Part shown: positions 1 to 58,465 of the stretch, in pieces
How positions within the stretch are numbered: position 1 is the stretch's first letter
How the letters are laid out: the number at the start of each line of letters is the position of its first letter
Assembly: GCA_947449495.1 (NCBI GenBank)
Contig: CANFSB010000008.1
Coordinates: 1-58,465, forward strand
Direction of reading: 5' to 3'
Length of the DNA: 58,465 nt
Source of the DNA: Pseudomonadota bacterium
Lineage (GTDB): Bacteria > Pseudomonadota > Gammaproteobacteria > Steroidobacterales > Steroidobacteraceae
Notes under the pieces: model-generated
What the model saw: the letters and a program-made list of their open reading frames with translations, nothing else
What the model was told of the DNA's origin: nothing
Databases searched by the model: none
Program-made: the position numbers and the translations under genes

Positions 1-360
1 CTCAACGGCAAGCTGTCGGCCGGTCTGTCGTTCCTGGCCACCGTCGGTTCAACAGCACCGTTCGTCGGTCTGTTCGGCACCGTGTACGGCATTCTGAACG
101 CCCTGGTGGCGATCGGTCTGTCGGGCCAGCCGTCCATCGACAAGGTTGCAGGCCCCGTCGGCGAGGCGCTGATCATGACCGCACTGGGTCTGGCCGTCGC
201 CGTGCCCGCCGTGTTCGGTTACAACATTCTCCTGAACCGCAACAAGTCGATCCAGGAAGTGCTGCGCGAGTTCACTGGCGATCTCGAGGCTTACATTGTT
301 GGCGGCGTGCGCCCCGATGTGGCAGCGACCCGTCAGGCTGCTCCGGCTGCCAAGAAGTAA
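1..360 (+). CDS. exbB: ExbB/TolQ/MotA-family proton channel subunit (C-terminal part)
   Basis: The frame is open from the first base, so only the last 119 residues are visible and the start lies upstream. ExbB forms the inner-membrane channel that, with ExbD, passes proton-motive force to TonB. Visible are the family core segment (GLSFLATVGSTAPFVGLFGTV), a second hydrophobic segment (GEALIMTALGLAVAVPAVFG) and the basic cytoplasmic stretch NRNKSIQEVLREF, as in the third TM and tail of the family. Two exbD genes follow at once, which supports ExbB over MotA or TolQ. tonB would be expected just upstream of the window. Confidence 0.93.
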   Translation, partial: LNGKLSAGLSFLATVGSTAPFVGLFGTVYGILNALVAIGLSGQPSIDKVAGPVGEALIMTALGLAVAVPAVFGYNILLNRNKSIQEVLREFTGDLEAYIVGGVRPDVAATRQAAPAAKK

Positions 361-396
361 GTTGACCAGACCTTTAACGCCTTCGAGGACTAGACC

Positions 397-822
397 ATGT
401 CGATGAGTGTTCCTGGCAGCGGTGGCAGCGACAAGGTGATGTCCGACATCAACACCACCCCGCTGGTGGATGTGATGCTCGTGATGTTGATCATCTTTCT
501 GATCACCATCCCCATCATCACGAAGACGGTGAAGGTCGACCTTCCCAACGCGCGCAACATCGCCACTGTGACCAAACCAGAAAACATCACGGTGGCGGTG
601 GATACCGCCGGCGCGGTGTACTGGAATGGTGGTGCGGTGGCCGATCGCACGCAGTTGCTGAATCTGGTGGTGGCCGAGGCCCGCAAGGTGCCGCAGCCCG
701 AGATCCACATCCGTGCCGACCGCAACGCGCGGTTTGAGGCAGTCGGTCGTGTGATCTACATCATTCAGCAGGGCGGCCTGGTCAAGGTCGGATTCCTCAC
801 GGAACCTCACTCAGGGGGTTAA
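397..822 (+). CDS. exbD: ExbD/TolR-family energy-transducing protein, first copy
   Basis: Protein of 141 residues, the usual ExbD length. It has a short cytoplasmic N-terminus, one membrane helix at about residues 22-42 and a periplasmic domain. The segment NTTPLVDVMLVMLIIFL carries the conserved membrane Asp at residue 25, the same position as the essential Asp of E. coli ExbD. It couples proton flow through ExbB to TonB. The ATG at 397 lies 36 bp after the exbB stop with a purine-rich cgagga just upstream. The gene is co-transcribed with exbB and followed by a second exbD 46 bp later. Confidence 0.95.
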   Translation: MSMSVPGSGGSDKVMSDINTTPLVDVMLVMLIIFLITIPIITKTVKVDLPNARNIATVTKPENITVAVDTAGAVYWNGGAVADRTQLLNLVVAEARKVPQPEIHIRADRNARFEAVGRVIYIIQQGGLVKVGFLTEPHSGG

Positions 823-831
823 TCCCCTGAG
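810..831 (+). other. Stem-loop spanning the first exbD stop codon
   Basis: Perfect 8-bp inverted repeat ctcagggg / cccctgag with a 6-nt loop that contains the TAA stop of the first exbD. There is no T-run after it, so it is not a classical terminator. It may tune mRNA stability or the ratio of the two exbD products; that role is inference. Confidence 0.4.
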
Positions 832-868
832 CGTGGTCCTTCCGCATTACTTTCGAGGTCAATGAATC

Positions 869-1291
869 ATGAGCATGAGTGTAGGCTCGGGCACAGATGA
901 GCCATTGTGCGACGTCAACACGACGCCGCTGATCGACGTGATGCTGGTGATGCTCGTGATGCTTATCATCACGCTGCCCATCAGCACTCACGCGGTCAAA
1001 CTGGACATGCCCCGTCCGACTGACGCGCCGCCTCCGACCACGCAACCGCGCGTGATCACAATCGAAATCGACTACGACGGTTCGGTGATCTGGAACGGTA
1101 CGCCGGTTAGTGGCATTTCACAGGTAGACGGATTCTTCCGCCAGGAAGCGGAACTCGAGCCTCAGGCCGAGATTCACATCCAACCGGATCGCCGCGCCAA
1201 GTACGACGTCGTGGCCAATGTGCTGGCATCAGCGCAGCGTCACAAGATGGTTAAGATCGGCTTCGTGAACATCTCCCAATTCAGGGAGTAG
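869..1291 (+). CDS. exbD2: ExbD/TolR-family energy-transducing protein, second copy
   Basis: 140-residue paralogue of the preceding exbD, sharing the MSMSV start. The segment NTTPLIDVMLVMLVML at about residues 18-33 carries the conserved membrane Asp at position 23. The rest is a periplasmic domain with a Pro/Thr-rich linker at about 48-60. Xanthomonas TonB operons also carry tonB-exbB-exbD1-exbD2, where the second copy is accessory; applying that role here is inference. A strong terminator follows at 1324-1356, so this probably closes the operon. Confidence 0.93.
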   Translation: MSMSVGSGTDEPLCDVNTTPLIDVMLVMLVMLIITLPISTHAVKLDMPRPTDAPPPTTQPRVITIEIDYDGSVIWNGTPVSGISQVDGFFRQEAELEPQAEIHIQPDRRAKYDVVANVLASAQRHKMVKIGFVNISQFRE

Positions 1292-1323
1292 TCCAGGCTG
1301 GTTGTTCGCGGTTAGTACGACAC

Positions 1324-1356
1324 GCCGCCCGCGCACTGCACGGGCGGCCTTTTTTT
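1324..1356 (+). terminator. Rho-independent terminator after exbB-exbD-exbD2
   Basis: Perfect 8-bp GC-rich stem gccgcccg / cgggcggc with a 9-nt loop, followed by C and seven Ts. It lies 33 bp after the exbD2 stop and 40 bp before the next start. Confidence 0.88.
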
Positions 1357-1395
1357 AGGCCGGGCAATGTGCCCGCCCTCCGGAGTGGCCCACCC

Positions 1396-2658
1396 ATGAA
1401 TGCACCTGCACGCAAGACGCTCCAAGCCATCGCCGTATCGGTGGCGCTGGCCCTCGGTACAGCCGCCACCACCTCGCAATTTGCGATGGCGGCCTCCGCA
1501 CCTCCGGCCCCAACCGTCAGCAGGGGGGCAGTCAAGCCTTTGCAGGCTATTCAAGCCGCTGTACAAGCCAAAAACTGGGCAGAGGCCTTGGCCAAGGCCA
1601 AGGAAGTTGAGGCGCTGCCGACCAAGACTCCGTACGACATTTTTGTCCTGAACCAATTCGTGGGCATAGCCTACGTGCAGTCAGGTCGCATTCCCGAGGC
1701 CATTCCTGCCTATGAAGCACAGCTTAGCTCTGGCTTCCTGCCGGCCGATGATACGGATCGTATTTCACGTGCCATGGTCAGCCTGTACTACCAAGTAAAG
1801 GACTTTCCCAAGGCCATTGATGCCGGCCAAAAGATCATCGCCGCTGGCAAGGCCAACGGCGAAATCTGGTTCATGGTGGCCCACTCGCAGTACTTCCAGA
1901 ACAAGCATGCTGACGTGGTGAGCACAGTCAAGGCCTACTTGGCAGAGAGCACTTCTAAGGGCCAAAAGCCCGACGAGAACCCTCTGTTGCTGCTGACCCA
2001 GTCGCAGTCACAGCTGGGCAACAATGCTGGCTTGGTGGATTCGTTCAAGCATCTGGTAGAGCACTACCCCAAGCAGTCTTATTGGCGCGACATGATGGTC
2101 ATCATTCGTGACGGCGGTAACCGCAGTACGACATCAGACTTGGTAACGCTGAACCTCTATCGCCTGATGCGCAGCACCGACACGCTGCGTGAGTCCAACG
2201 ACTTTCTGGAGATGGCTCAGTTGGCCGTTCAACTGGGCTCGCCTGGCGAGGCAGTGGATGCCATCAGTCGAGGCAATGCACAAAACGCATTCAAGACCGA
2301 AAACGAGAAATCCGCAGCCAAGACACAACTCGGCACAGCTCAAAAACTGGCGGATGCGGATCGTGCTGGCTTAGCGAAGTTCGAAACGGAAGCCAAAGCA
2401 GCCAAGGCGGGCGAGGCCGATGTCCGCTTGGGCCAGGCATTCCTGAGCTACGATCAATCTGACAAGGCACTGGAAGCCATTCAGCGCGGCATAGCCAAGG
2501 GTGGCCTGCGCAACGCAGACGAGGCCCAAATTCTGCTCGGTATCGCGCAACTGCAGTTGGGACACAAGGCAGATGCCGTAACAGCATTCAAGGCCGTTAA
2601 GGGTACGGATGCACGTTTGAGCGAGCTCGCAGGCCTCTGGGCACTGCAGGCACGTTGA
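1396..2658 (+). CDS. Exported TPR-repeat protein, first of a tandem pair
   Basis: Start taken at ATG 1396 because it gives a clean signal peptide: basic MNAPARKTLQ, hydrophobic core, then AMAASA. An upstream in-frame ATG at 1369 would bury it. The mature protein of about 390 residues is mostly helical with Ala-rich TPR-like repeats, for example the stretches containing VQAKNWAEALAKA and FLSYDQSDKALEAI. Its C-terminal half resembles the next gene closely (both have KGGLR then a Gln-Leu-Leu-Gly stretch). It follows a TonB-energising operon, a position where periplasmic TPR proteins occur in related bacteria, so a helper role in TonB-dependent uptake is possible but unproven. Confidence 0.85.
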   Translation: MNAPARKTLQAIAVSVALALGTAATTSQFAMAASAPPAPTVSRGAVKPLQAIQAAVQAKNWAEALAKAKEVEALPTKTPYDIFVLNQFVGIAYVQSGRIPEAIPAYEAQLSSGFLPADDTDRISRAMVSLYYQVKDFPKAIDAGQKIIAAGKANGEIWFMVAHSQYFQNKHADVVSTVKAYLAESTSKGQKPDENPLLLLTQSQSQLGNNAGLVDSFKHLVEHYPKQSYWRDMMVIIRDGGNRSTTSDLVTLNLYRLMRSTDTLRESNDFLEMAQLAVQLGSPGEAVDAISRGNAQNAFKTENEKSAAKTQLGTAQKLADADRAGLAKFETEAKAAKAGEADVRLGQAFLSYDQSDKALEAIQRGIAKGGLRNADEAQILLGIAQLQLGHKADAVTAFKAVKGTDARLSELAGLWALQAR

Positions 2659-2711
2659 AACTCTAAAATTATCAGTCAATGACGGATCGGATCACTTCAG
2701 GGCAACACACA

Positions 2712-3938
2712 ATGACCAAGACATCTTTCCATGCTGTCGTCCTCGCCGTGGCCATGGCCGTTGGCGCAGGCTCTTTCACCACTTCCGCATGCGCCGCAGC
2801 ACCAGCTAACAGCCCGGCTGCTGGCAAGACTCTGCAAGCCGCTGCTGCCGCAGTGAAAGCTAAGAAGTGGGATGAGGCCGTCACGCACATCAAAGAAGTG
2901 AGCGGCATTGCCGGCCACACCCCGGCCGACATTTATCTGGCCAACACCATGCTGGTCAACGTACTGCTCAATCAGCAGAAGTACGCAGAGGTTGCACCGG
3001 TAATTGAGCAGCAGCTGAACAGCAGCTTTGCCTCGACTGCCGAAAAGAATTTTTTCAATAAGCAGCTCGTCTCGATCTACCTCGGCCTCAAGAACTATCC
3101 CAAAGTGATCGAGGTCGGTCAGGCTTTGGTTGCGGCGGGAACTGCCGATGCCACCACCTATAACGTGATGGCGCAGGCCTATGAGAAGCAGGGCAAACTG
3201 CCCGACGCAATCAAGTTCATGAAGTCGCGCATCGAAGGCGCCAAGGGCCAGAAGCCTTCAGAAAACGATCTGCTGCTGCTGCTGGACTTCCAGGGCCGCC
3301 AGAAGGACGGCGCAGGCCGGGCAGAGACCTTCGAGAAGCTCGTCAGCTTCTACCCGAAGCCCCAGTACTGGGCCAACATCATGCCGTCGCTGATCAACGC
3401 GCCGGAGAACACCGACGCAGTCACGATCAACATCTATCGCTTGATGGTGGCCACCGGCACGCTCAAACAGCACACCGACTACTCGGAGTTCGCCAAGCTT
3501 GCGGTTGTAGAAGGCGCAGCAGGTGAGGCCGTGTCAGTGGTGCAGAAGGGCCTGGCCGCCAATGTGTTCCCTGAGGAGCGCAAGGCCGCTGCCAATCGTC
3601 TGCTGGAATCGGCCAAGAAGCAGCTGGCTGCCGATCAGGCTGGCTTGGCCAAGGCCGAAGCCGATGCCAAGGCTGCTACCACGGGCGATGCCGATATCCG
3701 CGTTGGCAAGACCTATTACGGTCTGGGCCAGTACGACAAGTCCACCGAAGCCTTCAAGCGCGGTATCGCCAAGGGCGGCCTGCGTAGCGTCGAAGAGGGT
3801 CAGCTGCTGCTGGGTATCTCGCTGAACGCGCAGAAGAAGGGTGGTGAAGCCGCTGCAGCCTTCAAGGCCGCCGGCAAGACGGGTAACGACCCCAAGTTCG
3901 CCAACGTGGCGCGCTATTGGGCCGTGAACGCAAAGTAA
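2712..3938 (+). CDS. Exported TPR-repeat protein, second of a tandem pair
   Basis: Paralogue of the preceding gene, 408 residues from ATG 2712 (tcaggg 9-10 bp upstream). That start gives a standard signal peptide ending near SACA-AAPAN; an upstream in-frame ATG at 2679 would add 11 residues ahead of it. Helical repeats run through the mature part, with FKRGIAKGGLRSVEEGQLL near residue 365 mirroring the same region of its neighbour. The gap between the two genes is 53 bp and the peroxiredoxin starts 13 bp after this stop, so the three may be co-transcribed. Exact function unknown; periplasmic scaffold for the ExbB-ExbD-TonB system is the best inference. Confidence 0.85.
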   Translation: MTKTSFHAVVLAVAMAVGAGSFTTSACAAAPANSPAAGKTLQAAAAAVKAKKWDEAVTHIKEVSGIAGHTPADIYLANTMLVNVLLNQQKYAEVAPVIEQQLNSSFASTAEKNFFNKQLVSIYLGLKNYPKVIEVGQALVAAGTADATTYNVMAQAYEKQGKLPDAIKFMKSRIEGAKGQKPSENDLLLLLDFQGRQKDGAGRAETFEKLVSFYPKPQYWANIMPSLINAPENTDAVTINIYRLMVATGTLKQHTDYSEFAKLAVVEGAAGEAVSVVQKGLAANVFPEERKAAANRLLESAKKQLAADQAGLAKAEADAKAATTGDADIRVGKTYYGLGQYDKSTEAFKRGIAKGGLRSVEEGQLLLGISLNAQKKGGEAAAAFKAAGKTGNDPKFANVARYWAVNAK

Positions 3939-3951
3939 AACAGGAACACTC

Positions 3952-4434
3952 ATGACCATCAAAGTTGGCGATACCCTGCCTGCAGGCCGTTTCAAGACGG
4001 CTACCGCAGAGGCACTGGGTGACCTCAGCACCGACGAGCTCTTCAAGGGCAAGACGGTAGTGCTGTTTGCCGTACCGGGAGCCTTCACGCCTACCTGCGA
4101 TGCTCGCCACCTGCCGGGTTACGTAGAACACGCCGCTGCCTTCAAGGCCAAGGGCGTCGATACGATCGTGTGCCTGTCGGTCAACGACGCCTTTGTAATG
4201 AAGGCCTGGGCCAAGTCCTCCAACGTGGGAGACAGCGTGCTGATGCTGGCCGACGGCAACGGCGACTACACCCGCGCACTGGGTCTGGAGCTGGACGCGA
4301 CGGGCTTTGGCATGGGCAAGCGTTCACAGCGCTTTGCTATCGTGGCCAAGAACGGTGTTGCCACGCAGGTGTGTGTGGAGTCTGGTGGCGAGTTCAAGGT
4401 GTCGGCCGCCGACGCCGTGCTCGCCCTGCTGTAA
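3952..4434 (+). CDS. Peroxiredoxin, Prx5 type
   Basis: 160-residue cytoplasmic thiol peroxidase that reduces hydrogen peroxide and organic peroxides. The peroxidatic Cys is residue 49 in the Prx5 signature VPGAFTPTC. Further cysteines sit at 74 and 141; one may act as resolving Cys, but a 1-Cys mechanism using glutathione or glutaredoxin is also possible. No glutaredoxin domain is fused. There is an aggaac-type RBS and only 13 bp to the upstream TPR gene, so it is probably read from the same transcript. A bidirectional hairpin terminator follows. Confidence 0.93.
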   Translation: MTIKVGDTLPAGRFKTATAEALGDLSTDELFKGKTVVLFAVPGAFTPTCDARHLPGYVEHAAAFKAKGVDTIVCLSVNDAFVMKAWAKSSNVGDSVLMLADGNGDYTRALGLELDATGFGMGKRSQRFAIVAKNGVATQVCVESGGEFKVSAADAVLALL

Positions 4435-4443
4435 AACAGCGCT

Positions 4444-4470
4444 TGCGGGGTGGCCTTCTGCCACCCCGCA
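4444..4470. terminator. Bidirectional hairpin terminator between peroxiredoxin and etfA
   Basis: Perfect 11-bp stem (tgcggggtggc / gccaccccgca) with a 5-nt loop, placed between two convergent genes. The plus side continues gactcttta and the minus side agcgctgtttt, so both have short T-runs. It likely ends transcripts from both sides. Confidence 0.8.
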
Positions 4471-4476
4471 GACTCT

Positions 4477-5424
4477 TTAGCGGCTGTTCAGTCGCTGAGT
4501 CAATTCCGGAACAATGTTGAACAGGTCGCCGACTAACCCCAAGTCTGCTGACTCGAAAATGGGTGCGTCTGCGTCCTTGTTGATGGCGACGATAGTCTTG
4601 GCATCTTTGATGCCAGTCATGTGCTGAATAGCCCCGGAAATACCCACGGCAATATACAGCTGCGGCGAAATGATTTTGCCCGTCTGACCCACTTGCAGTT
4701 CATTGGGCGCATAGCCTGCATCGACCGCTGCTCGCGACGCACCAACCGCCGCTCCCAAAGTTGCTGCCAGCTGCTCAATCAGTTTGAACTGTTCGGCACT
4801 TCCCAATGCGCGACCACCTGACACCACCGTTGCCGCCGTCTGCAAATCGGGGCGGTCGGTATTGGCCTGAGTCATCGAGACAAATCGAGTGTGCAAGGGC
4901 AGGGCAACCTGCAGAGTGCGAACAAGTACGCTGGCCGAACCGTCTCGAGTGACCTCGCCAAATGAGGCTGTCCGCACGGTTGCGACAATGACCGGTTGAT
5001 CGGCCTCAACCTCAACAATCAGGATGACGTTGCCAGCATAGATCGGACGGCGAAACCGTCGTGCCGATTCAACTGCCATGATGTCGCTGAGTTGAGGCGC
5101 ATCCAGCAGAGCAGCAACACGCGGCATGAGGTCCTTGCCAAAGGTCGTGGAAGGACCGAACACATGCGTGTAGCCCTCACGCACCAACGCCGCAATCTGC
5201 GGAGCCAGTACTGCCGCCAGTTGGGAGTCATTAGCCGGATTCTCGACCTGCACTACTTGTGCAACCCCCGCCAGCGTGGCTGCCTGGGCCGCAACTGCGG
5301 CTGAGCCCAGCACCATCACATCGACCTGTGCATCGGGTACCTGTACCGCGCAGCTGACGCATTTGGCAGTGGCGGCGTTGAGGTGGCTGCCATCGTGCTC
5401 AGCAACAATGAGAATGCGGTTCAT
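4477..5424 (-). CDS. etfA: Electron transfer flavoprotein subunit alpha
   Basis: 315 residues, the family's usual size. ETF is a soluble FAD/AMP heterodimer that takes electrons from acyl-CoA dehydrogenases and passes them to ETF:quinone oxidoreductase. The C-terminal FAD-binding region at about 238-285 holds GQTGKIISPQLYIAVGISGA, then QHMTGIKDAKTIVAINKD and ADAPIF, matching the alpha-subunit signature. It follows etfB with a TGATG overlap (start 5424), so the two subunits are translationally coupled. It fits with the beta-oxidation enzyme at 23703-25733. A terminator closes the operon at 4444-4470. Confidence 0.96.
   Translation of the reverse strand: MNRILIVAEHDGSHLNAATAKCVSCAVQVPDAQVDVMVLGSAAVAAQAATLAGVAQVVQVENPANDSQLAAVLAPQIAALVREGYTHVFGPSTTFGKDLMPRVAALLDAPQLSDIMAVESARRFRRPIYAGNVILIVEVEADQPVIVATVRTASFGEVTRDGSASVLVRTLQVALPLHTRFVSMTQANTDRPDLQTAATVVSGGRALGSAEQFKLIEQLAATLGAAVGASRAAVDAGYAPNELQVGQTGKIISPQLYIAVGISGAIQHMTGIKDAKTIVAINKDADAPIFESADLGLVGDLFNIVPELTQRLNSR
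4897..4904 (+). other. KOPS-like octamer GGGCAGGG
   Basis: Matches the FtsK-orienting consensus GGGNAGGG on the plus strand, inside etfA. It points right, toward the dif site at 29188. Confidence 0.5.
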
Positions 5425-6179
5425 CAGACGAGCCCCCGGTTAGCCAGTTCCGCAAGCAAAGTGGCCACGTCAGGAACCAGCACGCCCTTTTGGCGAGGTG
5501 TTGGTGCGTCGTGGCGAACCGCGTGCATACGATGTCGTGGCGTGATGCCCAACGCCTCGAGCGTCAGTACATCCAGCGGCTTCTTCTTGGCCTTCATGAT
5601 GTCGGGCAGCTTGACGTAGCGCGGCTCGTTAAGCCGCAAATCCACGGTGATTACCGCCGGCAAATCCACCTCAAGAGTTTGCAAACCGGCATCCACCTCG
5701 CGCGTCACGCGCACTACTTCGCCGTTGATCTCAACCTTGGAGGCAAAAGTGGCTTGCGGACGATCCCAGAGGGCAGCCAGCATTTGGCCAGTCTGGTTGT
5801 TGTCATCGTCGATGGCCTGCTTGCCCAGCATGACCAGTTGCGGCTGCTCGCGGACAATCAACTGGTGCAATACACGCGCGCCGTCGAGCGGCTCCAGCGG
5901 CATATCGACCTGTACCAACACAGCGCGATCTGCACCCATGGCCAGCGCAGTGCGCAGCTGTGCCTGAGCATCCGACGGACCGATTCCAACCACGATCACT
6001 TCGGTGGCCTGACCGCGCTCTTTGATGCGCAGCGCTTCCTCGAGCGCAATCTCATCAAAGGGATTGATGCTCATCTTGGCGCCTTCGGTCATGACGCCGC
6101 TGCCATCGGCTTTGGGGCGCACACGGACGTTGTAGTCCACGACGCGCTTGATGCCGACCAGTATCCGATTGATGGCCAA
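5424..6179 (-). CDS. etfB: Electron transfer flavoprotein subunit beta
   Basis: 251 residues from a TTG start at 6179, chosen because ggagg sits a few bases upstream and translation then begins at AINRILVGIKRVVDYNVR, the usual EtfB N-terminus. Longer in-frame readings add unrelated residues. Family landmarks: INPFDEIALEEALRIKE near 40-55, the AMP-binding stretch GIGPSDAQAQLRTALAMGADRA and LMLGKQAIDDDNNQTGQML near 120-135, and the C-terminal RYVKLPDIMKAKKKP. The subunit binds AMP and docks the partner dehydrogenases. First gene of the etfBA operon, divergent from alaA. Confidence 0.96.
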   Translation of the reverse strand: MAINRILVGIKRVVDYNVRVRPKADGSGVMTEGAKMSINPFDEIALEEALRIKERGQATEVIVVGIGPSDAQAQLRTALAMGADRAVLVQVDMPLEPLDGARVLHQLIVREQPQLVMLGKQAIDDDNNQTGQMLAALWDRPQATFASKVEINGEVVRVTREVDAGLQTLEVDLPAVITVDLRLNEPRYVKLPDIMKAKKKPLDVLTLEALGITPRHRMHAVRHDAPTPRQKGVLVPDVATLLAELANRGLV

Positions 6180-6208
6180 GGTGCCCTCCGGGGGCTCGCA
6201 TAGCAGAT

Positions 6209-6216
6209 GGGGAGGG
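6209..6216 (+). other. KOPS-like octamer GGGGAGGG
   Basis: Consensus match on the plus strand in the etfB-alaA intergenic region, pointing toward dif. It lies in the presumed etfB leader. Confidence 0.45.
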
Positions 6217-6221
6217 CGCGG

Positions 6222-6227
6222 ATTATA
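6222..6227 (-). promoter_or_regulatory. Probable -10 element for etfBA
   Basis: Perfect TATAAT on the minus strand, 43 bp upstream of the etfB TTG start. No good -35 hexamer is found at 16-18 bp, so an activator may be needed. Confidence 0.5.
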
Positions 6228-6308
6228 AGCGCCAGACCTGCCGGCTGCACCTCGCGCAGAGCCCGGCCAGACGCTAGACTGCCCGGTTCCACCGTTTCCG
6301 AGACCGCC

Positions 6309-7538
6309 ATGAAGACCGACACGCGCATCCGGCCCAGCGACAGCACCAAACACGTCCGCTACGAAATCCGTGGCTCGCTGGCCCGTCGTGCCCTGGAACT
6401 GGAGCGTCTGGGCTACGAGATTACGTCACTCAATATCGGCAACCCGGGCATCTTCGGCTTCCGCACTCCGGAAGTGCTGCGCGTCTCAGTCATCGAAAAT
6501 CTGCCCCGCGCCGAAGGGTACGTGCATCAGAAGGGCGTATTTAGCGCCCGCGAGGCGATTGCGTTGCAACAGGAAGAACGCGGCGTAAAGGGCGTGACCA
6601 CCGAAGATGTGTTCATCGGCAATGGCGTGAGCGAACTGATCGATATGTCGCTGCGCGCACTGCTTAACCCGGGCGACGAAGTGCTGGTACCGTCGCCGGA
6701 TTATCCGCTGTGGACTGCGGCCGTCACGCTCAACGGCGGCAAGGCCGTGCATTACCCCTGCCGTCCCGAAAATGGCTTCTGCCCGGATCCGGATGAAGTG
6801 GCCTCGCTGGTCACACCACGCACGCGTGCGATCGTAATCATCAACCCCAACAATCCCACCGGCGCGGTGTATCCCAAAGCGCTGCTGGAACGGCTGGTGC
6901 GCACCGCTGAGACCAATCAACTGGTGATCTTCAGCGACGAGATCTATGACGGCATCACCTATGACGGCACCAAGATGGTACCGATCGCCACACTGGTGCA
7001 GGACACGCTGTGCGCCACCATGTCTGGTCTGTCCAAGATCTATCGCGCCTGCGGTTATCGCGTCGGCTGGGTCAGCTTCTCCGGCGCCACTCACCGCGCT
7101 GGCGACTACATGGCCTCGCTCGAACTGCTCAGTTCGCTGCGGCTGTGCAGCAATGTGCCGGGCCAATATGCCGTGCAGAGTGCACTGGGCGGCTACCAAA
7201 GCATTCGCGATCTGACCAAGCCTGGCGGACGATTGTATGAGTCACGTCGCGCCATCGTTGAGGGAGTGGCTCAGAGCCAGTACATGCGGCTGACCAAGCC
7301 CAACGGCGCACTGTATGCTTTCATCGAAGTGCTGACCGACAAGCTGCCCAACTTCAATGACCACCAATTTGCCTTGGACCTGCTGGAGCAGCGTCACGTG
7401 CTGGTCACGCCGGGCAGCAGTTTTAACGTGCCCTATAGCAACCACTTCAGGGTTACCAATCTGCCCGATGCGCAAACATTGCAGATGGTGTTCGGTCGCA
7501 TCGAAGCACAGCTGGCCGACTACGCTGGCCAGACTTGA
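6309..7538 (+). CDS. alaA: AlaA-like PLP-dependent aminotransferase (glutamate-pyruvate type)
   Basis: 409 residues from ATG 6309; fold-type I aminotransferase. It closely follows E. coli AlaA (about 405 residues): LNIGNPGIFGF near 40, IGNGVSELIDMSLRALL near 105, DYPLWTAAVTLNGGKAVHY near 130, IINPNNPTGAVYPKALLE near 180, and the PLP lysine at residue 243 in MSGLSKIYRACGYRVGW. AlaA makes alanine from pyruvate and glutamate; related enzymes act on branched or aromatic substrates, so exact specificity is inferred. Divergent from etfB across about 130 bp and convergent with gspN, 15 bp between stops. Confidence 0.9.
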   Translation: MKTDTRIRPSDSTKHVRYEIRGSLARRALELERLGYEITSLNIGNPGIFGFRTPEVLRVSVIENLPRAEGYVHQKGVFSAREAIALQQEERGVKGVTTEDVFIGNGVSELIDMSLRALLNPGDEVLVPSPDYPLWTAAVTLNGGKAVHYPCRPENGFCPDPDEVASLVTPRTRAIVIINPNNPTGAVYPKALLERLVRTAETNQLVIFSDEIYDGITYDGTKMVPIATLVQDTLCATMSGLSKIYRACGYRVGWVSFSGATHRAGDYMASLELLSSLRLCSNVPGQYAVQSALGGYQSIRDLTKPGGRLYESRRAIVEGVAQSQYMRLTKPNGALYAFIEVLTDKLPNFNDHQFALDLLEQRHVLVTPGSSFNVPYSNHFRVTNLPDAQTLQMVFGRIEAQLADYAGQT

Positions 7539-7553
7539 GGCTGGTCAGCCGAT

Positions 7554-8342
7554 TCAGGGGCGACCAGCAATAGAAAACTGCCGAAGCCCGGCAGCATCGG
7601 CCGGGCCCAGCAATTGCAGCTGACCAGCCAAGACAGGTGAGGGCGTTGAACGCGCCGCCACAGTGCCTTGCAATTGCCAGCCGCCTAACGGCTCCAACTC
7701 CAGTTGAGCCTGCAGCGCCAACGGGCCGCCCTCATCAACAATGTGCGCAGGCTGCAGCGCGCCGCCCTTAGCGCGGGGCCAAGTGATGGAAAAATTGCCG
7801 TAATCCACTGGCGCAGGCATGACGCTGCTGACATTGCGCAGCAACACGCGACCTTCCAGCGCCTGCAGTGCGACACCACCCAGCTTTAATCGCAGATCGT
7901 CGACAGTAGCTGTGCCATGCCAACCCGCAGGTACGCCAGGCAGCAGCTGATCTTCCAACAGCACAGTGCCGCGTATCGACAGCACCTCTAACGCAGACGC
8001 ACTGCGCTGCACCACAGCTTGTACGACACTGGTACCGCGATTAAGGTTGAGTTGAGCAGCCAGACGTCCGCGCAGCAATCGTGACGGTAACAGCTGCCAA
8101 TTAAGCTGCACTTTGATTTGCTCCGGCAGCGCTGCACGCTGCACCCAAGCTTGACCACACTGCCCCTGCCACAGTGTTCCTGCGATCTGCTCGCAGTGCA
8201 CTTGTGCCGGCAAGAACCACACCAGCACACGCGCCGGTGGCCGGAGCAGCAGCATCACCAAAAAACTGGCAACCGCCACAACCACCCATAGCAGCGGCTT
8301 GCGACGCAATGTTGACGGGTCTTGCAAAACAGCTGCGCTCAA
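7554..8342 (-). CDS. gspN: Type II secretion system protein N
   Basis: 262 residues with one N-terminal membrane helix at about 17-35 (LLWVVVAVASFLVMLLL) and a periplasmic body containing the GspN-like stretch CEQIAGTLWQGQCGQ. GspN is an accessory inner-membrane component found in Xanthomonas (XpsN) and a subset of other systems; in Xanthomonas it links the L-M pair to the outer-membrane secretin. Last gene of the operon, with its ATG overlapping the gspM stop by ATGA. In Xanthomonas the secretin gene follows here; in this window it does not. Confidence 0.88.
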   Translation of the reverse strand: MSAAVLQDPSTLRRKPLLWVVVAVASFLVMLLLRPPARVLVWFLPAQVHCEQIAGTLWQGQCGQAWVQRAALPEQIKVQLNWQLLPSRLLRGRLAAQLNLNRGTSVVQAVVQRSASALEVLSIRGTVLLEDQLLPGVPAGWHGTATVDDLRLKLGGVALQALEGRVLLRNVSSVMPAPVDYGNFSITWPRAKGGALQPAHIVDEGGPLALQAQLELEPLGGWQLQGTVAARSTPSPVLAGQLQLLGPADAAGLRQFSIAGRP

Positions 8343-8824
8343 CGTGAGCGCAAGACCAACGTAGCGTTGACCATGCCAGCCTCTGAGGCCGCATCGATGG
8401 TCGCAGTATCAACACTGACGCTGTGTTGTTCAGACAGCTGAGCCAACCACGCCACCACTGTATTGAACCGTGCGGCTTGCAACTGCACCCGCAATGCACC
8501 GTCGCCTGCCGGCTGGCTGGCCACCAATGCCGAACCCAACCCTATCTCGCGCGCCGATCGATCAATACGCACCAACAGCGATTCGTTGCCCGACACTGCC
8601 AGTGGCGACGGCCCCAAGGCGGCAAGTTGCGGCCCTGCCGCTTGCAGCCACGCCAGATCTGCACGATGCGTAGCGACACTGGACTGCAGTGTTTGTAGCT
8701 TTCGTTGCAACGGCAATTGCACAGCCACCAGAATCAACACCACGGCGCAGCCCGCGCCCCATCCCAACATGCGTTGCTCACGCACAGTCAGTGAGTTCCA
8801 TTGCTGTTGCAGACGGTCGCGCAT
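8339..8824 (-). CDS. gspM: Type II secretion system protein M
   Basis: 161 residues, the family's usual size. A short cytoplasmic N-terminus (MRDRLQQQWNSLTVREQRML) is followed by one membrane helix at about 22-38 and a periplasmic ferredoxin-like domain ending in a Val-Leu-rich strand. GspM pairs with GspL in the inner-membrane assembly platform. The start overlaps the gspL stop (TGATG at 8824), so translation is coupled. Confidence 0.9.
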   Translation of the reverse strand: MRDRLQQQWNSLTVREQRMLGWGAGCAVVLILVAVQLPLQRKLQTLQSSVATHRADLAWLQAAGPQLAALGPSPLAVSGNESLLVRIDRSAREIGLGSALVASQPAGDGALRVQLQAARFNTVVAWLAQLSEQHSVSVDTATIDAASEAGMVNATLVLRSR

Positions 8825-10080
8825 CAGTTGCTCCTCGCCGCACCGGCGACCGCGCGCACTTGCACACGACCTTCGTAGTGATCGCCGCGCTGCGCACCAG
8901 CGGTCAATTCGCTGCGATACCCGGCACCCACCAAGGCTTGGCTGACATGCTCCAGCGCTGCAGCATCTGCACCACCGAGCTTAAGATCCAGCGCACCGCG
9001 CCCAAACCCCAAAGACTGCACTCGCGCAGGACTTGCCGGGTTTTGCGCAGCAGCGACCACCGACAACATACCCAGCAAACCCTGCGCATCGGCACCGACC
9101 GACTGGGCCTGAGTCAAGCGCTGCTGCAGGCGTGTACGCAGGCCAGGCCCTGCCGATTCACCAGGCAACAAGGCCACAACCTGCTGACGCAGTTGTGCTT
9201 CGAGCAGCCTGTTTGTGGTGGTCAGTTGGCGAATCTGCCAAGACTGTGCAACCAGCTGCACGCCTGCCAGCAGCAAGGCCATCGCGGCAGCTACTCGCCA
9301 GCGTGACCAACCTTGGTATGAGTTTGAACGCGGCGCATAGCGTCCCTGCAGAAGATTGATGGCTTGTTGCTGCGGGACTTGTGCGGCCAACAGCGGCAGC
9401 ACACCCGCGGAGAGCAACTGCACTTTGAAAGAAGCCAGAGAAGGGCGCAGTGCCTCGAAAGCAGGCGCCTGCGACTGCCAATCTTGAGAAGACGCATAGA
9501 CAACCATATGTGAGACAGCCCGCTGCGCGGCATCCCCCAGCGCCAGATCAAGCGCAAATGTTGCATCGGTCGACGGCAATACCAGCGGTCGCTCACCCTC
9601 ACGGGTGATGGACAGAGTGTCGCGGTCGATCAGCACCGATATGACGCCAGGTACCTGTGGCACCAAACTGCTGTCCGCCTGCATGCTTTGAGGCGTAACG
9701 CCCAATGCCGCGACAGCCTCCAGCCAAGCATTCATCTTGCTATGGGCCACCACATCGACATCGACACGACCGGCCGCATCTACGCTGCGAGCCGTTGCAC
9801 AGTGCAATTGCTCGATATCGTCAGCCAAGTGTTCTTCAAGAGCATTGGGGACAACTTGGGCAAGTCTCGAGTCTGATCCCGGGGGCAGGGCCACACGCGT
9901 TTGCAGCACCTCTGCGCCAGGCACAATCACCACGACACGTTTATCCAAAGCAGCAGCCTGCAAGGCCTGTGCATCGCCGCTGACCGGTTGCTGGGTGAGG
10001 TGCCCACTGGGGGCCACACTGACCCAAACCGGCGGCTGATCGCCCTCGCGGCCCAGCCGCAGCAGTAACCAATCCGCCAT
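8824..10080 (-). CDS. gspL: Type II secretion system protein L
   Basis: 418 residues: an N-terminal cytoplasmic actin-like domain at about 1-240 that recruits the GspE ATPase, a membrane helix near 258-278 (after RWRVAAAMALLLAGVQLV), then a periplasmic domain. VVIVPGAEVLQTRVALPPGSD near 50-70 is typical of the family. gspL starts 12 bp after the gspK stop. No gspE partner gene is in the window. Confidence 0.92.
   Translation of the reverse strand: MADWLLLRLGREGDQPPVWVSVAPSGHLTQQPVSGDAQALQAAALDKRVVVIVPGAEVLQTRVALPPGSDSRLAQVVPNALEEHLADDIEQLHCATARSVDAAGRVDVDVVAHSKMNAWLEAVAALGVTPQSMQADSSLVPQVPGVISVLIDRDTLSITREGERPLVLPSTDATFALDLALGDAAQRAVSHMVVYASSQDWQSQAPAFEALRPSLASFKVQLLSAGVLPLLAAQVPQQQAINLLQGRYAPRSNSYQGWSRWRVAAAMALLLAGVQLVAQSWQIRQLTTTNRLLEAQLRQQVVALLPGESAGPGLRTRLQQRLTQAQSVGADAQGLLGMLSVVAAAQNPASPARVQSLGFGRGALDLKLGGADAAALEHVSQALVGAGYRSELTAGAQRGDHYEGRVQVRAVAGAARSN
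9883..9890 (+). other. KOPS-like octamer GGGCAGGG
   Basis: Plus-strand consensus match inside gspL, pointing toward dif. Confidence 0.5.
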
Positions 10081-10092
10081 GTGAGGTGACCC

Positions 10093-11031
10093 TTATTCGG
10101 TGCCGAGAGTGCGCAACAGCGGCCGCACCAGGCCGCTGTCTTCACGCATTAAAAGACTGTACAAGGCGAAGTGATCAGTGCCAATACCGATATCACTGCG
10201 CAAGCGAAAGAAGCGCGATTGTTCCGTGGCGCGCCGCTCTACCGAGGCCCCTACGGTGCTACGCAGCACCGCCAACTCAGGAAAACAGCCGCGCTTACGC
10301 AGCGCTGCCAGTTCGACTGCCGACATGCGGCTATATTCGGTTGTGGCACTGCCCTGCGGCGACAGCACGAAGAGGGCATCGAGTAAGGGCCCCCCAGCCG
10401 TGCAGACATTTATCTTATTGGCGGCAGGTGGCAGCGCAGTGACATAGGGCGCTAAACGCGTATAGCGAGCCAGGTCAAATCCCGGCAACTGCAGCAACTC
10501 GGAAATGCTGGTGACCGGCATATTTGCGGCGCGATGCGGCACTGTCTGCGACAGATACACGCTGTCTTCGGCGCCGTTACTGCCAGGCAACACATCGGTA
10601 TCGATCCAGTCTGCCCACAGCACCGCCCACCGCGGCTCCAGTTGCAACAGCTCAAGTAATCGTGTGAAAAGTTTTAGAGCTTCCGGATCGACTTCGCCGC
10701 GTGCGTTGATCAGGGTATTGAGATTGAACTTGCCCTGCTCATCGCTTAGTTGGGCCGCCATCAACACGCCAGGTGCAACTTCCAAGGGGCCTAGCGGTTG
10801 CGCCCATGGCTGATCGAGGCTGTCGCGTGCTCCAAGCTGCTGCGACAAGCCCCAGACTGCCAGCGCCTCAGCACCTTGGGCATACTGCAGGCCCTGCTCA
10901 AGGCTGCTGTTGGCTATGCTGCGACGCGCACCCAGCATGCCACGCGAACCAATTGCCACAGCCAGCATCGTGGCCAACGCCACCAACACCACCGCAGTGA
11001 GCAAGGCGACACCTCGCTGTCTTGAACGCAT
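10093..11031 (-). CDS. gspK: Type II secretion system minor pseudopilin K
   Basis: 312 residues from ATG 11031, chosen because it gives a short basic leader MRSRQRG directly before the hydrophobic pseudopilin helix VALLTAVVLVALATMLAVA, and its ATG overlaps the gspJ stop (TGATG). GspK is the large minor pseudopilin that caps the pseudopilus with I and J. As usual for GspK, position +5 after cleavage is not Glu. Conserved internal parts include DWIDTD and GAEDSVYL near 145-165 and the SISELLQLPGFD motif. Confidence 0.93.
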   Translation of the reverse strand: MRSRQRGVALLTAVVLVALATMLAVAIGSRGMLGARRSIANSSLEQGLQYAQGAEALAVWGLSQQLGARDSLDQPWAQPLGPLEVAPGVLMAAQLSDEQGKFNLNTLINARGEVDPEALKLFTRLLELLQLEPRWAVLWADWIDTDVLPGSNGAEDSVYLSQTVPHRAANMPVTSISELLQLPGFDLARYTRLAPYVTALPPAANKINVCTAGGPLLDALFVLSPQGSATTEYSRMSAVELAALRKRGCFPELAVLRSTVGASVERRATEQSRFFRLRSDIGIGTDHFALYSLLMREDSGLVRPLLRTLGTE

Positions 11032-11651
11032 CACCCCGGCACCTCGATGATGCGCACAATCCGGCCCCAATCGGCCAACTCTAAAGTCACCTCAACAGCC
11101 AGTGGACGACTGTAGAGCGAACGGCGCAACGGATCACCGGCAGATGACACAGCAGGCCATTGCGTTTGCCAAGCATGATTGCTGTCCATGAAACGCAGCT
11201 GCACTGAACGAACGTCCTGCAACAGCACGCGGCTGCGAGGCCGCGGATCTTCGGTGGCATCGAGCACCAGCCAGTACTCACGTTTGAGTGTCTGGCCATC
11301 GAGGATATAGCGCACACGCTGCAGGCTGCTGCGCTGCGCACCGGCAGGGTTGGTCCAGCCCGCGTGAGTAAGCGTGGCCAGTCCCGGCGTACGTCCGTCA
11401 GCACTCAATGCAGGCAGACCACCTTCGCCAATGGTCTGGCGAACCGGACGAGGCGACAACTGAGTGAAGTCGGTGACCAGCACGCGCACCGCGTTCTGCA
11501 CTGCCAGCAGACGATCCTGATTACGCTCCAGCGTGGCGCGATTAGCCAACGCTTGATTAATAGCACCGTAGCCCAGCGCGAACACCACAGAGGTAATGAA
11601 CAGCGCAACCAGCAACTCAACCAACGTAAAGCCCGCTGCGTGGCGCTTCAT
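11031..11651 (-). CDS. gspJ: Type II secretion system minor pseudopilin J
   Basis: 206 residues. Prepilin leader MKRHAAG, cleavage before FTLVELLVALFITSVVFALG, with the conserved Glu at +5. Downstream GspJ landmarks are ATLERNQDRLLAVQNAVRVL and DFTQLSPRPVR near 35-65. Part of the I-J-K tip of the pseudopilus. The start overlaps the gspI stop (ATGA) and the stop overlaps the gspK start. Confidence 0.94.
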   Translation of the reverse strand: MKRHAAGFTLVELLVALFITSVVFALGYGAINQALANRATLERNQDRLLAVQNAVRVLVTDFTQLSPRPVRQTIGEGGLPALSADGRTPGLATLTHAGWTNPAGAQRSSLQRVRYILDGQTLKREYWLVLDATEDPRPRSRVLLQDVRSVQLRFMDSNHAWQTQWPAVSSAGDPLRRSLYSRPLAVEVTLELADWGRIVRIIEVPG

Positions 11652-12133
11652 CGCTGCGCCTCACCGGCAGGCGACTGCGCTGGAGGCTGAGCTGAAGGCG
11701 GAGTTTGCGGTGGCACCGTACCAGTCCAATCTGGCTCAGCGCCGCGCGGCTGACCTTGGTTAGCGCCTATAAAGCCGGTGACTGTCGTGACCGGCGCAGC
11801 CTCTTTGCCTTCACCGGAGAGCACCGTAACCTCCACCCGCCGCAGTCCGGTGATGCCAGGGTCGGCAACGACTTGTTGCCAACTCCAGCGCTGACCGGCC
11901 ATCTCTTGTGTGCCTTCGCTGCTACCCAGTGCCGGCGCAGTAGCCGCCAACCGAAGCGTAGTGAGCTGATTAAGTCCGACCCACTGGGCCAAGCTACGCT
12001 GACGCAACTGCGCAGTCTGATTGGCCGCTGAGGTCAGTGTGGCCAACAACGCGCCCATACCCAAGGCAACCACCACCAGCGCCACCAGCACTTCCACCAG
12101 CGTAAAGCCGCGCACTGCAGCGGGCGACTTCAA
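11648..12133 (-). CDS. gspI: Type II secretion system minor pseudopilin I
   Basis: 161 residues. Prepilin leader MKSPAAVRG, cleavage before FTLVEVLVALVVVALGMGAL with Glu at +5. The body has the GspI pattern QLRQRSLAQWVGLNQL near 38-53. The C-terminus is a Pro-rich tail of about 35 residues (PPQTPPSAQPPAQSP) longer than the family needs. ATGA overlaps link it to gspH upstream and gspJ downstream. Confidence 0.93.
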   Translation of the reverse strand: MKSPAAVRGFTLVEVLVALVVVALGMGALLATLTSAANQTAQLRQRSLAQWVGLNQLTTLRLAATAPALGSSEGTQEMAGQRWSWQQVVADPGITGLRRVEVTVLSGEGKEAAPVTTVTGFIGANQGQPRGAEPDWTGTVPPQTPPSAQPPAQSPAGEAQR

Positions 12134-12666
12134 CGTGCTGCCTCGGGCAATGGGGTGAATACGATGCTGTCATCCTGCGCTGCAGGCGCTGCTCGAAAGC
12201 CCTCCGCACTGCCTTCGCGCAACACGGTCAATTCAAACGCATTGAGCTCACCACTGGAATACAGCAGCACTTGCGGTGCCACAGATTTGGCGTCGGGCTT
12301 GGGCAATACCACAGGACGACCGTCAATCAATAAGCTGGCCTGCAAACCAGCGGGCAGGGTGCGCCGGCGCAACACGCGATCGTCTTCCGGGATGTTCTGC
12401 CATTGGGCGGCACGACTGTCGTAGCTCATGAACTCATAGCCGCCAGCAAACACGCGTAGTCCGTATTGTTCACTGTGAATGCCAGCCCTATCACGCACCA
12501 GCTGCAACAGAGTTTCGAGACGTTGACGCTCGGTCTCTACCTGACGATCCTGACCCAGCACGCCCAATGACAACAGTGCTCCGGCAGCAACGATGCCGAT
12601 GATCAGCATGACCACCAATATCTCGACCAGCGTGAAGCCTCGCTGGCCTTGCCGGTCAGCGATCAA
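12130..12666 (-). CDS. gspH: Type II secretion system minor pseudopilin H
   Basis: 178 residues from a TTG at 12666, the only standard start that gives a short prepilin leader (LIADRQGQRG) before FTLVEILVVMLIIGIVAAGA, with Glu at +5. The longer in-frame ATG at 12819 would add about 50 residues overlapping gspG and is unlikely. The TTG lies inside the last codons of gspG, so it is probably coupled. The rest matches GspH: QVETERQRLETLLQLVRDRA near 40-60 and EQYGLRVFAGGYEF near 65-80. Confidence 0.88.
   Translation of the reverse strand: MIADRQGQRGFTLVEILVVMLIIGIVAAGALLSLGVLGQDRQVETERQRLETLLQLVRDRAGIHSEQYGLRVFAGGYEFMSYDSRAAQWQNIPEDDRVLRRRTLPAGLQASLLIDGRPVVLPKPDAKSVAPQVLLYSSGELNAFELTVLREGSAEGFRAAPAAQDDSIVFTPLPEAAR
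12352..12359 (+). other. KOPS-like octamer GGGCAGGG
   Basis: Plus-strand consensus match inside gspH, pointing toward dif. Confidence 0.5.
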
Positions 12667-13123
12667 GGTTCCAGTTGCCGATGTCGGCGTTGACGCCTTC
12701 GCCACCGGGCTGCCCATCGGAGCCGAAGCTGTACAGGTCGTACTCACCATGTTCGCCAGGCACCAGATACTGATAGGCATTACCCCAAGGGTCTTTGGTA
12801 GCGCGCTTGAGATAACCACCGGCGCGCCAATTGCGCACCGCGGGATCTGCTGGTTTCTCGACCAAGGCCTGCAGCCCCTGATCGGTGCTGGGGAACTTGA
12901 AGTTGTCGAGTTTGTAGAGCGTCAGCGCGGTGTCGATGGCCTGAATGTCCTGACTTGCCTTGGCTACCCGTGCATCGTCAACCCGGCCCAGGAACTGCGG
13001 CACTACGACTGCTGCCAGCAAGCCGATGATGATGACCACCACCATGATCTCTATCAAAGTGAAGCCGCTCTGCTGCCGGCGGGCGCCGGCGGGTCGATGA
13101 CGTAAGATCAAAGGCATGGGCAT
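12656..13123 (-). CDS. gspG: Type II secretion system major pseudopilin G
   Basis: 155 residues. The leader ends QQSG and is followed by FTLIEIMVVVIIIGLLAAVV, the most conserved pseudopilin helix, with Glu at +5. The mature part has GspG hallmarks: VPQFLGRVDDARVAKASQDI, LDNFKFPSTDQGLQALV and KDPWGNAYQYL, then a Ca-binding-type C-terminal loop ending DIGNWNLDR. GspG polymerises into the pseudopilus that pushes folded proteins through the secretin. First gene of the visible operon; gspC, gspD, gspE and gspF are absent here and must lie elsewhere. Confidence 0.97.
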   Translation of the reverse strand: MPMPLILRHRPAGARRQQSGFTLIEIMVVVIIIGLLAAVVVPQFLGRVDDARVAKASQDIQAIDTALTLYKLDNFKFPSTDQGLQALVEKPADPAVRNWRAGGYLKRATKDPWGNAYQYLVPGEHGEYDLYSFGSDGQPGGEGVNADIGNWNLDR

Positions 13124-13147
13124 GGGACCTGATGTGACAGTGGCTGG

Positions 13148-13153
13148 ATCATA
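13148..13153 (-). promoter_or_regulatory. Possible -10 element for the gspG-N operon
   Basis: TATGAT on the minus strand, 25 bp upstream of the gspG start, in the 34-bp gap before the divergent rrtA gene. A TTCACA sits 21 bp further up, too far for a standard spacer, so this is tentative. Confidence 0.3.
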
Positions 13154-13157
13154 GCAA

Positions 13158-13796
13158 ATGACTGATGGCGAACCTGTGAAGGCACGGCCCAGCTGGCTGC
13201 AAGCGCTGCACCTGCAAGGCGCGCGCGGTGGACTGCTGGCGCTTGCCTGTGGCGGGCTGCTGTTGCCTTCGGTGTGGCCGGCACTGATGCCGCTGCTGCG
13301 CTATGAACGCACAGCCCTGACCAACGACCAATGGTGGCGGTGGATTACCGCCCATCTGGTGCATCTGGATGCCGGTCATGCCCTGCTAAATGCGATCGGT
13401 TTGATCTTGCTGTGGGCGCTGTTTGCAGGTCTGCTGCGCGGTCGCGACTGGCTATGGATAGTGGGCCTGTCGGTGACAACGGTAGATCTGGGGCTGTGGT
13501 TCCTGCAACCGCAGCTGCAGTGGTACGTAGGGGCTTCTGGCGTGCTGCACGGCGTCATGGCTGGGGGCTGTGTAGCACTGCTGCGTAGCGCTGACCGTGC
13601 CGCCTGGCCTGCCACGGTGCTGTTTACAGCCAAGTTGGCCTGGGAACACTGGCAGGGTCCATTGCCCTTCGAGACGCAGTCTCAAGTGGTGTCCGCAGCA
13701 CATCTGTATGGTGCGGCAGGAGGGCTGCTGGCTGCCCTGCCAGAGGCGGCGGGGGCGGCTATACTGCGTCGCTGCAAACCTGAGGTGAGCCATTGA
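13158..13796 (+). CDS. rrtA: Rhombosortase-like intramembrane serine protease
   Basis: 212 residues, about six membrane segments. The rhomboid dyad is visible: Ser127 in WYVGASGVLHG and His182 in SAAHLYGAAGGL. The stretch WWRWITAHLVHLDAGHALLNA at 59-79 matches the rhombosortase pattern upstream of the active site. Rhombosortases cleave the C-terminal GlyGly-CTERM anchor of proteins exported by type II secretion. The start is only 34 bp from the divergent gspG start, which supports that assignment. No Shine-Dalgarno is obvious. The stop overlaps the fabD start (TGATG). No GlyGly-CTERM protein is seen in the window. A generic rhomboid protease is the alternative. Confidence 0.8.
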   Translation: MTDGEPVKARPSWLQALHLQGARGGLLALACGGLLLPSVWPALMPLLRYERTALTNDQWWRWITAHLVHLDAGHALLNAIGLILLWALFAGLLRGRDWLWIVGLSVTTVDLGLWFLQPQLQWYVGASGVLHGVMAGGCVALLRSADRAAWPATVLFTAKLAWEHWQGPLPFETQSQVVSAAHLYGAAGGLLAALPEAAGAAILRRCKPEVSH

Positions 13797-14728
13797 TGAG
13801 CAGCGTGTTTGTGTTTCCGGGTCAAGGGTCGCAATCGGTCGGCATGCTGGCCTCGCTGGCCGCCAGCGACAGCGTCATCACCGACACCTTCGCCGAGGCG
13901 TCTCAAGTGCTCGGTTACGACCTGTGGCAACTGGTCAGCCAAGGGCCCGCCGAGACTCTCAACAGCACCGCCTATACGCAGCCCGCCATGCTGGTTGCCG
14001 GTGTCGCCACTTGGCGCTTGTGGCTCAAGCGCGGCGGTACCCAGCCGGGTCGCGTCTGTGGTCACAGCCTGGGTGAGTTCAGCGCACTGGTCGCCTCCGG
14101 CAGTCTGAACTTTGGCGATGCGGTCGCACTGGTGCGCCACCGCGGCGAACTGATGCAGGAGGCCGTGCCAGCCGGTGTAGGCGCCATGGCTGCCGTGCTG
14201 GGTCTGGATGACGAGCCACTGCTGGCCGCCTGCGCCACCGCCGCACAGGGCGAGGTCGTCGAAGCCGTCAATTTCAATTCACCCGGTCAGGTGGTCATCG
14301 CCGGGCATGTGGGTGCGGTCAATCGCGCTATCGACGCATGCAAGACCGCAGGCGCCAAGCGGGCCGTGCTGCTACCGATGAGCGTCCCGGCGCACAGCAG
14401 CCTGATGCAGCCGGCAGCGCTGCGCTTTGGCGAGCGTCTGGCGGCGCTACCCGTGCAAGCCCCGTCGATCGCGTTTTACAGCCCGGTCGATGCTGCAGCG
14501 CACAGCGATCCGGCAGATATACGTCAGTTGCTGCAACGCCAATTGGCAAGTCCAGTGCGCTGGACCGATCTGGTGCGTGCACTGCTGGCCGAGGGCGTCA
14601 CGTCGCTGGTGGAGTGCGGACCGGGCAAAGTACTCACCAGTCTTAACCGCCGCATCGACAAACGACCAGACCTCATCTGTAGCGCTCTGGAAGACGCTGC
14701 CGCCTTTACCGCCGGAGCCGCATCATGA
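13796..14728 (+). CDS. fabD: Malonyl-CoA:ACP transacylase
   Basis: 310 residues. Loads malonyl groups onto acyl carrier protein for fatty-acid synthesis. Visible: the N-terminal FPGQGSQ oxyanion motif with Gln11, the nucleophile Ser91 in GHSLGE, Arg116-region ALVRHRG, and His199 in SVPAHSSLM. ATG 13796 is preferred over the TTG one codon upstream because it overlaps the rrtA stop. plsX, fabH and rpmF, which often precede fabD, are replaced by rrtA here. Confidence 0.97.
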   Translation: MSSVFVFPGQGSQSVGMLASLAASDSVITDTFAEASQVLGYDLWQLVSQGPAETLNSTAYTQPAMLVAGVATWRLWLKRGGTQPGRVCGHSLGEFSALVASGSLNFGDAVALVRHRGELMQEAVPAGVGAMAAVLGLDDEPLLAACATAAQGEVVEAVNFNSPGQVVIAGHVGAVNRAIDACKTAGAKRAVLLPMSVPAHSSLMQPAALRFGERLAALPVQAPSIAFYSPVDAAAHSDPADIRQLLQRQLASPVRWTDLVRALLAEGVTSLVECGPGKVLTSLNRRIDKRPDLICSALEDAAAFTAGAAS

Positions 14729-15474
14729 GTTCATCGACACCGCTTGCTGGTCAAACGGCGCTGGTAACAGGCGCTTCACGAGGCATCGGTGCGGCCATCG
14801 CTGCCCACTTGGCGGCCGCCGGCGCCCGAGTAATAGGCACAGCCACGACTACCGAAGGAGCCGAACGCATCAGCGCCACGCTGGCAGCGCACGGTGGGCA
14901 CGGCGCGGTGGTTGACGTGGCCGATGCCACCTCTGTTGCTGCGCTGTTTGCGCAACTGGAAGCGGCCGGCGAGATGCCTGCAATTCTGGTCAACAACGCC
15001 GCCATTACCCGCGATACGCTGATGCTGCGCATGAAGGAAGACGACTGGGACGCGGTGATCAACACCAATCTCACAGCCAACTTCCGCGTCACCAAGGCGG
15101 TGCTCAAGCGAATGATGAAAGAGCGCTACGGCCGCATCATCAGCATCTCCTCGGTAGTGGGGCAGATGGGCAACGCCGGTCAGGTCAACTACTGCGCTGC
15201 CAAGGCCGGCGTCATCGGCATGACCAAATCCCTTGCTCGCGAGGTAGGTTCGCGGGGCATTACGGTTAACGCCGTAGCGCCAGGCTTTATCGATACGGAT
15301 ATGACCCGCGGTCTGGACGAGGCGCAGCGCAGCGCCTTGCTGGGGCAAATTCCGGCCGGCAGGCTCGGCTCCCCCGACGATATCGCCGCCGCGGTGTTGT
15401 TTTTGGCATCACCGGCCGCCGCCTACATCACCGGTCAAACCCTGGCGGTCAATGGCGGTATGTTGATGCCCTGA
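14725..15474 (+). CDS. fabG: 3-oxoacyl-ACP reductase
   Basis: 249 residues. NADPH-dependent SDR that reduces 3-oxoacyl-ACP. The cofactor motif TGASRGIG is at 15-22, NNAA at 90-93, and the catalytic Ser143, Tyr156 and Lys160 are in SISSVVGQ and NYCAAK. The C-terminus ends in [11 protein letters not shown], typical of FabG. It overlaps fabD by ATGA and is followed by a 134-bp gap with the acpP promoter. Confidence 0.97.
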
Positions 15475-15482
15475 ATCGGGCC

Positions 15483-15490
15483 GGGGAGGG
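15483..15490 (+). other. KOPS-like octamer GGGGAGGG
   Basis: Plus-strand consensus match in the fabG-acpP gap, pointing toward dif. Confidence 0.45.
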
Positions 15491-15540
15491 TGCTGGCGAA
15501 GCCGCCGGCCCCGAAACTGGCAAGGCGGCCAGCCTTCCCC

Positions 15541-15546
15541 TACAAT
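15541..15546 (+). promoter_or_regulatory. Possible -10 element for acpP
   Basis: TACAAT (five of six to consensus) 62 bp before the acpP start, with only a weak tggcaa 17 bp upstream. A separate acpP promoter is common because ACP is needed in excess. Confidence 0.4.
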
Positions 15547-15608
15547 ATCAGGCCCGCTGGCTAGCCGCGGCGTCCCAAGAATCAATTGAACGAGAGGGTT
15601 ACAAGCAG

Positions 15609-15848
15609 ATGAGCAGCGTTGAACAGCAGGTGAAAGCCATCGTCGCCGAGCAGCTTGGCGTCAAGGCCGAGCAGGTGACCAACGACGCGTCGTTCGTCGA
15701 TGACCTGGGCGCCGATTCACTCGACACCGTCGAGTTGGTCATGGCCCTCGAAGAAGAGTTCGAGATCGAGATCCCCGACGAAGATGCAGAGAAGATCACG
15801 ACCGTCCAGCAGGCGATCAACTACATCAACGATCGTCGCAAGTCCTGA
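15609..15848 (+). CDS. acpP: Acyl carrier protein
   Basis: 79 residues, acidic and four-helical. Ser37 in [18 protein letters not shown] receives 4'-phosphopantetheine and carries growing acyl chains. Sequence and length match the AcpP family throughout ([20 protein letters not shown]). A gagaggg RBS lies upstream. A hairpin terminator follows at once, which would let acpP be expressed far above fabF. Confidence 0.98.
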
Positions 15849-15856
15849 TCAGGACT
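15841..15856. repeat. 16-bp perfect palindrome over the acpP stop
   Basis: The sequence agtcctgatcaggact is its own reverse complement and includes the acpP TGA. It may be part of the 3' structure of acpP mRNA; no protein-binding role can be claimed. Confidence 0.45.
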
Positions 15857-15861
15857 TGACC

Positions 15862-15891
15862 GCGGCGGCGCATCTGGCGCCGCTGCTTTTT
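15862..15891 (+). terminator. Rho-independent terminator between acpP and fabF
   Basis: 10-bp stem gcggcggcgc / gcgccgctgc (one G-T pair), 5-nt loop, five Ts directly after. It would end part of the acpP transcript and leave read-through for fabF. Confidence 0.75.
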
Positions 15892-15908
15892 CCGAGCCGA
15901 GGTCCCGC

Positions 15909-17156
15909 TTGAGCAAGCGTCGCGTTGTTATTACCGGTATGGGCATTGTGTCGCCGGTGGGCAGTACGATAGACACGGCGTGGGCCGATGTCGTCAACGG
16001 TGTCAGCGGCATTGGACCGATTACACGCTTTGATGTCTCGGCTTTCCCGTGCCGGTTCGGCGGTGCAGTCAAAGGCTTTGAGCTCGATCAGTACCTGCCC
16101 GCCAAAGAAGCTCGTCGCATGGACGAGTTTATGCATTACGGCATCGCTGCCGGCGCGCAGGCCATGGCCGACGCGGGGCTGGATATGAACCGCATCGACC
16201 TCGATCGTGCCGGCGTCATCATGGGCTCGGGCATCGGCGGCCTGCAGACCATCGAAGATCAGCACAACGATTACGTGGCTGCCAACAGCCCCCGCAAGAT
16301 CTCACCGTTTTTCGTGCCTTCGACGATCATCAACATGATCGCCGGGCATCTGTCGATCCGCTTTGGGCTGCGCGGCCCCAACCTGGGCGTTGTCACTGCC
16401 TGCACCACCTCGACCCACGCGCTGGGCTTGGCGCTGCGTACCATCCAGTACGGCGATGCCGACCTGGTACTGGCTGGCGGCGCCGAGATGGCCACCACCC
16501 GCATGGGCTTGGGAGGCTTCGGCCAGGCCAAGGCGCTCTCCACCCGCAACGACTCACCGCAACAGGCCAGTCGCCCGTGGGACCGTGACCGCGATGGCTT
16601 CGTGCTCAGCGATGGCGGCGGCGCAATGCTGCTTGAGGAATACGAACACGCCAAAGCACGCGGCGCACGCATCTACGCAGAACTGTCGGGCTTTGGCATG
16701 AGCGGCGATGCACATCACATCACCGCTCCGCCGGAAGACGGCAACGGCGCCTGCCGCGCCATGCAAATCGCATTGCGCGACGCCGGGCTCAATCCCGACC
16801 AAGTGCAGTACGTCAACGCCCATGCCACCTCAACGCCGCTGGGTGATAAGGCCGAAACACAGGCGATTCGCAGCGCCTTCGGCGAAGCCGCCTACAAGCT
16901 GGCCGTCAATTCCACCAAGTCGGTCACCGGCCATCTGCTCGGTGCCGCAGGTGTTGTAGAGGCCATATTCTCGGCTCTGGCACTGCGCGACCAAATCGCG
17001 CCGCCCACCATCAACCTCGACAACCCCGATGAGGGCTGCGATCTGGACTTTGTCCCCAAGGTCGCCCGTCAGATGCGCATCGACGCCGCTGTTTCCAACT
17101 CGTTCGGGTTCGGCGGCACCAACGGCTCGCTCGTCCTGCGCCGCTTCGCGGGCTGA
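15909..17156 (+). CDS. fabF: 3-oxoacyl-ACP synthase II
   Basis: 415 residues from a TTG at 15909 (gccgagg 6 bp upstream). Condensing enzyme that elongates acyl-ACP. Catalytic Cys165 in [12 protein letters not shown], His305 in [11 protein letters not shown], Lys337 in NSTKSVTGH and His342. The N-terminus [17 protein letters not shown] is the normal FabF start, so the unusual TTG is well supported. It follows acpP, the classic order, and leads into the pabB-pabC-mltG run. Confidence 0.97.
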
Positions 17157-17178
17157 CGGCAGTCCGGTAGCACGCGCC

Positions 17179-18564
17179 ATGGGCGCGCCTAGATTCATAC
17201 GCCATCCGGTCGCCCTGCGGCCGGGTGTGCTGGCTGCGCTGGCTGCAGCCCATCCCGATCGCTATCCGGTAGTGCTCGACAGCGCGGCCAATGGACCGTT
17301 GGCCCAGTTCAGTCTGCTGGCTGCCAACGTACGCGGCAGCCTAGTCAAACATGCCGATGGACGCTTGCAGACCGGCGGCGATCAGCCGCCGCCTGCGTCC
17401 ATCTTGAAGGGCGGCTTTCTCGACTCGTTACGTGCCTGGATGACCTTGGAGTCACAACCGGCCCTGCCTGAGGCTGGCACGCCGTTTCACGGCGGCTGGT
17501 TTGTGTATCTAGGCTACGAGATGGCCAGCGAAGTCGAAGCGCGCCTGGTGCTACCGCAGGGCGATCTGCCGCAGGCTTTTGCGCTGCGCGTGCCAATGGC
17601 AGTCATTGAACAGTCAGACGGCCAAGCGTTCATCATCTGCGAGCCAGACGTGACCGAGGTACAGCTGGCGCAACTGCGCGACGACTTGGCACAGATCCCG
17701 CTACCCACCAGCAGCCCGTTAGAGATCACCGGAGTTTTCGAAGAAGCCCCAGAGCGCTATGAGCTGCGAGTTCGCCGCGCTCAGGACTACATTCGTGCAG
17801 GCGATGTGTATCAGGCCAATCTGTCACGCCCTTGGCGATTTGAACTGGCCGAGGGCACAACAGCGGGTCAAGTCTATGAGCGCCTGCGCAGCGCCAATCC
17901 TGCGCCGTTTGCCGCACTCGCGCAGTACGCAGGCGTACATCTGCTGTCGTCGTCACCCGAGCGTCTGGTGCGCATAGCCGGTAGCCGTCTCGATACGCGC
18001 CCCATTGCGGGCACACACCGCCGTGGCGCCACACCCGCAGAAGACCGGGAGCTGGCCGCACAATTAATCGCCCACCCCAAAGAGCGTGCCGAGCATGTGA
18101 TGCTCATCGATCTGGAACGCAATGATCTGGGACGCGTCTGCGAAGCCGGCAGTGTGCAGGTAGATGAATACATGGCAGTGGAAACCTATGCCCACGTGCA
18201 CCACATCGTCTCCAACGTCACGGGCCAACTGCGCAAAGACAAAGACGCCATCGATGTTCTGCGTGCCGTATTTCCTGGCGGCACCATTACCGGTTGCCCC
18301 AAACTGCGCTGCATGGAAATCATTGCCGAACTGGAAGCCGAGGCTCGCGGTGCCTACACCGGATCGTTGGGTTATCTCAATCGCGATGGCAGTGGTGACT
18401 TCAACATCCTCATCCGTACGATGACGCTACACGGCCGCGAGATCCGCTTTCGGGCAGGGGCGGGCATCGTGGCCGATTCCGATCCCACTCGCGAGCTGCA
18501 CGAGACACGGGCCAAGGCTCGCGGCATGCTGCTGGCACTGGGGCAACGAGGCGAGACACCATGA
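17179..18564 (+). CDS. pabB: Aminodeoxychorismate synthase component I
   Basis: 461 residues from ATG 17179. Chorismate-utilising enzyme that makes 4-amino-4-deoxychorismate for folate synthesis. C-terminal core landmarks: ERNDLGRVCEAGSV, HVHHIVSNVTG, FPGGTITGCPK and GAYTGSLGYLN. pabC follows with an ATGA overlap, which argues for PabB over anthranilate synthase. Odd point: where E. coli PabB has Lys274 in PIKGT, this protein has PIAGT (Ala277), the TrpE-type residue. The glutamine amidotransferase partner (pabA/trpG) is not in the window. Confidence 0.88.
   Translation: MGAPRFIRHPVALRPGVLAALAAAHPDRYPVVLDSAANGPLAQFSLLAANVRGSLVKHADGRLQTGGDQPPPASILKGGFLDSLRAWMTLESQPALPEAGTPFHGGWFVYLGYEMASEVEARLVLPQGDLPQAFALRVPMAVIEQSDGQAFIICEPDVTEVQLAQLRDDLAQIPLPTSSPLEITGVFEEAPERYELRVRRAQDYIRAGDVYQANLSRPWRFELAEGTTAGQVYERLRSANPAPFAALAQYAGVHLLSSSPERLVRIAGSRLDTRPIAGTHRRGATPAEDRELAAQLIAHPKERAEHVMLIDLERNDLGRVCEAGSVQVDEYMAVETYAHVHHIVSNVTGQLRKDKDAIDVLRAVFPGGTITGCPKLRCMEIIAELEAEARGAYTGSLGYLNRDGSGDFNILIRTMTLHGREIRFRAGAGIVADSDPTRELHETRAKARGMLLALGQRGETP
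18452..18459 (+). other. KOPS-like octamer GGGCAGGG
   Basis: Plus-strand consensus match inside pabB, pointing toward dif. Confidence 0.5.
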
Positions 18565-19382
18565 GCGAACCGGTCTGGAGTTGGCTCGATGGCGCGCCAC
18601 TGCAGGCCGATTGGATGCTCGATCGCGGCTTGCACTATGGCGACGGTCTGTTCGAAACCATGCTGTTGCAGCGCGGGCGTCTGCGCTTTGCCGCTTTGCA
18701 TGCCGCGCGCCTTGCAGAAGGTTGCAAGCGACTGCACATCCACTGCGATGCCGCAGCAGCGATTGAGCAAGCCCAACAACTGCTCGGTGACGGCGATGCC
18801 ATGGTCAAGCTGATCGTGACTCGTGGCGTTGCTACCGAGCGTGGCTACGCGCCCAGCGGTAACGAGCGTGCGCGAGTTCTGCTGCTGCGCTATGCAGCGC
18901 CCACCATCGACGGGCCCGGCGTCCCAGATACCGCAATCGCTCTGCTGCAGGCCCAGCTGGGTGAGAACCCGCTGCTCGCAGGCCTCAAACACCTCAACCG
19001 ACTCGAATTGGTGATGGCTCGAGCGCAATTGCAGGGCAGCGGCTGCTTCGAAGGTATCCTGTGCAGCAGCACTGGCAACTTGGCCTGCGGCACCATGAGC
19101 AACCTGTTCATTGTTGATAACGATCGCCTGCTGACACCACGCGTCGACCGCTGTGGGATAGCAGGGGTTATGCGGGCTGTGGTCCTGCGTGAAGCTCAGC
19201 AGATGGGCCTGACAGCGCAAGAGTGCGATATGCCTGCGGCCGCGCTGCAGCAGGCAGAGCAGGCGTTTATCACTAATGTTCGAGTGGGCATTCGGCCTAT
19301 CACACGCATTGGCAATCGCGCGCTGCAAGCAGGTCAATTAACGCTGCAGCTGCGCCAACGAGTAGCAGACCTTGAAGCCTAA
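18561..19382 (+). CDS. pabC: 4-amino-4-deoxychorismate lyase
   Basis: 273 residues, fold-type IV PLP enzyme that releases pyruvate and 4-aminobenzoate. DRGLHYGDGLFETMLL at 21-36 and the PLP lysine at 143 in LAGLKHLNRLELVMAR are diagnostic, as is the GTMSNLFIV stretch. It overlaps pabB by ATGA and mltG by 11 bp if mltG starts at its TTG. The order fabF-pabC-mltG-tmk-holB is the same as in E. coli, with pabB inserted ahead. Confidence 0.95.
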   Translation: MSEPVWSWLDGAPLQADWMLDRGLHYGDGLFETMLLQRGRLRFAALHAARLAEGCKRLHIHCDAAAAIEQAQQLLGDGDAMVKLIVTRGVATERGYAPSGNERARVLLLRYAAPTIDGPGVPDTAIALLQAQLGENPLLAGLKHLNRLELVMARAQLQGSGCFEGILCSSTGNLACGTMSNLFIVDNDRLLTPRVDRCGIAGVMRAVVLREAQQMGLTAQECDMPAAALQQAEQAFITNVRVGIRPITRIGNRALQAGQLTLQLRQRVADLEA

Positions 19383-20415
19383 GCGCGCCATGCTGCTTAC
19401 TGCGGTGCTGCTGCTAGGCGTTGCAGTACTGGCCGGTGCCCTGCAGTTGCAGCAGCAGATGCTGGCCGTCGGACCTGCCACTACCACTCAAGACCTGCGC
19501 ATCGCGCCGGGCAGCAGCCTGCGTGCTGCACTACAGAGCTTGCAGGACCATGGTCTGATCCGTCATCCGCGGCTGATCGAGCTGTGGCTACGCTGCTGCA
19601 ACAAACCCACACGCCAGCGACTGCCAGACGTGCGCTCGGGCCACTATCGCATCGAAGCAGGCCAGCCTGCATTAGCCGTACTGGATCAACTGTTCGCCGG
19701 CCGAGTCATTCTCGAACAGCTGACGCTTGTCGAGGGCTGGAACCTGCAGCAAGTACGCGCGGCACTGGCACAACATCCGGCGATCGAACATCGCAGCAAA
19801 GACGTACCGGCCACGGAGCTACTGCAGCATCTAGGGTATGCCGCGGGCTCTGCAGAAGGGCGTTTTGCCCCCGACACCTATCGCTTTGAAGAAAATTCAA
19901 CCGATACCCAAATACTGCGCATGGCTTATGAAGCACAGCAAAAGCGCCTAAAGAGAGCGTGGGAGGGCAGAGCTGCCAATTTGCCGCTGGCCACTGCCGA
20001 CGAAGCACTGGCTCTGGCATCAATCGTCGAAAAGGAAACAGGTCTTGCCAGCGAGCGTGCGCAAATCGCCGGCGTGTTCATCAACCGGCTGCGCAAGGGC
20101 ATGCGTCTGCAGTCTGATCCAACGGTCATCTATGGGTTGTTCGATCGCTATGATGGTGACATCCACAAGCGCGACCTGATCACAGACACGCCCTGGAACA
20201 CCTACACACGTACAGGTCTGCCGCCCACCCCCATAGCCATGCCGGGTGAGGCGGCCATTCAAGCCACCTTGGCACCTGCTGTCACCGATGCGCTGTACTT
20301 TGTTGCACGGGGTGATAGCAGCGGTGCTCATCAATTCAGCGCTGGTATCGAGCAACACAACCAAGCCGTAGCCCGCTATCTGCAGCGGCTGCGACAAAAC
20401 AGACAGGCTAACTGA
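19372..20415 (+). CDS. mltG: Endolytic murein transglycosylase
   Basis: 347 residues from TTG 19372 (ATG at 19390 is the alternative). A membrane anchor at about 7-27 is followed by a LysM-like region and the YceG/MltG catalytic domain. IVEKETG at 218-224 carries the catalytic Glu, then FINRLRKGMRLQSDPTVIYG at 236-255 and GLPPTPIAMPG. MltG cuts nascent glycan strands to set their length. It overlaps tmk by TGATG. Confidence 0.95.
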   Translation: MKPKRAMLLTAVLLLGVAVLAGALQLQQQMLAVGPATTTQDLRIAPGSSLRAALQSLQDHGLIRHPRLIELWLRCCNKPTRQRLPDVRSGHYRIEAGQPALAVLDQLFAGRVILEQLTLVEGWNLQQVRAALAQHPAIEHRSKDVPATELLQHLGYAAGSAEGRFAPDTYRFEENSTDTQILRMAYEAQQKRLKRAWEGRAANLPLATADEALALASIVEKETGLASERAQIAGVFINRLRKGMRLQSDPTVIYGLFDRYDGDIHKRDLITDTPWNTYTRTGLPPTPIAMPGEAAIQATLAPAVTDALYFVARGDSSGAHQFSAGIEQHNQAVARYLQRLRQNRQAN

Positions 20416-21050
20416 TGGCAACGCGCGGCAGATTCATCACGCTTGAAGGCATCGAGGGTGCAGGCAAGTCGAGCGTCGCACGGGCACTGCTGCAGCATCT
20501 GCAGGCAACAGGCCAGGCCGTGATTGCCAGCCGTGAGCCCGGTGGCACGCCAATGGCCGAGCGCATCCGTGAATTGGTGCTGACACGCAGCGAAGAGCCC
20601 TTGCCAGCTGGCGGCGAGCTGCTCCTGATGTTTGCCGCGCGGGCGGTGCACGTCAGCAATCTGTTGGAACCAGCCCTGGCACGCGGCGACTGGGTGTTAT
20701 GCGATCGCTTTACCGACGCCACCTTGGCCTATCAAGGCGGTGGGCGCGGCGTGCCGCTGGACGACATCCTGTCACTGACCCGGTTTGCCCATCCCGGACT
20801 GTCACCTGACCTGACGTTGTTGCTGGACGTGCCACCTGCCATAGGCCTGCAGCGCGCCCGGGGCCGAGGTGAGAACGGTGATCGCTTTGAGGACGAAACA
20901 GTCGCGTTTTTTGATCGCGTCCGCGCGGTCTATCTGCAATTGGCGCATGCGCAGCCACAGCGCTGGTGCGTTATCGATGCGACAGCGCCATTGCAGCGAG
21001 TGCTCGAGCAGGCAAAGGCAGCCGTGCAGGCTTTGCAAGGAACGCCATGA
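20415..21050 (+). CDS. tmk: Thymidylate kinase
   Basis: 211 residues. Phosphorylates dTMP to dTDP. P-loop GIEGAGKSS at 12-20, the DR(Y/F) motif CDRFTDATLAYQGGGRG near 96-112 and a LID region RGRGENGDRFEDE near 149-161. The arginine in the P-loop of some families is absent (EGIEGAGKS), as in type II enzymes. Overlaps mltG and holB. Confidence 0.96.
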   Translation: MATRGRFITLEGIEGAGKSSVARALLQHLQATGQAVIASREPGGTPMAERIRELVLTRSEEPLPAGGELLLMFAARAVHVSNLLEPALARGDWVLCDRFTDATLAYQGGGRGVPLDDILSLTRFAHPGLSPDLTLLLDVPPAIGLQRARGRGENGDRFEDETVAFFDRVRAVYLQLAHAQPQRWCVIDATAPLQRVLEQAKAAVQALQGTP

Positions 21051-22048
21051 CCGCCACAACCGAGCCGCAGTTGCCGTGGCTGGCCGATGCCTTTGCGAAC
21101 CTGCACAGTGCGGCAGAGGCAGGCAGGCTGCCACAAGGTCTGTTGATACACGAAGCGCCCGGAGCAGGCGGCCTGCATCTGGTCAAATATGTCGCCCGCC
21201 TCGTGTTGTGCTCGTCAACGCCTCGGGCCTGCGGACAGTGCTCTGCCTGTCGGCGTGTGGACAGTGGCGAACATCCCGACTTGCTACGAATCGTGCCGCC
21301 GGAAGAGTCCAAACTTCAGCAGATCGGTGTCGACGACGTGCGCGATGCCTGCGCACAGTTGGTGCTCAGCAGCTATGAGGGCCGCGGCAGTGTAGCCGTG
21401 GTACTGCCAGCCGATGCTATGACGCATCAGGCTGCCAACAGTCTGCTCAAGACCCTCGAGGAACCGCGTGCCGGTCTGCATATTGTATTGCTGACCAGCC
21501 GTCCGTCAGCGCTGCCAGCAACGATCCACAGTCGCTGCCAACGCCTGCGCTTACGCGCACCCACCACAGCCCAGGCACAGCAGTGGCTGACGGCCCAACG
21601 ACCTTCCGACGACTGGCCTGCCGCGCTGGACGCATGCGCAGGCAATGTGTTGACAGCGCTGGATCACGACCCCTCACAGCTGCGCCAGCTGCGCGACGAC
21701 ACTCACCGGGCGCTGGCTGAGGCGGTACACGGCAGGCTCGATGTGCTACGTACTGCCGACCCCTGGGCCAAAGATGAGTTGTCACTGCGGCTCAACTGCA
21801 TTGAGAGCTGGCTCACACAGCGGATCCTCCGCGACCCTTCGCTAGGTGGCGAATCTGGTCATTTGCGCACTGGTTCTCACTTGCCCGAGGGCGCTTCGGC
21901 CTTGAATATGGCCCAGACCTTCGGATTACTCGATCTCGTCCGTGAAGTGCGTGCCACGCTGGGCACCAGCCTCAACAAGACGCTGTCGATGGAGCGGCTG
22001 CTGTGGGCCTTCGTGGCTGCCGGCGCAAACTCAAACCCGCGAGGTTGA
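21047..22048 (+). CDS. holB: DNA polymerase III delta-prime subunit
   Basis: 333 residues from ATG 21047, overlapping the tmk stop by ATGA. Clamp-loader subunit of the AAA+ type. The N-terminal domain has a degenerate P-loop (HEAPGAGGLHLVKYV), as expected for delta-prime, and a four-Cys zinc module at Cys55, 62, 65 and 68 (CGQCSACRRVDSGEHPDL). Further: IGVDDVRDACAQLVLSSYEG and NSLLKTLEEPRAGLHIVLLT, ending in the SRCQRL sensor. Followed by pilZ, as in Pseudomonas. Confidence 0.95.
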   Translation: MTATTEPQLPWLADAFANLHSAAEAGRLPQGLLIHEAPGAGGLHLVKYVARLVLCSSTPRACGQCSACRRVDSGEHPDLLRIVPPEESKLQQIGVDDVRDACAQLVLSSYEGRGSVAVVLPADAMTHQAANSLLKTLEEPRAGLHIVLLTSRPSALPATIHSRCQRLRLRAPTTAQAQQWLTAQRPSDDWPAALDACAGNVLTALDHDPSQLRQLRDDTHRALAEAVHGRLDVLRTADPWAKDELSLRLNCIESWLTQRILRDPSLGGESGHLRTGSHLPEGASALNMAQTFGLLDLVREVRATLGTSLNKTLSMERLLWAFVAAGANSNPRG

Positions 22049-22086
22049 ACACGGTTTTCCACCTGCCAGCGGGGCACAGTGCGAGC

Positions 22087-22455
22087 ATGCTCAGTCCACC
22101 AACTCCCCGACCGCAGAGCAGCAAACCCGGTTTGCTGACTCTCACCATCCGCGATAAGAGCGCCCTGTATCTGGCGTACATGCCGTTCGTGCGCAATGGT
22201 GGTCTGTTCATACCCACCAACAACGGCTACCGCCTTGGCGACGAGGTGTTCATGCTGCTCAACGTGTTGGGGGGCGACGAGAAGCTGCCGGTTGCCGGCA
22301 AGGTCATCTGGCTGACACCCAAAGGTGCGCAGGGCAAACGTCTGACGGGCATTGGCGTGCAGTTCAGTGAGCAAGACCGCGGTCAAACGCAAAAGCGCAT
22401 TGAAACCTATTTGGCCGGCGCACTGTCGGGCGAGAAAGCCACTCACACTATGTAA
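22087..22455 (+). CDS. pilZ: Type IV pilus assembly protein PilZ
   Basis: 122 residues from ATG 22087. Very close in pattern to P. aeruginosa PilZ: LTIRDKSALYLAYMPFVRNG, GLFIPTNNGYRLGDEVFMLL, VAGKVIWLTPKGAQGKR and the C-terminal THTM. It is the stand-alone PilZ that acts with FimX and PilB in type IV pilus assembly; it lacks the RxxxR c-di-GMP motif of other PilZ domains. The link with holB is conserved. Confidence 0.95.
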   Translation: MLSPPTPRPQSSKPGLLTLTIRDKSALYLAYMPFVRNGGLFIPTNNGYRLGDEVFMLLNVLGGDEKLPVAGKVIWLTPKGAQGKRLTGIGVQFSEQDRGQTQKRIETYLAGALSGEKATHTM

Positions 22456-22456
22456 G

Positions 22457-22480
22457 TTGGCGCGCGCTCTGCCGCGCCAA
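22457..22480. terminator. Hairpin between convergent pilZ and the cNMP-rhodanese gene
   Basis: 8-bp GC-rich stem ttggcgcg / cgcgccaa with an 8-nt loop just after the pilZ stop. There is no T-run on either side, so terminator function is only suggested by its place between convergent genes. Confidence 0.4.
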
Positions 22481-22490
22481 GCTGCTGCAC

Positions 22491-23567
22491 TCAGCCGTTG
22501 GCAACCTGCACAACGCCAGGTCGGACGCAGCTCAAGCCATCACGCAACACACACGCCTCGATGCCACGCTCGGCCAAGATAAAGGCTGCTGCCGCGCTGC
22601 GCAGTCCAGTGTCGCAGTACACCACATAGCGTGTGTCGGGCTGCAGTACCGACATCTTCAGTCGCAGGAAATACAGCGGGATGTTCAGCGACCCCTCGAA
22701 GGCGAAGCCCTGATACTCGGACGGAAGACGCACATCCAGCCAGCGACCGCCGTGGGCAACAATCTGCTGGGCCTGATCAAAATCAACCTTGACTGTAATG
22801 GCGTCGGTCAGCAACTCACTAAAGTCTGCCTTGGGCAGGCGCATCACCATGCCATCGCTGAGCATACGCACGGTCGCATTGCGCCTTGCCTCGGCGATCA
22901 ACGCCTCTTCGCCCAGCGTATCGCTGGGACCTAATTCGGCAAGGCGTATGCCTTTGTTGTTCAGCGGTGTCTCGCGGGTTACCAGGGCACGGCCGCTGAC
23001 GATGGCATAGAAATAGTCGCCCTCAGCACCTTGCTGGACGATGACGTCCCCGGCAGAGAGCCTAATGCGCTCAAAGCGCGTAAACAGCGCCTGCAGTTTT
23101 TCAGGCGGCAAGCGCTGCAGCACGCGGTTCTGCAGCAAAGTAGTCATCCAGTCGTCCTCAGCCACACCGTTGAGCTGCTGCTGCAACTCTGCAACCTCAT
23201 ACGTACCGGTCTGATCCCAGGTGATCATCACATCCAGCAATTCGGTATCGATTGCCAGGTATTCAATGACATCCAGTGCCCGAGCCGTAACCGTACGCGG
23301 ATTAGTAGACTGGAGCGCTTGGGCAGCCTCTGCACTGCCACCCTGCACGATCGCGGTGATTTGATTGTCGTGACGAATCTCGACAGAACCCGACACGACC
23401 CAATAGGTGCGCTTGTCGATGTCCCCTTCCTTGAACAGCACGCGCCCCGGCTCAAGCCGGCGCACAAACACCTTGCTCGCAAGAGATGCGAGATTGCGCT
23501 GCTTCATGCCGACCAGCGGCGTAAAGCGCTTAAGCAAGGTGATGTCTGCAGCCCGTTGGTCAGTCAT
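22491..23567 (-). CDS. Tandem cyclic-nucleotide-binding domains fused to a rhodanese domain
   Basis: 358 residues with no signal peptide. Two cNMP-binding (CAP_ED) domains at about 14-118 and 140-255; the second has a recognisable phosphate-binding cassette (LGEEALIAEARRNATVR), the first a degenerate one. A rhodanese domain follows at about 262-352 with active-site Cys318 in VVYCDTGLRSA. No HTH or catalytic output domain is present, so it is probably a sulfur-carrier or sensor protein rather than a transcription factor. Ligand and partner are unknown. Similar fusions exist in proteobacteria but I cannot name a characterised one. Confidence 0.85.
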   Translation of the reverse strand: MTDQRAADITLLKRFTPLVGMKQRNLASLASKVFVRRLEPGRVLFKEGDIDKRTYWVVSGSVEIRHDNQITAIVQGGSAEAAQALQSTNPRTVTARALDVIEYLAIDTELLDVMITWDQTGTYEVAELQQQLNGVAEDDWMTTLLQNRVLQRLPPEKLQALFTRFERIRLSAGDVIVQQGAEGDYFYAIVSGRALVTRETPLNNKGIRLAELGPSDTLGEEALIAEARRNATVRMLSDGMVMRLPKADFSELLTDAITVKVDFDQAQQIVAHGGRWLDVRLPSEYQGFAFEGSLNIPLYFLRLKMSVLQPDTRYVVYCDTGLRSAAAAFILAERGIEACVLRDGLSCVRPGVVQVANG

Positions 23568-23702
23568 CGACGCGGCGGTTCCTGTTCATTGAGGCCACGC
23601 CACCACGACAGGCAGCGCAACCACCGAAAAGATTAGCACGCACCGACTTCACGGCCGCCTGGTGACCGGCGACCTGTGTCACAACTTAAGTAATAAACAC
23701 CT

Positions 23703-25733
23703 TTATCCAGACCAACCGGCATCTGGTGTGAAGCGTGCACCGTGTGTGAGCGCCAATTTCTCAAGACGCTGCGTGACTTGCGTCACACCTGTGTCGCGTG
23801 ACCATGCCAACGGGCCACCGCGAAACGGCGCAAATCCGGCACCAAACACCAACCCGGCATCGACCAGATCTGCATCGGCAACGATACCTTCACGTTCGCA
23901 GGCTTTACTCTCATTGACCAACGCCAGCACCAAGCGGTCCTGCAGGTCCGCAGGCACTTGGCTGCGATCCACACGAACTTTCACCGGCTTGCCATCAACC
24001 CAAGAGTAAAAGCCCTGACCCGTCTTGCGGCCGAGCTTGCCGGCAGCAATCAGCGTTTGGATGCGCGTCAGCGGCAAGGGGGGGGCACGGCCACTGAGTT
24101 GGCCTACGGTTTCACCCACCTTGCTACATACATCAAGACCAACCACATCGGCCAACTCGATGGGCCCCATTGGCATGCCCCAATCCGTTGCGGCCAGATC
24201 AATAAGCTCTGGCGCCACACCCTGCTCAAGGGCAATCAAGGCTTCCAGCAGATAGGGCGCAAGCACTCTGTTCACCAAAAAACCAGGATTGCTTTTGCAC
24301 GGCAGTGGCAAGCGATCCAACTGACGGGCGAAGCGCACTGCTGCTTGACGCATTGCATCGCTGGTATTGGCAGATGAAACCACCTCAACCAAGGGCATCT
24401 GTGCCACAGGATTGAAGAAGTGCAACCCAACCAAGCGTTCGGGTGACTGCAGAACTGTGGTCAAGGACTCCAATGTCAGACTGGAAGTGTTGGTCGCCAG
24501 TAGCGCATCAGGTTTCATGGCCTTTTCGAGACGCTGCAGCAAGTCGTGCTTGGCTTGCAAGTTCTCGTAGATGGCTTCAATGACCACATCGGCCGTTGCA
24601 ACACCGTTACCGGCAATATCCATCTGCAGACGCGCCGCGGCAGCCGCGCGCTTTGCAGGATCACGCAAACGCTTGTCAAACAGTGCCGCTGCACGGCTCA
24701 ACGCCGGCTGCACTTGTTCTGCAGTACGGTCTTGCAGGGTGACGTTCAGTCCACGCAGCGCACACCAAGCTGCAATGTCACCGCCCATCACACCGGCACC
24801 AACGACATGCACGCGGCGCAACGGCGCAACGGCTGCGTCCTTGCCGCCCAGCGCTTTCAAGCGATCCTGCAGCAGAAATACGCGCACCAGATGGCGTGCC
24901 GTACCGGTACGGAACAGCCGACCCACCGACAGGGCCTCAACCTCAAAGGCCTGCGGCCCCTGCGCACCGCTCTGGACCCAGCTGTCTACCAGTGCATAGG
25001 GGGCAGGGTAGTGATCTGGTTTGATCTTGGCGCGTAGCTGAGCCTTCAACAGCCGGGCAAGCTGACCGCGAACCAACGACCACGAGAGCAAGCGCTCAAG
25101 CAGGGGTGGCTGGTGACGCGGTGGCCGCTGGCGCAGCAGTTCAAGACACACAGCCTCGCCTTGATCTGCATTGACTACACGGTCCACTAATCCCATGCGC
25201 AGTGCTTTGTCGGCCCGGACCGTGCGGCCGGTAAGCATCATGTCCATTGCCGGCCGCACGCCCAGCAGTCGCACAGCACGCACGCTACCGCCGAAGCCAG
25301 GATGGATACCCAACTGCACCTCGGGCAGGCCCAGTGCCAGCGCACCGTCATCGACAGCCACGCGGTACGTGCACGCCATGGCCAGCTCCAAGCCACCACC
25401 AAGCGCAAAGCCACGCAGCAATACCGCAGTGGGGCAGGGCAGCGCCTCAATGCGATCAAACAGACGCTGTCCGCGCCGCACCATCTGCAGGGCCTCTTCC
25501 TCGCTGGCAACGCGTGCAAACTCGTTGATATCAGCTCCGGCGATGAAGCCGCTGGGCTTGGTCGAGCGAATCAACAGGCCCCGAGGCGGGTCTGCCTCCA
25601 GCTGCTGCAGAACCTCGCCCAACGCTTCGAGCACTTCAATAGAGAGTGTATTGGCAGAGCGCCCGCCCACGTCCAAGCTCAGTGTGCCGATACCCTCATC
25701 ATTCTTTGAATAGTGCCAAGCAGAGTCAGCCAT
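23703..25733 (-). CDS. fadJ: FadJ-type multifunctional beta-oxidation enzyme
   Basis: 676 residues from ATG 25733 with a clear aaggag RBS in the tail of the upstream gene. The enoyl-CoA hydratase domain at 1-190 has SGFIAGADINEF and catalytic Glu116 (LGGGLELA) and Glu138 (LPEVQLG). The 3-hydroxyacyl-CoA dehydrogenase part from about 300 has the NAD motif VGAGVMGG and HFFNPVAQMPLVEVV, then two C-terminal HAD repeats. It oxidises fatty acyl-CoAs with a separate thiolase not seen here; ETF in this window would take electrons from the preceding dehydrogenase step. Confidence 0.92.
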   Translation of the reverse strand: MADSAWHYSKNDEGIGTLSLDVGGRSANTLSIEVLEALGEVLQQLEADPPRGLLIRSTKPSGFIAGADINEFARVASEEEALQMVRRGQRLFDRIEALPCPTAVLLRGFALGGGLELAMACTYRVAVDDGALALGLPEVQLGIHPGFGGSVRAVRLLGVRPAMDMMLTGRTVRADKALRMGLVDRVVNADQGEAVCLELLRQRPPRHQPPLLERLLSWSLVRGQLARLLKAQLRAKIKPDHYPAPYALVDSWVQSGAQGPQAFEVEALSVGRLFRTGTARHLVRVFLLQDRLKALGGKDAAVAPLRRVHVVGAGVMGGDIAAWCALRGLNVTLQDRTAEQVQPALSRAAALFDKRLRDPAKRAAAAARLQMDIAGNGVATADVVIEAIYENLQAKHDLLQRLEKAMKPDALLATNTSSLTLESLTTVLQSPERLVGLHFFNPVAQMPLVEVVSSANTSDAMRQAAVRFARQLDRLPLPCKSNPGFLVNRVLAPYLLEALIALEQGVAPELIDLAATDWGMPMGPIELADVVGLDVCSKVGETVGQLSGRAPPLPLTRIQTLIAAGKLGRKTGQGFYSWVDGKPVKVRVDRSQVPADLQDRLVLALVNESKACEREGIVADADLVDAGLVFGAGFAPFRGGPLAWSRDTGVTQVTQRLEKLALTHGARFTPDAGWSG
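25001..25008 (+). other. KOPS-like octamer GGGCAGGG
   Basis: Plus-strand consensus match inside fadJ, pointing toward dif 4.2 kb away. Confidence 0.5.
25432..25439 (+). other. KOPS-like octamer GGGCAGGG
   Basis: Second plus-strand match inside fadJ, pointing toward dif; the closest match found on the left side. Confidence 0.5.
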
Positions 25734-25737
25734 GGGA

Positions 25738-26481
25738 TCACTCCTTGGGTTTGATCGTGAAATCACAGACCAGCGGCCGATGGTCGGACATGCGCACATC
25801 GGGAATAGCAAAACCGGTTACTTCAATGTCGCTGCTGACGAGCACAAAGTCGAGTTCGGCACGCGGCCGGTGTGCCGGGAACGACGGCAGACCAGCGACA
25901 TTTGCACTGCGCAGACCGGTTGCCTGCTGGAACAGATACAACTCGTGCGAGCCCCACAACGTATTGAAGTCACCTGCCACGATGACTGGCTTGTTTGCCG
26001 TACTGACCAGCTGGTGCAGATGACGCAGTTGATACTGGCGATGTCGATAGCGCAGCGACAGATGCACCAGAAAAATACACAGGTTATCCAGTTCCAGCTC
26101 GATGATCAGCCGCTTGATGCCCGCATCAAAATAATGGAAGCGCTCACCCACCACGCGTGGCGACGCCAGAAAGGCATTGGATTGTTTGCGCACGATCGGC
26201 AGGTAGTTGTTGATTGATCCCGTACCGTATTTACACTCATAGATTGAGTAGTGGCCTAGGGCCACAGCGATGTGCTCTGCCTGATTAATCAGCCTGCTGC
26301 GCACAGAGCCCGTATCGACTTCTATGAGGCCGATGACATCGGCGTTCTGCTCTTTGAGGAATTGGGTGATTTGCGGCAACACACGCCGGTTGTTGCGCAA
26401 ATAGCCCGCGCCAGGCACTGGCAGATGAAATGACACCCCGGTGCCCGTCGCATAGCGGATGTTATAGACCACAAGTCGCAT
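25738..26481 (-). CDS. Endonuclease/exonuclease/phosphatase-family hydrolase
   Basis: 247 residues from ATG 26481; longer in-frame starts add an atypical N-terminus. EEP-fold metal-dependent phosphoesterase: VVYNIRYATG at 4-13 (Asn), GLIEVD near 47 (catalytic Glu), VAGDFNT near 170 (Asp and Asn) and MSDHRPLV near 235 (Asp-His pair). No signal peptide. Substrate could be DNA, a phospholipid or a small phosphodiester; the sequence does not decide. Only 4 bp separate its stop from the fadJ start, so the two share a transcript. Confidence 0.88.
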   Translation of the reverse strand: MRLVVYNIRYATGTGVSFHLPVPGAGYLRNNRRVLPQITQFLKEQNADVIGLIEVDTGSVRSRLINQAEHIAVALGHYSIYECKYGTGSINNYLPIVRKQSNAFLASPRVVGERFHYFDAGIKRLIIELELDNLCIFLVHLSLRYRHRQYQLRHLHQLVSTANKPVIVAGDFNTLWGSHELYLFQQATGLRSANVAGLPSFPAHRPRAELDFVLVSSDIEVTGFAIPDVRMSDHRPLVCDFTIKPKE

Positions 26482-26578
26482 GCCGGAACACCTCGGGCAC
26501 CAGTGTAGCAAGAGCCGGCCCGAGACCCACTGCTGACACACGCGCAAAACCGCCGGCCAACATGCTCTACTGCAGACC

Positions 26579-27859
26579 ATGTCAGCTGCAAAGAGACCCG
26601 TCCAGCCCAGCCGCGAGAGCAAATCTGCGGCCCTTGAGGCTGCGCGCAGCATCGGACCGGGACTAATTACCGGCGCCGCCGATGATGATCCCAGTGGCAT
26701 TGCCACCTATTCGCAAGCCGGCGCCCGCTTTGGCACGGGAATGTTATGGACCGTAGTACTGACCTTTCCGTTAATGGCTGCCATCCAGATGATCAGCGCA
26801 CGTATCGGTCATGTGACAGGCAAAGGACTGACAGCCAATATCCGCCGCGTCTTCCCTGCCTGGGTCACCTTCAGCATCGCAGCGCTGCTGGTACTGGCCA
26901 ACACCCTCAACATTGCTGCCGACATCGCTGCAATGGGGGAGGCGCTACAGCTGCTCATCGGCGGTAACAACGGCCTTTATAGCGTGGGCTTTGGTCTGGT
27001 GTGTCTACTGCTGCAAGTCTTCTTGCCGTATCGCAGCTACGTGCGCTGGCTCAAATGGCTCACGCTATCGCTGTTCACCTATGTGGCTGTTGTGTTCAGC
27101 CTGCATATCGACTGGAGCAGCGTGGTCCTAAGCGTGGTATGGCCACAATTACTGCTCGACCATGGCGCGTTACTAATGATCGTGGGCGTGTTTGGCACCA
27201 CCATCAGCCCCTATCTTTTTTTCTGGCAAGCCGGTCAAGAGGTAGAAGATAGGACCGGTACGGAAACGCCTGCGCAGGTACGCCAGCAATTGCGCCGCAT
27301 CAAACTCGACACGATCATCGGCATGGCTTTCTCCAATCTGGTCGCCTTCTTCATCATCCTGTGCGCAGGCGTCACACTGCATGATGCGGGCATTACCGAC
27401 ATAGAGACCTCGGCGCAGGCCGCCGAAGCCCTGCGCCCACTGGCAGGTCGATTCACATTTCTGCTGTTCACCTTGGGAATCATCGGCACCGGCCTGCTGG
27501 CAGTACCGGTGCTTGCAGGTTCTGCCGCCTATGCCGCTGCAGAAGCACTGGGGCTGCGCGGTAGCCTGTCGTTCCGCCTAGAGCACGGTGAGGGCAAAGG
27601 CTTCTATAGCATCGTGGCGTTGGCTACGTTGGGCGGTGTCGCACTGTCGTTCTCGCCCACCAGCGCTTTGGCAGAGCTGTTCTGGGCCGCAGTGCTCAAT
27701 GGCATCATCGCCGTCCCGATCATGTTGGTGATGATGATCGTGGCATCACGCACCGAAGTGATGGGCGAGCATCGCATCCGCGGCAGCCTGCGACTGCTAG
27801 GTTGGCTCAGTACAGCGGTGATGACAGCCGCTGCGAGCGCGTTGCTGCTGACGTTTTAA
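26579..27859 (+). CDS. Nramp (SLC11)-related metal ion transporter
   Basis: 426 residues, about 11 membrane helices. TM1 has GPGLITGAADDDPSGIATYS (27-46), where canonical Nramp has DPGN; TM6 has GTTISPYLFF (206-215), where canonical Nramp has the metal-binding Met-Pro-His. Both substitutions mark a divergent branch that includes the Nramp-related magnesium transporters, so Mg or another hard cation is plausible, but substrate cannot be fixed from sequence. Divergent from the EEP gene. Its stop codon overlaps the convergent DUF4010 gene by 4 bp. Confidence 0.85.
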   Translation: MSAAKRPVQPSRESKSAALEAARSIGPGLITGAADDDPSGIATYSQAGARFGTGMLWTVVLTFPLMAAIQMISARIGHVTGKGLTANIRRVFPAWVTFSIAALLVLANTLNIAADIAAMGEALQLLIGGNNGLYSVGFGLVCLLLQVFLPYRSYVRWLKWLTLSLFTYVAVVFSLHIDWSSVVLSVVWPQLLLDHGALLMIVGVFGTTISPYLFFWQAGQEVEDRTGTETPAQVRQQLRRIKLDTIIGMAFSNLVAFFIILCAGVTLHDAGITDIETSAQAAEALRPLAGRFTFLLFTLGIIGTGLLAVPVLAGSAAYAAAEALGLRGSLSFRLEHGEGKGFYSIVALATLGGVALSFSPTSALAELFWAAVLNGIIAVPIMLVMMIVASRTEVMGEHRIRGSLRLLGWLSTAVMTAAASALLLTF

Positions 27860-29130
27860 AGCCAGCTGCCATGCTGCTGCAGCCACAGCGTCACCGCTGC
27901 CGCCAACACACCCGAGCCCAAGCCCCCACCAATGCGCAGTGCATAAGCACGGCCGCCAGTGACGCCCGCCAATACAACCTTGGCCAGTGAAGCGCAGGCC
28001 AATACAGCTATCAGCCCCCATTGAGACTGCACTGCTGATAAAGCCTGTGCGCCAAACAGCTGGGCTAAGCTGGCCACAGCGGCATGCACCTCGGCCAGAG
28101 CCACCACCATGGTCGCAAGCAGAGCACCGGAGACACCGAGCCATTGGCGCAACCAGGCAGCAAGCAGCAACAACACTGCGATCGCTGCCGCCAGCCACAG
28201 CGCCTGACTGAGACGAAAACTGCGCCCTTGCACATCACCGGGCATGGCCGCATCTACAGCCGTCAATGCGATACCGGGCGAGGCTGCAAGGGCCAGCACG
28301 ACGCCCATTGCCAGCAACGGCCAGGCACACCCTGCCAGCAGGGCCGGAGAGGCTGTCCCCAAGACAGCTGCCATCAACAACAATGAGGCCAGATTGGCGA
28401 GGAGGGCGGCGGACACCGCCGGCAGGAGCAGAGCAGGGTAAAGACGCACGCGATGGCCGAAGCCACCGACAACCGCCAGGGACGACGCAAACCCCGAGCA
28501 GAAACCCGCCACGGCATAGCCCCAGCGTGCGCCTACCGCGCGCCGTGCGACCTCGCCCATCATTCCAACCGCCATCACCAGCACCACCAATCGCCACAAA
28601 CGCGCGGGTACCAGAACGCCCCAGGGATCTACGGGCATAGACGGCAACCAAGGCAGCACCACCAACGCAGAACCGGCCAACAACAAGGCATCCTCAACCT
28701 CGCGAGCGCTCAGCACATCGCGGGCAAACCGGTGCAGCGGCAACTTCGCATAAAGCAGACCTGCAGTAACCACAGCCAATGCAGCTGCCAGCAAAGGTTC
28801 GTGCTGCGCAAATCCAGCCAGCAACACCGTTCCCAGCACGGCGACTTCGCTGGTCAAACCACGGTCTTGAGGTGCAGAACGCAAATACGCAGCAATGGCC
28901 AGTCCACCGACCAAGACCAACACAGCAGTGAACACCGCAATGCCTAGGCTGATTGCCACACCGGCAACAAGCGCTAACAAACTGTGGGTACGAATGCCGG
29001 CGATGCTGTTAGACGTATCAGAGCGCGTGCGCTCGCGCACGACACCGATCATCAGGCCGATGCCCAGTGCAGTGAGCAGGCGCTGCGGCTCCAGATCAGC
29101 AAAGGCGGCAAAGTCCTGGGAACTGGCGAT
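27856..29130 (-). CDS. MgtC/SapB-type DUF4010 membrane protein (probable AUC start)
   Basis: About 424 residues and roughly 11-12 hydrophobic helices. The conserved N-terminal helix LLTALGIGLMIGVVRERT lies upstream of the first ATG (29052), so that ATG cannot be the true start. Between the in-frame TAG at 29140-29142 and 29052 there is no ATG, GTG or TTG. An ATC at 29130 sits 6 nt after a gGGAG Shine-Dalgarno (minus strand), giving ASSQDFAAFADLEPQR before the conserved helix. DUF4010 proteins are usually fused to or near MgtC domains; function unknown. It is convergent with the Nramp-type gene, with overlapping stops. Confidence 0.8.
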   Translation of the reverse strand: MASSQDFAAFADLEPQRLLTALGIGLMIGVVRERTRSDTSNSIAGIRTHSLLALVAGVAISLGIAVFTAVLVLVGGLAIAAYLRSAPQDRGLTSEVAVLGTVLLAGFAQHEPLLAAALAVVTAGLLYAKLPLHRFARDVLSAREVEDALLLAGSALVVLPWLPSMPVDPWGVLVPARLWRLVVLVMAVGMMGEVARRAVGARWGYAVAGFCSGFASSLAVVGGFGHRVRLYPALLLPAVSAALLANLASLLLMAAVLGTASPALLAGCAWPLLAMGVVLALAASPGIALTAVDAAMPGDVQGRSFRLSQALWLAAAIAVLLLLAAWLRQWLGVSGALLATMVVALAEVHAAVASLAQLFGAQALSAVQSQWGLIAVLACASLAKVVLAGVTGGRAYALRIGGGLGSGVLAAAVTLWLQQHGSWL

Positions 29131-29187
29131 GAAGAACTCCTAGAGGTGTTGATTGGATCAGCCTAGCAAACACTAGCCATCCCCAAT

Positions 29188-29215
29188 ACTTCGCATAATG
29201 TATATTATGTTAAAT
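29188..29215 (+). other. dif: dif site (XerC/XerD chromosome dimer resolution)
   Basis: 28-bp XerCD site. XerC-side arm acttcgcataa (29188-29198), 6-bp spacer tgtata, XerD-side arm ttatgttaaat (29205-29215). The spacer and XerD arm equal E. coli dif exactly and the XerC arm differs only at three outer positions, so 25 of 28 bases agree. The site lies between the DUF4010 gene and hslR, in the longest gene-free gap of the window. KOPS-like octamers on both sides point to it. No phage or element has inserted here. Confidence 0.93.
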
Positions 29216-29239
29216 TATGAGTATGTCTGGCCGCGGGGA

Positions 29240-29268
29240 CTGACCCTAACCGGCTACCGGCATACACT
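29240..29268 (+). promoter_or_regulatory. Possible hslR promoter
   Basis: -35 ctgacc (29240-29245), 17-bp spacer, -10 tacact (29263-29268). The GTG start of hslR is 9 bp after the -10, so the transcript would be leaderless or nearly so. This fits the absence of a Shine-Dalgarno. Confidence 0.42.
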
Positions 29269-29276
29269 GCTGCCCC

Positions 29277-29681
29277 GTGGTACCCAACGACGCACCTGAC
29301 GACCGCCAACGCTTAGACAAATGGCTCTGGAGCGTTCGTCTGTTTAAAACCCGCTCCCAGGCCGCCGCTGCCGTGGCTGGCGGCAAGGTCAAGGTCAATG
29401 GCGAACGCACCAAGCCTGCCCATGCGCTGCGAGCCGGTGATTGTCTGACGCTGGCTATTAACGACGATCCGACAGAATTGCAGGTGTTGGCGTTTGCAGC
29501 GCGCCGCGGTCCGGCCGCTGAAGCGCGCGCCTGCTACATCGAGTCCATCAAGAGCCAGGAACGTAAACAGGCTAATCAGCAGCTTCGCCAGCTGGCGGCC
29601 TTGAGCCGACCTCGACCTGACACCAAGCCAGATAAACGTGAACGTCGGCAGATGGAAAAACTATTGCGCGACATTGAATGA
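29277..29681 (+). CDS. hslR: Ribosome-associated heat-shock protein Hsp15 (S4 domain)
   Basis: 134 residues from GTG 29277. S4 RNA-binding domain at about 10-65: QRLDKWLWSVRLFKTRSQA and GGKVKVNGERTKPAHALRAGD. The C-terminus has the Hsp15 tail RPDTKPDKRERRQMEKLL. Hsp15 binds free 50S subunits that carry a stalled nascent chain. First gene on the right side of dif. No RBS is visible; a leaderless transcript is possible. Confidence 0.93.
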   Translation: MVPNDAPDDRQRLDKWLWSVRLFKTRSQAAAAVAGGKVKVNGERTKPAHALRAGDCLTLAINDDPTELQVLAFAARRGPAAEARACYIESIKSQERKQANQQLRQLAALSRPRPDTKPDKRERRQMEKLLRDIE

Positions 29682-29699
29682 CTCGCGCCGCAGGTCTTG

Positions 29700-30116
29700 T
29701 CAGTCAATTAGCCAGGTGAAATAGCCGCTGGACTGATGAAACTGCTCATGGCGCAGATGCCGGCGCGTTTCTGCTGCCAAGCCTCGCACGATCAACAAAT
29801 CAGCCCAACGTGTGACACCGAACAGCCGCGTTTGGGGATGAGTCAGCACCTGGCCAACCTGACTGCGCCAAAACCGTACCGGATCGCCTTCAAGGGCGAT
29901 CAGCTTGGCGCCGTTACCCGCAAGCCGGGCTGCAACCTCTGGGGGCAAATCGAATTGCGGATCGTGCAACACCACGGTGGCCGATGCTGCTGCTTCGGCT
30001 ACCGATGCGGTCGCGGCCGTGCCTGCGCCGGCTGCAGCGGCAATTGCGGCACCGGCAACACTTGCACCCGCCATAAAACGGCGGCGTGAAGTCAGGGAAT
30101 TAAGTGATTTTGACAT
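29700..30116 (-). CDS. Small Tat-exported protein of unknown function
   Basis: 138 residues. A twin-arginine signal peptide is plain: SRRRFMAG at 10-17, an Ala-rich hydrophobic core, and a probable Ala-X-Ala cleavage near 41-46. The mature part of about 90 residues has HDPQFDLPPEVAARLAGNGA, then IALEGDPVRFWRSQVGQVL and RLFGVTRWADLLIVRG. I see no cofactor motif, although Tat export suggests folding or cofactor loading before export. Divergent from the exported gene at 30195 with 78 bp between starts, so the two may work together. Confidence 0.8.
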   Translation of the reverse strand: MSKSLNSLTSRRRFMAGASVAGAAIAAAAGAGTAATASVAEAAASATVVLHDPQFDLPPEVAARLAGNGAKLIALEGDPVRFWRSQVGQVLTHPQTRLFGVTRWADLLIVRGLAAETRRHLRHEQFHQSSGYFTWLID

Positions 30117-30194
30117 AATGCATCTGCCGCCAGAGTTGCTTTCGCAACCGATGTTAGACTCTTGGCGCGTCGAATGACACTGGGGACCTGCGCC

Positions 30195-31184
30195 ATGAAA
30201 TCCATCGCCATTCTGGGTGGCATCGCCGCCTTTCTACTGACGGTATCTTCGCCATTGATGGCAGCCAATGAAGAAGCCCGCTGGTTGCCGGACGCACGGC
30301 AGAACGCCCTGCTGCCAGCCACCAATCGCGCAGAGCTCTATAAGGCACTCGACACGTATCTGGCAGCCCTGCGTTCGCGCGATCCGCTCAAGGTCAAATG
30401 GGCTGCCCAGGTGCGCAACACCGAAAACAACGTGGCACTGATGGTCGGTGACGGCCTGTGGGCAACAGTCGGCGTTGTCGGTCCCTATGACCTGAGATTC
30501 GCAGACCCAGTCACAAGTCAGGTAGCGCTGTTCACGACAGTCACCGAAGGCGACGACACATCAGCAATGGCACTGCGTCTAAAAGTAGTCGCTGGCCTAG
30601 TCTCGGAAGTCGAGACGCTGGTAGTGCGCCAGCAGGACTCCGGCATCAAATTCGAAGGCCAAAAGTTTGAGCATCAGGCCGCCATGAACGAGATTTTGCC
30701 GCCGGCGCAGCGTCTGCCCAGACCGCGCATGATCAGCTTCGCCAATGGTTATTTCGATACGCTGCAGCTCAATGACGGCACGCTGTTTACCCGCTTTCAC
30801 GCCAACTGCAAGCGTATTGAAAATGGCGTACAGACCACGCACAACCCCAGCTTTGCAGTGGTGCCAGTGGCACGCCTGGGCTGCGAGGAGCAGTTTCGCG
30901 CCGGCAACTATCGCTACGACGATCGGCTGCGGGACCGGCGCTTTATGATGATTGATGAAGAGCGCGGCATCGTCTTGGCAGCTGGCTTTATTGACCATGC
31001 CGGCAAGCTGGCAGAGTACCGCCTGACAGACGGCACGCTGGTCAAGTCGCCGGTGCGCCGGCCGCACAGCTTTTATTTGTTCGAGGCCTTCAAGCTCAAG
31101 GACAACAGCATCGAGCAGATCGAAGCCAACTTCATCACCGTGCCCTATGCCATGCCGTCCCCCTGGGACAGCTGGCAACCCTGA
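30195..31184 (+). CDS. Exported protein of unknown function, possible SnoaL/NTF2-like folds
   Basis: 329 residues from ATG 30195, giving signal peptide MKSIAILGGIAAFLLTVSSP with cleavage near LMA-ANEE. The mature part seems to hold two similar segments. The first (about 30-150) begins ELYKALDTYLAALRSRDP and the second follows RPRMISFANGYFDTLQLNDG. Each starts with an Ala/Tyr helix as in SnoaL-like proteins, but this is only a resemblance. Two cysteines (FHANCKRIENG and RLGCEEQFRAG) could form a disulfide. Divergent from the Tat protein. No function can be given. Confidence 0.75.
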   Translation: MKSIAILGGIAAFLLTVSSPLMAANEEARWLPDARQNALLPATNRAELYKALDTYLAALRSRDPLKVKWAAQVRNTENNVALMVGDGLWATVGVVGPYDLRFADPVTSQVALFTTVTEGDDTSAMALRLKVVAGLVSEVETLVVRQQDSGIKFEGQKFEHQAAMNEILPPAQRLPRPRMISFANGYFDTLQLNDGTLFTRFHANCKRIENGVQTTHNPSFAVVPVARLGCEEQFRAGNYRYDDRLRDRRFMMIDEERGIVLAAGFIDHAGKLAEYRLTDGTLVKSPVRRPHSFYLFEAFKLKDNSIEQIEANFITVPYAMPSPWDSWQP

Positions 31185-31212
31185 GCGGCTATCGGTCGTA
31201 AATCGTGGCTTA

Positions 31213-31239
31213 GGACGGGCTGCGCATCGGCCCGTCCTT
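31213..31239 (+). terminator. Possible terminator after the exported protein gene
   Basis: Perfect 8-bp stem ggacgggc / gcccgtcc with a 9-nt loop, followed only by ttg. GC-rich stem in the right place but a poor T-run. Confidence 0.5.
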
Positions 31240-31255
31240 GTGCAAACTAGGGCGT

Positions 31256-31891
31256 ATGAACCGCCTGCACTATTTCTATGATCCGCAATGTGGCTGGTGC
31301 TACGCCGTGGCACCGCTCATCAAAGCCGCCGCGGAACTGCCCGGCGTACAACTGACGCTGCACGGAGGCGGCTTGTGGCCACGGCCAACGCTGCTACCGC
31401 GCGAGACCCGCGAGCGCATCCGCATACTCGATGAGAAAGTATCGGAACTCACTGGCCAACCGCTGGGCCAAGCCTACCTCGAAGAGTTGCTGCCCAGCGA
31501 CGGCATGCTGTTGGATTCAGCACCCACAACAGCAGCGGTGCTGGCGGCAGGTAATCTGCAGCCCGGCGCAGACCTGCGCATGCTGCGCGCCCTGCAAACA
31601 GCCCACTACGTTGAAGGCGCACACACGACCGAGCAGGCTGTGCACCTACGCTTGGCAGTGGGTCTGGGTCTAGATGCTAAAGCCTTCATGTCAGCGTTGG
31701 ATCTTGCACAAGCCAAAGCGCACATTGCGCAATCTCAAACGCTCATGCAGCGTTTTGGCGTCCAGGGATTTCCCACCACATTAGTGGAGAGTCGTAAGGG
31801 CTTTACTCTGGTGCCGGCACAGGAATGGTTCGGTAAGCCGGAAGGCTTCGTCGCCGCCATCCAGTCGGCGCTTGGCGAGCGGCTGCACTAA
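31256..31891 (+). CDS. DsbA-family thioredoxin-fold oxidoreductase
   Basis: 211 residues from ATG 31256. Active-site CGWC at 12-15 in HYFYDPQCGWCYAVAPL, a helical insert, and cis-Pro region VQGFPTTLVE near 172-181. No signal peptide, so it is likely cytoplasmic, as in the FrnE/DsbA-like branch rather than periplasmic DsbA. Probably a thiol-disulfide oxidoreductase; substrate unknown. The MFS gene follows 5 bp later, suggesting one transcript. Confidence 0.88.
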   Translation: MNRLHYFYDPQCGWCYAVAPLIKAAAELPGVQLTLHGGGLWPRPTLLPRETRERIRILDEKVSELTGQPLGQAYLEELLPSDGMLLDSAPTTAAVLAAGNLQPGADLRMLRALQTAHYVEGAHTTEQAVHLRLAVGLGLDAKAFMSALDLAQAKAHIAQSQTLMQRFGVQGFPTTLVESRKGFTLVPAQEWFGKPEGFVAAIQSALGERLH

Positions 31892-31896
31892 ACGCC

Positions 31897-33132
31897 ATGA
31901 CCGTGCCTGTCAGCCGCGAACCGCGCCAAGCGGCTTTCATCTTCATCTTCATCACCGTGGTACTCGATCTGATCGCGGTCGGTATCGTTGCACCCGTACT
32001 GCCCAAGCTCGTCACCGGTTTTGAAGGCGGCAACATTGCCTCCGCAGCGTTGTGGACCGGCCTACTGGCCACGCTATGGGCAGCCATGCAGTTCATTGCG
32101 GCTCCCATCATGGGCGCGCTGTCAGATCACTTCGGGCGGCGCCCGGTCATTCTGGCGTCCAATGTAGGACTAGGACTCGACTACGTGCTGATGGCACTGG
32201 CGCCTTCGCTGGGTTGGCTACTGGTAGGGCGAATGTTGTCGGGCATTACCTCCGCCAGCTACCCCACAGCAGCCGCTTATATCGCTGACGTCACGCCTGC
32301 AGACAAACGCGCAGCTCGCTACGGCATGTTGGGCGCAGCATTTGGTTTGGGATTCATCATCGGACCGGCCGCAGGCGGACTGCTGGGCAACATCGACCTC
32401 CGGTTGCCCTTCTGGGTCGCCGCCGGCTTAAGCCTTGCCAATGCGATGTACGGTCTATTCATCCTGCCCGAATCGTTGCCCCCTGCCCTGCGTCGCCCCT
32501 TCAGCCTGCGGCGTGCCAATGTCATCGGCTCCATCAAATTGCTGCGCTCGCATCCGCAACTGGGTGGACTGGCACTGGTGTTGTTTGTCATGGCACTGGC
32601 GCACGAAGCCCTGCCCAATCTGTTCGTGCTGTATACCGACCAGCGCTACGGCTGGAGTGCTGCCACCGTCGGCCTAGCCCTATCGGCCATAGGTGTAGGC
32701 AGCTCAATCGTGTCGATGTCCTTGGTACGACCGGTCACCCGACATCTAGGCGAAAGCCGCACCGCGCTCATCGGTTTGTCACTAGGTGTGGCAGCGTATC
32801 TGGTGTTTGGGCTGGCACCGACGGGCAGCGTGTTTCTAGCCGGCATCGCTTTGGTAGCGTTGTATGGCATCGCGGGCCCTGCCATCCAGTCGCTGATGAG
32901 CCAACGCGCCGACCCAACAGTACAAGGCCATCTGCAGGGCGCCATCGGCAGCCTGCGTGCCATCACGGGCATGATCGGACCGCTGCTGTTCACGCAATTG
33001 TTTTCGGGCGTCGTCAGCCGCGGCGGCCACGGACTGTGGCTGGGCGCACCCTATATGTTGGCTGCCTTGTTGCTGGCAGCCGGATTGCTGCTGGCACTGC
33101 GCGTACTGCCGGTCGCTGACCAGCAGCACTGA
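31897..33132 (+). CDS. MFS transporter, TCR/Tet-like branch
   Basis: 411 residues, 12 predicted membrane helices. Motif A GALSDHFGRRPVIL lies between helices 2 and 3, and helix 1 has the FITVVLDLIAVGIVAPVLP pattern of the drug:H+ antiporter-1 group. Chromosomal members of this branch are common and transport varied compounds, so no drug substrate is claimed. Its stop is 8 bp from the stop of the convergent lipoprotein gene. Confidence 0.9.
   Translation: MTVPVSREPRQAAFIFIFITVVLDLIAVGIVAPVLPKLVTGFEGGNIASAALWTGLLATLWAAMQFIAAPIMGALSDHFGRRPVILASNVGLGLDYVLMALAPSLGWLLVGRMLSGITSASYPTAAAYIADVTPADKRAARYGMLGAAFGLGFIIGPAAGGLLGNIDLRLPFWVAAGLSLANAMYGLFILPESLPPALRRPFSLRRANVIGSIKLLRSHPQLGGLALVLFVMALAHEALPNLFVLYTDQRYGWSAATVGLALSAIGVGSSIVSMSLVRPVTRHLGESRTALIGLSLGVAAYLVFGLAPTGSVFLAGIALVALYGIAGPAIQSLMSQRADPTVQGHLQGAIGSLRAITGMIGPLLFTQLFSGVVSRGGHGLWLGAPYMLAALLLAAGLLLALRVLPVADQQH
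32481..32488 (-). other. KOPS-like octamer (GGGCAGGG on minus)
   Basis: CCCTGCCC on the plus strand inside the MFS gene. It reads leftward, toward dif. Confidence 0.5.
32609..32616 (-). other. KOPS-like octamer (GGGCAGGG on minus)
   Basis: Second minus-strand match in the MFS gene, 128 bp from the previous one, also toward dif. Confidence 0.5.
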
Positions 33133-33140
33133 TACGCCGT

Positions 33141-33617
33141 TTATTTGGCGACTGCAGCGCTCTTGTCTGCCTTGGGCTTCTTCTTGGGCTTGGCCGCCTC
33201 AATCAATCCTTTGGCCTCTTCCACCGTAATCCGCTGCACCGAGTGGATGTTGATGCGATCTGGAATGCCACGCGGAATAAGAATCGCATCGTTACCAAAG
33301 CCGCAAATGCGGCCATTGTTGTCGCCATCCTTTACACCAATGGCAAAGGCAAACGGCAACTCGGTAGAGGGAAATCTGAGCTTTACCAAATAGGGCTGCT
33401 TGCGGCTGATTCCGTAAATGATCAGTCGCTCGCTATCGAGCGCGCTCCAGTCACGTACTGTGACCGAGAAGATGCACTCTTCGCGAGCCTTGTCATTTGC
33501 CGCTGCAGACTCCGGTGACGCAGTGGGCAAGGAAGCGCAACTGATTAAAGCTGCACTACAGGCCGCCACAAGCACTGGCATCAACCTAGACACATGGCGT
33601 GAAAAAGGTGTGTACAT
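33141..33617 (-). CDS. Lipoprotein, DUF6491-like
   Basis: 158 residues. Signal peptide with lipobox ALISC, lipidated Cys27, so probably outer-membrane anchored. The mature core ECIFSVTVRDWSALDSERLI, then QPYLVKLRF and NGRICGFGNDAIL, matches the DUF6491 pattern known mostly from Xanthomonadales-type genomes. Cysteines near 48 and 104 may pair. The C-terminus is a Lys/Pro-rich tail (KPKKKPKADK). Function unknown. Downstream of galU on the same strand with a 34-bp gap. Confidence 0.8.
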   Translation of the reverse strand: MYTPFSRHVSRLMPVLVAACSAALISCASLPTASPESAAANDKAREECIFSVTVRDWSALDSERLIIYGISRKQPYLVKLRFPSTELPFAFAIGVKDGDNNGRICGFGNDAILIPRGIPDRINIHSVQRITVEEAKGLIEAAKPKKKPKADKSAAVAK

Positions 33618-33651
33618 GGCACCTTCCTTGGGCTAGTAAGCCCAGTGAGTG

Positions 33652-34581
33652 TTACTTCTTACGACGCGCGCGTGTAACAGGCACAGGCTCTACAGCTGCA
33701 GCCTGAGTAGCGCCCAACAAATCCATGAGGTACTTGCGAAATGGACCACCCAAGGTCGAATGGTTCATACCGTACTCTACCTGCGCCTGCAGGTAACCGA
33801 GCTTACTGCCGCAGTCGTAACGCTTGCCCTCAAACCGATAGGCATATACCGCCTGCTTTTTCATCAGCCGCGCGATGCCATCGGTCAGCTGTATCTCGCC
33901 GCCAGCACCCTGACCGATCTTCTCCAGATGGGCAAAGATATCGGGCGTGAGCACATAACGACCCACTACTGCCAGATTGGAAGGTGCATTGGCAGGCTTG
34001 GGCTTTTCGACGATGCCATGGATGCGGCTGATCTTGGCAGGTGCGCCCCGCGTCTCGACAATGCCGTACTTGTCGGTATCGGTAGGCGGCACTTCCTCGA
34101 CACCCAGCACACTACCGCCCTTCTGCGCATAGGCAGTGGCCATCTGCTTAAGGCAAGGCACACCCGCATCAATCAGATCATCTGCCAGATGTACAAAGAA
34201 CGGCTCGTTACCTACCACCGGCTGCGCGCATAGCACCGCGTGACCCAAGCCCAGCGGTGCAGGCTGCCGGATGTAAATACAGCTGGCGTATTTGGGCAGC
34301 ACCCGCAGCAGCGAAGCCAACTCTGATTTGCCCTGCTCTTCCAGCAGCTTTTCCAAGTCAGCATCGGTATCGAAATGATCTTCAATGGCGCGCTTGGATG
34401 CACCCGTCACGAACACCAGCTTGCGAGCACCGGCCATCAATGCCTCTTCGACCGCGTATTGGATAAGCGGCTTGTCGACGATGGGCAGCATTTCCTTGGG
34501 GCTGGCTTTGGTGGCCGGCAGAAAGCGCGTGCCTCGGCCAGCGACAGGGAAAACTGCAGTACGGATCTGGGGCTTGGCCAC
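33652..34581 (-). CDS. galU: UTP-glucose-1-phosphate uridylyltransferase
   Basis: 309 residues from GTG 34581 (aagg 6 bp upstream); upstream extension gives no family match. Makes UDP-glucose for LPS and exopolysaccharide. N-terminal nucleotide motif [20 protein letters not shown] at 12-31, [14 protein letters not shown] near 55-68, HLADDLID near 130 and [12 protein letters not shown] near 225. The C-terminus carries a basic tail (RARRKK) beyond the family core. Confidence 0.95.
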
Positions 34582-34661
34582 GGTATACCTTAATGCGTGA
34601 ACGACAGACCCCGGATAGTAGACCAAACACCGTAACCGCCGGTATCCGGGGTCTGTGTTAC

Positions 34662-35021
34662 TCAGCGCTTGACGGGTGCAGTGGCCGAAGTACCCACAGC
34701 AGACCGTGCAGCCGGCGTGACGACTGGGGCAGCACTGCCGCTGACGCGGATATCCGCGCGGTTCTTCTGGATGACTTTAGTGCCGATACCCTTGATCAGC
34801 GACAGCTCATCAGCCGATTTAAATGCGCCGTGCTTGGCACGGTAGTCGACGATGGCCTGGGCGCGCTTGAGACCAATGCCTTTAAGCTCTTGGGCAATAG
34901 TGGTCGCATCGGCAGTGTTGATATTGACCGAGCCGGCCTGAGCCGCCGGCAACTGCGCAAGCAGCAGGCAAACTGGTGCCAGCACCCAACGCTTGGCGGT
35001 ATGTGAAGAAAGAGAAAGCAT
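34662..35021 (-). CDS. comEA: ComEA-like helix-hairpin-helix DNA-binding protein
   Basis: 119 residues: signal peptide ([21 protein letters not shown]) then a ComEA HhH pair at about 30-95, with [22 protein letters not shown] and [17 protein letters not shown] split around an [12 protein letters not shown] linker. Periplasmic dsDNA-binding protein that ratchets DNA into the cell during natural transformation. The Ala/Thr-rich tail has no family match. The RBS aaggag lies inside a hairpin (35027-35065), so translation may be controlled. Confidence 0.9.
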
Positions 35022-35026
35022 ATGGA

Positions 35027-35065
35027 AGGCTCCTTGAGGTATCCCGGAATCGGGACGAGGAGCCT
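35027..35065 (-). promoter_or_regulatory. Stem-loop hiding the comEA ribosome-binding site
   Basis: On the minus strand the arms aggctcct (35065-35058) and aggagcct (35034-35027) pair over 8 bp, with an inner 5-bp hairpin tcccg / cggga. The SD aaggag (35035-35030) lies in the 3' arm, 8 nt before the ATG. It could act as a translational switch or as a terminator of ihfB read-through. Confidence 0.55.
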
Positions 35066-35119
35066 AAGGCGATGGGGCGGCACACCCAACGGCACTAATG
35101 TGCCTGTCTATGCCAAAAC

Positions 35120-35422
35120 TTAATCGCGAATGGGTTTGTCAGCACCGACATTGACGCGCTCGCGCAGGTCCTTGCCAGGCTTGAAATGCGGTACGTACTT
35201 ACCGTCCAGTGCAACGGTATCGCCAGTCTTGGGGTTGCGCCCTTGGCGCGGCGGACGAAAGTGCAACGAAAAGCTGCCAAACCCGCGGATCTCGATACGG
35301 TCACCTTGTGACAAGGCGTCGCTCATGATCTCGAGGATCTGCTTGAGGGCGAGCTCGACATCACGCGCAGGCAACTGCTTCTGCTTGGCGGTGATGAGTT
35401 CTATGAGTTCGGACTTCGTCAT
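35120..35422 (-). CDS. ihfB: Integration host factor beta subunit
   Basis: 100 residues. Subunit of the DNA-bending heterodimer [17 protein letters not shown] at the N-terminus, [16 protein letters not shown], and the beta-arm [14 protein letters not shown] at 55-68 with the intercalating Pro. [15 protein letters not shown] is the family signature. Downstream of rpsA as in E. coli and Pseudomonas. Confidence 0.97.
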
Positions 35423-35454
35423 TGAACGATGCCTTTGCCCGCTGACCTGGTTGA

Positions 35455-35482
35455 CCGGGCGCCGCCTAACGGCGACGCCCGG
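35455..35482 (-). terminator. GC-rich hairpin between rpsA and ihfB
   Basis: Stem ccgggcg / cgcccgg extended by cgcc / ggcg across one mismatch, 4-nt loop. No T-run follows in either direction. It could be a partial terminator or RNA-processing site that sets ihfB below rpsA. Confidence 0.45.
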
Positions 35483-35494
35483 ACAGGCACAGGA

Positions 35495-37180
35495 TCAATC
35501 CCTGTCGTTATTACTAATCTGCTCCTTGAGCAGATCACCCAAGCTGGTGCCACCAGCGCTGGAACCAGTCTCAGAGCGATAGCTCTGCACGGCCTCAGCC
35601 TCTTCATGCATTTCCTTGGCACGGATCGACAACGTGATCGAACGGGTCTTACGGTCGACGCCGACGAACTTCGCCTCGATCTCTTCGCCGACCTTGAGAA
35701 CGGTGCGCGCATCATCAATGCGATCACGGCCCAGTTCGGCGGCACGCAACTGACCTTCGATACCATTGCCCAGATCCACGATGGCGCCACGGGCGTCCAC
35801 TTCGCGGATCACGCCACGCACCACCGCACCGCGGGGGTTGTCAGCGATGTAACCCGAGAACGGATCCTTGGCCATCTGCTTGATGCCCAGCGAGATACGC
35901 TCGCGCTCCGGATCGATGGCCAACACCATCGCCTCCAGCAACTGACCCTTCTGGTAGCTACGCACAGCTTCTTCGCCAGGGATGTCCCAGCTGATGTCCG
36001 ACAAGTGGACCAGACCGTCAATGTTGCCAGCCAAACCAATGAAGATGCCGAAGTCGGTGATCGACTTGATCTGACCCGACACGCGATCTCCACGGTTGAA
36101 GTTCTCGGCGAACTCGGCCCACGGGTTGGCCTTGCACTGCTTGAGGCCCAACGAAATGCGACGACGCTCTTCGTCAACGTCGAGCACCATGACTTCAACC
36201 TCTTCGCCGGTCTGCACGACCTTGGACGGGTTGACGTTCTTGTTGGTCCAATCCATCTCGGACACGTGCACCAAGCCCTCGACGCCGTCCTCGATTTCGA
36301 CGAACGCGCCGTAGTCGGCAATGTTGGTGACCTTGCCGAACACATGCGTGTTGGGCGGGTAACGGCGGGCAATGTTCTCCCACGGATCGGCGCCCAGCTG
36401 CTTGAGGCCCAGCGAGACACGCGAACGCTCGCGGTCGAACTTGAGGATGCGCACGTCGATCTCGGTACCGACCTGCACGACCTCTGAAGGATGCTTGACG
36501 CGCTTCCAGGCCATATCGGTGATGTGCAACAGACCGTCGATGCCGCCGAGGTCCACGAACGCACCGTAATCGGTGAGGTTCTTGACCACGCCGCGCACCA
36601 CTGCGCCTTCCTGCAGATTGTCCATGAGCGCGCTGCGCTCGGCCGAGAACTCCTGCTCAACAACCGCGCGGCGCGATACCACTACGTTGTTGCGCTTCTG
36701 ATCGAGCTTGATGACCTTGAACTCGAGCGGCTTGCCTTCGAGGTAGGCGGTGTCGCGCACGGGGCGCACATCGACCAGCGAACCCGGCAGGAACGCGCGA
36801 ACATTTTCGAGCTCGACGGTGAAACCACCCTTGACGCGGCCCGTGATGATGCCGGTGATGATTTCTTGGTCAGTGAAGGCTTTTTCCAGTCGCGTCCAGG
36901 TGCGGGCACGCTTGGCTTTTTCGCGCGACAGGCGGGTTTCGCCGGTACCGTCTTCGACGGCATCCAGGGCAACCTCAACTTCGTCGCCAGCCTTGACTTC
37001 CAGTTCACCGCGCTCGTTGCGGAACTGTTCGATGGGAATGACAGCTTCGGACTTTAGTCCCACGTTGACGATGACCATGTCGTCACCGACTTCGATCACC
37101 AATCCCATCAAGATCATGCCCGGCCGGATGCGTTGATTGGCCAGGCTGTTTTCAAACAGTTCGCTAAATGATTCGGTCAT
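35495..37180 (-). CDS. rpsA: 30S ribosomal protein S1
   Basis: 561 residues from ATG 37180; an upstream in-frame ATG (37246) would place 22 residues over the leader hairpins. Six S1 (OB-fold) domains can be followed, with repeats such as [40 protein letters not shown] and [20 protein letters not shown]. Domains 1-2 bind the ribosome and 3-6 bind mRNA. Its position between cmk and ihfB is conserved across Gammaproteobacteria. Confidence 0.98.
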
Positions 37181-37213
37181 TGCTCGCTCTCTTCGCGCAT
37201 TTCTACCTTGAAA

Positions 37214-37254
37214 TGCAACGGTTGCAGTGAATGGTTTCCGGTCCATCGGAAACC
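37214..37254 (-). promoter_or_regulatory. Paired hairpins in the rpsA leader
   Basis: In the 88-bp gap between cmk and rpsA, arms ggtttcc (37233-37239) and ggaaacc (37248-37254) form a 7-bp stem, and tgcaa / ttgca around 37214-37226 a second small one. In E. coli the rpsA leader folds into hairpins used for S1 autoregulation, so the same is plausible here. Confidence 0.5.
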
Positions 37255-37268
37255 GATTTGAATAACAG

Positions 37269-37964
37269 TCAAGTGCTGTGCAGTCTCCGCAGATGCACCA
37301 AGTCGAGGACTTGTGCGACCACTTCGTTGATGCCCAGCGGCGTCGAATCGATGACGATGGCGTCTTGCGCGGCGACCAAGGGCGCCACAGCGCGGCTCAT
37401 GTCACGCGCGTCCCTCTCGGCCATGTCACGCAAAAGGGCCAGAAGGCTAACACCGGAGTCCTTGTCTTTCAACTGGTTATAGCGTCTGCGGGCCCGTTCT
37501 TCGACACTGGCCGTAAGGTAAATCTTCAGGGGCGCATCGGGAAAAACCACCGTCCCCATATCGCGGCCGTCGGCAACCAAACCCGGAAGGCGCGCGAAAT
37601 CGCGCTGGCGCTGAAATAGCGCCGCGCGCACCGGCGGCCAGGCGGCCACCCGCGAGGCACCCAGACCAGCCTCCTCGGTCCTGATGGCCGCTGTTACGTC
37701 GATCGGCGGGGTTCCCAGCAGAATCTGCTCGCTGCCGTCAGCCTGCACGCCGAAGGTCACCTGCAGGTTGGCAGCAACCCCTGCATGACCCTCAACATCA
37801 TCGGCGGCCAAGCTTTGCAGTTGCCCGGCCAATGCAACCAGACGGTACAAAGCGCCGCTATCGAGCAGATGCCAACCCAGCGCCGTGGCAACCCTTCGCG
37901 CAATCGTGCCTTTGCCCGAACCGCCGGGGCCGTCGATAGCCAGAACCGGTGCAGCGCAACTCAT
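37269..37964 (-). CDS. cmk: Cytidylate kinase
   Basis: 231 residues. Phosphorylates CMP and dCMP. P-loop [17 protein letters not shown] at 10-26, [15 protein letters not shown] at 33-47, the CMP-binding stretch [20 protein letters not shown] near 129-148 and the LID-like [11 protein letters not shown]. It overlaps aroA by ATGA. Confidence 0.97.
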
Positions 37965-39265
37965 GCGCCGCGCACCTGCAGCCCGGCAGCAGCAGCCACC
38001 TGCAGAAAGTCAGGGAATGATGTGGCGACGTTCTCCACATCATCGATGTGGATATCACCATCCGCACGCAGGCTGGCAACTGCAAAGGCCATCGCAATGC
38101 GATGGTCGCCATGACTGTCTATGTGGCCACCGGTGAAGCGCTGCCCACCCTGAATGCGAATGCCGTCGGGCAGCAATTCATTAACTATCCCCAAGCGCGT
38201 GAGGCCTTCAGCCATCACTGCCAAGCGATCGCTTTCTTTGACACGCAGTTCTTCGGCGCCGGTAACCAGTGTCTCGCCACTTGCACAAGCCGCAGCGATA
38301 AACAGCACCGGAAATTCATCAATCGCCAAAGGGACCAAGGCCTCGGGCACATGAATGCCGCGCAATTGCGAGGCACGCACAGAAATATCTGCAACGGGCT
38401 CGGCACCTGCGCCGACGCGCTCGTGAACGCGAACGTCCGCACCCATCAGACGCAGAATATCGAGCAGACCGGTGCGAGTCGGATTGACGCCAACGTTCTC
38501 AATCACAAACTCTGTGCCACCGGCCAATGCCCCAGCAACCAGAAAGAACGCGGCGGAGGAAAAGTCGCCCGGTACGCTGACCGGCGCCGCGGTGAGCTTC
38601 TGCCCGCCGGCCAACCAGACGCTGCCGGCATCACGTCCGATAAGCACGCCGAAGTCCTGGAACATACGCTCGGTATGATCGCGCGTGGGCGCCGGCTCGC
38701 TGACGCGGGTGATGCCTTCGGCCTGCAGAGCAGCTAGCAAGATAGCCGATTTGACCTGCGCGCTGGCCATCGGCAGGGCGTAATCGATGCCCTGCAAACG
38801 GGTCACTGGCGCAATGCGCACCGGCGGCTTGCCATCGAGCGTCTCGATCTGAGCCCCCATCAAACGCAGCGGCTTGGCAACGCGCTCCATAGGACGCTTG
38901 CGCAGTGACTCGTCGCCGGTAAGCGTAGTGGCAAACTTCTGGCCACTGAGCAAACCCATGAACAAACGAATCGCAGTGCCAGCATTGCCCATATCCAGCT
39001 GAGCTGAAGGCGCCTGCAGACCACGCTCACCCACACCGTGCACACGCAACTGAGTCGGCGACAAACGCTCCACGTGCACACCCATCATCTGCTGGGCACG
39101 CAAAGTAGCCAGACAATCGGCACTGGCCAGAAAACCATCGACCTCAGTGACACCATGGGCAATGCCACCGAGCATCACCGAACGATGTGATATGGATTTG
39201 TCGCCAGGGACGCGGATGCTGCCATTGACCTGTGTCGCAGGCGTGGCGATAAAACGCTGGGTCAT
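37961..39265 (-). CDS. aroA: 3-phosphoshikimate 1-carboxyvinyltransferase (EPSP synthase)
   Basis: 434 residues. Sixth step of the shikimate pathway. [14 protein letters not shown] at 18-31 with Lys23, [18 protein letters not shown] near 91-108, [12 protein letters not shown] near 193, [14 protein letters not shown] and HGDHRIAMA near 396. The SISHRS and RDHTERM forms are closer to class II enzymes (Bacillus, Agrobacterium) than to E. coli AroA. One base separates it from hisC. Confidence 0.97.
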
Positions 39266-39266
39266 G

Positions 39267-40415
39267 TCAGGCCTTTGCAGTCAGGCAGTGTTGCAGTGCA
39301 GCGATGACGCGCTGATTCTGTTCAATAGTCCCGATGGTGATGCGCACGCAGCGCGGCAGCCCATAGCCACCGACCGGTCGCACGATAACGCCATGACGCA
39401 ACAGTGCCTCGTACACCTGCTGCCCGGTGCGACCGTCTACTGCCACATCGGCCAGCACAAAGTTGCCAGCAGACGGAAACAGTCGCACACCCAATTGCGG
39501 CAAAGCGGCTTGCAATTGCGCCAACCCGGCCTCGACCATCGCCACCGCACGCGGTGCCTGCTCGGTATCGGTTAATGCAGCCTCGGCCGCTGCCAGCGCC
39601 GGTATGGTGACGTTGAACGGTGCGCGCACCCGGTTGAGCATGTTGGCCACGTCCGGATGCGAGAGCGCATAGCCGACACGCAACCCGGCCAGCGCGTGGG
39701 CTTTAGAGAACGTACGCAGCACCACAAGATTGGGATGAAGTGACAGCAAGGTGCTGCCGTCGGTGCAGCCCATGCGCCGTGCGTATTCAAAATACGCTTC
39801 GTCGAGCACTACCAGAGTTGTCTCCGGTACTGCATCGAGGAAGTGCCGCAACGACGCATCATCGACCCAACTGCCGGTGGGGTTATTGGGGTTGGCGATG
39901 AAGACCAAGCGCGTATCGGCATCAATCGCTGCCAGCATGGCTTGCAGATCGTGTCCGTTGGGCATCGACGACCAAGTCGGCAGTGCCGCGGTCACTTTGG
40001 CTGTGGCACCGGTGGCCTGGACCACCAGACCATAGATGGCAAACGCATACTGCGAGATGACTGCATTGCGAGTTGCATCGAGAAACGCTTCGGCCAACAG
40101 GATAAGCAAGTCGTTGGAGCCGTTGCCCAAGGTCACTTGGCTGGCACTGATGCCGTGATGACGCGCCAGCGCGTCCTTGAGATCAAAGCCATTACCGTCC
40201 GGATACAGCAACGTATCGGCCAGTGCCGCCTGTGCCGCAGCCAACGCGAGTGGACTGGGGCCCAAAGGGTTTTCGTTGGAAGCCAGCTTGACGATGTCGG
40301 TAACGCCCAACTCGCGCGTCAATTCACTGATCGGCTTGCCGATGACATAGGGCGAGATGCCCTGCACTGCGGCAACCGCCAAGGCCCCAGGACTGCGCAG
40401 CACTGTGGTGCTCAC
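39267..40415 (-). CDS. hisC: Histidinol-phosphate aminotransferase
   Basis: 382 residues, fold-type I PLP enzyme. KLASNENPLGPSPLAL at 43-58, GNGSNDLLILLAEAFL at 97-112, NPNNPTGSW at 175-183, VLDEAYFEYA at 203-212 and the PLP lysine at 238 in LRTFSKAHALAGLRVGY. It sits among aromatic genes, as the hisC2 copy does in Pseudomonas, so it may also act on phenylpyruvate or hydroxyphenylpyruvate. Overlaps pheA by ATGA. tyrA, which follows hisC2 in Pseudomonas, is missing. Confidence 0.94.
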   Translation of the reverse strand: MSTTVLRSPGALAVAAVQGISPYVIGKPISELTRELGVTDIVKLASNENPLGPSPLALAAAQAALADTLLYPDGNGFDLKDALARHHGISASQVTLGNGSNDLLILLAEAFLDATRNAVISQYAFAIYGLVVQATGATAKVTAALPTWSSMPNGHDLQAMLAAIDADTRLVFIANPNNPTGSWVDDASLRHFLDAVPETTLVVLDEAYFEYARRMGCTDGSTLLSLHPNLVVLRTFSKAHALAGLRVGYALSHPDVANMLNRVRAPFNVTIPALAAAEAALTDTEQAPRAVAMVEAGLAQLQAALPQLGVRLFPSAGNFVLADVAVDGRTGQQVYEALLRHGVIVRPVGGYGLPRCVRITIGTIEQNQRVIAALQHCLTAKA

Positions 40416-41530
40416 AGTATCGCCTTGGGATAAGAGCCCACTACTCTAAACAGCGATGCACGTTGCTTGAGCGACGCCAACGCCTTTGCGATGTGCGCCT
40501 CTTCGGCATGACCTTCAATGTCGATGAAGAACACGTAATGCCATTTGCGCTTGCGTGAAGGCCGCGACTCAATGCGCGTCATGCTGACGCCATGCTTGGC
40601 CAACGGCTCGAGCAAACGCAATAGAGCACCCGAACTATCATCGCCAGGCGACACCATCAATGTCGTGCGATCGTCGCCGCTGGGACGCAGCAAAGAGCGG
40701 CCAATGACCAGAAAGCGCGTGGTGTTGTCGTCTTGGTCTTCGATCTTGGGCGCGATCACGCCAAGACCATAGATCTCGGCCGCAGTCTCCCCGGCAATAG
40801 CAGCGGTACCTCGCTCATCGCGGGCACGACGCGCTCCTTCAGCATTGCTGGACACCGCCACGCGCTCGGCGTTGGGCAAGTGTTCATCGAGCCAGCCGCG
40901 ACATTGTCCCAACGCCTGCGCATGCGCACACACACGCTGCACCGAGCCGAGATCTTTCATGCTACCCATCAAATAATGATGGATACGCAGTTCTACCTCG
41001 CCGCAGATATGCAGCGTGGTGTGAATGAAACGGTCGAGCGTGTTGTTGACCGTGCCCTCGGTGGAGTTCTCGATGGGCACTACGCCAAAGTCGGCATTGC
41101 CCGCTTGCACCTCGGCAAACACTTCGTCGATGGAGGCCAACGGCAGCGCACGCACTGAATGACCGAAATGCTTGAGCACTGCCGTCTGCGTAAACGTGCC
41201 CTCCGGACCCAGAAAGCCGATCTTGAGCGGCTTCTCCTGTGCCAGACAGGCCGACATGATCTCGCGAAACAGACGCAGCACTTCTTCGTCTCGCAGCGGG
41301 CCGTCGTTACGGGCCGCCGCCATGCGCAGCACCTGCGCCTCGCGCTCGGGCCGATAGAAATCGACCGTATGACCATCCTTGTGTTTGGACAGCCCAACCT
41401 GCTGGGCCAAGCGAGCCCGATCGTTGATGAGCGCATGGATCTGCGCATCAACCGCATCGATCCGGGCGCGGATTTGCCCGATCGCCTCAGTCTTGCCTTT
41501 GGCAGGGGTTTTCTTGCGGGTTGATGCCAT
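40412..41530 (-). CDS. pheA: Bifunctional chorismate mutase / prephenate dehydratase
   Basis: 372 residues. Chorismate mutase (AroQ type) at about 15-100: IGQIRARIDAVDAQIHALIN and HKDGHTVDFYRPEREAQVL. Prephenate dehydratase at about 104-285: IGFLGPEGTFTQTAVLKHFG, VVPIENSTEGTVNNTLD and the Thr-Arg-Phe stretch DNTTRFLVIG. A C-terminal ACT domain from about 292 has the Phe-binding ESRPSRKRKWHYVFFID. Expected to be feedback-regulated by phenylalanine. Confidence 0.97.
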   Translation of the reverse strand: MASTRKKTPAKGKTEAIGQIRARIDAVDAQIHALINDRARLAQQVGLSKHKDGHTVDFYRPEREAQVLRMAAARNDGPLRDEEVLRLFREIMSACLAQEKPLKIGFLGPEGTFTQTAVLKHFGHSVRALPLASIDEVFAEVQAGNADFGVVPIENSTEGTVNNTLDRFIHTTLHICGEVELRIHHYLMGSMKDLGSVQRVCAHAQALGQCRGWLDEHLPNAERVAVSSNAEGARRARDERGTAAIAGETAAEIYGLGVIAPKIEDQDDNTTRFLVIGRSLLRPSGDDRTTLMVSPGDDSSGALLRLLEPLAKHGVSMTRIESRPSRKRKWHYVFFIDIEGHAEEAHIAKALASLKQRASLFRVVGSYPKAIL

Positions 41531-41608
41531 AGCCTGTGCCGTGAGTGTGCTGCGGATTAGCGCGTGAGAATAACACTGCAGGGCGCTGCCGAAGCAGCGG
41601 CGAGGACA

Positions 41609-42691
41609 TCAGCCGTGGCGGCGTTCGAACTCGCGCATGAAATCGACCAGCGCATCGACGCCAGCCTGCTCCAGCGGGTTGTACAGGCTGGCGCGCATCC
41701 CGCCGACTGCCGCATGGCCCTTGAGGTTAGCCAAGCCCGCTGCGCGCGCCTGGGCCAGAAACTGTGCATCGAGCGCCGGATCGGTCAGAAAGAACGGCAC
41801 GTTGATCCAAGACCGGCAGTCAGCCTGGACACGGTTGCTGTAGAAGCCGCTGCCATCGATAGCGGCATACAAAGTGCGCGCTTTGCGCTCGTTGCGCTGA
41901 CCCATTGCCGCAAGGCCGCCTTGCCGGTGCAGCCATTTGAAGACCAGCCCAGACACATACCAGGCCAGCGTCGGCGGTGTATTGGCCATCGAATCGCTGC
42001 CGGACATGGTCTGCCAGTTCCAGATAGCTGGCGTCGCGCTGCGGGCGCGACCCAACAGCGACTCATGCACGATCACCAAGCACAGACCCGCAGGGCCGAT
42101 GTTCTTTTGGGTGCTGGCATAGATCACACCGAAACGACGCACATCCAGCGGCCGCGACAAAATGGATGACGAAAAATCGGCCACCAGCGGCACGCCACCG
42201 GTGTCGGGAATAAACGGGAACTCGACGCCGCCGATGGTTTCGTTGGGGCAGTAATGCACATAAGTGGCACCAGGCCGCAGCTGCCACTGAGCTTGAGCCG
42301 GCACGTGGGTATAGCCCCCGTCGCGGGCATCTGCCGCAACATGCACGTCACTGCAGAAGCTGCGTGCTTCACGCACTGCCTTGGCGGACCAGTGACCCGT
42401 CACCACGTAATCTACCGCGCCTTCCGGAGCGGTGAGATTCATCGGAATGCCAGCCCACAGGCCGGTGGCACCGCCTTGCAGAAACAAGACGCGATAGTCG
42501 GGCGGAACATCGAGCAAAGAGCGCAAATCGGCTTCAGCCTCAGCCGCCACCTCAATGAAATCGCGGCTGCGATGACTGATCTCCATCACCGACATACCCA
42601 AGTTGTGCCAATCGGGCAGCTCGTCACGCAACTGCTCCAGCACCTCAAGCGGCAACGTGGCGGGCCCGGCAGAGAAGTTGTGTACGCGCAA
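41609..42691 (-). CDS. serC: Phosphoserine aminotransferase
   Basis: 360 residues from TTG 42691, which gives RVHNFSAGPATLPLEVL, the normal SerC N-terminus; a GTG at 42727 adds 12 residues and cannot be excluded. Fold-type IV-like PLP enzyme of the serine and pyridoxine pathways. Landmarks: MSVMEISHRSRDF at 33-45, FLQGGATGLW at 70-79, and the PLP lysine at 196 in YASTQKNIGPAG. Lies just downstream of gyrA with a 53-bp gap to its start. Confidence 0.94.
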   Translation of the reverse strand: MRVHNFSAGPATLPLEVLEQLRDELPDWHNLGMSVMEISHRSRDFIEVAAEAEADLRSLLDVPPDYRVLFLQGGATGLWAGIPMNLTAPEGAVDYVVTGHWSAKAVREARSFCSDVHVAADARDGGYTHVPAQAQWQLRPGATYVHYCPNETIGGVEFPFIPDTGGVPLVADFSSSILSRPLDVRRFGVIYASTQKNIGPAGLCLVIVHESLLGRARSATPAIWNWQTMSGSDSMANTPPTLAWYVSGLVFKWLHRQGGLAAMGQRNERKARTLYAAIDGSGFYSNRVQADCRSWINVPFFLTDPALDAQFLAQARAAGLANLKGHAAVGGMRASLYNPLEQAGVDALVDFMREFERRHG

Positions 42692-42744
42692 AACAGCTAC
42701 CGTAGGGATTGGGCGGCCACCGCGCACGGCAGCCGCAACTTAGA

Positions 42745-45345
<2,601 letters not shown>

Positions 45346-45435
45346 TGCACTGCGGGTCCGGACAATTGCCGAAGGGTAACACAACGACCGCTACAACCCT
45401 ACTGTTGCAGGTGCCTTGCGCAGGGCACCTCAGGC

Positions 45436-45441
45436 TATACT
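45436..45441 (+). promoter_or_regulatory. Possible -10 element for ubiG
   Basis: TATACT ends 6 bp before the ubiG GTG start, so the transcript would begin at or next to the start codon (leaderless). No convincing -35 is seen. A 7-bp inverted repeat aggtgcc / ggcacct (45409-45430) lies just upstream. Confidence 0.4.
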
Positions 45442-45447
45442 TGGACC

Positions 45448-46167
45448 GTGACAAACCCTGCCCAATCCAGCGCCGATCCGGCCGAAATCGCCAAGTTCGA
45501 CGCCCTCTCCCACCGCTTCTGGGATGAGAGCGGCGAGTTCAAACCGCTGCACCGCCTCAACCCGGTGCGTGCTGCATGGGTCGCACAGCATTGCCCTCTT
45601 GATGGCAAGCGCGTGCTGGATGTCGGCTGCGGCGGCGGTCTGCTGGCCGAGGCACTGGCGCGCCGTGGCGCACAGGTCACTGCCATTGACCGCGCACCGG
45701 GAATGATCGATGTCGCACGCCTGCACGCAGCAGAATCCGGCCTTGCTATCGACTACCGCGTACAAGATGCAGAAGCCGTGCTGGCAGATCCTGCACAGCG
45801 CTTTGACGTGGTCTGCTGCATGGAGATGCTTGAGCACGTCGCTGATCCGGGTTCAATGATCGCTACGCTGGGCGGCCTTCTGGCACCGGGTGGCCAGCTG
45901 TTTGTCTCCACTCTCAACCGCACCGCCCGCGCCTTTGCCTTGGCCATCGTCGGGGCCGAATACGTGCTGCGGCTGTTGCCGCGTGGCACGCACACCTACG
46001 AGCGTTTCATCAAACCTGCCGAGTTGGGCCACTGGGCACGCGCGGCAGGCTTGCGACTGGATGATCTGGCCGGCATTGATTACGAGCCGTTCTCGGGCCG
46101 TGCAAGTCAAACCACCGACGTCAGCGTGAACTACATGGCCCGTCTGCTACCCCAGGCAGGCTCATGA
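45448..46167 (+). CDS. ubiG: 3-demethylubiquinol 3-O-methyltransferase
   Basis: 239 residues from GTG 45448. SAM-dependent methyltransferase for two O-methylation steps of ubiquinone synthesis. FDALSHRFWDESGEFKPLHR at 17-36 and LNPVRAAWV are UbiG signatures; motif I VLDVGCGGGLLAEALARRG at 57-75; EMLEHVADP near 130; HTYERFIKPAEL near 190. No Shine-Dalgarno; possibly leaderless. It overlaps mupP by ATGA. Confidence 0.96.
   Translation: MTNPAQSSADPAEIAKFDALSHRFWDESGEFKPLHRLNPVRAAWVAQHCPLDGKRVLDVGCGGGLLAEALARRGAQVTAIDRAPGMIDVARLHAAESGLAIDYRVQDAEAVLADPAQRFDVVCCMEMLEHVADPGSMIATLGGLLAPGGQLFVSTLNRTARAFALAIVGAEYVLRLLPRGTHTYERFIKPAELGHWARAAGLRLDDLAGIDYEPFSGRASQTTDVSVNYMARLLPQAGS
45456..45463 (-). other. 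KOPS-like octamer (GGGCAGGG on minus)
   Basis: CCCTGCCC on the plus strand, in the first codons of ubiG, reading toward dif. Confidence 0.5.
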
Positions 46168-46841
46168 CTGCCAGCGCCATTGGCGCGGTGCTGTTTGATC
46201 TCGACGGTACGCTGCTCGACACCGCGCCCGACATGATCATCTGCCTCAACCAGCTGCGTGCAGAGAACGGGCTTGAGGCCATCGCCTATGACATCGCCCG
46301 CACGCAGGTTTCGCACGGCTCCAAGGGCTTGGTCCAACTTGCCTTCCCCCAGCTTGAAGGTGAGCCGTTTGAGGTGCTGCGCAATCGGTTCCTCGATCTG
46401 TACAACGATCGGCTGGCGGTAGACACCCGGCTGTTCGACGGCTGCGAGCAGCTACTGGGCACACTTGAAGCCCGTGGCATACCGTGGGGCATCGTCACCA
46501 ACAAGCCCGGTTTTCTAACCACGCCACTGCTGGCCACGTTGGGGTTGGATGTGCGGGCCGGTTGTGTTGTGGCCGGCGACACGCTGCCGCAGCGCAAGCC
46601 GCATCCGGCACCGCTATTGCATGCGGCAGCACAACTGGGCATAGATGCGCCGCGCTGCCTGTATGTCGGCGATGCCCAGCGTGATGTCCAATCAGCACGC
46701 AGTGCCGGCATGCCGGTGCTGGTCGCAGCCTACGGCTATCTGGGCCCCGAGGACGACTCGCACAGCTGGGGCTCCGACGGTCACATCGAAGCGCCGCTGG
46801 ATATTCTCAGCTGGCTCAATACAGCCAACGCCAACCTCTGA
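46164..46841 (+). CDS. mupP: HAD phosphatase, MupP/Gph type
   Basis: 225 residues. HAD motif I VLFDLDGTLLDTAPD with Asp12 and Asp14, motif II VTNKPG near 112, Lys in LPQRKPHPAPL near 143, and motif III YVGDAQRDVQSARSAG near 171-186. General databases would call it phosphoglycolate phosphatase. The order ubiG-mupP-yciK is that of Pseudomonas PA3171-PA3173, where this gene is the N-acetylmuramate-6-phosphate phosphatase of the AmgK-MurU recycling route, so MupP is the better guess. Confidence 0.85.
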   Translation: MTASAIGAVLFDLDGTLLDTAPDMIICLNQLRAENGLEAIAYDIARTQVSHGSKGLVQLAFPQLEGEPFEVLRNRFLDLYNDRLAVDTRLFDGCEQLLGTLEARGIPWGIVTNKPGFLTTPLLATLGLDVRAGCVVAGDTLPQRKPHPAPLLHAAAQLGIDAPRCLYVGDAQRDVQSARSAGMPVLVAAYGYLGPEDDSHSWGSDGHIEAPLDILSWLNTANANL

Positions 46842-46851
46842 GTTCATTTGC

Positions 46852-47601
46852 ATGATTGATCAGCGCTTCAAGGCCCCTGCAGCCAACCTACTGGCAGGGC
46901 GCGTCATCGCCGTCACCGGCGCAGGCGATGGCATCGGTCGTGCGGTAGCCATGGATGCCGCCGCACACGGCGCGCAGGTCATTCTGATCGGCCGCACATC
47001 ACGCAAGCTCGAGGCCGTGCGCTCCGACATTGTGGCGCTGCACGGCGAACGCGCGTTGATCGCTGTACTAGACTTGGAAAAGGCACTGGCTGCCGACTAC
47101 GACCAGTTGGCCGACGCTATTGCCAGCCAATACGGACGACTCGACGGCTTAGTGCACTGCGCGGGCATCCTCGGCACGCTCACGCCCGTCGAGCAGTACG
47201 ACGTGCCCACATGGTGCAAGGTCATGCATGTCAACGTGACCGCTGCCTTCGTACTGACTCAAGTGCTGTTGCCGCTGCTACGTCAGTCACCGTCAGCCTC
47301 GGTGCTATTCACCTCCAGCGGCGTGGGCCGCACCGGGCGAGCCTACTGGGGCGCCTATAGCGTCTCGAAATTCGCGATCGAAGGCTTGAGTCAGGTACTG
47401 GCCGCAGAAACCAGCGGCAACACCAACGTTCGCGTCAACGTGGTCAACCCCGGCGCCGTGCGCACACTGATGCGCCGTCAGGCGTTCCCGTCGGAAAAGC
47501 TCGAATCACTGACACTGCCTGCAGCGGTCACGCCAACTTTTTTGTGGCTGCTGGGCCCGGACTCGCTCGGCATCACCGGCGAGTCACTGGACGCCCAATA
47601 A
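46852..47601 (+). CDS. yciK: YciK-family short-chain dehydrogenase/reductase
   Basis: 249 residues from ATG 46852. Cofactor motif VTGAGDGIGRAVAMDAA near 20-36, HCAGILGTLTP near 102, a catalytic Ser in FTSSGVGRTGRA and Tyr-Lys in YSVSKFAIEGLSQVL. The N-terminal VIAVTG after the loop PAANLLAGR is typical of YciK. Substrate unknown. Ends one base before the convergent rluB stop. Confidence 0.93.
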   Translation: MIDQRFKAPAANLLAGRVIAVTGAGDGIGRAVAMDAAAHGAQVILIGRTSRKLEAVRSDIVALHGERALIAVLDLEKALAADYDQLADAIASQYGRLDGLVHCAGILGTLTPVEQYDVPTWCKVMHVNVTAAFVLTQVLLPLLRQSPSASVLFTSSGVGRTGRAYWGAYSVSKFAIEGLSQVLAAETSGNTNVRVNVVNPGAVRTLMRRQAFPSEKLESLTLPAAVTPTFLWLLGPDSLGITGESLDAQ

Positions 47602-47602
47602 C

Positions 47603-48430
47603 TTAAGTGGCAGCGGGCGTCTCAGGTGGCGCAGGCGGCGCAGGTGGCGGTGCATCAATCGCGTCGCGCAAAGACCGCAGTTCGTAATCTTCCAGCGCTC
47701 TGGCCTGACCGCGCGCCATATTGCGTTCCAACTGCAGTGAACCAAACCGCACCCGCAAGATGCGGCTAACCACAGCACCCTGACGCTCGAACAGCGAGCG
47801 CAGATCGCGGCCATTGGCACCACGAGTCTCGACCAGATACCAACGATTGGCAGCCTCGCCACCGGCAGGCTCACACGAGAGCAACTGCAATCGTTCGCCG
47901 CTGTCGAGTTCACCCAGCATTGCCTGTTCGATCTGCTCCGGCATCAGTTCGCCACGCACGCGCAGACTAAAATCCATCTGCAGGTTGCGTACGCCACGTT
48001 GCAGTGCAGCAGCCAGCGCACCATCAGAGGTCATGACCTCTATGCCGCCGTCCATGCGTGGCATCGGACTGACCGCAATAAATCGTTTGCCATCCCGCCG
48101 CGACAAGCGCTCTACCAAGGCACCGCGCTCTTCGCCTTCGCGCGGTTCACTGAGCCCCTCACCCGGTGAGCGATTGCACAGAAACGTGGCGCTGCGCACT
48201 GTCGAAGCCTGCCGCACCAAGCGACCGTCAAGCTTGACTTGATCGTTGCCGGCGGCCCGACTGCCCAACTCCGCCAAGTCGCCATTGATGGTGACTCTGC
48301 CCTGGCGGATCCACTCTTCGGCTTCGCGGCGCGAACCCAAGCCAGCGCGCGCCAGAATTTTCTGTACGCGCTCAGTCTCCGCAACTGGCGCAGCGGGCGG
48401 CGCACTGCGCCCAGTGTTGGACCGCTTCAG
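47603..48430 (-). CDS. rluB: RluB/RsuA-type rRNA pseudouridine synthase, divergent, probable CUG start
   Basis: 275 residues if begun at CTG 48430, whose TGA overlaps the scpB stop (CTGA, like ATGA). Between an in-frame TGA at 48476-48478 and the TTG at 48340 no ATG, GTG or TTG exists, and the TTG would cut into the S4 domain (ERVQKILARAGLGSRREAEEWI). An agggg lies 7 nt upstream of the CTG. The catalytic Asp is probably Asp127 in PRMDGGIEVMTSDG, where the family has GRLDxNTxGLLLLTxDG, and the usual Asn-Lys-Pro motif is absent. The C-terminus is Pro-rich. Confidence 0.8.
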   Translation of the reverse strand: MKRSNTGRSAPPAAPVAETERVQKILARAGLGSRREAEEWIRQGRVTINGDLAELGSRAAGNDQVKLDGRLVRQASTVRSATFLCNRSPGEGLSEPREGEERGALVERLSRRDGKRFIAVSPMPRMDGGIEVMTSDGALAAALQRGVRNLQMDFSLRVRGELMPEQIEQAMLGELDSGERLQLLSCEPAGGEAANRWYLVETRGANGRDLRSLFERQGAVVSRILRVRFGSLQLERNMARGQARALEDYELRSLRDAIDAPPPAPPAPPETPAAT

Positions 48431-49176
48431 GTGCCTTCCCCTGCAACCACTGCGGGCGCAGGTTCTGCCTCTGTATCAAGCTCTGGATCGACAGTCGGCT
48501 CAGCCGCGGCCTCAGCCGCTGCCTCAGCCATTGACTCGGCGGTTGCGTCGGGAGCAGCCAGCAGGGGCACCGGCGTCGTGCCCACGGGAATCTCTGCAAC
48601 TTCATGTTCACCGAGCGGTTCGGGCAATGACAATTGCGGATCCAGTTCACTGAGCGCTTTGACCTCTGCCAACGGCGGCAACTGGCCGATGCTCTTGAGA
48701 CCGAAGTAGTCGAGGAACTCCCGCGTCGTGCCCAGCAACTCCGGATGGCCCGGCAGATCGCGGTGACCCACTACTCGAATCCAACCGCGCTCCAGCAGCG
48801 TGCGGATGATGTTGGGATTGACGGCAACGCCACGTACCGCCTCGATCTCGGCGCGAGTCAACGGCTGACGATAGGCAATCAGTGCCAGTGTCTCCAGCAG
48901 TGCACGCGAATACTTGACCGGCCGTTCGGGCCACAGACGCGACACCTCGGCCGCCAACTCACGCCGCACTTGAATGCGAAAGCCCGATGCCGTCTCGCGA
49001 ATCTCGATGCCACGCCCCTCATAGTGCGTCGCAAGTTCAGCAAGCGCCTGTCGCAAAGCCTCGGGCGTCGGACGATCCAGTGCATCAAACACTGTCAGCA
49101 GCTCCTGCACCGTCAGGCTACGGCCGGCAGCCAGCAGCGCCGCTTCGACCAAGTTACGCGTATGGACCTCGCTCAT
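48427..49176 (-). CDS. scpB: Segregation and condensation protein B
   Basis: 249 residues. Two winged-helix domains: NLVEAALLAAGRSLTVQELL at 8-27 and KYSRALLETLALIAYRQPLT near 88-107; TREFLDYFGLKSIGQLPPL near 150-168 is the family tail. Binds ScpA in the SMC condensin complex. The C-terminus adds an acidic Ala/Glu-rich tail of about 60 residues. Overlaps scpA by ATGA. Confidence 0.95.
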   Translation of the reverse strand: MSEVHTRNLVEAALLAAGRSLTVQELLTVFDALDRPTPEALRQALAELATHYEGRGIEIRETASGFRIQVRRELAAEVSRLWPERPVKYSRALLETLALIAYRQPLTRAEIEAVRGVAVNPNIIRTLLERGWIRVVGHRDLPGHPELLGTTREFLDYFGLKSIGQLPPLAEVKALSELDPQLSLPEPLGEHEVAEIPVGTTPVPLLAAPDATAESMAEAAAEAAAEPTVDPELDTEAEPAPAVVAGEGT

Positions 49177-50216
49177 GGGGCAGTCTCCGGCGCCGTCTCG
49201 GCGCCCTCTATGGCAGCAGGTGCCGACTCGGCACCGTCAATGTCTTCGGAATCATCTGTGTCGTCTTCAACCAAGGCCGGCTGCGATAGAGCCAGCATGG
49301 CTTCATCTTGCGCCAGCTGCGCGGACTGCTCGGGATCGAGCTCGCCCTCAATCGTGTGGGGCAATACAGCTCTGCCCTTGCGCACATGCAGGGAGGAGAA
49401 CTGCTCGGCCTGCACAATGGCAATCAGACCCTCACGCACCAGTTCAAGCAGCGCCATGAACGTAACCACGACGCCCATGCGGCCTTCCTGCGGATGGAAC
49501 AACGCGCTGAACTCAACAAAGTGAGTGCCATCGAGTCGTGTGAGGATATGCGACATGCGCTCGCGCACCGACAAACGTTCACGTCTGATGTGGTGATGGG
49601 CAAACAGCTCCGAACGCACCACCACTTCACGAAATGCCAAGAGCATTTCCAGCAACGTCACTTCCGGCAGCAAGCGACCGACGCGTCGCTCATCAAAGCC
49701 CGCATTGGCCACCCAATGGTCGCGATCCAATCGAGGCATCTCATCGATGCTCTCGGCAGCGCGTTTAAAGCGCTCGTATTCCTGCAGTCTGCGCACCAAC
49801 TCGGCACGCGGATCCTCTTCAATACCCTGCGCCGGATCGGTGGCGCGCGGCAGCAGCATGCGCGACTTGATCTCCGCCAAGGTCGCCGCCATCACCAGAT
49901 ACTCGCCTGCCAGCTCCAACTGCATCTCCGTCATCACTTCGATATAACGCGTGTACTGACGCGTGATCTCGGCGATTGGAATGTCGAGGATGTCTAGGTT
50001 CTGGCGACGGATGAGATACAGCAGTAAATCAAGCGGTCCCTCGAAAGCATCAAGGAACACTTCCAATGCCTGCGGCGGGATGTACAGATCACGCGGCATC
50101 TCGGTCAGTGGCTCGCCCAGCACCATTGCAAAGGGCATTTCGACCTGACCTAAAGACGCCGCGGTTTCCGGCAGCGCCAACTCTGACTGCTGCGTATCGA
50201 TAACTACCGTATTCAT
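49173..50216 (-). CDS. scpA: Segregation and condensation protein A (kleisin)
   Basis: 347 residues. Kleisin that bridges SMC heads. FLDAFEGPLDLLLYLIRRQN at 54-73 and DILDIPIAEITRQY are the N-terminal signature; EYLVMAATLAEIKSRMLLP near 105-123; FMALLELVREGLIAIVQAEQF near 265-285. Both ends extend beyond the family core: about 45 residues at the N-terminus and an acidic tail of about 45. Coupled to trpS and scpB by ATGA overlaps; smc itself lies 5 kb away. Confidence 0.95.
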   Translation of the reverse strand: MNTVVIDTQQSELALPETAASLGQVEMPFAMVLGEPLTEMPRDLYIPPQALEVFLDAFEGPLDLLLYLIRRQNLDILDIPIAEITRQYTRYIEVMTEMQLELAGEYLVMAATLAEIKSRMLLPRATDPAQGIEEDPRAELVRRLQEYERFKRAAESIDEMPRLDRDHWVANAGFDERRVGRLLPEVTLLEMLLAFREVVVRSELFAHHHIRRERLSVRERMSHILTRLDGTHFVEFSALFHPQEGRMGVVVTFMALLELVREGLIAIVQAEQFSSLHVRKGRAVLPHTIEGELDPEQSAQLAQDEAMLALSQPALVEDDTDDSEDIDGAESAPAAIEGAETAPETAP

Positions 50217-51424
50217 GCCGGTGCCTGCAGATTCATGACTCGCCGCACCTCATCCATCGTTTGGGCAGCCGCTTCGCGGGCCCGCACTGCACCCTCGCGC
50301 AGCACTTCGGTAACCAGACCCGCATCCTGCTGAAACGGTTTGGCGCGCGCCTGCATGCCTTCAGCTTCAGCAACCACGCGATCGATCAGTGGCTGTTTGC
50401 ACTCCAGACATCCGATGCCAGCAGACCGGCAACCCTGCTGTACCCAATCGCGAGTGGCTTGATCCGAGTACACACCATGCAGGTCATACACCGGGCATTT
50501 GGCCGGATCGCCTGCATCGGTGCGGCGCTGACGCGCCGGATCGGTCTGCATGGTACGCAGCTTCTTAGCAACCGAATCGGGGGCTTCGCGCAAGCCGATG
50601 GTGTTGCCATAGGACTTGGACATCTTGCGACCATCCAGACCAGGCACCTTAGGCGTAGGGGTCAACAACACCTGCGGTTCGGGCAGGATGCTCGCGCACA
50701 AACCGTCGAGGTAACCCAACAGCACACGCCGCTCGGCATCGCCCAGCGTGGCCTGCTGCAATACAGCACGCGCCTGCTCGCCAGCCTGGCTGTCGCCCTC
50801 CTGCTGCCAACGCTTTCGCGCCTTGGCATACACGCCAGCATCAGAGCCCAGTAACCGCACCGCCGCCTCTGCGCGCTTGGCAAAGTCAGGCGAACTGCCG
50901 AACAGGTGATTAAATCGACGCGCGATCTCACGAGTAATCTCAACGTGCGCCACCTGATCTTCACCGACAGGCACATAGTCCGGTCGGTACAGCAGGATAT
51001 CGGCGCTTTGCAGCAGCGGATAACCCAAGAACCCATAGGTAGCCAAGTCGCGCTCTTTAAGCTGCGCCTGCTGATCTTTGTAGGTGGGCACACGTTCCAA
51101 CCAACCCAGCGGCGTGATCATCGACAGCAACAGATGCAACTCGGCGTGCTCGGGCACCTGAGACTGCACGAACACTGTCGACACCGCAGGATCGATCCCC
51201 GCAGCCAACCAATCGATCACCATCTCGCGGATGTGCGTTTGCAGTTGCGAGGTGTCCTCATAGCCGGTAGTCAAAGCGTGCCAATCGGCTATGAAGAAGA
51301 ACGCGTCATGGCTTTGCTGCAGCGCGACCCAGTTGCGCAGAGCACCGTGGTAGTTGCCCAAGTGCAGTTGGCCGGTGGGCCGCATGCCGGACAGAACTCG
51401 CCGGCGCTGTGGGGTGGAATTCAT
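50213..51424 (-). CDS. trpS: Tryptophanyl-tRNA synthetase
   Basis: 403 residues from ATG 51424. Class I synthetase: HLGN at 21-24 (HIGH), GFLGYPLLQSADILLY at 131-146, VGEDQVAHVEITREIARRFN at 153-172, and KMSKS at 267-271. There is an insert of about 65 residues (184-248) between the catalytic fold and the KMSKS loop compared with E. coli TrpS; long forms occur in Pseudomonas and Xanthomonas relatives. It starts 20 bp after the yciO stop. Confidence 0.95.
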   Translation of the reverse strand: MNSTPQRRRVLSGMRPTGQLHLGNYHGALRNWVALQQSHDAFFFIADWHALTTGYEDTSQLQTHIREMVIDWLAAGIDPAVSTVFVQSQVPEHAELHLLLSMITPLGWLERVPTYKDQQAQLKERDLATYGFLGYPLLQSADILLYRPDYVPVGEDQVAHVEITREIARRFNHLFGSSPDFAKRAEAAVRLLGSDAGVYAKARKRWQQEGDSQAGEQARAVLQQATLGDAERRVLLGYLDGLCASILPEPQVLLTPTPKVPGLDGRKMSKSYGNTIGLREAPDSVAKKLRTMQTDPARQRRTDAGDPAKCPVYDLHGVYSDQATRDWVQQGCRSAGIGCLECKQPLIDRVVAEAEGMQARAKPFQQDAGLVTEVLREGAVRAREAAAQTMDEVRRVMNLQAPA

Positions 51425-51444
51425 GGTGGGCGGCATTATACGTG

Positions 51445-52065
51445 TCAGATGAAGGGCGCGAGGTCGCCGCGTCCCTCACGCACCACCACCGGCGGTGAAA
51501 CACTAAGATCCACAACGGTAGTAGGTTGGATGCCACAGCTGCCGGCATCCAGCACCACGTCCAACCGCCGGTCCAACCGCTCGCGAATCTCGGCGCCATC
51601 GTTGAGTGGCAAGTCGTCACCGGGCATCTGCAGCGTGGAGCTCATCAGCGGCTCGCCCAATTCCTGCAGCAGCAGGCGCGGCACGGGATGATCGGGCACA
51701 CGGATACCGATGGTGCGGCGCTTGGGATGCTGCAGCATGCGCGGGGTCTCGCGCGTGGCTTCAAGCAAAAAGGTATAGGCGCCAGGTGTGCAGGCCTTGA
51801 GGAGACGAAACTGCCAGGTGTCGACCCGTGCATACCGGGCAATTTCGCTCAGATCCCGACAGACCAACGTGAAGTGGTGGTTTTTGTCGGCCTGGCGGAT
51901 GGTCCTCACCCGTTCCAAGGCCTCTTTGTCGCCCACCCGGCAGCCCAGCGCATAACAGGAGTCGGTCGGATAGGCGATCACGCCACCGTTGCGCACGCTA
52001 TCCACTGCCAGTCGCACCAGCCGCGCCTGCGGGTTATCGGGGTGGATGTCGAGGTACTGAGTCAC
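51445..52065 (-). CDS. yciO: YciO-type Sua5/YrdC-like protein
   Basis: 206 residues from GTG 52065, the same length as E. coli YciO. TQYLDIHPDNPQARLVRLA, GGVIAYPTDSCYALGCRVGD at 28-47, NHHFTLVCRDLSEIARYARV near 62-81, RTIGIRVPDHPVPRLL and the C-terminal VVREGRGD. YciO resembles the TsaC enzyme of t6A tRNA modification but its own role is uncertain. First gene of the yciO-trpS-scpA-scpB-rluB operon. Divergent from yciB, starts 45 bp apart. Confidence 0.93.
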   Translation of the reverse strand: MTQYLDIHPDNPQARLVRLAVDSVRNGGVIAYPTDSCYALGCRVGDKEALERVRTIRQADKNHHFTLVCRDLSEIARYARVDTWQFRLLKACTPGAYTFLLEATRETPRMLQHPKRRTIGIRVPDHPVPRLLLQELGEPLMSSTLQMPGDDLPLNDGAEIRERLDRRLDVVLDAGSCGIQPTTVVDLSVSPPVVVREGRGDLAPFI

Positions 52066-52109
52066 CGCGCTATGATACGCGACCGCCACGGCGCCCACGG
52101 CACCTCACC

Positions 52110-52673
52110 ATGACTGCGTTGCTCGAACTTGTGCCGCTGCTGATCAGCATCGGCGCCTATTTTTACCAAGGCCGCGATATCTACGTCGCCACCGCCACCT
52201 TGATGGTCAGCATGACGTTGATGCTGCCCGTGATCTGGGTGGCCGGGCGTAGCCTGCCCAAGATGTACCTGCTCAGCACGGTGCTGGTGCTGGTCTTCGG
52301 CACGGCCACACTGGTGCTGCACGACCCGCTCTTCATCAAATGGAAACCGACCCTGTTTCTGTGGATGGTAGGCATCGCCTTTCTGATCAGCGGCTTCGTC
52401 GGCCAGCAGCCGCTGGCCCAGCGACTCATGCAACCTGCCCTGCCCGACTTGCAGCTGCCGCGCGCAGCCTGGCTGCGCGTCAATCACCTGTGGGTGGTGT
52501 TCTATGCGGTCTGCGGACTTGCCAACATCATTGCTGCGCTGCGGCTGCCAGAGGCACTGTGGTTCTCCTGGCATGGATTGGCCTTGGGCCTGGCCAGTAT
52601 GCTGTTTATTCTGGCTCAGGCTTACTGGCTAGGCAGGCGAGCTGGGCCACCCGCTGCGGCCAACGACCCATGA
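52110..52673 (+). CDS. yciB: YciB/IspZ inner-membrane septation protein
   Basis: 187 residues with five or six membrane helices. LVPLLISIGAYFYQGRDIYVATATLM at the N-terminus is given here in part (GRDIYVATATLMV), with TLVLHDPLFIKWKPTLFLWM at 66-85, the diagnostic YciB motif. Known to influence cell-envelope synthesis and septation. It overlaps bolA by ATGA. Confidence 0.93.
   Translation: MTALLELVPLLISIGAYFYQGRDIYVATATLMVSMTLMLPVIWVAGRSLPKMYLLSTVLVLVFGTATLVLHDPLFIKWKPTLFLWMVGIAFLISGFVGQQPLAQRLMQPALPDLQLPRAAWLRVNHLWVVFYAVCGLANIIAALRLPEALWFSWHGLALGLASMLFILAQAYWLGRRAGPPAAANDP
52438..52445 (-). other. KOPS-like octamer (GGGCAGGG on minus)
   Basis: CCCTGCCC on the plus strand inside yciB, reading toward dif; the most distant match found on the right side. 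Confidence 0.5.
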
Positions 52674-52945
52674 CCACCACTTCGGTCATAGAGCAGTTGC
52701 GAGGCCGACTGCAGCAGGCCCTGCAACCTACAGAGCTGATCATCGACGACGAAAGTGCAGCGCATCTGGGGCATGCCGGCGCCCGCGAAGGTGGGCACTA
52801 CGCCGTGCGAGTAGTATCAGATCACTTTGCCGGACTGGCCGCGCTGGCACGTCATCGCTTGGTCTATTCTGCGGCCGGCGACCTGCTGCACAATGGCATC
52901 CACGCGCTGCGTATAGACGCCGTAGTACCCACTAAACTACCTTAA
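52670..52945 (+). CDS. bolA: BolA-family protein
   Basis: 91 residues. Small class II KH-like fold; BolA proteins partner with monothiol glutaredoxins in Fe-S and stress regulation. TELIIDDESAAHLGHAGARE at 21-40, GGHYAVRVVSDHFAGLAALA with the conserved His near 53, ARHRLVYSA, and the C-terminal IHALRIDAVVP. Overlaps yciB by ATGA and precedes the parvulin gene by 17 bp. Confidence 0.93.
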   Translation: MTTTSVIEQLRGRLQQALQPTELIIDDESAAHLGHAGAREGGHYAVRVVSDHFAGLAALARHRLVYSAAGDLLHNGIHALRIDAVVPTKLP

Positions 52946-52962
52946 TAAAAACCCATAAACAC

Positions 52963-53781
52963 ATGAAAATAAAGATCTTAATATCCGCGATAGTGCTCGC
53001 AGCCACCGTTACTGCCTGCTCCAAGCAAGGCGCTGACAAGGCCGCTGACACAGGCACCGAGCCGGTTGCCGTGGTCAATGGCAAGCCGATCACGCGCAAT
53101 ACGTTCGACTACTACGTAAAGGGCGTGACGGGCAAACCGGTTGCCGAGGCCACTGCCGAACAGCAGCAGCAACTGCTGGACACCTTGGTGCGCGGTATGT
53201 TGGTTGCCGAAAAGGCCGAAAAAGACGGCCTGAACAAAGCCGGCGAGACGCAGGCCATGCTCGACCTGACCCGTCTCAATGTTCTGCAGCAGGCGGCTTC
53301 ACAGGCCTTCCTCAAAGATCGCAAGACCACCGACGAAGAACTGCGCGCCGAATACGACTCGCAGTTGGCCAATGTGCCCAAGACCGAATACCACGCGCGC
53401 CACATCCTGGTTGCCACCGAAGAGCGTGCCAAGAAACTGATCAGCGACTTGGAAAAAGGCGGTCGGTTCGAAGAGCTGGCCAAGAAAGAGTCCATGGATC
53501 CGTCCAAGACCAACGGCGGCGATCTGGGTTGGTTCACGCCCGACCGTATGGTGCCGGCGTTTTCGGCAGCCGTAGAGGGCTTGACCAAAGGCACCTACAC
53601 CAAGGCGCCGGTTCAGACGCAATACGGCTGGCACATCATCCGGCTGGATGAAACCCGCGCCGTTGCCGCACCGCCCTTCGACAGCGTCAAAGACCGTTTG
53701 GTGCAAATTGTCGAGGCCAAGAAGTTCAAGGCCTACGCCGATGACTTGGTGAAGGGCGCCAAGGTCGACAAAAAGCTTTGA
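52963..53781 (+). CDS. Periplasmic parvulin-type peptidyl-prolyl isomerase lipoprotein
   Basis: 272 residues. Lipoprotein signal peptide with lipobox VTAC, Cys19. A SurA-like N-terminal chaperone region at about 35-135 (VAVVNGKPITRNTFDYYVKG), then a PpiC domain at about 142-235 with EYHARHILVATEERAKKL, GGDLGWFTPDRMVPAFSAAV and YGWHIIRLDE. Helps outer-membrane or exported proteins fold. No Shine-Dalgarno; the leader is A-rich. A long hairpin follows the stop. Confidence 0.93.
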   Translation: MKIKILISAIVLAATVTACSKQGADKAADTGTEPVAVVNGKPITRNTFDYYVKGVTGKPVAEATAEQQQQLLDTLVRGMLVAEKAEKDGLNKAGETQAMLDLTRLNVLQQAASQAFLKDRKTTDEELRAEYDSQLANVPKTEYHARHILVATEERAKKLISDLEKGGRFEELAKKESMDPSKTNGGDLGWFTPDRMVPAFSAAVEGLTKGTYTKAPVQTQYGWHIIRLDETRAVAAPPFDSVKDRLVQIVEAKKFKAYADDLVKGAKVDKKL

Positions 53782-53792
53782 TCGATTGTTCG

Positions 53793-53832
53793 TCCCAACC
53801 GGATGTAGGAAACCCCTTACATCGGGTTGGGA
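53793..53832 (+). terminator. Long imperfect hairpin after the parvulin gene
   Basis: About 17 paired positions: tcccaacc / ggttggga at the base, then gatgta / tacatc, with one G-G mismatch and one bulge. It starts 12 bp after the parvulin stop and is followed by gatgtctg, with no T-run. Terminator or stable mRNA 3' end. Confidence 0.55.
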
Positions 53833-53910
53833 TGATGTCTGATTGAGACAGGGCCTTACTGTCTTCACACTGCGCGCTAGCCCAGCACCCCTGGGGCAAC
53901 GGGACGCAGC

Positions 53911-54147
53911 ATGAACGACGGCGGAGATTCAGGCCAAGCAAAGCATGCTCTGGCACCCCTCGATGTGACCTCGGGCCAACTGCCCATACAGGTCGGCCAA
54001 ACGCTCGCCGAGGCACGACGCATCCTGATCATGGCCACGCTCAAGTCCTGCGGCAATCACAAGACCCGTGCTGCAGCCATGCTCGGCATCAGCCTCAAGA
54101 CCCTATACAACCACCTCAACAGCTACCACAACACGCCCGGTAGCTGA
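53911..54147 (+). CDS. Small Fis/NtrC-type helix-turn-helix protein
   Basis: 78 residues. Only a DNA-binding domain is present, at about 32-73: LAEARRILIMATLKSCGNHK followed by TRAAAMLGISLKTLYNHLNS. This is the pattern of the C-terminal HTH of sigma-54-dependent regulators and of Fis. No receiver or AAA+ domain precedes it; the first 30 residues are low-complexity. It could be a nucleoid-type or target-specific regulator, or the remnant of a larger gene. Stop at 54147 directly abuts the ligA stop. Confidence 0.8.
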   Translation: MNDGGDSGQAKHALAPLDVTSGQLPIQVGQTLAEARRILIMATLKSCGNHKTRAAAMLGISLKTLYNHLNSYHNTPGS

Positions 54148-56935
<2,788 letters not shown>

Positions 56936-56939
<4 letters not shown>

Positions 56940-58465
56940 GCCGCCACCACTGTCTGCGCGGCCAGCCGCGCGGCCTCGTCCACGTCAACGGTCACCACTC
57001 GTGAAACACCTGGCTCTGTCATGGTGATACCCAGCAGCTGAGACCCCAATTCCATGGTGGTCTTGTTGTGCGTGATAAAGATGAACTGCACGCGTTCAGA
57101 CATCTCACGAACGATGTCGCAGAAGCGATCGACGTTGCCTTCATCCAGCGGTGCGTCCACCTCGTCAAGCAGACAAAACGGCGCCGGATTCAGATCGAAA
57201 ATAGAGAACACCAGAGCCACAGCGGTCAGCGCCTTTTCACCACCCGAGAGCTGAGAAATGCTGCTGATACGCTTGCCGGGCGGGCGCGCCATGACCGCTA
57301 CGCCAGCTGTCAGCACATCGTCGCCGACCATTTCCAAATGCGCCTGTCCACCACCGAACAAACGCGGGAACTTCTCTTTGAGTCCAGTATTGATACGGTT
57401 GAAGGTGTCCTCAAAACGGGTACGCGTTTCCTTGTCGATACGGCGCATTGCCGCCTCGAGCGTGTCGAGCGCGTCGGTGAGGTCTTTGAACTGGGCATCC
57501 AGATAAGTCTTGCGCTCGGTCTGCTCACGCAGCTCATCGATGGCTGCCAGATTGACTTGACCCAGACGCTGCAGGTCAGCCACCACAGCCGTAATGCGAT
57601 CCTCCCAATGCAACACGTCAGCCGCTTGCGGCAGCGCTTGCATGACCTCTTCGAGATCAAATCGCAGTGCAGCAAACTGCTCCGCCAGTGACTCGCGCCG
57701 CAGACGCGACTCTTGCGCTATCAAACGAGCCCCTTCCAATGCAGTACGCGCGGCTTGCACGCGCTGCTCGGAGGACTGTCTCGTGTCATCGAGCTGGCGC
57801 AATTGGTACTCCGCCGCATCCAGCGTTGCACGTACCGCCGACAACTCGGTCTCCACTTCAAGACGACGCGCCAACACCTGATCAAGATGCTGCTGCAAAG
57901 TCTCAATGCCTGGCTCGGCTTCCTGCAGCTCCTGCTCCAACTGGGCAAGTCGCTGCGCCACTTGATCGCGCTGTTCCTGCATGCGCTGCAAGGCCTGACC
58001 CATCGACACTTCGGTGGAGCGACGCCCTTCGAGCTGAATAAGCACTTCGCGTGCACGGCCTTGGGCAAGCTGCGCCCGGCTGCGCGCATCGGTTGCAGAC
58101 TGGCGACGCTCATCGCGCTCGGACTCCAGCTCGCGCCGCTGCACATCAAGCGTTTCTAGCTCATTGGCAGCCACATCAAACGCGGCCCTGGCGCGTGCCA
58201 AGGCTTGTGTCGCCTTGTCCTGCTCGCCAGCGATTTCAGCGGTCTCGGCGGTGATCTTCTGCCGGCGCAGCATCGATTGCTGGCTGCGAGCACGGGCAGC
58301 TTCCAACACGCCACGCGCATCTGATTGGGCACGATGTGCATGCTGAATCTGTACCTGTAAGGCATCGCGGTCGCGTTCCAGCTGCAACGACTGCTGCCGC
58401 AACTGTGTGCGCTCTGCATCCTGCGCAACCACTGCCGCTTCATGATCGCTCAAACTCTGGCGCAG
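56936..58465 (-). CDS. smc: Chromosome partition protein SMC (C-terminal part)
   Basis: The last 509 residues; the frame is still open at the window edge. It has a long coiled-coil second arm (Glu/Gln/Arg/Ala-rich, for example LEQELQEAEPGIETLQQHLD) followed by the C-terminal head domain: the signature LSGGEKALTAVALVFSIFDL and Walker B APFCLLDEVDAPLDEGNVDR. ATPase of the condensin complex with ScpA and ScpB, both encoded in this window. It overlaps zipA by ATGA. Confidence 0.97.

Follow-up and report, generated by a model that had tools for sequence, protein, structure and literature searches.

The dif site is a standard sequence of 28 letters at which XerC and XerD separate accidentally joined chromosomes before division, and such a site of dimer resolution is a different thing from a site of replication termination. 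The closest described counterpart of the locus considered here is that of Thiobacillus denitrificans, for which Table 1 of a survey of dif sites in proteobacteria, published in 2009, prints an identical 28-mer (PMC2731167). Distances between dif and the GC-skew maximum in the same survey have a median of 7.3 kb and can be as short as 146 bp or as long as 199.6 kb, and another paper places replication termination near, not at, dif (PMC3025954).

The locus lies at positions 29188–29215 of the window, by which we mean the whole 58,465-nucleotide stretch of DNA that was analysed. It shares all 28 of its bases with the T. denitrificans site, which is likewise intergenic and low in GC (PMC2731167), although the two sites belong to different organisms and different gene neighbourhoods. 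Moreover, the survey reports a GC-skew maximum 9.3 kb from the T. denitrificans dif (PMC2731167), whereas no such maximum is found in the neighbourhood of the present site. The dif of Neisseria meningitidis agrees at 27 of 28 bases, differing at position 2, and sits inside a hypothetical gene (PMC2731167), in contrast to the intergenic position seen here. As an earlier note on this DNA had stated, 25 of 28 bases are common to this site and the dif of E. coli; the spacer and the XerD arm are identical, and only positions 1, 2 and 4, all in the XerC arm, differ. The FtsK-orienting motif KOPS of E. coli has the same sequence, and the same orientation toward dif, as the KOPS of the window (PMC2680272, together with general knowledge of that system). 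Finally, E. coli has both Tus and MatP, each recovered in positive controls, whereas neither was found in the genome to which the window belongs.

Sequence, Position and Copy Number of the dif Site

Read directly from the plus strand of the window, and following the arm layout in PMC2731167, the site consists of an 11-bp XerC-side binding arm, ACTTCGCATAA (29188–29198), a central hexanucleotide spacer, TGTATA (29199–29204), and a conserved 11-bp XerD-side binding arm, TTATGTTAAAT (29205–29215). Its GC content is 21%, compared with 61% for the window, and it is partly palindromic, its reverse complement matching it at all but 8 positions. It occupies a 224-bp intergenic gap between two divergently oriented genes, as the earlier note had also described: on the left, a DUF4010 membrane protein gene on the minus strand (27856–29052; PF13194, 98.8 bits), and on the right, a gene on the plus strand for an S4-domain, Hsp15-like protein (29277–29681; PF01479, 49.6 bits; NF007673, 101 bits, which is below the cut-off of 148). 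No open reading frame of 80 or more amino acids in the window's ORF list covers the site.

At up to 3 mismatches, the window contains a single match to the 28-mer, namely dif itself, and no match at this level arose in 100 dinucleotide-preserving shuffles. The next-best matches in the window have 12 mismatches, once the site's own palindromic reverse (8 mismatches) is set aside. Similarly, the best match to the E. coli dif has 3 mismatches in the real window, as against never fewer than 8 in 200 first-order Markov simulations of it, a value of 8 being attained in 2 of the 200.

A search of the full genome for other copies, which the earlier note had proposed, found none; at up to 3 mismatches, the 24-base core of the site occurs once. 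Among 60 related genomes, this one included, the core was present at the same threshold in 45, and in 44 of these 45 it occurred exactly once, while a backwards control of the core matched in 0 of the 60. The 15 genomes in which the core was absent at this threshold include 7 of the 48 that are at least 90% complete, the remaining 41 of those 48 having it. Within the genus, 8 of 9 genomes possess the core, and the sole miss (G008) is 85% complete. One of the 60 genomes (G021) is the only one with two dif-like sites, at C23:176614 and C13:23314 (2 and 3 mismatches), which may point to an additional replicon or to an element that has integrated. The exact 28-mer is found in at least 119 stretches of the genome_contigs collection, and the 80 matches listed come from gamma- and betaproteobacteria, except for two whose record titles name alphaproteobacteria (Rhodobacteraceae and Rhizobium).

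KOPS Polarity and the Resolution Machinery

A motif scan for KOPS, GGGNAGGG, showed that all 12 occurrences in the window point at dif. To the left of the site, eight lie on the plus strand and none on the minus strand: GGGCAGGG at 4897–4904, 9883–9890, 12352–12359, 18452–18459, 25001–25008 and 25432–25439, and GGGGAGGG at 6209–6216 and 15483–15490. To the right, none lies on the plus strand and four lie on the minus strand, reading CCCTGCCC on the plus strand, at 32481–32488, 32609–32616, 45456–45463 and 52438–52445. The polarity thus switches between 25,432 and 32,481, an interval that includes dif. The pattern on the left arm (at least 8 plus and 0 minus) was reproduced in 0 of 300 Markov simulations of that arm. 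Genes also tend to point toward dif, with 18 plus and 10 minus on the left and 7 plus and 17 minus on the right, according to a simple, home-made gene caller.

The same polarity was found in relatives of the organism. Twenty of the 45 core-positive genomes, the window among them, were picked by list order and contig size before any KOPS count, and their pooled occurrences amount to 64 plus and 6 minus on the left and 8 plus and 49 minus on the right, so that 113 of 127 point toward dif. The polarity is weak in some of these relatives, with plus-to-minus counts on the left and right of 0:0 and 2:2 in G007, 2:1 and 1:2 in G024, and 3:2 and 1:3 in G031. When gapped 8-mers were ranked for dif polarity across the 20 genomes, GGGNAGGG came first of 15,550, and it kept this rank among the 15,341 that remained when the window was left out. 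In the seven other members of the genus it was first of 9,590, and in the window taken by itself it came second of 5,621. These ranks compare only patterns of one shape, since the template, with three bases, an N and four further bases, is KOPS's own, and they cover only patterns that occurred 8 times or more.

The proteins expected to act at such a site are encoded in the same genome. It holds two proteins of the Phage_integrase family at E ≤ 0.001, one XerD and one XerC: the former scores 386.8 bits against the NCBIfam XerD cut-off of 329.6 and falls under the XerC cut-off, and the latter scores 365.7 bits against the XerC cut-off of 335.15 and falls under the XerD cut-off. There is also one FtsK gamma domain, at 96.9 bits. 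As judged from gene and motif content, then, the whole predicted dif apparatus (xerC, xerD, the ftsK gamma domain and converging KOPS) is encoded.

The 28-mer is, with a probability of roughly 97%, the dif of this chromosome, and it would act in FtsK–XerCD resolution of chromosome dimers in the middle of the terminus region. By analogy with the E. coli system, an odd number of crossovers would fuse the sister chromosomes into a dimer, and FtsK at the septum would be steered by KOPS along both arms to dif. The gamma domain of FtsK would there activate XerD, bound to the right arm of the site, and XerC on the left arm would then complete strand exchange and yield two monomers. It is from E. coli that the binding of XerC and XerD, their activation by FtsK, the order of strand exchange and the resolution of dimers would carry over to this organism. 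The site at 29188–29215 is a genuine, intact, well-placed and ordinary dif, of a kind known for a long time.

GC Skew and the Position of the Terminus

The earlier note had gone further in describing the window as spanning the terminus and the site as the place where replication forks converge. The possibility that dif marks the meeting point of the forks, and hence the terminus in the strict sense, draws support from relatives. The genome itself is in 159 contigs, and the distance between dif and dnaA was obtained from two relatives assembled as single contigs, both of which were assumed to be circular. In G035 (3,467,246 bases), dnaA lies at 3,462,110–3,463,489 and dif (core with 2 mismatches) at 1,730,045, 49.95% of the chromosome length apart, while in G018 (4,649,652 bases), dnaA lies at 2,350,765 and dif (core with 3 mismatches) at 39,084, a separation of 49.7%. 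Dif is thus opposite dnaA in both. Moreover, the GC skew sampled along G035 is positive in all 9 samples taken between 0.18 and 1.64 Mb and negative in all 10 taken between 1.80 and 3.44 Mb, with a slightly negative sample at base 1, and over a 320-kb stretch the cumulative skew peaks 4.9 kb from its dif. About 320 bases to the right of the G035 dif, at C1:1730385-1730861, there is a 267-amino-acid frame with a weak match to DnaA, present in three copies of equal score; our guess is that it is perhaps an IstB-type insertion-sequence ATPase.

The composition of the window itself speaks against such a meeting point. Its GC skew is −0.040 to the left of dif and −0.057 to the right, so that it is negative on both sides, with no switch anywhere in the 58 kb and no cumulative maximum close to dif within that span. 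The earlier note had named the lack of a skew switch near 29.2 kb as grounds for refuting its reading, and it is this lack that was found. To the left of dif, third codon positions read along the plus strand have a skew of −0.096 in plus genes and of −0.132 in minus genes; to the right, the corresponding values are −0.080 and −0.051. Intergenic skew is −0.062 on the left and −0.036 on the right. Gene orientation was considered as a cause of the negative skew of the left arm and is ruled out, because the skew is negative at third positions in plus and minus genes alike and also in intergenic DNA. Within the first 40 kb of each of ten other contigs sampled from the same genome, the KOPS majority agrees with the sign of the skew in 10 of 10 (the skew of C6 being near zero, at −0.002), which makes the left arm of the window an exception.

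Relatives show comparable offsets. In G002, the 36 kb to the left of dif have near-zero to negative skew. In G006, the left arm shows a skew close to zero over some 60 kb, and clearly positive values appear only past 100 kb; KOPS, counted in 10-kb bins over 147 kb, point toward dif by 23 to 1. The left flanks of dif in the window (1–29187) and in G006 (L234–L240) share a pattern in which KOPS run toward dif and the skew is opposite or near zero. Beyond the genus, the switch points of skew and KOPS were compared in stretches of G035 and G011, and G018 contributed geometry only; in G011, KOPS switch at dif, and over a 200-kb stretch the cumulative skew peaks 58 kb to the right of it. A separate peculiarity was seen in contig C13 of G002 (L195–L210), where, about 64 kb to the right of dif, the direction of KOPS and the sign of the skew reverse again and stay reversed to the end of the contig, as would follow from a recent inversion or a chimeric contig.

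Tus (PF05472) gave 0 matches at E ≤ 0.001 in this genome and MatP (PF06303) gave none, with the E. coli controls positive for both, so that neither a Tus/Ter fork trap nor a MatP-organised Ter domain was encountered. Together with the argument of PMC3025954 that termination occurs near dif, these observations leave a strict coincidence of dif with the meeting point of the forks improbable, despite the geometry and skew of G035 and the geometry of G018. The earlier claim of fork convergence at the site is accordingly unsupported as it was written. The broader claim that the window spans the terminus stands in part: KOPS change orientation within the interval 25.4–32.5 kb and dif lies opposite dnaA in two relatives, but the skew does not switch.

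The lack of a skew switch counts against the identity of the site as dif, as do the 15 genomes without the core and the weak KOPS polarity of some relatives, but proximity to the skew maximum is a usual correlate of dif and no requirement. The offset falls within the known range, given the published distances (PMC2731167) and the placement of termination near, not at, dif (PMC3025954), and the GC-skew maximum of this chromosome appears to lie to the left of the window. We read the observations as showing that dif and KOPS are locked together and that the turning point of the skew, a record of where forks met, is looser. It is conceivable, at rather less than even odds, that in this genus tens of kilobases lie between the centre set by FtsK, KOPS and dif and that of strand composition, with KOPS flipping at dif and the left arm already carrying a skew of the other replichore's sign.

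Improbable Alternatives: Mobile Elements and Chance Resemblance

A further explanation would see in the 28-mer not the native dif but a copy of an attachment site that a Xer-dependent mobile element (an IMEX or a pdif module) had left behind or carries. Such elements do carry dif sites, as the exact 24-base core occurs in at least 120 stretches of IMG/VR, and the gene directly to the right of dif differs among congeners. Against this, the core is single-copy in the genome, the window has no second dif-like site, and KOPS converge at this one. Of the 52 called genes of the window, 40 were scanned with Pfam or NCBIfam, and no family of integrases, transposases, phages or other mobile elements appeared among these 40; all 52 called genes, together with dif, are collinear in G002. 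An attachment-site origin is hence very improbable. An element integrated at dif was likewise rejected, on the single copy, the lack of element genes among those scanned and the order kept in G002, and the earlier description of the site as intact and free of an integrated element holds. Plasmid records gave no match to the 27.8–31.3 kb segment at E ≤ 1e-5, and neither tRNAs nor Rfam families were found in the window.

Several side observations concern the neighbourhood and the viral records. The gene directly to the right of dif encodes the Hsp15-like protein in the window, in G002 and in L117; its place is taken in G003 (L157) by a 366-amino-acid ORF that, by eye, reads like a fatty-acid desaturase, and in G005 (L160, L161) by a 183-amino-acid ORF. 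The gene at 31897–33132 of the window encodes an MFS transporter related to efflux pumps of the Tet(A/B/C) type, with a score (306.6 versus 475) well below every curated cut-off shown, and for this reason it is probably an ordinary chromosomal transporter. Among the 80 IMG/VR matches listed (L241–L320), several have the core at the same distance, 33 or 32 bases, from the end of their contig, which is what Xer-integrating phages would show.

Lastly, a chance AT-rich or promoter-like match has almost no probability left, since, although the 28-mer does sit in the 224-bp gap between divergently oriented genes, the shuffles, the Markov simulations and the once-per-genome conservation of the core in 44 of 45 genomes refute it, in line with the earlier judgement that the match goes far beyond chance.

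Implications for the Genome and the Genus

With the 28-mer taken as the dif of the chromosome, the site securely anchors the terminus in a draft of 159 contigs, in that contig C8 holds the dimer-resolution point. In addition, KOPS polarity can be used to orient other contigs of the draft, as it agreed with the sign of the skew in all ten sampled. The offset between KOPS and GC skew is mildly interesting, and the rest of the finding is ordinary. Should the two centres truly be apart in this genus, forks would usually meet to the left of dif, and the orientation of KOPS in that region would be kept by selection for the steering of FtsK and would not merely follow from the richness of the leading strand in G. 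The disagreement of KOPS with GC skew next to dif is a small natural test of the idea that different forces keep the two signals.
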